Virus record (IMG/VR): IMGVR_UViG_3300028823_000027
Coordinates: 1 to 28,373 of that record
Source of the DNA: a virus
Direction: 5' to 3' (one strand)
Length of the DNA: 28,373 bases
Shown here: one piece after another, positions 1 to 28,373 of the stretch
Position numbering within the stretch: position 1 is the first letter of the stretch
Layout of the letters: every line of letters starts with the position of its first letter
Position numbers and translations under genes: made by a program
Notes under the pieces: model-generated
What the model saw: the letters and a program-made list of their open reading frames with translations, nothing else
Databases searched by the model: none
What the model was told of the DNA's origin: nothing

Positions 1-1
1 G

Positions 2-535
2 AAGCAGTACAATTATATCGTGCTTCGCCAAAATATCACGCCTACCTGGGATGTGTTCGCGGCAGGAGAACGGGCTTGTCTGACGGCCGACGATGCCACG
101 ATTGCCGTTACGGTTACGGGCGCCCTGGCCGGTGATATCGGCATGGCGACCTTCAACGCCACGGACGACAATGACCTGGTATCCGATGTGGTCATGACGG
201 CCGATACCATGACGATCACGGCCTCTGCCGATCCGGGCGCCGACGATACGCACGGGTGGGATTACGCGGTATTCAGAAAACGCGGCACCTTCAAGCCTTC
301 GCATTACATTGCCTATGCAGGTGTGCACACGACCGTAGGCGGTGACGACACCGAAGTTATCACGATCACCGGTGCGCTCGCTACCGATATCGCAATCTGC
401 AAGTGGAACACCACGGACGATACCGACACCTTCGAAAAAGCGGTTCTCACCGCGAACACGCTGACCGTCGTGCTGTCGGCCGATCCGAGCACCACGCATA
501 AACTCGTTTATGCCATATTCAGGGAATACAGTTAA
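2..535 (+). CDS. repeat-containing virion protein, 5' end outside window
   Basis: I do not recognise a named family. A GTG at 20 could serve as a start, but the frame is open to the window edge (reading KQYNYIVLRQN from base 2) and no ribosome binding site precedes the GTG, so the gene most likely begins upstream. The protein is built of repeats of about 82-83 residues, each containing a D-D-T/A-x-I-x-V-T-G-A-L-A-x-D-I segment, a T-x-D-D-x-D core, an A-D-T/N-T-L/M-T-I/V-x-x-S-A-D-P strand pair and ending in Y-A-V/I-F-R. The ends of three repeats fall at bases 14, 263 and 509 (the conserved Tyr codon), so at least two complete repeats and the tail of a third are visible. The composition (Thr, Asp, Ala; alternating hydrophobic strands) suggests beta-sandwich repeats. 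Lying just upstream of the scaffold gene, it may be a head decoration or fibre protein; that is inference from position. Confidence 0.75.
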   Translation, partial: KQYNYIVLRQNITPTWDVFAAGERACLTADDATIAVTVTGALAGDIGMATFNATDDNDLVSDVVMTADTMTITASADPGADDTHGWDYAVFRKRGTFKPSHYIAYAGVHTTVGGDDTEVITITGALATDIAICKWNTTDDTDTFEKAVLTANTLTVVLSADPSTTHKLVYAIFREYS

Positions 536-555
536 GATTTTCATAGGTTAGGGCC

Positions 556-587
556 CCCTCGAACACCTTTTTGCCAAGGCTCGAGGG
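556..587 (+). terminator. stem-loop between repeat protein and scaffold gene
   Basis: A 7-bp perfect outer stem (CCCTCGA 556-562 with TCGAGGG 581-587) encloses a second short stem (CCTT 566-569 with AAGG 576-579). No T tract follows, so it is not a classical intrinsic terminator. It may be a processing or stability element, or a weak attenuator. The gap 536-650 otherwise holds only the scaffold ribosome binding site. Confidence 0.4.
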
Positions 588-650
588 CCGAAGATAAACC
601 CGAACACCGTGAGACGGCGGCAGACGACTCGGGGGAAGGAGAATGAAAAG

Positions 651-1661
651 ATGGCACAGAATTACGGGAAGTTACCCAAGGCAGTACAGCAACAGGCCGA
701 AGCGGCCAAGAAAGCGCAAAAGGCAATAATCGATGCCTCTTCAGCCAATGCGAATGTTACCGTTCACAACCCGGATATCAAGAAACCGGAAGAATCGGTA
801 ATGCAACAGCCGGAACCGGAAATTCAGGCTGAACCACAGGCGCAACCGGTCAGTGAGAATTGGGAGCACAAATACAATGTGCTCAAGGGAAAGTACGATA
901 AGGAAATCCCGGATCTTCGTTCGCAACTGAACCGCGCTATGGCCACAGTAGAGAACCTCAATTCTTTAATCCTCGCCACCTCCCAGAATTTGCCACAGGA
1001 AACGCGGCAACCTGAAGGCGGCAATGGAGAAGGAAGGAGGCAGCAGCAACAATTAGCGAACCTCGATGTGAATAAATGGGACGGGTACGGAGAAGAAATG
1101 ACCGAATTGGTCAATGTGGTCAACAATCTGATCGCTGAGAACAATACCCTCAGGGGTCAATTAGGGCAAGTGGCGAAAAAGACCGAAGCAAGCGAAATGG
1201 AATCCTATTTTGCCGTTTTGGATGAAGCGTGCCCTGATTGGGAAACGGTCAACAAAGACCCCGGATTTCTGGCATGGCTGCAACAGCCCGACGAAATGAC
1301 CGGCGGATACCCCAGGATATCCATCCTTAAAGCCCATGAAGCTCGACGGAATGCAAAAGGAGTGGCCTCATTTTTTACTGCCTGGAAAACGATCACAGGT
1401 GCCGAACTAAAAGGCAATGAGCCGAAAGTATCTCAAACTCAGAAAGGAAACCCGTTGGCCGGACAGGTAGTTCCTGAAGGCGCCGCGCCGCAGCACGGAG
1501 CGCCACAGGGAAACACGAACCCTGCGCCACGAATTGTCACACCTAAAGAGTTTTCCGAGGCCTCGAAGCTCATGGCCATGGGCCGCATGGACCCTAAAGA
1601 ATTTCGGAAAATTCAAATCGCATTTCAACAAACCCTGCGCGGAGGACCGGCGACTCCCTGA
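651..1661 (+). CDS. head scaffolding / capsid assembly protein
   Basis: Putative scaffolding protein of 336 residues that would shape the procapsid and then leave it. The start at 651 is chosen because AAGGAG at 636-641 sits 9 bases upstream; a GTG at 609 in the same frame has no such site. The N-terminal third is rich in Gln, Ala, Pro and Glu and looks disordered. A coiled-coil region starting with NWEHKYNVLKGKYDKEIPDL (about residues 77-96) resembles a motif I know from podoviral scaffold proteins, and a second helical part contains WDGYGEEMTELVNVVNNLI. The C-terminal half has DWETVNKDPGFLAWLQ and an A-x-F-F-x-A-W-K helix, followed by a Pro/Gly-rich spacer and a terminal helix with FRKIQIAFQ, a plausible coat-binding tail. 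The gene lies directly before the major capsid gene, the usual order. Family assignment is by motif and position, not by alignment. Confidence 0.78.
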   Translation: MAQNYGKLPKAVQQQAEAAKKAQKAIIDASSANANVTVHNPDIKKPEESVMQQPEPEIQAEPQAQPVSENWEHKYNVLKGKYDKEIPDLRSQLNRAMATVENLNSLILATSQNLPQETRQPEGGNGEGRRQQQQLANLDVNKWDGYGEEMTELVNVVNNLIAENNTLRGQLGQVAKKTEASEMESYFAVLDEACPDWETVNKDPGFLAWLQQPDEMTGGYPRISILKAHEARRNAKGVASFFTAWKTITGAELKGNEPKVSQTQKGNPLAGQVVPEGAAPQHGAPQGNTNPAPRIVTPKEFSEASKLMAMGRMDPKEFRKIQIAFQQTLRGGPATP

Positions 1662-1690
1662 CTTTGAACAGGTACGGCCCATGTCCAAAG
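1662..1690 (+). promoter_or_regulatory. stem-loop between scaffold and capsid genes
   Basis: CTTTGAACA (1662-1670) pairs with TGTCCAAAG (1682-1690) with one mismatch, leaving an 11-base loop. It begins at the scaffold stop codon and ends 13 bases before the capsid ribosome binding site (AGGAGG 1704-1709). It could mark an mRNA processing point that raises capsid output relative to scaffold; this is inference. Confidence 0.35.
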
Positions 1691-1717
1691 CGCGCCATTT
1701 TATAGGAGGTATTTATC

Positions 1718-2638
1718 ATGGCCGTTAATGCTGCAAGTGGAACCCCTCAATATTCAGGCACTTTTGTTCCGGAAGTGTGGGCCAGTATGTTGCTGGTGAA
1801 ATTTTATGCCAGTACCGTATGGGCCGCCATTTCCAATACGGATTACGAGGGCGAAATCAAGGATATGGGCGATAAAGTCATCATTCGCACGGTGCCCGAC
1901 ATCACCATTCGGGATTATTCCAAAAATCAAACCCTGGTTATCGAGAGGCCGGAATCGGCTAATGTGGAACTCGAGATCGATCAGGCGAAGTATTTCAATT
2001 TCATCTGTGACGACATCGATAAGCACCAGACCGACGTGGCCCTTATGGACAGTTGGTCGGACGATGCCGGGGAGCAGATGAAAATCGCCATCGATACCGC
2101 CCTTCTCGCAGACGTGTACGCCGACGTGGATTCGTCCAATGCCGGAAACAGCGCCGGTGCTATTTCGGGCGATATTGCCATGGGCACAACCAGCGCTGCG
2201 GTAACCGTAACAGCGGCTAATGTTCTGGAAGTAATCGTAAACGCCATGCTCTGTCTTACTGAGAACAATATTCCCGAGACAGGAAGGTGGGTTGTTTTTC
2301 CCGCCTGGGCGTGCGCGAAAATCAAATTGTCCGACCTCAAGGATGCCTCGCTCGCCGGGGATGGCACTTCGATTCTCCGAAACGGCAGGCTCGGCATGAT
2401 CGATACGGCGACTATTTACAGCTCCAACCTGGTCGCATCGGTTACCGATGGTTCGGACACGGCTTTTCACGCATTGGCCGGTCACCCGAAGGGCATCTCG
2501 TTCGCCGCTCAGATGACCAAAATGGAATCCCTACGGTCTGAGAGCACATTCGGAACCCTGGTAAGGGGCCTCAATGTCTATGGATATTCGGTCCTGAAAC
2601 CGACCGCCCTGGTCGATGTTTACATCGTAAAGGGGTAA
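1718..2638 (+). CDS. major capsid protein
   Basis: Major capsid protein, 306 residues, the building block of the icosahedral head. The ATG at 1718 has a perfect AGGAGG at 1704-1709, eight bases upstream. The N-terminal part, with SGTFVPEVWASMLLVKFYAS, then ISNTDYEGEIKDMGDKVIIRTVPDI and the TLVIERP strand, is characteristic of a widespread group of podoviral coat proteins. The following helix (DDIDKHQTDVALMDSWSDDAGEQMKIAID) and the C-terminal segment with GHPKGISFAAQMTKMESLR followed by GLNVYGYSVLKPTALVDVYI match the usual end of HK97-fold capsid proteins. Length is at the short end of the normal range and no separate maturation protease is seen nearby. Followed by a strong stem-loop. I am confident of the role; the exact capsid subfamily was not tested. 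Confidence 0.92.
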   Translation: MAVNAASGTPQYSGTFVPEVWASMLLVKFYASTVWAAISNTDYEGEIKDMGDKVIIRTVPDITIRDYSKNQTLVIERPESANVELEIDQAKYFNFICDDIDKHQTDVALMDSWSDDAGEQMKIAIDTALLADVYADVDSSNAGNSAGAISGDIAMGTTSAAVTVTAANVLEVIVNAMLCLTENNIPETGRWVVFPAWACAKIKLSDLKDASLAGDGTSILRNGRLGMIDTATIYSSNLVASVTDGSDTAFHALAGHPKGISFAAQMTKMESLRSESTFGTLVRGLNVYGYSVLKPTALVDVYIVKG

Positions 2639-2648
2639 ACGCTTAAAC

Positions 2649-2678
2649 GCGGGCAAGCGTCAGTAAGCGTTTGCCCGC
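2649..2678 (+). terminator. strong stem-loop after the capsid gene
   Basis: GCGGGCAA (2649-2656) pairs perfectly with TTGCCCGC (2671-2678); four further inner pairs, two of them G-U, extend the stem to about 12 bp with a 6-base loop. An ACGCTT at 2639 could also pair with AAGCGT at 2665-2670, giving an alternative fold. No T tract follows. Probably an attenuator or RNA stabiliser at the end of the capsid gene. Confidence 0.6.
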
Positions 2679-2689
2679 AATTAACCAAC

Positions 2690-2705
2690 TGTTCCACGCG
2701 AAACA
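2690..2705 (+). other. parS-like palindrome (candidate ParB site)
   Basis: TGTTCCACGCGAAACA differs at one position (C for T in the central CACGTG) from the bacterial chromosomal parS consensus TGTTNCACGTGAAACA. It lies in the 98-base gap between the capsid and decoration-like genes, after the stem-loop and before the next ribosome binding site. The central substitution could weaken binding. Function is unproven; a chance match is possible but rare (see findings). Confidence 0.4.
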
Positions 2706-2736
2706 TTAGAAACTCTCAGATACGGAGGAAGAATCA

Positions 2737-3243
2737 ATGGCAACTTTTCTATTCAAAGATAGAGGGGTCGGTATGCCTTATCAGGCTCCGGGCGATGCCC
2801 CTTTTATGCTCAACGTGGATATTCCCGATCTGGTCGCTAATGGTGGCCTCACTAATGCTGCCGGAGCAGATGTTACGCTCCCGAGCACTGGCTTTGCCGC
2901 CAGTGACATCCTGGAACTTTTTAACGTGCCCGCTGGATTTTTGCTCATGAACGTGGGCGTTCGAGTGACTACCGCAGAAGGCGCAGCTTGTACGGCCGAT
3001 ATCGGTAATGCCTCGGCAACGGAGACACATTTACTTGGCGCTGCGGCTGACGGATTCATGGGAACCTGTAATCTTAATTCTGCGACTACCCAGATCACTC
3101 TCGTCACTGATACTGATCTGGGTTGGGATACCGTTAATGGTCTTGTCTTCGTCACGGCCGGTACGATCGACATGACGTTCGGAAGTGCCGATACGGAAAC
3201 CGCGATCTTCGATACCTGGGCGGCAGGTTGGAAGGTCTTTTAA
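2737..3243 (+). CDS. putative capsid decoration/head protein
   Basis: A 168-residue protein starting 9 bases after GGAGGA (2723-2728). Its predicted content is nearly all beta strand and short loops, rich in Ala, Thr, Gly and Asp, with the stretch ILELFNVPAGFLLMNVGVRV followed by repeated T-x-D-x-G type turns and a C-terminal WAAGWKVF. No membrane segment or signal peptide. Position immediately after the major capsid gene, flanked on both sides by stem-loops, fits a head decoration or stabilisation protein; such proteins are often small, beta-rich and encoded there. I do not recognise a specific family, so the role is inferred from context and composition. Confidence 0.6.
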   Translation: MATFLFKDRGVGMPYQAPGDAPFMLNVDIPDLVANGGLTNAAGADVTLPSTGFAASDILELFNVPAGFLLMNVGVRVTTAEGAACTADIGNASATETHLLGAAADGFMGTCNLNSATTQITLVTDTDLGWDTVNGLVFVTAGTIDMTFGSADTETAIFDTWAAGWKVF

Positions 3244-3259
3244 TTAACCTTTAGACAGT

Positions 3260-3328
3260 TTGGGCTTGCCTTGATTCGCCGCCAAGCACGGCTCGCCCAA
3301 GGGACCGGTCTTCCATCGGGCCGGTCCC
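3260..3328 (+). terminator. two tandem stem-loops after the decoration-like gene
   Basis: First hairpin: TTGGGC (3260-3265) with GCCCAA (3295-3300), continued past a 2x2 internal loop by GCC (3268-3270) with GGC (3290-3292). Second hairpin, directly abutting: GGGACCGG (3301-3308) with CCGGTCCC (3321-3328), a perfect 8-bp stem with a 12-base loop. Neither is followed by a T tract. They fill most of the 110-base gap before the next gene, whose AAGGAG site is at 3340-3345. Likely transcription attenuation or 3'-end protection of the head mRNAs. Confidence 0.55.
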
Positions 3329-3353
3329 AAACCCTAATTAAGGAGAGCTGAAA

Positions 3354-3914
3354 ATGGCGACCAAGTATCTCAGGCAGTTGAAAACAGGAAGGATTTATTT
3401 GTGGACCCGCACTTTATCAAAGCGTGCTGACATGGTTGATTTTGATCCTGAAACGGCAGAATTGAGAATCAAGGCAATGAGGGAAAACTTCGCATTAAGA
3501 AACATTAAACTTACAGATGCTCAAATCATGGAAGAAAGAGAAAAAGCGGAACACGCGGCTGACGTTTCCAAGGTATTGACCGACCTGGAAAACGCGCAAG
3601 AAGCCGAATTTCAAGAGAAAGAAAAACCCAGGCCCGTTCTCATGAAAGGGGATGAAGACATAAAGGATAAGATCATCGCGGATAAGGACACTTCAGACGA
3701 TGAAATCGAGGAAGAACGCTTACGGCTTGCCATGGAAAAAGATGCCGATGTGATCAAAATCATGGGCATGAACAAGAAATCCCAGGTCGAAGCGTATATG
3801 ATCGAAGAATACGGAAAGCGAATAGATACAGACGGGAAAAGCCTGCAATTATTGAAAAATATTGCGATAGATGCCAGGGCAGAAAGATTGCAGGAAGAAT
3901 CCCGAAAAACCTGA
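3354..3914 (+). CDS. hypothetical virion-associated protein, highly charged
   Basis: A 186-residue, strongly charged, mostly helical protein with a good start (AAGGAG 3340-3345, 8 bases before ATG). The N-terminal 40 residues (YLRQLKTGRIYLWTRTLSKR, then DMVDFDPE) resemble a short module I know from small proteins encoded next to capsid genes in other phages. The middle is Glu/Lys/Asp-rich and probably coiled or disordered. The C-terminal part (IMGMNKKSQVEAYMIEEYGK, then DGKSLQLLKNI) has the helix-loop-helix look of HeH/LEM or Rho-N-like modules that bind nucleic acid or protein partners; this is a weak resemblance. It sits between the head genes and the adaptor genes, so a role in head completion or packaging is possible but unproven. 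Confidence 0.6.
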   Translation: MATKYLRQLKTGRIYLWTRTLSKRADMVDFDPETAELRIKAMRENFALRNIKLTDAQIMEEREKAEHAADVSKVLTDLENAQEAEFQEKEKPRPVLMKGDEDIKDKIIADKDTSDDEIEEERLRLAMEKDADVIKIMGMNKKSQVEAYMIEEYGKRIDTDGKSLQLLKNIAIDARAERLQEESRKT

Positions 3915-3929
3915 TAAGGACAGCATATC

Positions 3930-4589
3930 ATGGCAAATATGTCGATGCTCACTTTCGTTGGGCAACTGGAAGATGTCTTGCAGGATGAAGACAACGACAA
4001 CTGGACCGTGACCAAATTGATCGGATGGTACAACCGAGCCGCCAGGTTTACGGTAGTCAAGGCGCCCTATGCCAATGCGAAAATAGAATCGGTCCTTTTG
4101 GCTGTCGGGGCGAAGCAACAACTTCCCGCCGAAGGCATTGCCCTTCTGAACGTCATTCGCAATATGGGAACGGACGGCGTAACGGTTGGCGCAGCCTGTA
4201 TGCCGACCTTACTCAAACTTTTACTCGCTCATTTACGAAATTGGTCGAGCACCACAGCATCCGCAACGGTCCTGAATTGGGCGCCCGAAACGGAACGAAT
4301 CTGGTATTGCTACCCGAAAAATACCGGAACAGGTTATGTCGAAATAGAATATTCGGCACAGCCCGCAACGGTCGTTTACGATGTGGGGGGCGATTGGGAG
4401 ACGGCCAGGGTCGGGGTTGCCGAGAAATATGTCGATGCCGTGTTCAACCTTACGGCATCCATGGCGTTTTCGCCCGATACGGATTACCCCGGTAACGCCG
4501 ACAGGCAACTTTTTTATTATAACCTGTTCCTGGACGCCGTTGGTCAACCGAGGCAGGGCACAATCGCGCAGGCAGGAGGGGCAAGGTAA
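3930..4589 (+). CDS. putative head-tail adaptor protein
   Basis: A 219-residue protein with AAGGA (3916-3920) 9 bases before its ATG. The N-terminal helix has the pattern L-x-x-V-L-Q-D-E-D-N-D-x-W and LIGWYNRAAR, a 'connector' helix for residues entering the portal ring region; the middle has a strand with ERIWYCYPKNTGTGYVEIEY and SAQPATVV, and the C-terminal helices contain EKYVDAVFNLTASMAFSPD and DYPGNADRQLFYYNLFLDAV. This arrangement matches phage adaptor proteins of the DUF6682 type (gp4/gp6-like adaptors that attach the tail to the portal); I make the family match from memory of the pattern. It overlaps the next gene by one base (TAATG), implying coupled translation and equal stoichiometry. 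Confidence 0.65.
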   Translation: MANMSMLTFVGQLEDVLQDEDNDNWTVTKLIGWYNRAARFTVVKAPYANAKIESVLLAVGAKQQLPAEGIALLNVIRNMGTDGVTVGAACMPTLLKLLLAHLRNWSSTTASATVLNWAPETERIWYCYPKNTGTGYVEIEYSAQPATVVYDVGGDWETARVGVAEKYVDAVFNLTASMAFSPDTDYPGNADRQLFYYNLFLDAVGQPRQGTIAQAGGAR

Positions 4590-5275
4590 TGGCAACGGCA
4601 TTAACGAGTTGGCATAGATACATCTTTCCTTGGATTGAAGGCCTTCCGGAACCGGCTTTCCTAAACGCCGTCCGGGACGCCCTTATAGAATTTTGCGAAC
4701 AAACCTTAATGCTTACCGAAACCTTAACTGCCATTACGGTGATTGCCAATACGTCATCATATTCCCTCACCGGTGTTGGCACGACTGAATCCCGAATCAT
4801 GAATGTGGAAAATGCAAAGTATAAACCAAACGGAGCGGATAACACGCAATACAAAAGCCTCTATCCATTGAGCAGGTTGCAGGAAGACAGGCATCAACAG
4901 GGTAACTGGCTCTTTCAGACGGCAGAAGAGCCGACACATTTTTATGTCTATCAGCAGACGCCCGCTACGCTCAACCTTTGGCCTATTCCAACAGAAGGGA
5001 GTACATCAGGCCTATTAGTCAGGGTCAACTTACGCCCACTCGATACTGCAACATCCGTAGAAGACTTCCTCTATAATTTTCATCGTAGAACGATTTCCAA
5101 TGGCGCCCTGGCCCGCCTGTTCGCTCAAAAGGCCATGCCGTGGTACGATCCGCAGCTTGCCGTCTATTACCGTGATATGTTCGATGAGCGAGTCAATAAC
5201 GAAAAATTGAATAAAATCACAGGGGCAACGAACTTGGGTTTGCGTGTAAGAATGCGTAAGGGGATTGCGTTATGA
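4589..5275 (+). CDS. putative tail/connector protein
   Basis: A 228-residue protein starting within the stop codon of the preceding gene, with GGAGG at 4575-4579. The N-terminal segment reading WIEGLPEPAFLNAVRDALIE FCEQ in two adjoining parts is typical of a podoviral structural protein encoded next to the adaptor, where a Pro-Glu-Pro turn precedes a long helix ending in FCE. A beta region follows with YSLTGVGTTESRIMNVENA and a P-x-x-x-L-N-L-W-P-I-P strand; the C-terminal helices (RTISNGALARLFAQKAMPWY and YYRDMFDERVN) resemble the helical end of the adaptor above. The two genes may be paralogous connector components. It overlaps the next gene by ATGA at 5272-5275. Assignment rests on pattern and position. 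Confidence 0.6.
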   Translation: MATALTSWHRYIFPWIEGLPEPAFLNAVRDALIEFCEQTLMLTETLTAITVIANTSSYSLTGVGTTESRIMNVENAKYKPNGADNTQYKSLYPLSRLQEDRHQQGNWLFQTAEEPTHFYVYQQTPATLNLWPIPTEGSTSGLLVRVNLRPLDTATSVEDFLYNFHRRTISNGALARLFAQKAMPWYDPQLAVYYRDMFDERVNNEKLNKITGATNLGLRVRMRKGIAL

Positions 5276-5703
5276 CAATTTACCTATTTGAAAACAATGC
5301 GGAAACCACACTTGCTGAAGCCGTCGGGACGGGAGACACGTCATTCGACGTGGCCGACGGCAGTGGTTTCCCTTCCCCGGGAACCGGCGAGGCCTTTTAC
5401 ATTTACGTCGAGGAAGGCAGTACCGCCGAATGGATGTTGGTAGCCGGCAGATCAAGCAACACATTTTCGAGCATAACCAGGTCCGGAAGCCCTCAGTCGT
5501 TTTCGATAGGGGCTTCTGTGATGCTCGCCCTCAATAATACAATTTTAAGCTCATTCTTTCAAAAAGGTACGAATCGTGAAGTCTCCACCAGCCCTGATGG
5601 TTCCCTGGCGGCAAGTTACTTCGGTGAAGAGGTTTACGATACGGTAGCTCAAATCTGGTACAAGCACTGTACCGGAACGACCTGGAAGGCCTTGAACTCA
5701 TGA
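5272..5703 (+). CDS. fibre-like tail protein, short
   Basis: A 143-residue protein in a 4-base ATGA overlap with the gene before, preceded by AAGGGG. Residues 1-90 form a beta-rich domain of the kind found at the base of phage tail fibres: a strand with TLAEAVGTGDTSFDVADGSG, then EWMLVAGRSSNTFSSITRSG. Residues about 95-143 (FFQKGTNREV, a DGSLAASYFGEEVYD stretch, and IWYKHCTGTTWKAL) are a module repeated in the next gene, where the corresponding residues are FFQKGSNRSI, NGILSANYPGEEIY and MRWWKNVGGTTWAL. Likely a short spike or fibre-attachment protein produced by tandem duplication of the neighbour. It again ends in an ATGA overlap (5700-5703). Confidence 0.6.
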   Translation: MTIYLFENNAETTLAEAVGTGDTSFDVADGSGFPSPGTGEAFYIYVEEGSTAEWMLVAGRSSNTFSSITRSGSPQSFSIGASVMLALNNTILSSFFQKGTNREVSTSPDGSLAASYFGEEVYDTVAQIWYKHCTGTTWKALNS

Positions 5704-6845
5704 CGGCTAATACGGTTCATAGATTTTGCCAGCCAAAGGCGGTCGCCTTTCTTTCCGCAGCGATCAGCGCAACCGCAACGACCTGTTATGTCGAACCAGG
5801 TGGTGCCCAGAGGTTCATTAATGCGGTCAACAATCAAACCGGTGCCGTATACGCAACCCTAACCGACCCGACTAAAGCGATCGAAATCGTTAAAATAACG
5901 GCCATAAGCGGCAATACATTTACGATAGCGCGCAGCCAGGAAGGAACCAGCAATGTTGCGTGGCCTGCCGGATCGGTCCTGGTTCAACGCTTAACAGCCG
6001 GAAACCTGGACACTTTCTTTCAGAAAGGGAGCAATCGCTCGATTGCCTACAATCCGAACGGTATTTTGTCGGCTAATTATCCAGGGGAAGAAATCTACCA
6101 ATCCAATATTTACGATTGCGAAATGAGGTGGTGGAAAAATGTAGGCGGGACGACCTGGGCGCTTATTGCCGGAGAACTGTGTGATTGGGGGGATGATGTG
6201 GAATTTTTCGAACCGGACGCGGCAGACGGTTACCTTTTCACGTTTGAGGCTTATGCTTCCGGTTGGGCCGCCACTGTGGCAAGGGCCGCAGCGGATGTCG
6301 CGTATGATTCTGATATCATAGGAAACCCTACGATTTGGGCCGGGGTAAACGGAACGGATTGGTATTACTTGAATCGTTCGTACCTTTATTTCGACTTATC
6401 GGCAATCGGAGGGCCAGGCTCAACCATAATTGATGCCATGCTGACCGTATTCGGAAGAAATTGCAGCGAAAGTTCGAACGCGCAACAAGTCAACGTCTAT
6501 GAAGGAACTCAAACCGATCCCCTCGCAGTCGGGGATTTTGATGAATTTGAAGCCGACTTGTTCTGTACCCTGGATTATGGTTTGGGCGATTTTAGTTATA
6601 TTGGGCAAGGCGCCCTGGCCGGAACTCAATATGTTACTTCTGACAGTTTTTCTGCAGCCGGGTTGGCTTACTTGCAGTCAGTAGCGGATGCTTCCGGTGT
6701 GGCCATGTTCTGTTTGCGGGATTACTATTATGATGTTTTGGGCAATGCACCGACAATAGGATATGATGCCTATTTTACTCATTATTTTGCTGATGAATCA
6801 ACCGTGGCCTGGCGTCCGCGCCTTATGATCGAATATACAACATAA
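5700..6845 (+). CDS. tail fibre/appendage protein with duplicated N-terminal module
   Basis: A 381-residue protein overlapping its upstream neighbour by ATGA, with GGAAGG at 5684-5689. Residues 1-100 are a beta domain with the E-I-V-K-I-T-A-I-S-G-N-T-F-T-I-A-R-S-Q-E-G-T pattern common in phage fibre bases; residues about 105-155 are the module shared with the preceding gene. The C-terminal part, residues about 170-381, is Tyr/Trp/Asp-rich with NRSYLYFDLSAIGGPGSTII followed by DAMLTVFG, which resembles the strand order of DNRLRE-type or similar jelly-roll sugar-binding domains (phe-asp-leu-ser then 'I-x-x-A-x-L' then a long second half ending WRPRLMIEYT). A receptor- or sugar-binding role is plausible. 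Not recognised beyond this. Confidence 0.6.
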   Translation: MTANTVHRFCQPKAVAFLSAAISATATTCYVEPGGAQRFINAVNNQTGAVYATLTDPTKAIEIVKITAISGNTFTIARSQEGTSNVAWPAGSVLVQRLTAGNLDTFFQKGSNRSIAYNPNGILSANYPGEEIYQSNIYDCEMRWWKNVGGTTWALIAGELCDWGDDVEFFEPDAADGYLFTFEAYASGWAATVARAAADVAYDSDIIGNPTIWAGVNGTDWYYLNRSYLYFDLSAIGGPGSTIIDAMLTVFGRNCSESSNAQQVNVYEGTQTDPLAVGDFDEFEADLFCTLDYGLGDFSYIGQGALAGTQYVTSDSFSAAGLAYLQSVADASGVAMFCLRDYYYDVLGNAPTIGYDAYFTHYFADESTVAWRPRLMIEYTT

Positions 6846-6856
6846 TGGGACCGTAA

Positions 6857-8896
6857 ATGCGCTTAACGATCAAAGACTTTAAAGGGATCTTTCCCAAGAT
6901 AGGTCCGGAACTCTTGCCTTTCAATCAATCCCAGACGGCTGAAAACTGTAACCTGGAAAGTGGCCATATCATTCCCTGGTTCGAAGTAGCCGTAGAATAT
7001 CATTCCCTGATCACGATAGACGACACAATCACGATTTATCTTTATGAAGGTTCTTATTGGTTCCTCTTTTCTGCCGAGGTAAACCTGGTCAAAGGGCCGG
7101 TCGCAGCCGATACGGCAAACAAGGTTTACTATACCGGAGACGGCATCCCCAAAAAGACGAATGAATCCGAAGCAACGACCGGCGGCCTCAATTTCGGGCC
7201 TTACCCGAGAAACTTTTATCCGCTCGCCCTGCCTAGCCCGAAAGACGCCATGACTGCAGCGAAAGGCGCCGGCGGTGCCGGCGATACTACTGATGTGGCC
7301 TACGTCTGGACGGTTTTATCATCCTGGAACGAAGAATCCCTTCCATCGCCAGCATCAAATATCGTTGACCCTATGGAAGGCCAAACGGTCAACCTGACCA
7401 ATATTACCATGATTTGGGAAGCGTCTACGGCTTACTCGGTGGGGGATTTCGTTTATCCGACCGCTGATGAGGGTGGCGATTATATCTATAAATGTGTAGT
7501 TGCAGGCACTTCGGCTGTCAGCGAGCCGACATGGAGAGAGTTGATTGACGCGGATCAGACTGATGGCGGCGTGACATGGCGGTGTTACGAGAACAATATT
7601 ACCCATAAGAATATCTACCGGGCCGCCACTGGCGGTGCGACTGTAACCTATCAATATCTGGCGCAGATAGCATCCACGGCGACTACCTACAATGACACTT
7701 TCGATCTTGCCGACACGGGCGCAGATATCGTGACCGAAGAGTACGACCCGCCACCTGACGGGTTGTCGGGACTTGCATACATGGGCAACGGCATTCTGCT
7801 CGGATTCGTCGGGAAGGATCTTTATGTCTGCGAGCCTTACAAACCGTGGGCATGGCCGACCGGATATGTCGAAACCCTGGCCGACACGATCGTATCGATT
7901 GCCGGAGTAGGCGCGTACCTGTCTTCAGACAGCCCGGAAATCGCCGTTGTGACAACTACCGAAAGGCCTTACCTGGTTATAGGAAATACGCCAGGATCCC
8001 TTTCTGTCGTGCCCCTTCCGGCAGATTATGCCTGCGTAAGCTCAAAAGGAACCGTGCGCTGGAAGGACGGCCTTGTTTATCCGTCCAAAGTCGGCCTGGC
8101 GATCGTTAATTCGTCAGGTGCCGTGGCTAATCTCACCAAGAATCACCTGTCGGCTTATCAGTGGCTTGACGGTTACGCTCCGTCCTCTATGGTGAGCGAA
8201 ATCCATGGAAGCCGATATTTCGGGTTCTGGTACGAAAGCGGATCGGTCAACGGTTGCATCATTATGGATCTCGAAACGGGAGATTTCACGACGCTCGATC
8301 TCTATTCCCAGGCGGTCTACAATTACCCTCCTACTGACATACTGTATTATGCCATTACGAATGAATGGGACACAGACGCTTATTCCCTCGAGGAATGGGA
8401 TACGCCGGAAGCATATAGCACAAGCGGCAAGGCTGATCAGTACGACCTTACGGGCGGCACTGGATCCATGGCGAATGTGGACGATCCCGATGTTCCACGC
8501 AATATAGTGCTCACGATCACCGACGCAAACGCCTCTTTGACGGTCCTTCAAGTCACGGTGACCGGTACCCTGGCAGACGGAACGGCGTCCCAGACGGAAG
8601 TTTTTACCGCAACGGCAGCCGGATCGCATGACGGGGAAAAATGTTTCAGTTCCATTGATTCGATAACCGTAGATTCGATTACGGGCGCCGATGCCGGTGA
8701 CACGGTGGATATCGGATGGGGAAATTACCTTGGATTCAGTATCGGGTCGGCTTGGGTTGACGATCCTACGGCTACAATCAACGGCGTGTACGTCGATCCG
8801 TCAACCGGGTCGTACAATGCCGATGATACGGGCTTAGAGTTTCCTTTCGTACCGGACGGAGAACTGTCTTACAAACTGTTGTTAGAGAAGAGTTAA
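6857..8896 (+). CDS. P22 gp10-like tail stabilisation/nozzle protein, main part
   Basis: A 679-residue structural protein. The N-terminus (residues 1-45) with FKGIFPKIGPELLPFNQSQ then AENCNLESGHIIPWF is the signature opening of the P22 gp10 / tail tubular protein B group that plugs and extends the portal. Residues about 187-242 form a compact insert with W-E-A-S-T-A-Y-S-V-G-D, YIYKCVVAGTS, EPTW and DGGVTWRC, the pattern of carbohydrate-binding module 5/12 (chitin-binding type) domains often inserted in phage tail proteins. The middle contains propeller-like strands (GLSGLAYMGNGILLGFVGKD, a TTTERPYLVIGNTPGSLS stretch and GTVRWKDGLVYPSKVGL). The usual C-terminal part of this family appears to be encoded by the following gene. 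The start has only a weak ribosome binding site (GGGA at 6847-6850). Confidence 0.75.
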   Translation: MRLTIKDFKGIFPKIGPELLPFNQSQTAENCNLESGHIIPWFEVAVEYHSLITIDDTITIYLYEGSYWFLFSAEVNLVKGPVAADTANKVYYTGDGIPKKTNESEATTGGLNFGPYPRNFYPLALPSPKDAMTAAKGAGGAGDTTDVAYVWTVLSSWNEESLPSPASNIVDPMEGQTVNLTNITMIWEASTAYSVGDFVYPTADEGGDYIYKCVVAGTSAVSEPTWRELIDADQTDGGVTWRCYENNITHKNIYRAATGGATVTYQYLAQIASTATTYNDTFDLADTGADIVTEEYDPPPDGLSGLAYMGNGILLGFVGKDLYVCEPYKPWAWPTGYVETLADTIVSIAGVGAYLSSDSPEIAVVTTTERPYLVIGNTPGSLSVVPLPADYACVSSKGTVRWKDGLVYPSKVGLAIVNSSGAVANLTKNHLSAYQWLDGYAPSSMVSEIHGSRYFGFWYESGSVNGCIIMDLETGDFTTLDLYSQAVYNYPPTDILYYAITNEWDTDAYSLEEWDTPEAYSTSGKADQYDLTGGTGSMANVDDPDVPRNIVLTITDANASLTVLQVTVTGTLADGTASQTEVFTATAAGSHDGEKCFSSIDSITVDSITGADAGDTVDIGWGNYLGFSIGSAWVDDPTATINGVYVDPSTGSYNADDTGLEFPFVPDGELSYKLLLEKS

Positions 8897-8897
8897 A

Positions 8898-9431
8898 ATG
8901 TCAACTGCTTACGAGACATATATCTATGAATGGGAGGGAGACGATACGCAGCCTTTCGGGTCGAATTTTACCTGGAAAAGCGGAAAAATCTTGCTCCCGA
9001 GGCGCATGACATTTTCTTGCGCTCGGCTCATTGCGGACGTTGGCGATCGATCGGGTTATTATGACAATTTACAGGATTATTACGACACGATCAGGCAGAA
9101 CGGCCTGCTAATCGATGCCTTTTCCATGGGGGGCGCAGTTGGCGAAGATCCAATCGGGGAGAGCATTCCGATCAATGGGGATGAACTTTTGGACGTCACG
9201 GCGCCGGCGGCTTATTCGGGCGCTTTCAATATGACTGTAAAGATTTATGCCGATGGCACCTTGAAATTTACAAAAGACGTTTATGCGAACGGAATACCGT
9301 TCAGGATCGACCAGGGCTATCGCGGCCGGTCCTGGGAAGTGGAAATCATAGGTAATGTACGAGTTCGCCGTTTCGATATGGCAACATCCATGAGAGAGCT
9401 CATGGAAGAAGATAAGGCACGGGAGGGTTAA
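8898..9431 (+). CDS. gp10-like tail protein, C-terminal part as separate gene
   Basis: A 177-residue protein whose ATG lies one base after the stop of the gp10-like gene. Its sequence (WKSGKILLPRRMTFSCARLI, then MTVKIYADGTLKFTKDVYA, FRIDQGYRGRSWEVEIIGN and VRRFDMATSMREL) is what I would expect at the C-terminus of gp10-like tail proteins: a 'W-x-S-K' strand, a 'V-x-I-Y-A-D-G' strand, a 'F-R-I-x-x-G-x-x-x-x-x-W-E' strand and a closing helix with Ser-Met-Arg-Glu-Leu. The two polypeptides probably assemble together in the tail. No strong ribosome binding site precedes it (AGAGAAGAG only), consistent with translational coupling to the gene before. Confidence 0.65.
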   Translation: MSTAYETYIYEWEGDDTQPFGSNFTWKSGKILLPRRMTFSCARLIADVGDRSGYYDNLQDYYDTIRQNGLLIDAFSMGGAVGEDPIGESIPINGDELLDVTAPAAYSGAFNMTVKIYADGTLKFTKDVYANGIPFRIDQGYRGRSWEVEIIGNVRVRRFDMATSMRELMEEDKAREG

Positions 9432-9434
9432 ACA

Positions 9435-10412
9435 ATGGCTTTAATGCCGCGTTCAGCAATGGGATATATGCAGTTGAAGCAAAAAATGGCAAGATCCGGT
9501 CAAAGCGTGTGGGAAAGGGGTCGAAACCGTAGCCCGGCATTAACGGCCGAAGACCTTGCCTTGAGTTTCGGGCAAACGCAGCTCAAAACGGCCCAATTTC
9601 AGCTTCAGCAACAACAACAAGCCTGGGAGATCGAAAAGCAAAGGGCGTCCAGGTCTACCGAGTTGGGCAATAATTTCCTGAAAGCCTGGACAAGCAGCAT
9701 GAGTGACGTAAAGAACATCTTCAACCGTGCCTTGAATGCGCTTGATCAGCCGACGACAACGTATGGCCAACCTTCCGGAACCACTGATATGCTCAATAAT
9801 TTGTTGTCTCAAATCCAGACGCAGTACGCCGAATGGCAGAAGTCATACGGCGGGCTCGACACGGAAATCGCTTCCGCATTGTCAGGGACTATTCAGGAAA
9901 GGCAGCAAATGGCAGACCTCATTAAGCAGTTGACTACCCCGGATTACGAAGGTGTCGCGGCAGAGGCGGGTATTCAGGCCAGGCAGGAGGCCGCTAAAAC
10001 GAGAGAAGACATTGCCAGGGAAGCCCTATCCTACGGAATCGATCCGTCTTCTGGAAAATTCGGGGCACTCACTAGGAGGACGGCTCTCGAAGAATCTAAA
10101 AATGTCATTGGGGCCATGAATCAAGCGCGTCAGCTCGAAAAAGAGAGAGTCCAAGGAACGGCTCTCGGTGCCATGGAGGCTTTTGATCCGACCGTATTCG
10201 CCAATATCATGAAAGCCATATCCGATCGTTCATCGGGATTTCTCGGGGCGCAGACGGATATAGCGAAAACAATAGCGGATATCGGAATAGCGGAACAGGT
10301 CAGCAAAACAGGCAGGGCTCAAGCGATCGGCAACATAGCAGGCAGTTATGCACAGTCGATCCTAAATCCACTCGGTGACTTTGCCGGGTATTACTTGGCA
10401 GGAGGACAATAA
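9435..10412 (+). CDS. internal virion / DNA ejection-like protein
   Basis: A 325-residue, Gln/Ala-rich, almost wholly helical protein with GGAGGG (9422-9427) before its ATG. The first 70 residues are basic and Gln-rich (QFQLQQQQQAWEIEKQRAS). Residues about 185-250, with AREALSYGIDPSSGKFGALT and an E-S-K-N-V-I-G-A-M-N-Q-A-R helix, form a pattern I know from podoviral internal proteins that leave the capsid with the DNA. The C-terminal part holds short Gly/Ala-rich helices (IGNIAGSYAQSILNPLGDFA) that could touch a membrane. It lies between tail genes and another coiled-coil protein, the usual place of ejection proteins. Function is inferred. Confidence 0.62.
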   Translation: MALMPRSAMGYMQLKQKMARSGQSVWERGRNRSPALTAEDLALSFGQTQLKTAQFQLQQQQQAWEIEKQRASRSTELGNNFLKAWTSSMSDVKNIFNRALNALDQPTTTYGQPSGTTDMLNNLLSQIQTQYAEWQKSYGGLDTEIASALSGTIQERQQMADLIKQLTTPDYEGVAAEAGIQARQEAAKTREDIAREALSYGIDPSSGKFGALTRRTALEESKNVIGAMNQARQLEKERVQGTALGAMEAFDPTVFANIMKAISDRSSGFLGAQTDIAKTIADIGIAEQVSKTGRAQAIGNIAGSYAQSILNPLGDFAGYYLAGGQ

Positions 10413-10413
10413 G

Positions 10414-11652
10414 ATGGCGATATCGCAAGCACTCGCGGCAGGACGGGCAAACGCAATCCGGTATGATCCGGGCGCGCTCGGCAACCCTTACCAGGTCGTT
10501 CCTATGCTTCGTGAAATGGCGGCCAGGGGGCGGGTCGCCCCTCAGTTGCCAGGATTATTCGGTGCAAGCCGGGTAATTCGTGGAGGCCGGTCTTCAGCGG
10601 GTAGGGCCGTAGGAAGACCGTCTGCGGCAGACATTGCAGAAGGAGCGGCTGAATTATCCTTGAAACAGCGTGAAATGGATATCAGAGAACGCGAAATGGC
10701 CGTTAAAGAAAGAGAGGCGATTGAATCCGAACGCGAAGGCATTAACACGCGCTATCAGGAACGTATGAATCAGGCGCAGGCCCGGTACATGAAAGACGTG
10801 GCCTTTCCACAGGAAATGGCAATCAAAGGCCGCGCTCAAGATGTAGCAGAGCGGGCCCAGACGGAAGCGGAAGCGGCCGGCGCTTACACCAGGGAGAAAG
10901 GCCGCAAAGAAACAACCATGAAGGAAAACGAGCAGGAACTTCGCAAGGATTATTCTATCGCTCAGTGGGGTCTTGCCAACAAGAACAAAGACGCCATCCT
11001 GCAGTTTTTCGATAAGCACGGCGACGAGAATAGCTACATCGATGATATCCAGTTTTCCCCACCTATAAGTTACGATGAAATGGGGAATCCTATCCCTAAT
11101 CCAGACGACCCGGACGGTATGCTGGTCTACTATACCGGCCAGAAAGACCCTCAATATTTTGCGAATCGCGGTGAGTTCATGCAAGGGCTCATGGGTTGGG
11201 TAGCGCCCGACGTTCTCAAGGAAATGGTCAAATACAACGCGAAAACAGCCAAAGGCGGCATTACAGAGAAAGACTTGCTGAAACTTAGGCAAGACGCCTT
11301 GAAGCAATATAAATCCGATCCTGATGTCTATAATGTTGCAGGCGAGAAAAGAGAAGGAGCGCCCGATTTCGAAACTTATGCCAAGGATTATATCGCCAAT
11401 GTGACCGGAACGCAGCCAGCGCCCGAGCAAGAAGAAGCCAAGGCCGGAGCCGAAGAAGGAGCGGAAAAGACCAAAACATCCAGGCGAAACTACAAAACCA
11501 TGCGCGACCCGAACACCGGATACACCGTTCGAAAGTATGCCGATGGCAGTTACGAATTATTCGATAACCAGGGCCGTCTCATGAAAAGACGTTACCCTGA
11601 TGGAAGGGAAGAAACTTACGTCGCTCGAGGTGCAATTCAGGGAAACAGGTAA
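10414..11652 (+). CDS. coiled-coil internal/ejection-like protein
   Basis: A 412-residue protein. The start at 10414 follows AGGAGG (about 10400-10405) and lies just after the stop of the gene before; a possible upstream start at 10375 would overlap that gene and has no such site. Residues about 75-170 form a long coiled coil (LKQREMDIREREMAVKEREA and following), continuing in an Ala/Glu/Arg-rich stretch. The middle (about 190-310) is globular with DAILQFFDKHGDENSYIDDI and YTGQKDPQYFANRGEFMQG. A Glu/Ala-rich linker precedes a C-terminal segment rich in Tyr, Arg and Gly (NTGYTVRKYADGSYELFDNQ, then RRYPDGREETYV), which looks like two short beta hairpins. Together with its neighbour it probably forms the set of proteins injected with the DNA. 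No named family recognised. Confidence 0.58.
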   Translation: MAISQALAAGRANAIRYDPGALGNPYQVVPMLREMAARGRVAPQLPGLFGASRVIRGGRSSAGRAVGRPSAADIAEGAAELSLKQREMDIREREMAVKEREAIESEREGINTRYQERMNQAQARYMKDVAFPQEMAIKGRAQDVAERAQTEAEAAGAYTREKGRKETTMKENEQELRKDYSIAQWGLANKNKDAILQFFDKHGDENSYIDDIQFSPPISYDEMGNPIPNPDDPDGMLVYYTGQKDPQYFANRGEFMQGLMGWVAPDVLKEMVKYNAKTAKGGITEKDLLKLRQDALKQYKSDPDVYNVAGEKREGAPDFETYAKDYIANVTGTQPAPEQEEAKAGAEEGAEKTKTSRRNYKTMRDPNTGYTVRKYADGSYELFDNQGRLMKRRYPDGREETYVARGAIQGNR

Positions 11653-11654
11653 TT

Positions 11655-14213
11655 ATGCCGAACTATTACGAAGATATCCCCTGGGAAGGTAATTGGGAGT
11701 CCTACGAGGAAGAGGAAGAAGAAGAGTTCTACCCTTCTGACGAAATTCCATGGGAAGGGCAATGGGAACCGACCGGTCCTATGCGGATTAGCGATATTCC
11801 GAAATCTATTGCTACAGGGGTAGGGACCGCGCTTAAAACCTTGCGCCCGATTATGGCCTTACAGGATATGCCTTATCTTGCCGGTAAAGGCCTGCAGGCA
11901 ATCGGGGCCATTACGGGCCGAGAGGAAGACCTCGGGGCGCTCGGGGAATTCCTTACTGAGGCATCCAGAACAGAACAAACCCGCAAGATAGCCGAGGAAA
12001 CCGAGAAATATTGGGAAGAATCCCTTTCTCCAAGAGCCAAGGAACTAAAGAAAAAACCGTTTCTCGGGCCTGAAGGCGTAACGGCAGCCGAAGCGGTACC
12101 CAAAATAGCCATGATGGCTGCCGAATCGATCCCCATGACATTTTTGGGCATGGGCGGCGGTATGGTTATTGCCCGTAGTTTGATTTCGGCCGGAATGAGC
12201 CCCGGAGTAGCCGGTATGATCGGCGGTGCAATCGGCGAAGGTGTCACGGCGGGAATTTCCAATGCGGACCAGATTTACGAAGACTTGATCGCCCGCAACC
12301 CGGAAGACCTGGCCGAAATGCCGATTTACCAGGAAATATACGATGCCTTGCCCGATAACCTCGATGAAGCTGGAAAGAAAAAGCTGGCCCGCAAAATCAT
12401 GGCATTGGCCGGTAGCGCCTTTGTCGGGCTCACCACGACCGTATCGACCGGAATATTGGGAGCACCGTCCGGATACGTCATGGGTAAAATCATTGGTGGC
12501 GAATCCAAGAATTTCCTGCGTAATATCATCCAGGAAGCCTTATCTGAAGGCCTGATCGAAGAGGCGCCCCAGAGCGCTGTCGAGACGATCATGAGTAACG
12601 TGGCCACAAAGTACCTGGCCGATCCGGAACAAGGCATTACTGAAGGGGCATTAGAGGCCGCTATTGGAGGTGGGTTTACCGGTGCCCTCATGGGTGGCGG
12701 CATGGCCATACCAGGCACTATTGCAGGTCGCGCCCCGGATCAGATTACCCGCCAGATCCTTGATGATTACCATGAAGGCAGGCTCACGTTTGGCGAGCTG
12801 AAAGAAATCCATGACGCCATCCCGCCGGATCATCCTACAGCCCTCGCAATCAATAAGATCATTACGGGATTAACCGCCAGTACGGAAACGCAGGATCTTT
12901 TGCCAGGCACGACCAAGGAAAGGCCTGAAGTCGATTTGGTGGATTTGACCGCCCTTGCCGAAGCGCCGCCTCCGGTTCCTGCAGCTCCGGAAGTTCCCGC
13001 GCCGCCCACATACCCCACGGGGTATCCATCCGTTCGAATAGGAGAAGAAGAGCCGCTCCTTGATATGTGGGAGCGTTTATCCGCGCAGCAGGCCGAAGCA
13101 CGTAGAGTGCCCACCCCGGCAGAAGAATCGGCCAGAGTATTCGAGCAATACTATGAAGGGGAAGACTTACTCGATACCTGGCAAAGGTTGTCCGAGCAAA
13201 CTGCGGCAGAACGGGCCGCAACGGAAGAAGAATTAGCCTACAGGGCCGCCGAAACACCGGCTGCCGCTGAAGGCCTAAGAGAACAATTAGCAGCAGAAGA
13301 AAGGGGGGAAGAATATGCCGGCAGGATACGAGAAGATGAGGGACAAATTCTTCCAGGAGAAGGTATCGGCTTGGGAGAAGCGGCACCCGAGGGACAATAT
13401 GTCGAAGAAGAAGAGGGCGGACTTGTACGACCGGGCGCAGGGGAAGGCCGCCCGGATTTGGAACTCGAAGAACCCGGGCAACCCGGTAGGCCGGGGGAGG
13501 CCATAACCATTGAAGACATCGAAGGCGCGGCCGAAGCGGGTCCGAGCGAAATCACTGCCGAACTGGAAGGCCAAGAGATTGAGACGGAGCCGACCGAGGC
13601 CCAGGCAGAAGCGGGGAATTACAAAAAAGGACACGTAACCTGGCAAGGCCTGGATATCACGATCGAGAACCCGAAAGGATCCACCAGGACAGGAAAAGAC
13701 GAAGACGGTAAGGCCTGGGATCGGGAACTCAAAAGCCATTATGGCTATATCCGGCGCACGGAAGCGAAAGACGGCGATCAGGTCGATGTATTCGTCGGGG
13801 AGCAAACGGATAGCGATAAAGTTTTCATTGTGAACCAGGCTAAAGCCGACGGCAGTTTCGATGAGCACAAAGTCATGGTCGGCTTCATGACCGAACCGAT
13901 GGCGCGGGCTGGCTATCTGGCCAATTATGAACCTGGGTGGGACCGGATTTTATCCATTCAGGAGATGACCATCGATCAGTTCAAAGGCTGGTTAGAGGCG
14001 GCTGATTTTACCAAGCCGGCCGGACCTCCAGCGGCAGTTGCGCCAAAAGCCGCGCCTACTCCGGAAGGCCTGGAAGGCGTTACCATAAGCAGGAAAATAA
14101 TGACCGATACGGGTGAGGAAATGACGGTAAAAATGGATGCAAAAGAGGCTTATGACGAAATTACCGCCGATATTGACAAATGGAATACTCTCTTAGAATG
14201 CCTGGGGATGTAG
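11655..14213 (+). CDS. polyvalent protein with glycine-rich hydrophobic segments and pyrophosphatase-like (InPase) domain
   Basis: An 852-residue multidomain protein. The N-terminus has two copies of an I-P-W-E-G-x-W-E motif (about residues 8-15 and 30-37) around an acidic run. Residues about 147-203, 247-282 and 326-363 are Gly/Ala-rich hydrophobic helices that could insert in a membrane. Residues about 430-650 are acidic/Pro/Gly-rich linker with a repeated LLDxWxRLS motif. Residues about 655-785 match the InPase domain described in phage polyvalent proteins: NYKKGHVTWQGLDITIENPK, HYGYI, then D706-G-D-Q-V-D-V, close to the soluble inorganic pyrophosphatase signature, and DEHKVMVGF. The domain may act on pyrophosphate or a related phosphoanhydride; activity is unproven. 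Translation starts shortly after the previous stop with a weak ribosome binding site. A second gene is nested in the linker at 13315-13506. Confidence 0.8.
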   Translation: MPNYYEDIPWEGNWESYEEEEEEEFYPSDEIPWEGQWEPTGPMRISDIPKSIATGVGTALKTLRPIMALQDMPYLAGKGLQAIGAITGREEDLGALGEFLTEASRTEQTRKIAEETEKYWEESLSPRAKELKKKPFLGPEGVTAAEAVPKIAMMAAESIPMTFLGMGGGMVIARSLISAGMSPGVAGMIGGAIGEGVTAGISNADQIYEDLIARNPEDLAEMPIYQEIYDALPDNLDEAGKKKLARKIMALAGSAFVGLTTTVSTGILGAPSGYVMGKIIGGESKNFLRNIIQEALSEGLIEEAPQSAVETIMSNVATKYLADPEQGITEGALEAAIGGGFTGALMGGGMAIPGTIAGRAPDQITRQILDDYHEGRLTFGELKEIHDAIPPDHPTALAINKIITGLTASTETQDLLPGTTKERPEVDLVDLTALAEAPPPVPAAPEVPAPPTYPTGYPSVRIGEEEPLLDMWERLSAQQAEARRVPTPAEESARVFEQYYEGEDLLDTWQRLSEQTAAERAATEEELAYRAAETPAAAEGLREQLAAEERGEEYAGRIREDEGQILPGEGIGLGEAAPEGQYVEEEEGGLVRPGAGEGRPDLELEEPGQPGRPGEAITIEDIEGAAEAGPSEITAELEGQEIETEPTEAQAEAGNYKKGHVTWQGLDITIENPKGSTRTGKDEDGKAWDRELKSHYGYIRRTEAKDGDQVDVFVGEQTDSDKVFIVNQAKADGSFDEHKVMVGFMTEPMARAGYLANYEPGWDRILSIQEMTIDQFKGWLEAADFTKPAGPPAAVAPKAAPTPEGLEGVTISRKIMTDTGEEMTVKMDAKEAYDEITADIDKWNTLLECLGM
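13315..13506 (+). CDS. nested small basic protein in the +1 frame of the InPase gene
   Basis: A 63-residue basic protein encoded entirely inside the larger gene, shifted by +1. AAGGGGG at 13301-13307 lies 7 bases before the ATG and differs from the ideal AAGGAGG by one G-U-tolerated base. The sequence opens with MPAGYEKMRDKFFQEKVSAW and closes with KAARIWNSKNPGNPVGRGRP. I recall a similar opening (Y-x-x-M-R-D) and closing (A-A-x-I-x-N-x-x-x-P-G-x-P-V-G-R) from free-standing small phage proteins, which a random shadow should not have. Codons end mostly in G or C. The host-gene frame here is a low-complexity Glu/Gly/Pro linker. Function unknown; the basic charge suggests binding to nucleic acid or an acidic partner. 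A chance shadow remains possible, because Glu-rich sequence shifted by one base tends to read Lys/Arg. Confidence 0.6.
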   Translation: MPAGYEKMRDKFFQEKVSAWEKRHPRDNMSKKKRADLYDRAQGKAARIWNSKNPGNPVGRGRP

Positions 14214-14214
14214 C

Positions 14215-14607
14215 ATGAAAAAGATGTCCATTAACGAAATAGAAAGGCGCTACAAGGAAAAAGGCCTGGAAGTCCTGGATAAATCAGGAAATCCTGTAAA
14301 ATTCGGACAGATAAAGATGAAAATGGCCTGCAAAAAGAGCAGCATGGAACCATTACCCCCTGATCACGCAGAAAAAATCCTGTCCATCATGGACGTTATA
14401 GAAAAAAACGCACAACTTGAAAGTAAGGCCCTTCTTGTTCTTGCGGAAGCAATATTTCAGAAATTACAGGAGATGAATGTTCAACCGGCAAAAATCATCG
14501 CTATGCCTGAAAATCCAAAACCCAGGCAATGGCGGTTCGAAATAGAAAGAAACCCCATAAACGGTCGCATTCAAGAGATCCTTGCGAAGGAAATAACAGG
14601 AGAATAA
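14215..14607 (+). CDS. small hypothetical phage protein
   Basis: A 130-residue protein starting one base after the stop of the InPase gene; only a GGGG run at 14204-14207 precedes it. The N-terminus is a short amphipathic helix followed by GLEVLDKSGNPVKF, the middle a helix with DHAEKILSIMDVIEKNAQLE, and the end an R-Q-W-R-F-E-I-E-R-N-x-x-x-G-R-I-Q-E-I strand pair. That last motif (W-x-F-x-I-x-R-x-x-x-G-R-I) is familiar from small proteins of unknown function in the tail region of other phages. No catalytic motif, membrane segment or signal peptide is visible. It may be a tail or assembly accessory protein. Confidence 0.6.
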   Translation: MKKMSINEIERRYKEKGLEVLDKSGNPVKFGQIKMKMACKKSSMEPLPPDHAEKILSIMDVIEKNAQLESKALLVLAEAIFQKLQEMNVQPAKIIAMPENPKPRQWRFEIERNPINGRIQEILAKEITGE

Positions 14608-14613
14608 GGTCTT

Positions 14614-15816
14614 ATGTATAGGAACGTGGCAGGCCAGATAGTGGCTGTATATGCTTGGAATACAGCCGCCGGAGCACCTCAAACGGGAGATTCTGCCAAT
14701 ATCACTGCCCAGATTTCCTTGGACGCCGGTGCTTGCGCGGCCACCGCTGATACTAATCCATCGCAACTTGATGCCGTAGATGCTCCCGGAGTTTACCTGT
14801 TCGGCTTAAGCCAGGCAGAAACCGATGCCGCTTTTATCGTAATTCAGGCAGTCAGTTCAACGGCAAACGTCCATATTGATCCTTTGTTTATTTATACAGA
14901 TTTGGTAACGCCCGCCACACTTGCAACGCTCGCGGCATCGATCGTGAATGAATGGGAAACGCAGTCTCAGGCCGATCCGACCGGTTTTCATGTAAACGTC
15001 ATGGAGGTCAACGGAACGCCCCAGACGGCCAACGATAATGGCGCAGACATCAATGCGATCCTAACAGATACGAACGAATTGCAGACAGATTTGACGAATG
15101 GCGGGCGTCTCGATTTGCTGATTGACGATATTCTTGCTGACACGAATGAGCTGCAGGCAGACGATACTCCGGCCGCCCTGGCGGCTATCGATGGTAAAAT
15201 CGACACGATTGACGGAATTGTAGATACTATCTTGGTTGACACAAACGAACTTCAAACAGACGATATTCCTGGATCCCTGGCAACGATCGAAGGGAAAATC
15301 GATACGATAGACGGCATCGTTGACAATATTCTGGTGGACACGAATGAACTCCAAACGGACGATATTCCGGGATCATTAACGGCGATCGACGGAAAGATCG
15401 ATACGATTGATGGAATTGTAGATTCGATACTTGTGGATACGGACGAGTTACAGGCAGACGATATTCCAGGTTCCTTGGCAACCATAGAGGGAAAGATCGA
15501 TACGATTGACGGGATCGTTGACGATATCCTGCTTGATACGGATGAATTGCAAACGGACGATGTTCCTGGCCTAATCGCTGCACTGAACAACATATCCGTA
15601 TCAGACATAACCGGGGTGGAAGTTGACAATGACGGAACGGCAATTTCCCTTGCCGGGGCATTGAAGCTCTGCCTTTCTGTGCTTACGGGAAAATCATCAG
15701 GAGGTGGAACGGCCACGATTGTTTTCAGGGATATCGCAGATTCAAAAAACAGAATTTCAGCGACCGTCGATATCAATGGAAACAGAACCGCCATTGGTAC
15801 AAGAGACGCCAGCTAA
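14614..15816 (+). CDS. phage appendage/fibre protein with coiled-coil tandem repeats
   Basis: A 400-residue protein preceded by CAGGAGA. Residues 1-95 form a beta-sandwich head (VAGQIVAVYAWNTAAGAPQT, a G-D-S-A-N-I-T-A-Q-I-S strand, then APGVYLFGLSQAETDAAFIV), a fold often found at the base of phage fibres. Residues from about 149 to 320 carry four full 33-residue repeats and flanking partial ones, each of the form I-L-x-D-T-N/D-E-L-Q-x-D-D-x-P-x-x-L-x-x-I-x-G-K-I-D-T-I-D-G-I-V-D-x; the I-D-x-I-D-x-I-V-D spacing suggests a trimeric coiled coil interrupted by short Pro-Gly turns. The C-terminal 45 residues (IVFRDIADSKNRISATVDIN GNR, in part) are a common short cap of this protein type. Likely a stalk-forming tail appendage. 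Confidence 0.7.
   Translation: MYRNVAGQIVAVYAWNTAAGAPQTGDSANITAQISLDAGACAATADTNPSQLDAVDAPGVYLFGLSQAETDAAFIVIQAVSSTANVHIDPLFIYTDLVTPATLATLAASIVNEWETQSQADPTGFHVNVMEVNGTPQTANDNGADINAILTDTNELQTDLTNGGRLDLLIDDILADTNELQADDTPAALAAIDGKIDTIDGIVDTILVDTNELQTDDIPGSLATIEGKIDTIDGIVDNILVDTNELQTDDIPGSLTAIDGKIDTIDGIVDSILVDTDELQADDIPGSLATIEGKIDTIDGIVDDILLDTDELQTDDVPGLIAALNNISVSDITGVEVDNDGTAISLAGALKLCLSVLTGKSSGGGTATIVFRDIADSKNRISATVDINGNRTAIGTRDAS
15130..15579 (+). repeat. 99-bp tandem repeats in the appendage gene
   Basis: Units begin at 15130, 15229, 15328, 15427 and 15526, exactly 99 bases apart; the first four are complete and the fifth is partial. A degenerate unit precedes them at about 15058. The units differ by many third-base changes while the protein repeats stay nearly identical, so the array is old or under selection at protein level rather than a fresh slippage product. 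Confidence 0.85.
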
Positions 15817-15828
15817 AGGGGATTAGAA

Positions 15829-16035
15829 ATGGCCCTCTTGACGGCAGGCTACTGGCCGACTGCATATTGGGCAGAAAGTTATTATGCAGACAACTTTTGG
15901 CCTGATTATGGGACAGCAGCAGCAGAGGAAGAAGAGTTTGGTGGCGCTCAATTCATTAAAAAACCATTTTCATACATCATGGAAGAAGAGGAACTTCTCA
16001 TCTTCATGCGGGCATTCTTGGAGGTCATAAGTTGA
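15829..16035 (+). CDS. small Trp/Tyr-rich phage protein
   Basis: A 68-residue protein with AAAGGGGA just before its ATG. The first 28 residues are strongly aromatic (TAGYWPTAYWAESYYADNFW), followed by an acidic run and a C-terminal helix with FSYIMEEEELLIFMRAFLEV. Short proteins opening with such G-Y-W-x-x-x-Y-W motifs are common next to tail fibre genes in phages, where their role is unknown. The stop codon overlaps the TTG start of the giant gene by four bases (TTGA, 16032-16035), so translation of the two may be coupled. Confidence 0.65.
   Translation: MALLTAGYWPTAYWAESYYADNFWPDYGTAAAEEEEFGGAQFIKKPFSYIMEEEELLIFMRAFLEVIS
16020..16024 (+). promoter_or_regulatory. ribosome binding site fixing the TTG start of the giant gene
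   Basis: GGAGG lies 7 bases before the TTG at 16032 and inside the preceding gene. No in-frame ATG with a comparable site occurs near the N-terminus, so the rare TTG start is preferred. Confidence 0.65.
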
Positions 16036-19000
16036 GCAGCTTAAGTCATTGCCTGGAATTACATACGAACCTTTTTTCTGATGAAGAAAAGAATCAAGTC
16101 AGGAATGCCGCCGCCGAATATCGCAAGGAAGGATTTGACGCTCAGATTGCCAATGTGTCAGCCGTGGAAGACATTATCCGGGATCTCGAACAAGAACGAG
16201 CGGATATCGTAAAACAGGCAACCGGCAAAAAACCTCCCATAAAACCCGAAGTCCCGCCAAAGCCGGAAGTGTCCGCGATCGAAGCGGAAATCGCCGAGAC
16301 GCCTATCGAGGAAATTGAACGGATGATTGAGGAAGCCGCACCGGAAGAAATAGCTCCGGTTGAAGAGGCTGCGGCGCCGGCCGTTGCGGAAGAAGGGGCC
16401 GCACCGGTACCACCGACAGCGCCCAAGCCTCCGACAGAAAAACCCGCCGTGCCGAAAGCGTCCGATATTGCCAAGAAAGCTGCCAAGGCGGGCGTGCAAG
16501 GCGTCGATGAGGCCATTACGGGACTTTACGAACTCTTTGGAGGAAAAGGTGTTGTTCGGACGTTCCCTGGCGCCATAGACGAAAAAACCTACGCTGCGGC
16601 CAAGCCTCACTTTGAGGCGGCCCTGGCAAAGTGGAAAGAAGCCGGAAAGAACCTGAAAGACCTGGTTCAATTCCTGGTCAACAATTTCGGGAATGGCATC
16701 AAGCCTTATATCTCACGCTGGATGCGTGAATTGAAGGGCATAACGGAAATAGAAGAAGCCGAAGGAGCCAAGGCGCCCACACTCGAAGAAGCCGTCGGGG
16801 AAGAGGAAAAAGGCAAGAAAGAGAAAAAGAAAGTCAAGAAACTCAAAGATGTCGGGGAGCGCCGCTGGAAACGGGCGGGAATGTCTACCGAAGACAGGAT
16901 CGAAAAGATCACGCTCGAACTGGACAAGGAAATCACCGAAACAGATACCAAAAAAGTCCTGGCCGCCCTCCAACGCATGACGGTCAAGGCTACCCTGATC
17001 CCTACCAATGAATTATCCAAGGATGCTACACCTGGCCTGATCCGATGGTTTAACGCCATGCGCCGTGACATTGTCGGATTCACCGAGTGGGCCGGCAAGA
17101 AATTCGGGGGCCGAAAAGGGTGGGGAAAAAGCTACGAGGACGCCATCCAGGAAGCTCTCAGCGGCCCTACCGGAAAAGAAGAAGTCCGGAAGATGGCGGC
17201 GAAATACATTGCGACCCTGGAACAGCTCGCCGAAGCGATTACCAGCGGCACGACGATTTCTCAGGCGCGGGACGCTCTAATCAGGCTGATGGTTGACGAA
17301 TCGAATTACGAAATCCGCAAACTCGATAATATCGTCAACTTTTACGATCTGTCCAGCGGCACCTTGGATGGCATCCTTACCGAATGGGGTCAATCGTATA
17401 CAGATATTGTGAAATACAGCCTCTTCATCATGCAGAAAAATATCCTCACCAAGTGGACGGACAGGCTGATTGAGAAAGAAAACGATGAGGAAAAGAATCT
17501 CAAGATAGTCCGGGAACGACGAAAAATCTTCGATATCGAGACGGATGGTGCCGAGAGAAAAGGTAAAAACGTAACAGGACAAGACCTGATCGATACGTTC
17601 GGCCTTGGTACCGTGGCGTTCGGGAACTGGACGGAAGGCCCGCACAGACAGAAGAGCGTGAACCTTACGTTCGATTCGCTCTATGACCTGGTGAAAATCC
17701 TCGGCGCTCCTGCCAAGGCGGCATCGTACAACATGGAAAGGCGCCTCGGGATCATGTACGGTGCCCGAGGGCGCGGAGGGAGAGCGGCAGCGACTTTTCA
17801 TCCGGAAGACAACACGATCAATCTCACCAAGACACACGGGGATGGCAGCCTGGCCCATGAATGGGGTCACGGGTTTGATTTTTATTCTAAAGTCAGCATG
17901 AAGAACAACGAGAATGAGGAATACCGTTCTTACAACCCGTTCGACGACCTCAAGCACGCCTTTAAATTCAAGTACGACCTCAGCAGTATGATGCAGACCG
18001 TCGAAGACCTCTTGCGCGGTATTCATTATACCTCGAGGAAAGGTCGGAACCGGCTCAAGGAAGCCGAGAACTGGATCAAGGATAAATGGGAAAGCGAGTT
18101 CGTCTCGAAAACCCGGTTCTGGACGGACGCAATCGGCCTGGATGGCGGGAAACAAGGCAAATATTGGTCACAGCCGGTCGAGATGTTCGCCCGCGCTTTT
18201 GAGGCCTACGTTGCGGATAACCTGGAAAAGGAAAACTACTACCTGGTCGATCCGGCTTTTGTGGCATCCGGCGCAGTGGAAGAACTTTTCAGGCGGGAGC
18301 ACGGCGCCTACCCGACTGAAGAAGAACGGGACCGATTCAATGAGTTGTTCAAAGCCTTCTTCGACGGTATGACCTGGGACGAGAACGGCGTGCCGACCAT
18401 GAAACCGGATTATGTTCCGGTTACCTTGCAGGAATATCTCTCGGCGAAAGAGAATGTCCAAAAAGTCCTGGATACCCTGGAAGATATTTACAAGGCGCTC
18501 TATGCCGGAAAACAATCGGAAGACGGCCTTTACTGGTATGCCTATCGGGATACCACCCGGGCGCCAGAGATGCAGCCCCAGGGCGTCATGGCGTTCGATG
18601 ACGAATACAGACAGGAAGGCTTTACCGGCCAAGGCGCTATCGGATATGGAGAAAGCGTACACCCGGACGATGTGATCAAATACGGTCTGGAACCGATCGT
18701 TCATGAAAAGACCGATAAAACTCAGTATTTAGAGGTGGGGGAAGATGGAACAGTTATCAGCGATTGGACGACAGGCGGCGCGGCATTGGGAGAGTCATCG
18801 GCCCGAGATGGTGAAACATTTAAAGAAGGTGGGGGAGTATCGACTGGCACTGATCGAGGCGCAGGAGTCGGTGAGGAGGGGGCTGGCGGACCTGGTGTCG
18901 AGGAAGGGGGTGAACTTCCAGGCGGCGAAGGAGTTACTGATGACGGAGCGGATTTACCTACCACCGGAGACGGAACTGAAGATACTTCCGAAGTCTCAGA

Positions 19001-22000
19001 TGCCGTTCAGTCAGCCGGGCGAATCGACCACACCGTCCTCACAACCGACAACCTCGACCAACGCAGCATTGCCCAGCGATTTACCGATAACATAAGCGCC
19101 ATTCGGCTCCTTAAACGAATCGAGGAAGAAGACCGGCTCGCCACGCCCCAGGAACAAAAGGTGCTGGCCAAGTTTTCCGGTTGGGGGGCACTCAGCCCGG
19201 CCCTGGAACATTATCCGCCTGAGGCCTGGCAAAGCCGGGCAAACATGGTCGCGGAGGTCCTCACGAACGAAGAACTGGAAGCGGCACGGCGAAGTACCAT
19301 AGACGCCTACTATACGCCGGTCGCGGTCTATGACGCTATTTACCGGACCCTGGCCAAATTCGGCTTTACGCCTGGCAGAATCCTTTCTCCATCGGTAGGT
19401 ATCGGGTTGGAGTTCGGGACTATGCCGGATGAGCTCCGCAAGATTTCCAGTTTAACCGGAATCGAGATGGACAATATCAGTGCCCGGATTGCCAAGCAGC
19501 TTTACCAGAATCAGAGCATCATCAATGACCGGTTCGAGAATGTGTCCATGCCGGAAAACTTCTACGATCTGGTAATATCGAACGTGCCCTTCGGCGATTC
19601 GCAGCCGCACGACCGGACGCATAATCCGTTTCGGTTCAGGATTCACGATTACTTCATCAATAAATCCTTGAATCTTACCCGGCCCGGCGGCCTAATGGCG
19701 ATCATTACGTCCACCGGAACCATGGATAAGGCCAACGCGAAAGCTCGCCAAATTTTCTCCGAAGAGGCCGAGCTGGTCGGGGCCATCCGTCTCCCGAACG
19801 GTACCTTTGTCGGAGCCGAGGCGGCCTGCGACATCTGCTTTTTCAGAAAACGGGGCGACAATCTCACGCCCATACCGGACAATCCGTTCGTCGAGACAGT
19901 CCGCGAAAAGCTACCTTATCTCAATAAAGACGGCACAATACGGGAAACGACCTGGAAGGCAGAGAGGGATATCAACCAATACTTCAAGGATCATCCCGAA
20001 ATGGTTCTTGGCACTATGGGCGTTCAAATGGGTCGATACGGCGAGCAAGTCGTGACGATCGGTGACAACACGAATGTCGGGGAAAAGATCGATGAAGCGA
20101 CCAAGAAACTCCCGGACGGCGTTTACACGGAAATCCAGGTCAACCATGAACTGAACTTGCTCGAAAATATGCCGAAAGCTGGCGATATTAAGGACGGCGC
20201 CTATTATGTTGGCCAGGACGGAAAACTTTACATCAATGACGGCGGCACCCCGATCGAGTATGAGGAACGCACGCCGACACAGAAAGACCGGGCAAAGCGG
20301 ATCAGGGCTCTTATTCCGATTCGGGATACGATTCGAGAATTGCTAAGAGGACACATTGCCGAAGTATCCAAAGATGAACTCGAAAAATTCCGCAAAATCC
20401 TGAACACACAATACGATAATTTCGTCAAAAAATTCGGATGGATCAATTCGCGCAAGAACGTCATGGCGATCTTTGACGACCCGGACGCCGGTGTATTGCT
20501 CGCGCTTGAAAAATGGGATGAAATCGAAGAAACGAGCAAGGGCAAGGAAGCGATCTTCTCTGAAAACTATATCGCTAAAGTCAAGCCGCCAGAATCGGTC
20601 GAAGATATCACGGAAGCCCTGGTTTATTCGCTGAATTATAAAGGCCGCGTGGATCTCGGATTTATCAGCCAACTTACCGGGGCATCGAGAGACGACGTAG
20701 TTGCCAGGCTGAAAGGAAAAATCTACAACGATCCCGAGCGCGGTTATGTGACGGCCGATGAATATTTGAGCGGGAACGTCAAGCGAAAGCTGAAGACGGC
20801 TATTCAAGCCGCCCGGACGGACGAAAAATTCCAGGAAAATGTCGATGCCCTCCAAATGATTCAACCGGAAGATATTCCAATCCACGATATTAAAATCAGG
20901 ATAGGCGCGGCCTGGATGCCGATCAAGCATATCCGAAATTTCATGCTCGACATGATGGAAGGGACCGTTCGGAATTTCAAGATCGATCATGTCCCGGATA
21001 TCGGCAAATTCAATATTGTTTGGACCGGGCCTTCCAATGCGGCCGCGAACAGGAATCGACAGGCGGGGGAATCGTCCTATCATGCTACCGATACATGGGG
21101 CACCCGCGACGTAAATTTCTTCAAGCTCATGGATTATATCCTGAACGGCGGGTTTCCAAAAGTTTGGAGGCGGGACGCGTACGGAAATAAATGGTTCGAT
21201 CAGGCGGCGACTGATACGGCCATTTACAAAATGAGTCAAATCCATGATCGTTTTCAATCCTGGGTAGCCGAAACGGAAGGCGTTCAGGATGACATGAAAG
21301 AAATTTACAATGCCCGGTACAATGCACACGTTGATCGCGTCTTTGACGGTTCTCATTTGACTATGCCCGGCAAGGTTCCGGACGCGATCATTAAATTACG
21401 CCCTCACCAAAAGAATGCCATCTGGCGGTTTTTGCAGACAGGAGTTGCCTACTTCGGCCATGAAGTCGGTACGGGCAAGACTTTCACTTTACTCGGTTGC
21501 GCCATGGAAGCAAGACGGCTCGGCCTCGCAAAAAAGCCGGTTATTTCCATCAAGAAAGCTACCATCAACGATTTCAAAACGGCCTTTCAGCAACTTTATC
21601 CCGCCGCGAAAGTCCTATTCCTTCATGTGCCGGGCAATAAGGCGAAACGGATAAAGACGCTCTCGAAGATTGCGACGGGCGATTACGATGCTATTGTGGT
21701 CACTCACGAATCATTCGAGAAAATCCCGCTCAGTCCCGAGGGATACGCTCAGACAATCAGGGCCGATGTCCGCAAACTCGAGGCGGCCTTGCTCGAAGCG
21801 CAACGCCAGGGCGCCGGCCGAGTCACTATCCGGGATTTGGAAAATGCCAAGCAAAAATTGGAAGACCGGCTTAGTGAAATCCTAGAAAAAGAACGCGATA
21901 ATATTCCCACGTTCGAAGAACTCGGAATCGATTTGATCCTGATCGATGAAGCCCACGATTATAAGAACCTGTATTTCACTACGAATTACGAAAACGTAAA

Positions 22001-25000
22001 AGGGATTAAGTCGGGCGAGGTCGTAAAACGCAGCATGGATCTCTATGCCAAGACGAATTATATGCACAAACGGTTCGGCAGGGGAATCGTATTTGCGTCC
22101 GGGACGCCTTTAACCAATAGTGTCGGAGAACTGTTCACCCTTTCCCGGTACCTGCAACCTAATGAACTGAAGTTCCGAGGAATTGAAACTTTCGAGCCCT
22201 GGGCAAACACGTTCGGGATTATCAGCAGCGAAGCGGAGCCGAATCCTACAGGCAGAGGGTTCAAGATGGTCACCCGGTTCGACCGGTTCATCAATATTCC
22301 GGAACTCATGCAGATGGTTCGCGGCGTATTCGATATTATCCGGGTAGGCGATAAAGACAAGACCGGCATGATCAAAATTCCACGACCTGATATTGCAGGC
22401 GACAAACCCCAAAACATAATCGTGCCTCAAAACCCGCAAGTCGCAGAGTATCAGGACGAGCTCATGGCCCGCGCGCTCGCTATCAAAGCGGATCCAATGC
22501 ACGCCGAATGGCACGGAAAACGGGATATTATGCTGCGGATCATTACGGACGGCCGCAAAATGGCGATCGATCCGCGCCTTGTGGAGCAGCAGAGACAGGA
22601 TGAAGAGGATACGAAAGTCAATGCGGCATTAGAGAAAATCCTTGATATCTACAAGAAGTCTTACCCGGCTTACGATTGGGATAAGAACGAAGACTATACT
22701 GAAACAAAAGGTGTGCAGTTAATCTTCCTCGACCTTGGAGTGCCGGGCGGGGCTATCCCGCACAGTCCGTATACAGACTTGATCGATAAGCTGGTTAAGA
22801 ATGGCGTACCCAGGAACGAAATAGCCACGATCCATCAAATTCCCTATGGCCCCAAAGGCGAGACAATGAGGAAAAAACTCTTTGCCAAGGTGCGAGCGGG
22901 CGAAATTCGAATATTCATGGGATCCACGCCTAAGATGGGAATTGGAGTAAACATCCAAACTCGCGTAGTGGCCATGCACCATCTCGATGTGGATTGGAAC
23001 TATGCCAATTACGAACAGCGTAATGGACGCGGCATACGGTACGGAAACAATATCAAGGAAGTCCAGATTTATAATTACGGCACTGAAGCGACTGTCGATG
23101 CTTTCATGTGGAATACCGTGGCGACCAAGAGCATGGTGCTTGGCCAAATCATGTCACTCAATCCGTCCATACGCGAACTGGAAGATATCAGCCGCGATAC
23201 CATGAACGCCCAGGAATACGTTTCCGAATTGTCCGGCGATCCGCTTATCAAGGAACAACTCGAGCTCACCAAAGAAGTTCGCGTCCTCCGGAATGCCAAA
23301 GCCGATTTCGATCGAAATAAAATGCGGTCCCGGTCCCGCCTGGCGAATCTGCCTAAGATCATTGAAGGGAAAAAAGACGAAGTAGAGGCCTGGCAGAAGA
23401 AATTCGACCGGTTTAGTCAGATCAAAGCAATTCAGATAGGAGAAGAGTTCTACGACCTCGAAAAAGAGGGCGGCAAGGCCAATGATGCAACCGATAAATT
23501 TATAAAGGATAAAACTGTCATCCGCGCCCTGAAAGGCGATATCGAATCCCGCAAAACGATCGGCCGGTTCGGTTACATCGAAACGGAAGAAGTGCCTTAC
23601 ATCGAGGAAAAGGAAGTCAAGAAAAAGGACAAAGACGGCAAACCGATACTCGATAAGGAAGGCAAGCCGGTCACTGAAATTCAGAAGATCGAGAAGACCA
23701 AAAAGGTCAAAAAATTCGTTCCGTTAGCCCCCCACCTGCGGTTGATGTATAGCGTGTTTCAGGCATCCCCAATGTTTGAATTTTCCGCTACGGCCATGGG
23801 TGGGGATACGGCTACATTCAAGCCGGAAAACGGCGTGAAGCACGTCGTTACCAGAGTCGTGACCGGCATTCAAAACCTGATCGACGAAACGAACGCGGAA
23901 ATCGATAAGTTCGAAAAGGAAATCCCGATCATTGAAGCCAAAGTAGACGCCAAGTTCGACAAGCAGGAAGAGCTCGTAACCAAGGAAGCCCGGCTTCATA
24001 CAGTCACCCAGGAATTACTGGAACGACAACAGCTAGAGGAACAGGCGGTCAGGCAGGGGCGCCATGGCGGGCCTACGTTGCCGGGCGGCGATACGGTCCT
24101 TTCCGCACAAGGAATAGAGGAAGTCGAAGAAGGTACTGTTCGGAATATTGCGACCGTGGCCCGGAACGTCAGTAATGCCCTCAGGAACGCTTTGCCACCT
24201 GAGGTTTTGAATAGAATTACGATTGAACTCTCGCCCTGGCTGGAACTGGAAGATTATTTCAAATCGGGAGCGGCTAAAAAGTCGTTGGAGGAAGCCGGCA
24301 TCAAAGAAGGCCAGAAATACAGGATATACGGAGCGACCAGCTTCACGGATAAGATGGAAGCGATCGTAAGAATCGCTTTTAATCACGATCGATCCCCTGA
24401 ATACACGGCCTATCATGAAGCACTCCATGTTGCCATGCGGTGGCTTTTGCCCCAGGCCGAGTATGACCGCTTGTTGAAGTATTTCAAGGGGAACGAAGAG
24501 AACGCCGCCGAGGCCTTTGCCGGGTTCGCCATGAAACGCAAAGGCGCCGAGCTGAAAGGTTTTCCCGGCTATGTGCGCGGGCTTTTCCTGAAAATCAAAA
24601 GCCTGCTTGTCAAGATTCGAAGCGCCCTGCAAAAGAAGGGGTTCACCGATCCGGAAGCTATTTTCGAAAATATCATGATCGGTCGGTATAAACCACTTAC
24701 CGAGAGTGAAACGCGCGCCAGGACGGAAGAGGCCATCCTATCCACGAAACCGCCGCCGGATCCGGTCAAGGAGAGGGCTCAGGCTTACATCGATGCCATC
24801 AACCAGATGGCGAAACAGAAGAACGCCAGTGAGGCAACGAAAGCCAAAGCTGCCCGGATCAAGCGGGAACAGGATTATTTCGATCAAGGCGGGTTCGTAC
24901 AGGATGTAGGTGATATATTCAAGTCAGTCAAGTCGGTCATGAATAAGCGTGTCGATGATTTCCGGCAAAAACCCGACACGGCCTGGTTCCAGAGAATGTT

Positions 25001-27761
25001 TCAGACACCGGAGTTTTACTTTGAAGAAATAGACGCGGCAAAACGTGTATACGATGCCGCCCTGGAACGGCCCGACGACCTGAAAACGCAATATAACGAC
25101 ATTACCGATCATGATAATCATATTGTGAAAATCAAGAAACTCAAGAAAGAAAGGAAAGAGGAATACAAGAAGCTGAAACGATTCATCACTTGGGCCGACC
25201 GGAACAAATTCGTGGCGACAAATGAAGACCTCAAGAAGGCCAAGTTCAGCGATCAAGCCATTGATGCCTGGCGTGCGTACCGGAAGATCATGGATAACGC
25301 CTGGATTAAACTCCATACTGACATGGTTAATCTGCTTGCCAAGTATGAATCGAAAGGCATGAAGCCGCCTGATATTGTCGTGTGGGAAGGCGATAAACGG
25401 GTAAAAATAAATCTTCGCATGGCCCTTGCCCGCATGGGCGATATGCGCGGGTACTATGCGCCCAGGATCCGAAAGAGCGGACGGTTTACCCTGGTTGCCC
25501 GTAAAGACGGAACGAACCCATGGTTAATCATGGGGGATTCGAAGAAACTGCTTCAAGCGCGCGGTGTTGGTTTCGAAAAGCGAGGCTATAAGGTCAAGAT
25601 AGGCAAGACCAGACAACTCAGTGAAGACGTATTCGAGTACGGTGCCCGTACACTCGACCTGCAGAACATAATCAATGCGGCCCTCGGAGATATCACAAAG
25701 GAAAACATTGGGCTTTCATTTGATCAATTCAATTTAAACGGTTACCGGGAAACGCGGCCGGGAGGGGCGAACTATTTTGTGGTGCGCGGGCCGACCACCA
25801 AAAAAATGAACGAAGTATTCAAGGCCTTTGGCGGCCGACATTACAGCTTTCCGAAAGGAACCGCTAATGCTTGGCACTTTTCCGATCCGTCAGCCGATTT
25901 TGAGGTTAAGCTCTTGAAGAGCCTCGCGGCACAGGCCGGCATTCCAGGAGCTACAGAAGCCGATATGCTTTTCGCCTATGCCTTGGCAACGCAAGTGGCG
26001 AACTTGGTCAAAGAGCGCGGATTCAGACAGCATATGGTGAAACGTGCGGCAACGGTCACTGAAGAGGATGTCTGGTTAGGGTATGAAGAAGATCCGCTTT
26101 TGGCCGCTTCGCAGTATGCCTCCAATGTGTCGGCCGGAATTGCAAAACGGAACATGGCTTCCAAGATGGTCCGCGCCATATCCGGCACCGACCTGGGCCC
26201 GGAAGAATATGATAGTTTCGAGGACTACCTCGAGGGCGTTAAAGAACGCCGGATAGATGCCATTGAACAGCCGAACATTTACCGCGACGTGAAAAGCTAC
26301 ATGATCGAAATGCTTCGCAACGAGGAGTTTTCCGATAGAGTGATCGGGTACGTGAAAGGCTTGGCCGTCCTGAAATATCTCGGGTTCAGGGGATCCTCGG
26401 CCCTGGTCAACCTGACCGCGCTGGCCACGTCGGTACCGTCGTCCATGAACACGTATGCCAATATCGACCTTAAAGATGTACCGAAATATCTGGTCATGGG
26501 TATAAATGCGTCCCTGAAATATCGGAAGCACCTGAAGGGCGAGAGAACCGACCTCGATGATGACACGATCAAGATGTTCGATACGCTCTACACGAAGGGC
26601 TGGGATGAAGCTCAATATAACATGGAGGCCATATCGGTCCTGAGAAGCCGCCTGGGTGGCGGGTACGATAGTATCATCAACGGCGCCATGCTGATGTTCG
26701 GGCAGACGGAACGACTAAACCGAATCGCTACGATAGCCGGGACATACCTCGGGGCGCGGGATACCGGCATGGGTTATGATGAAGCCGTCGAAGTGGCCAA
26801 GAAAACAAGTGACCGCAGCCATGGCGTGTACGGAAAGAAAACCCTGCCTTATTTGGCACAAGGCAAGAATCCATTCGCGCAGATAGCCAAGATGTTCTAC
26901 GTGTTCAGCAAATTCAGCCATACCTACCTGCAGAATATGTATACAATCGGATTCAAGGAACACAATAAGAAAGGCCTGCTTTACATGATGCTTGCACCGG
27001 CAATCCTGGGGGGCGCAGGGGCTATGCCTATCATAGGAAAACCTTTAATCGCCGTCTTAGGTCAAATTTTATCCGAGCTCAGGGGAGATGAGGATGAATG
27101 GGAAGAAGGCTTTTATTCATGGGTCTTCGACTTATTCGGCGATAATGCTGAAAAATTCGCCCGATACGGCCTGCCAGGATTCGCCGGCATTTCTTTAAGG
27201 GGTTCGCTGCAGATCGACTTTATCGGCAATTTCCCGATGAAAATACCAGAATTGCTCGGAGCGCCCGGAAACGTCCTGGTCGATATGTACGAAGGCGGCA
27301 AGATGATCTACGAAGGACAAACTTATCGTGGAATCGAAAAGATTGCCCCGCGAGCTATCAGCTCGGCCATGCAGGGATATCGAGAAGCGAAATACGGCGT
27401 GACTTCCCAGCGGCAAACGCCCATTACATATGAGGACAAGCAAATCTGGCCCGACATGATCGATACGATCATGAGGATAGCCAATTTCAATCCGTCCGGA
27501 ATTTCCCGCCTCAAGGAGAAAAAATGGGCCAGGACGAAGCAAATAAGGCACTACAGGGATAAACGCAGCGATTTGTATACCAGGGTTAAGGCCTTCTATC
27601 AAAAGCCGCAAGGCAGGCGATCTGAACGTGAATGGGCCGATATTTTAGCCGATATCAATGACTACAATGAAACGATAAAAACAAAAAAACTCCTTGGCAT
27701 TCAGGGTATCAGCGAAATTACCCACAAAACATTAAAACAGTCGATCAGGGCAAAACAGTAA
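16032..27761 (+). CDS. giant polyvalent protein: zincin (LPD1), DNA methyltransferase, SNF2-like helicase, second HExxH domain, LPD38/PLxRFG-like C-terminus
   Basis: A 3,909-residue protein, probably packaged and injected to protect incoming DNA (as shown for DarB of P1; inferred here). Order: residues 1-140 acidic/Pro linker; 144-240 a helical module with a G-x-x-G-V-D-E-A-I-x-G-L start and NFGNGIKPYISR end; about 513-780 LPD1 zincin-like domain with H609-E-W-G-H613 and EMFARAFEAYV; 913-996 Gly/Glu linker overlapped by another gene; 997-1275 methyltransferase with SPSVGIG (1119-) and N1184-V-P-F; about 1795-2390 SF2 helicase with GTGK1816-T, D1972-E-A-H, S2023-G-T and Q2329-x-x-G-R-x-x-R2336; 2390-2680 coiled coils; 2795-2799 HEALH, a second metal site; about 3050-3550 helical polyvalent region; 3551-3909 LPD38/PLxRFG-like end with hydrophobic helices near 3648-3685. 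Starts at TTG in a 4-base overlap with the previous gene. Confidence 0.88.
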   Translation: MSSLSHCLELHTNLFSDEEKNQVRNAAAEYRKEGFDAQIANVSAVEDIIRDLEQERADIVKQATGKKPPIKPEVPPKPEVSAIEAEIAETPIEEIERMIEEAAPEEIAPVEEAAAPAVAEEGAAPVPPTAPKPPTEKPAVPKASDIAKKAAKAGVQGVDEAITGLYELFGGKGVVRTFPGAIDEKTYAAAKPHFEAALAKWKEAGKNLKDLVQFLVNNFGNGIKPYISRWMRELKGITEIEEAEGAKAPTLEEAVGEEEKGKKEKKKVKKLKDVGERRWKRAGMSTEDRIEKITLELDKEITETDTKKVLAALQRMTVKATLIPTNELSKDATPGLIRWFNAMRRDIVGFTEWAGKKFGGRKGWGKSYEDAIQEALSGPTGKEEVRKMAAKYIATLEQLAEAITSGTTISQARDALIRLMVDESNYEIRKLDNIVNFYDLSSGTLDGILTEWGQSYTDIVKYSLFIMQKNILTKWTDRLIEKENDEEKNLKIVRERRKIFDIETDGAERKGKNVTGQDLIDTFGLGTVAFGNWTEGPHRQKSVNLTFDSLYDLVKILGAPAKAASYNMERRLGIMYGARGRGGRAAATFHPEDNTINLTKTHGDGSLAHEWGHGFDFYSKVSMKNNENEEYRSYNPFDDLKHAFKFKYDLSSMMQTVEDLLRGIHYTSRKGRNRLKEAENWIKDKWESEFVSKTRFWTDAIGLDGGKQGKYWSQPVEMFARAFEAYVADNLEKENYYLVDPAFVASGAVEELFRREHGAYPTEEERDRFNELFKAFFDGMTWDENGVPTMKPDYVPVTLQEYLSAKENVQKVLDTLEDIYKALYAGKQSEDGLYWYAYRDTTRAPEMQPQGVMAFDDEYRQEGFTGQGAIGYGESVHPDDVIKYGLEPIVHEKTDKTQYLEVGEDGTVISDWTTGGAALGESSARDGETFKEGGGVSTGTDRGAGVGEEGAGGPGVEEGGELPGGEGVTDDGADLPTTGDGTEDTSEVSDAVQSAGRIDHTVLTTDNLDQRSIAQRFTDNISAIRLLKRIEEEDRLATPQEQKVLAKFSGWGALSPALEHYPPEAWQSRANMVAEVLTNEELEAARRSTIDAYYTPVAVYDAIYRTLAKFGFTPGRILSPSVGIGLEFGTMPDELRKISSLTGIEMDNISARIAKQLYQNQSIINDRFENVSMPENFYDLVISNVPFGDSQPHDRTHNPFRFRIHDYFINKSLNLTRPGGLMAIITSTGTMDKANAKARQIFSEEAELVGAIRLPNGTFVGAEAACDICFFRKRGDNLTPIPDNPFVETVREKLPYLNKDGTIRETTWKAERDINQYFKDHPEMVLGTMGVQMGRYGEQVVTIGDNTNVGEKIDEATKKLPDGVYTEIQVNHELNLLENMPKAGDIKDGAYYVGQDGKLYINDGGTPIEYEERTPTQKDRAKRIRALIPIRDTIRELLRGHIAEVSKDELEKFRKILNTQYDNFVKKFGWINSRKNVMAIFDDPDAGVLLALEKWDEIEETSKGKEAIFSENYIAKVKPPESVEDITEALVYSLNYKGRVDLGFISQLTGASRDDVVARLKGKIYNDPERGYVTADEYLSGNVKRKLKTAIQAARTDEKFQENVDALQMIQPEDIPIHDIKIRIGAAWMPIKHIRNFMLDMMEGTVRNFKIDHVPDIGKFNIVWTGPSNAAANRNRQAGESSYHATDTWGTRDVNFFKLMDYILNGGFPKVWRRDAYGNKWFDQAATDTAIYKMSQIHDRFQSWVAETEGVQDDMKEIYNARYNAHVDRVFDGSHLTMPGKVPDAIIKLRPHQKNAIWRFLQTGVAYFGHEVGTGKTFTLLGCAMEARRLGLAKKPVISIKKATINDFKTAFQQLYPAAKVLFLHVPGNKAKRIKTLSKIATGDYDAIVVTHESFEKIPLSPEGYAQTIRADVRKLEAALLEAQRQGAGRVTIRDLENAKQKLEDRLSEILEKERDNIPTFEELGIDLILIDEAHDYKNLYFTTNYENVKGIKSGEVVKRSMDLYAKTNYMHKRFGRGIVFASGTPLTNSVGELFTLSRYLQPNELKFRGIETFEPWANTFGIISSEAEPNPTGRGFKMVTRFDRFINIPELMQMVRGVFDIIRVGDKDKTGMIKIPRPDIAGDKPQNIIVPQNPQVAEYQDELMARALAIKADPMHAEWHGKRDIMLRIITDGRKMAIDPRLVEQQRQDEEDTKVNAALEKILDIYKKSYPAYDWDKNEDYTETKGVQLIFLDLGVPGGAIPHSPYTDLIDKLVKNGVPRNEIATIHQIPYGPKGETMRKKLFAKVRAGEIRIFMGSTPKMGIGVNIQTRVVAMHHLDVDWNYANYEQRNGRGIRYGNNIKEVQIYNYGTEATVDAFMWNTVATKSMVLGQIMSLNPSIRELEDISRDTMNAQEYVSELSGDPLIKEQLELTKEVRVLRNAKADFDRNKMRSRSRLANLPKIIEGKKDEVEAWQKKFDRFSQIKAIQIGEEFYDLEKEGGKANDATDKFIKDKTVIRALKGDIESRKTIGRFGYIETEEVPYIEEKEVKKKDKDGKPILDKEGKPVTEIQKIEKTKKVKKFVPLAPHLRLMYSVFQASPMFEFSATAMGGDTATFKPENGVKHVVTRVVTGIQNLIDETNAEIDKFEKEIPIIEAKVDAKFDKQEELVTKEARLHTVTQELLERQQLEEQAVRQGRHGGPTLPGGDTVLSAQGIEEVEEGTVRNIATVARNVSNALRNALPPEVLNRITIELSPWLELEDYFKSGAAKKSLEEAGIKEGQKYRIYGATSFTDKMEAIVRIAFNHDRSPEYTAYHEALHVAMRWLLPQAEYDRLLKYFKGNEENAAEAFAGFAMKRKGAELKGFPGYVRGLFLKIKSLLVKIRSALQKKGFTDPEAIFENIMIGRYKPLTESETRARTEEAILSTKPPPDPVKERAQAYIDAINQMAKQKNASEATKAKAARIKREQDYFDQGGFVQDVGDIFKSVKSVMNKRVDDFRQKPDTAWFQRMFQTPEFYFEEIDAAKRVYDAALERPDDLKTQYNDITDHDNHIVKIKKLKKERKEEYKKLKRFITWADRNKFVATNEDLKKAKFSDQAIDAWRAYRKIMDNAWIKLHTDMVNLLAKYESKGMKPPDIVVWEGDKRVKINLRMALARMGDMRGYYAPRIRKSGRFTLVARKDGTNPWLIMGDSKKLLQARGVGFEKRGYKVKIGKTRQLSEDVFEYGARTLDLQNIINAALGDITKENIGLSFDQFNLNGYRETRPGGANYFVVRGPTTKKMNEVFKAFGGRHYSFPKGTANAWHFSDPSADFEVKLLKSLAAQAGIPGATEADMLFAYALATQVANLVKERGFRQHMVKRAATVTEEDVWLGYEEDPLLAASQYASNVSAGIAKRNMASKMVRAISGTDLGPEEYDSFEDYLEGVKERRIDAIEQPNIYRDVKSYMIEMLRNEEFSDRVIGYVKGLAVLKYLGFRGSSALVNLTALATSVPSSMNTYANIDLKDVPKYLVMGINASLKYRKHLKGERTDLDDDTIKMFDTLYTKGWDEAQYNMEAISVLRSRLGGGYDSIINGAMLMFGQTERLNRIATIAGTYLGARDTGMGYDEAVEVAKKTSDRSHGVYGKKTLPYLAQGKNPFAQIAKMFYVFSKFSHTYLQNMYTIGFKEHNKKGLLYMMLAPAILGGAGAMPIIGKPLIAVLGQILSELRGDEDEWEEGFYSWVFDLFGDNAEKFARYGLPGFAGISLRGSLQIDFIGNFPMKIPELLGAPGNVLVDMYEGGKMIYEGQTYRGIEKIAPRAISSAMQGYREAKYGVTSQRQTPITYEDKQIWPDMIDTIMRIANFNPSGISRLKEKKWARTKQIRHYRDKRSDLYTRVKAFYQKPQGRRSEREWADILADINDYNETIKTKKLLGIQGISEITHKTLKQSIRAKQ
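18733..18738 (+). promoter_or_regulatory. internal ribosome binding site for the nested gene at 18745
   Basis: AGGTGG, within a longer G run, lies 6 bases upstream of the ATG at 18745 and inside the coding sequence of the giant gene. The spacing and strength are as good as those of the stand-alone genes in this window, which supports independent translation of the nested frame. Confidence 0.5.
18745..19095 (+). CDS. nested small helical protein in the +1 frame of the giant polyvalent gene
   Basis: A 116-residue protein encoded wholly inside the giant gene, in the +1 frame, between its LPD1 and methyltransferase domains. It opens MEQLSAIGRQAARHWESHRP and continues as two or three helices (EMVKHLKKVGEYRLALIEAQ, then LADLVSRKGVNFQAAKELL), ending the ordered part in YLPPETE before a Ser/Thr/Pro-rich tail. 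From memory, many phages carry a free-standing gene of this pattern (H-W-x-x-x-x-P-x-M-V, then A-Q, then G-x-x-x-x-x-A-x-E-L, then L-P-x-E) next to polyvalent methyltransferase/helicase genes. Codons are unusual for this phage (AGG, GGG, GTG, GCG frequent). The giant frame here reads Gly/Glu/Asp low-complexity linker. Function unknown; a partner of the methyltransferase/helicase is possible from context. Confidence 0.68.
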   Translation: MEQLSAIGRQAARHWESHRPEMVKHLKKVGEYRLALIEAQESVRRGLADLVSRKGVNFQAAKELLMTERIYLPPETELKILPKSQMPFSQPGESTTPSSQPTTSTNAALPSDLPIT

Positions 27762-27773
27762 GGAGGAAGTAAC

Positions 27774-28262
27774 ATGAAAAAATTTTGGATTCTCGGCCTA
27801 TTGTTGGTCGTGCTGATTGCTTCGCCCGCGTCGGCAAAAAAGTGGACGTGCTTCTTTGTCGATCAGGAGGAAGACATTGATCCGGGACCGGATACGGTTC
27901 TCGGGTTTATTCTTGATCCAGGCGGGCCGAATGAGACAGCCATCCCGACATCAAACGTCGTGATTGTCAAAACGGTCGGCGCGAACTCAATGTTCATTTA
28001 TACTACACAGAACCTTTCGATAGCCAATAAGGCTTATCAAATGGCAGAGTTTCGTGGGTTCGGCTATGTCGATATGGTTATGCGGATTGCTCAAGGGCTC
28101 GGGTCCGGTACGTTAAACGAGATTGAATATATCACCGGGGCTCATTGGTATACGGGCGGCGAGTGGCATTTCGGGAATATTAAAGATTGGGATAGTGCCG
28201 GGAACCCCGAACCTGTCTGGTTCGGCCGGTATAGGGGCATCTTAGGCGTGGAGATTCAGTAA
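27774..28262 (+). CDS. exported protein of unknown function
   Basis: A 162-residue protein with a strong AGGAGG (27761-27766) seven bases before its ATG and directly after the giant gene. Residues 1-21 (MKKFWILGLLLVVLIASPAS plus A) are a clear Sec signal peptide: two lysines, a hydrophobic core and an A-S-A cleavage site before KKW. No lipobox cysteine is present, so it is probably a soluble exported protein. The mature part is beta-rich, with IPTSNVVIVKTVGANSMFIY, an Ala/Tyr helix, and an aromatic end (GAHWYTGGEWHFG, WFGRYRGILGVEI). I do not recognise the family. Exported proteins are unusual inside a virion operon and could alter the cell envelope, block superinfection or aid lysis; none is shown. 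Confidence 0.7.
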   Translation: MKKFWILGLLLVVLIASPASAKKWTCFFVDQEEDIDPGPDTVLGFILDPGGPNETAIPTSNVVIVKTVGANSMFIYTTQNLSIANKAYQMAEFRGFGYVDMVMRIAQGLGSGTLNEIEYITGAHWYTGGEWHFGNIKDWDSAGNPEPVWFGRYRGILGVEIQ

Positions 28263-28373
28263 TGAAAACATTAATTTTTAGGATAGTTTGTTTCCTCTGG
28301 GCGATTTTCTTCATGCCTTTCCTGGCTTTCTCGGCCAAGGTTGTGGATGTCAATTTCTCGCAATATACGAATG
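28262..28373 (+). CDS. second exported protein, truncated by window end
   Basis: The first 37 codons are visible. The ATG overlaps the preceding stop by one base (TAATG) and GGAG at 28250-28253 lies 8 bases upstream. The N-terminus has Lys and Arg, then a long hydrophobic core (IVCFLWAIFFMPFLAF) and an F-S-A cleavage site before KVVDVNFSQYTN, so it is another Sec-exported protein; the cysteine lies within the core and is not a lipobox. It is co-translated with the preceding exported protein, which suggests a shared role. Nothing further can be said without the rest of the gene. Confidence 0.6.
   Translation, partial: MKTLIFRIVCFLWAIFFMPFLAFSAKVVDVNFSQYTN

Follow-up and report, generated by a model that had tools for sequence, protein, structure and literature searches.

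The window analysed here is a stretch of 28,373 nucleotides, positions 1 to 28,373 of the virus record IMGVR_UViG_3300028823_000027. Its InPase gene encloses a second, much smaller open reading frame. The features of the locus are as follows.

11655..14213, + strand: enclosing gene, encoding an 852-residue polyvalent-type protein with a C-terminal InPase domain
13301..13308, + strand: Shine-Dalgarno (SD) sequence AAGGGGGG of the nested gene, within the outer coding sequence (-11.2 kcal/mol; RNA predicted to be unstructured)
13314..13508, + strand: dual-coded stretch, read in the outer frame (residues 554-618) as an acidic Glu/Gly/Pro/Gln linker
13315..13506, + strand: nested gene, encoding a 63-residue basic protein (ATG start, TAA stop; HMM E=9e-18; AlphaFold2 mean pLDDT 91)
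13596..13997, + strand: InPase domain (PF18823, residues 648-781; E=2.8e-55), directly downstream of the nested gene

The outer protein matched PF18823 and the DarB-like PHROG (E=8.5e-62) and can be counted among the polyvalent proteins; a single catalytic domain was recognised in it, and the term multidomain rests on its relatives. The gene is placed after genes of internal virion proteins, in an order common to the phages of contigs L023 and L124. No Rfam element or tRNA accounting for the region was found. A sequence-only reading had described the larger frame at this place as a Glu/Gly/Pro linker, and the composition bears this out, since Glu, Gly, Pro and Gln make up 60% of the stretch versus 35% of the whole outer protein.

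Three further observations were made in or near the window. In the sequence itself, a 400-residue gene at 14614-15816 shows several degenerate repeats, each roughly 100-120 bp long, around 'gatacgattgacggaattgtagatactat'. In L003 (IMGVR_UViG_3300002052_000030), a near-identical contig, the ORFs downstream of the InPase gene are shortened (86 versus 130 residues and 334 versus 400 residues), which probably reflects indel errors or real frameshifts. Another nested ORF of 116 residues (MEQLSAIGRQAARHWESHRPEM...) lies at 18745-19095 (+) in the +1 frame of a 3909-residue gene; it has an SD of -8.1 kcal/mol and looks protein-like, and its relatives were found in two near-identical contigs only. It may be the first nested gene of the sequence-only reading.

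The ORF at 13315-13506 lies in the +1 frame relative to the ORF at 11655-14213. As the earlier reading had claimed, it is 63 residues long and is preceded by AAGGGGG (13301-13307), with 7 bases between the end of this motif and the ATG. The end of the protein had been read less exactly: AARIWNSKNPGNPVGR is present, but GRP comes after it before the stop, and the C-terminus is ...NPGNPVGRGRP. The deduced protein has a mass of 7.4 kDa and a pI of about 10.6, with 17 Lys/Arg and 7 Asp/Glu residues. Its SD is stronger than those of 99.5% of 998 out-of-frame internal ATGs, and the start region is unstructured by RNA prediction.

The simplest alternative is a chance ORF, that is, an out-of-frame stretch of GC-rich linker that is protein-like in appearance merely. 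The length of the ORF agrees with this, because 64% of codon-shuffled host genes contained an ATG-initiated nested ORF of 63 residues or more; length alone is therefore not significant. A nested ORF of this length with an SD as strong as that of the window, however, appeared in 1% of the shuffled genes, and the codon-position pattern described below is also contrary to a chance ORF. The decisive evidence came from homologues. When viral contigs were scanned with the 63-residue protein, relatives sharing 40-55% identity came up in 15 non-identical contigs, and profile scans extended these to about a hundred loci. Most of the loci encode stand-alone proteins of 43-66 residues with the pattern MPxGYEKMRDxFxxxGMSxKAAxxKAARIWNSKHxxxPVGRG. 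An HMM whose training set consisted of 56 distinct stand-alone proteins from other phage contigs, with no nested one among them, matched the window ORF with E=9e-18 (61.9 bits), whereas the best of 500 codon-shuffled host-gene controls scored 12.5 bits; the six further nested ORFs tested gave E values from 8e-11 to 3e-26. Since a profile built from stand-alone proteins alone gives this score, the doubt between a real gene and a chance ORF is removed, and the probability of the latter is practically nil.

By this stand-alone-only profile the window protein belongs to the family (MPxGYEKMRDxF...KAARIWNSKH, defined here), and it carries the residues M1, P2, Y5, A41, A45, A46 and N50, which are invariant in an alignment of 48 members. 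Its copy falls in a longer subfamily, in which an inserted segment is common to L023, L124, the divergent L156 and L186, and the stand-alone L249 and L250. The likeness to small stand-alone phage proteins, which had been put forward in the sequence-only reading, was thus borne out by 71 distinct stand-alone members and 11 further nested contigs; homologues were found where their absence had been named as the outcome that would count against the gene. The carriers are without exception contigs from metagenomes or MAGs, and a tblastn search of 50,697 annotated phages with five family queries gave no matching record. The window protein had no significant match in Pfam, PHROGs or NCBIfam, and searches of the PDB by sequence and by fold gave nothing meaningful. 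The proteins of DUF7218 (PF23855) are similarly small and have a KAARI.N-type motif; 23 of the 31 family members match this profile weakly (best E=8e-4), and the window protein gave no match to it up to E=10, the curated profile cut-off not being reached. In L073 (8001), a family member forms the N-terminal part of a 150-residue protein, i.e. it is also a fused domain. A possible divergent cousin (MPLEYKKERNHLAGKYRKEGLSRKAALKKAKKQAAINYWYRHHKPVNEAD; HMM E only 0.026, SD -11.7) lies at 7514-7663 of L284, nested in a 2323-residue gene in a relative frame identical to that of the family, and nesting may therefore extend to related small families.

The gene was found entirely within an ORF on the same strand, 1429 to over 3600 residues long, in 11 contigs besides the window, from about ten lineages (L023, L124, L156, L186, L030, L035, which is close to L030, L212, L062, L048, L024 and L214). 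The relative frame and strand are identical in 12 of the 12 nested copies, and no nested relative has lost the start, SD or stop, whose presence was to be checked, or the frame; the start of L186 is GTG. The mean SD of the nested starts was -9.6 kcal/mol versus -3.0 kcal/mol for 998 other out-of-frame ATGs of the same genes (p=5e-9).

The nested gene could be a domain of the big protein that is reached by programmed frameshifting, or an in-frame fusion broken by a sequencing frameshift. Polyvalent proteins are modular, and the fused protein of L073 is in keeping with such a domain. The outer frame is, however, unbroken in all 12 nested contigs, and the nested ORF is bounded by a start and a stop codon of its own and preceded by its own SD. 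We found no copy that shared the frame of an enclosing polyvalent gene, and the near-identical contig agrees base for base within the ORF. We therefore regard a frameshift or a broken fusion as exceedingly improbable.

The 12 nested copies contain no outer-frame stop, a count that is not fully independent, because nested cases were recognised partly via the open outer frame. The same frame is open in only 5 of the 71 distinct stand-alone genes, and in none of the 55 at a locus GC below 50%; in AT-rich phages the nested copies are locally enriched in GC (e.g. 54% versus 39% in L023). When the nested protein of the window was redrawn with synonymous codons, the outer frame stayed open in 0.25% of draws; for L023, L124 and L048 it did so in none of 4000 draws. 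Read in the outer frame, the overlap is acidic in the nested copies (net charge -0.10 per residue) and free of Cys and Trp, whereas the remaining shifted frame would be strongly basic (+0.29 per residue). This difference between the alternative readings may be the reason why a single frame is seen.

The codon-position test does not depend on the way in which nested cases were recognised. In three independent pairs, the differences within the overlap numbered 63, 42 and 26 at outer codon positions 1, 2 and 3, as against 127, 107 and 265 in the adjoining InPase-side coding flank (p=5e-11). The outer third positions are thus the least variable inside the overlap, and the usual substitution pattern is reversed. 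Each outer wobble base is at the same time the second base of a nested codon, and the reversal is thus expected under selection for the nested protein. It points to amino-acid selection in the nested frame; the outer frame persists as an acidic Glu/Gly/Pro/Gln linker. An open outer frame together with a nested frame under amino-acid selection is what is expected of an embedded gene.

These results also bear on the possibility that a captured small gene is kept as good linker DNA only, its translation having been lost. The need to keep the outer frame open would by itself conserve the DNA in part; the nested copies average 35% identity in the outer frame. The nested frame, however, averages 52% over all pairs (70% versus 34% between the window and L023), the least variation falls at the outer wobble positions, and the SDs are not only retained but stronger than those of stand-alone copies (mean -6.7 kcal/mol). 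A silent passenger is therefore highly improbable. Taken together, the sequence comparisons indicate with high confidence that 13315-13506 is a real, selected and independently started nested gene.

The position of the nested gene was compared among phages by means of Pfam. It lies immediately before InPase in the window, L023, L124, L212, L030 and L035, immediately after InPase in L156 and L186, immediately before ddrB-ParB in L062, and distant from any recognised domain in L024, L048 and L214. Each nested record has exactly one copy of the small gene. The stand-alone sister copy of L250 directly follows a portal gene, whose product is 47-48% identical to the portal encoded upstream of this window in a near-identical contig; the portal site of that contig's phage holds no copy, and its only copy is the nested one. 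An empty site was found in L282, where the host protein matches its L156 counterpart at 64% identity as far as the end of InPase and the nested gene is missing. Searches for empty sites with the N- and C-terminal host parts yielded only near-identical contigs for the window and this single case for the L156 family. As far as these sequences indicate, the single copy per nested record, the stand-alone sister by the portal gene and the empty site mean that the gene is optional.

Loss of the frame in relatives that keep the InPase gene had been named as a second outcome against the gene. The small gene is indeed missing from 49 of 50 other InPase phage records (the one weak match has a stop), and it was absent near InPase in seven annotated InPase phages, including Vibrio douglas 12A4 and Leptospira LE1. 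At the comparable site in L282, however, the whole cassette is missing and no decayed frame is seen. The absence from most InPase phages does not, for this reason, speak against the gene.

Stand-alone members of the family are widespread, and the nested gene is therefore very likely older than its arrangement within the large one. As to how nesting arose, we considered a fusion of two neighbouring genes via the small gene. This is disfavoured, as InPase is absent from all 40 stand-alone records and there is an empty site. For the same reasons insertion into the linker is favoured, though not proven.

A different history is an ancient nesting, in one or a few events, after which un-nesting and domain shuffling made the present scatter, with the frame inherited. 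The frame common to all copies is in line with it, as are the six copies directly before InPase and the phages of the window, L023 and L124, which are syntenic over about ten genes and nested at the same place. In the tree of the small protein, however, nested and stand-alone copies are interspersed, with 8-9 changes between the two states in bootstraps and at least 4 forced by well-supported branches; the tree rests on 49 columns and resolves poorly how often nesting took place. The varying positions, the N-terminal parts of the host proteins, mostly unrelated among the nested cases, and the empty site are also contrary to a single old nesting. We consider such a history rather unlikely, and repeated insertion into linkers, as judged from these comparisons, is favoured over it, though not proven. 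It is about an even chance that a small autonomous gene repeatedly enters polyvalent linkers as a cassette, always in the frame that gives an acidic flexible spacer, so that it would bring a gene and linker-coding DNA at once and have its expression and inheritance tied to the polyvalent protein.

The following mechanism can be proposed. A pre-existing small phage gene, whose family would have entered linkers several times as a cassette, now occupies an inter-domain linker in the InPase polyvalent gene. On the shared mRNA, ribosomes would initiate independently at the nested SD and ATG and translate the +1 frame into the 63-residue basic protein, while those making the big protein would read the identical bases as an acidic spacer free of Cys and Trp. 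AlphaFold2 predicted a confident helical hairpin for the small protein (helices 3-23 and 31-52), for which no fold match was found in the PDB and viral model libraries. A gene of a terminase-large cluster, annotated through cluster representatives, lies within five genes in 29 of 61 stand-alone loci. Because stand-alone copies are often near terminase or portal genes and the host gene of the window lies in a virion module, we tentatively suggest a candidate role as an accessory protein that binds nucleic acid in packaging or in the virion.

The arrangement resembles the embedded spanins Rz/Rz1, in which a small phage gene with its own start lies wholly within a larger one in another frame (PMC6139136). 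Spanin gene pairs occur embedded, overlapped or separated, and gene callers miss the embedded gene (PMC6139136). The present protein differs from Rz1 in that it has neither Cys nor a hydrophobic signal and, as a predicted helical hairpin, is no lipoprotein. Spanin partners act jointly in lysis, whereas the outer gene of the nested family varies between phages. In addition, the family has both stand-alone and nested members, whereas the spanin survey describes no family that combines the embedded with other arrangements (PMC6139136). Embedded phage genes are thus already known, and it is this mixing of states that sets the family apart. The enclosing genes are of the kind described as polyvalent phage proteins, with InPase, ddrB-ParB, ART-PolyVal and RadC domains (PMC5512222). 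A term search of that paper returned no genes nested in polyvalent linkers, and no account of them was found in the openly licensed literature.

The analysis adds a widespread, unnamed family of small phage proteins. Embedded genes are mostly attributed to the birth of a new frame within an older gene, or else have an origin that is untraceable. In this family, related phages offer the stand-alone, nested and empty-site states for comparison, which makes the route to nesting directly testable. The linkers of polyvalent proteins, moreover, can conceal complete genes that gene callers skip.

Follow-up and report, generated by a model that had tools for sequence, protein, structure and literature searches.

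A probable TnpV-like gene nested in frame +1 of DarB-type giant polyvalent genes in phages, plasmids and Bacillota elements

The giant polyvalent gene of the viral DNA studied here (the window, 28,373 nucleotides) very probably carries within it a real and ancient gene, which would be initiated internally in the +1 frame and encode a TnpV-like four-helix protein, the giant frame running through it as a linker. The original prediction had described an ATG with AGGTGG 6 bases upstream that opens a 116-residue protein in the +1 frame, where the giant protein is rich in Gly, Glu and Asp, and all of these elements are present in the sequence. The features concerned are:

16032..27761, plus strand: giant polyvalent gene, DarB-like, 3,909 residues, TTG start, host frame of the overlap (phrog_10089 DarB-like, residues 922-2676)
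18138..18368, plus strand: LPD1 domain, giant protein residues 703-779 (Pfam PF18796, E 2.9e-17)
18733..18738, plus strand: AGGTGG, Shine-Dalgarno-like site of the nested gene, 6 bases before the ATG (sequence)
18745..19095, plus strand: putative nested gene of 116 codons for a TnpV-like four-helix protein, +1 frame of giant ORF 16032-27761 (sequence, relatives, substitution tests, AF2)
18745..18978, plus strand: conserved core of the nested protein, codons 1-78 through IYLPPE (two family alignments, AF2 pLDDT)
19019..19046, plus strand: tail of the nested ORF, where constraint lies on the giant frame (relative L002 differs five times)
19100..19862, plus strand: start of the pre-methyltransferase module (GWG motif; LPD36 by description) and N6-methyltransferase domain, giant protein residues 1127-1276, just downstream of the overlap (Pfam N6_Mtase, relatives)
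21390..23045, plus strand: SNF2/superfamily 2 helicase region, giant protein residues 1787-2338 (Pfam ResIII, SNF2-rel_dom, Helicase_C)

The host gene encodes an N6 methyltransferase followed by an SNF2 helicase in one giant ORF (Pfam N6_Mtase, ResIII, Helicase_C; PHROG 10089), and the N-terminus of its product agrees with that of a relative (L006, MSSLS...). The same succession, placed after other polyvalent domains, is found in the DarB-like antirestriction polyvalent proteins (PHROG 10089; Iyer et al., 2017, PMC5512222), a study in which TnpV, an overlap or a frameshift are not mentioned. DarB of P1 is a virion protein that shields incoming DNA from restriction (PMC5512222), and a DarB-like giant protein was detected in purified virions of phage JC1 (PMC9144972). 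P1-type DarB differs from the gene described here in having neither the linker nor the nested ORF, so a DarB-type module can work without such an ORF.

The window by itself proves nothing about the nested gene, because the length of the ORF (start ATG at 18745, stop codon at 19093-19095) is at chance level. When the giant gene was shuffled, a +1 ORF of at least 116 codons beginning with ATG arose somewhere in 50% of the codon shuffles (p = 0.50) and in 46% of the synonymous shuffles, and ORF length was rejected as evidence for a gene. The 116 codons of the nested ORF itself were stop-free in only 5.2% of the synonymous shuffles, and the duplex of its AGGTGG with the anti-Shine-Dalgarno sequence has an energy of -8.1 kcal/mol. 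Used as a query, the window protein gave no match in phages, plasmids, Pfam or NCBIfam; its family was reached only through a relative (L007). It is the conservation in these relatives, together with constraint at the codon level, that raises the ORF above chance.

In each of the 84 distinct phage sequences (84 of 84), a homologous ORF in the +1 frame occupies this position ahead of the methyltransferase-helicase part. Of 80 phage loci that were retrieved through their methyltransferase only, 75 yielded the nested ORF by HMM, and the remaining 5 hold a diverged +1 ORF in the slot. The phage ORFs lie about 70 codons before the methyltransferase, and in 80/84 members a strong Shine-Dalgarno site and an ATG stand at one shared alignment column. 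Cultured carriers of the nested ORF are PEp14, SopranoGao, LASTA, VvAW1 and Itty13, with a core of the type HWKEH...YLFPPEE. At the nested starts the family median of the duplex energy is -6.6, versus -2.4 for other ATGs (Shine-Dalgarno strength, p = 2e-39).

Selection was examined by a conditional substitution test for each frame, in which the overlap was compared with its flanks as controls. In the phage overlap the small frame shows 370 synonymous changes versus 203 expected (z = 15) and the giant frame z = -0.9; the Lachnospiraceae overlap gives z = 20.5 and z = -1.0, respectively. The flanks show the reverse, with z = 14 to 20 for the giant frame and about 0 for the +1 frame. A diverged subfamily (z = 4.7) and a plasmid pair (z = 2.7) also score for the small frame, with the giant frame at about 0. 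These patterns indicate that purifying selection acts on the small protein in the overlap. The giant frame is stop-free across it in 85 of 85 and 67 of 67 cases (4.9 and 0.06 expected), which indicates that selection keeps this frame open, and its protein sequence appears to drift there, so that it looks like a free linker. The checks named in the original prediction thus spoke for a real, conserved gene: homologues exist in phages, plasmids and Bacillota elements, no stops occur in the small frame of relatives, and within the overlap it is this frame, not the giant one, that is constrained.

The conserved part of the nested ORF comprises about codons 1-90, and AF2 pLDDT exceeds 90 over most of residues 4-70. 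Compared with its nearest relative contig (L002), the window has 12 differences in the nested ORF, 5 of them in codons 92-101. Because these 5 alter the small protein four times and spare the giant frame (four synonymous changes and one V to I), the last 25 or so nested codons are probably a passenger.

Through its relatives, the nested protein can be linked distantly to TnpV (PF14198), the window protein having no Pfam match of its own. PF14198 matches 36 of 52 phage members (E up to 1), the best at 1.8e-6; the curated TnpV cut-off of 27 bits is not reached by PEp14 (20.8 bits) or Atu_ph08 (13.1 bits), and it is exceeded by nested copies from Listeria and gut sequences. In hhalign the nested phage family aligned to TnpV with E 1e-4 and a probability of 58%. 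Both are helical proteins of mobile elements of about 110 residues and appear to share their helix order in separate AF2 models, and Bacillota members of TnpV are nested in the same +1 way as the phage proteins. With the exception of one bridging member (L027), the phage proteins have no N-terminal strand pair, unlike TnpV, and have lost some 18 residues ahead of the final helix; moreover, TnpV is known as a free gene in Tn4451-type elements, whereas the phage proteins are nested. A fold search with the structure of the nested protein found nothing in the PDB, so its function cannot be read from the fold. In the viral library a single match had probability 1.0 (Q8W6J4_2), which is taken to be the protein of Sinorhizobium phage PBC5. 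An endolysin label (PHROG 938) was considered for the nested protein and rejected, since the match covers the C-terminal end of the profile and is most simply accounted for by gp22 of PBC5, a protein with the small ORF fused in frame.

The nested +1 arrangement also occurs in plasmids and Bacillota elements. In Burkholderia, Pseudomonas and Campylobacter plasmids the small ORF lies inside the methyltransferase-helicase gene, close to its 5' end and with no long N-terminal part before it, so the overlap does not require a fusion with LPD1. Two plasmid small genes annotated as free-standing proved to be nested once the methyltransferase frame was traced upstream. The nested protein of Bacillota belongs to TnpV of Pfam; of 80 genome loci, 67 are nested, always in +1, and a phylum sample yielded 9 TnpV genes nested in +1. 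In Lachnospiraceae some 1,000 codons separate the nested gene from the methyltransferase downstream, versus about 70 in phages, and this distance makes it less likely that the gene has to stand next to the methyltransferase domain. TnpV copies outside polyvalent genes adjoin serine recombinases or relaxases.

According to the original prediction, the small gene is older and the giant frame was extended across it, fusing two formerly separate polyvalent genes. The first part stands in a weaker form: of the two frames the giant one is probably secondary, because the small frame has outside relatives (TnpV, free in serine-recombinase elements) and the giant segment is unconstrained and linker-like. 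In a tree, some free TnpV copies fall within the nested group and look like escapes rather than ancestors. Fusion of two genes as the origin of the overlap gained no support: the plasmid overlaps have no long N-terminal part, and the expected relative standing free, with LPD1 and methyltransferase genes on either side, was not found, nor did any free-standing copy among the phages adjoin either gene.

We propose that frame 0 encodes a linker within the DarB-type giant polyvalent protein and that frame +1 holds a complete small gene with about 90 conserved residues. Ribosomes would initiate internally at 18745 on the mRNA of the giant gene, so that the small protein would be made together with the giant one, probably in excess; the giant frame was probably read across the pre-existing small gene and would stay a disordered spacer. 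More tentatively, the small protein may serve the methyltransferase-SNF2 module as a dedicated partner, attaching to it while it is translated or afterwards and aiding its folding, silencing or packaging until the giant protein is delivered with incoming DNA. It is similarly conceivable, if somewhat short of an even chance, that polyvalent genes of the methyltransferase-SNF2 type, whether in phages, conjugative plasmids or chromosomal mobile elements, generally have a TnpV-type protein as a second product that has been overlooked; it would be a small partner dedicated to the anti-restriction machine, and its +1 overlap would predate the divergence of these element types.

The most serious competitor of this proposal, though an unlikely one, is a recombination or mobilisation accessory factor of the directionality factor or regulator type, carried in the polyvalent gene merely for linkage. 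The recombinase and relaxase neighbours of the free TnpV copies fit such a role, as does TnpV of Tn4451, postulated as an excision factor from homology with lambda Xis (PMC3158075), and tnpV-carrying integrative elements insert into snf2 genes (PMC9815147). However, it leaves the lasting linkage to an anti-restriction gene over 84 distinct phage sequences unexplained, and most of the conserved cores are acidic (median net charge -4.5), nor is there any hint of a DNA-binding fold.

A programmed frameshift that fuses the N-terminal giant part to the small frame, so that a short N-half plus TnpV product accompanies the full giant protein, seems improbable. It is suggested by PBC5, where the N-terminal frame enters the small ORF directly and ends at its stop codon, the frame changing 60-70 bases ahead of that ORF, but this sole split case is one old genome with a possible one-base error, no conserved slippery site was noticed, and the strong ribosome-binding site and ATG at a shared column point to a start of the small gene's own. 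Still less credible is a giant frame that is an artefact of two or three separately translated genes, open across the small gene by chance or mere absence of stops: the frame lacks amino-acid constraint within the overlap, and the plasmid methyltransferase gene is annotated to start after the small ORF, but the excess of stop-free sequences and the constraint on giant-frame domains on both flanks argue against it. A functionless chance ORF, compatible with the length statistics and with the matchless window protein, is refuted by the relatives (conservation and small-frame z = 15 to 20) and has practically no probability left.

The proposed nested gene recalls Rz1 inside Rz, mentioned for phage JC1 (PMC9144972), where a complete small gene with its own start also lies within a larger one in another frame; it differs in that constraint falls on the inner gene while the outer frame is an unconstrained linker, and in spanning phages, plasmids and chromosomal elements of several phyla. 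With viral overprinting overlaps (reviewed in PMC8227390) it shares two frames of which one protein is ordered and the other apparently disordered, but there the novel protein is usually the small new frame, whereas in the present case it is the small frame that has relatives elsewhere, and the large one is probably the newcomer. Claims of overlapping genes in prokaryotes usually meet with doubt, since a single genome cannot prove them; this overlap displays a clean switch of constraint between frames, seen across phages, plasmids and Bacillota. The nested gene suggests that DarB-type anti-restriction proteins have a so far unstudied partner and would give a use to TnpV, a family with a merely postulated function. 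It would also explain misplaced gene starts in databases, and it is unannotated in all of the 11 named phage genomes with annotation that were examined.

The nested ORF lies in a viral contig 28,373 bases long, where its position, its frame and the ribosome-binding motif ahead of it were found as the original prediction had placed them:

16032-27761, + strand, giant ORF, DarB-like polyvalent protein
18733-18738, + strand, AGGTGG before the nested ATG
18745-19095, + strand, nested ORF (ATG 18745, stop 19093-19095, 116 residues), +1 frame of the giant ORF

The giant protein contains LPD1 (residues 703-779), an N6 methyltransferase (1127-1276) and a helicase (1787-2338), and its match to PHROG 10089 spans residues 922-2676. 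The length of the small ORF is unexceptional, since a +1 ATG ORF of equal length was found in half of the codon shuffles of the giant gene. Its product showed no match in Pfam, NCBIfam, phages or plasmids, and direct search led to two near-identical contigs only. With length at chance level and no family match, the claim of an older small gene overrun by the giant frame was beyond settling from the window alone.

Relative loci were first collected with the methyltransferase part of the giant protein. Two of these contigs, L006 and L007 (methyltransferase 50% and 34% identical), each carry a homologous small ORF at the same site in the +1 frame. Using the L007 small protein as query, we found nested relatives in 11 named phages (Itty13, PEp14, Mwe-JY07, Pavtok, SopranoGao, Stean, POI1126, VvAW1, PBC5, Atu_ph08 and LASTA), with no separate annotation for the small gene in any (0/11), and two more scans of viral contigs added 39 further loci, all 39 nested +1. 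A scan by methyltransferase profile alone, which avoids selection on the small ORF, gave 80 loci; an HMM recognized the small ORF in 75, and at its position the five misses have a +1 ORF that is diverged and about 90-130 codons long. Phages BcepMigl, 8P, Y7 and USP_18 carry a diverged ORF of this size, frame and position. In all, 133 loci are nested and represent 84 distinct core sequences, the small frame being +1 of the giant one without exception. P1-type DarB has neither the linker nor such a nested ORF. No description of the nested gene was found in a search confined to open-access papers (priority is therefore not certain), and a search of the polyvalent-protein paper for TnpV, overlap and frameshift returned nothing (PMC5512222).

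The 5,638-codon giant ORF of contig L008 (24-16940; methyltransferase part 31% identical) has no recognizable small ORF ahead of that part. In Sinorhizobium phage PBC5 (L017, 6718-7294) the N-terminal giant frame enters the small ORF, with the methyltransferase frame open only from 6718; this one-base change, 60-70 bases upstream of the small ATG, reflects an error in sequencing or else a split that occurs naturally. The annotation of Pseudomonas phage Itty13 (L009, 5845-9306) looks wrong, as it places large genes opposite a 4,073-codon open frame, on the other strand, that contains the methyltransferase.

The comparison of substitution rates in both frames, which the original prediction had proposed, placed constraint in the small frame (z 15.1 to 20.5; giant frame -0.9 to -1.8). 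In disjoint pairs of relatives, it was asked whether changes were synonymous in one frame above expectation given their effect in the other. Within the overlap, the small frame reached z = 15.1 in 21 phage pairs (370 synonymous changes where 203 were expected; giant frame -0.9), 15.1 in 32 more divergent pairs (-1.8) and 20.5 in 31 Lachnospiraceae pairs (-1.0). The alignments were anchored on the small protein and may favour its frame slightly, but many pairs are nearly identical, and flank controls of equal type were clean and reversed (giant frame z = 14 to 20; +1 frame -0.6 to 0.6). The diverged subfamily and a plasmid pair pointed in the same direction as the overlap. The giant frame was stop-free in 85/85 and 67/67 copies, against 4.9 and 0.06 expected with small proteins fixed and synonymous codons random (the sequences are related and are not 152 independent events), which implies that it is still needed. 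We were thus able to show a protein-coding nested gene within an open giant frame; judged from sequence, this gene is very probably translated and under selection. The window differs from its nearest relative contig, L002, at 12 positions in 16 kb, five of them in codons 92-101 of the small ORF (19019-19046, within 28 bases). Four of the five are synonymous in the giant frame and the small tail is altered, so the working small gene probably ends near residue 90.

The anti-Shine-Dalgarno energy upstream of the small ATG favours independent internal initiation: its median is -6.6 at 80 phage starts, compared with -2.4 for the remaining ATGs in those giant genes (p = 2e-39); the values are -7.8 versus -3.2 in Lachnospiraceae, and the window has -8.1. 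Internal initiation on the giant mRNA would yield both proteins together, the small one probably in excess.

The AF2 model of the small protein (mean pLDDT 80.6) has four confident helices within residues 4-70, and its tail is disordered. AF2 gives TnpV the same helix order, with an additional N-terminal strand pair, and a fold search found no solved structure with a matching fold. TnpV (PF14198) matches 36/52 phage members (best 1.8e-6), profile comparison of the phage protein with TnpV gives E 1e-4 (probability 58%), and L027 bridges both, with an HWKEHLP start and a TnpV-like AEEIVL end. The small protein is TnpV-like, and is not a TnpV member under Pfam's rule.

Plasmids of Burkholderia vietnamiensis, Pseudomonas syringae and Campylobacter coli carry a related ORF near the 5' end of a methyltransferase-helicase gene. 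Two of these small ORFs have separate gene annotations only owing to a methyltransferase start set too far downstream; the methyltransferase frame is already open ahead of the small ORF, and its N-terminus is alike in two of them. Starts in plasmid loci L146 (5530-6055) and L147 (5536-6298) appear far too late, seemingly a consequence of calling the nested ORF as a separate gene. One Listeria contig and two gut contigs contain Pfam TnpV itself, again nested +1. Among 80 bacterial loci collected by TnpV alone, nearly all from Lachnospiraceae, 67 are nested +1, 13 are not nested and none is in the other frame. Nine nested +1 copies turned up in six of 150 sampled genomes of the phylum, while most of the free copies in this sample came from a single genome. 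The genome holding L186 has 33 TnpV matches in 5.8 Mb, most of those examined free-standing.

As likeliest role, we tentatively suggest a small partner of the methyltransferase-SNF2 module that might assist in its folding, silencing or packaging ahead of delivery. A DarB-like protein is present in JC1 virions (PMC9144972), and P1 DarB is a cis-acting protector of DNA (PMC5512222). The competing proposal is a role related to recombination, of the kind postulated for TnpV of Tn4451 (PMC3158075).

In an unrooted tree of 47 proteins, whose long branches make details unsafe, phage proteins form one group (100/97) inside a set (96/97) that also takes in six free copies and almost every nested Bacillota copy; free Tn4451-like copies fall outside. 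Elements carrying tnpV have been reported to insert into snf2 genes (PMC9815147). Within the overlap, only the small frame shows constraint and relatives elsewhere, so that the giant frame is more likely to be the later arrival there, as originally predicted. The accompanying idea, that LPD1 and methyltransferase genes fused, does not hold as general cause: the plasmids show the nesting in the absence of LPD1, and in Lachnospiraceae the nested gene is about 1,000 codons away from the methyltransferase. Free TnpV copies within the nested clade (L220, L227 and L230, of which L220 and L230 lie beside relaxase or serine-recombinase genes) possibly include escapes from nesting.
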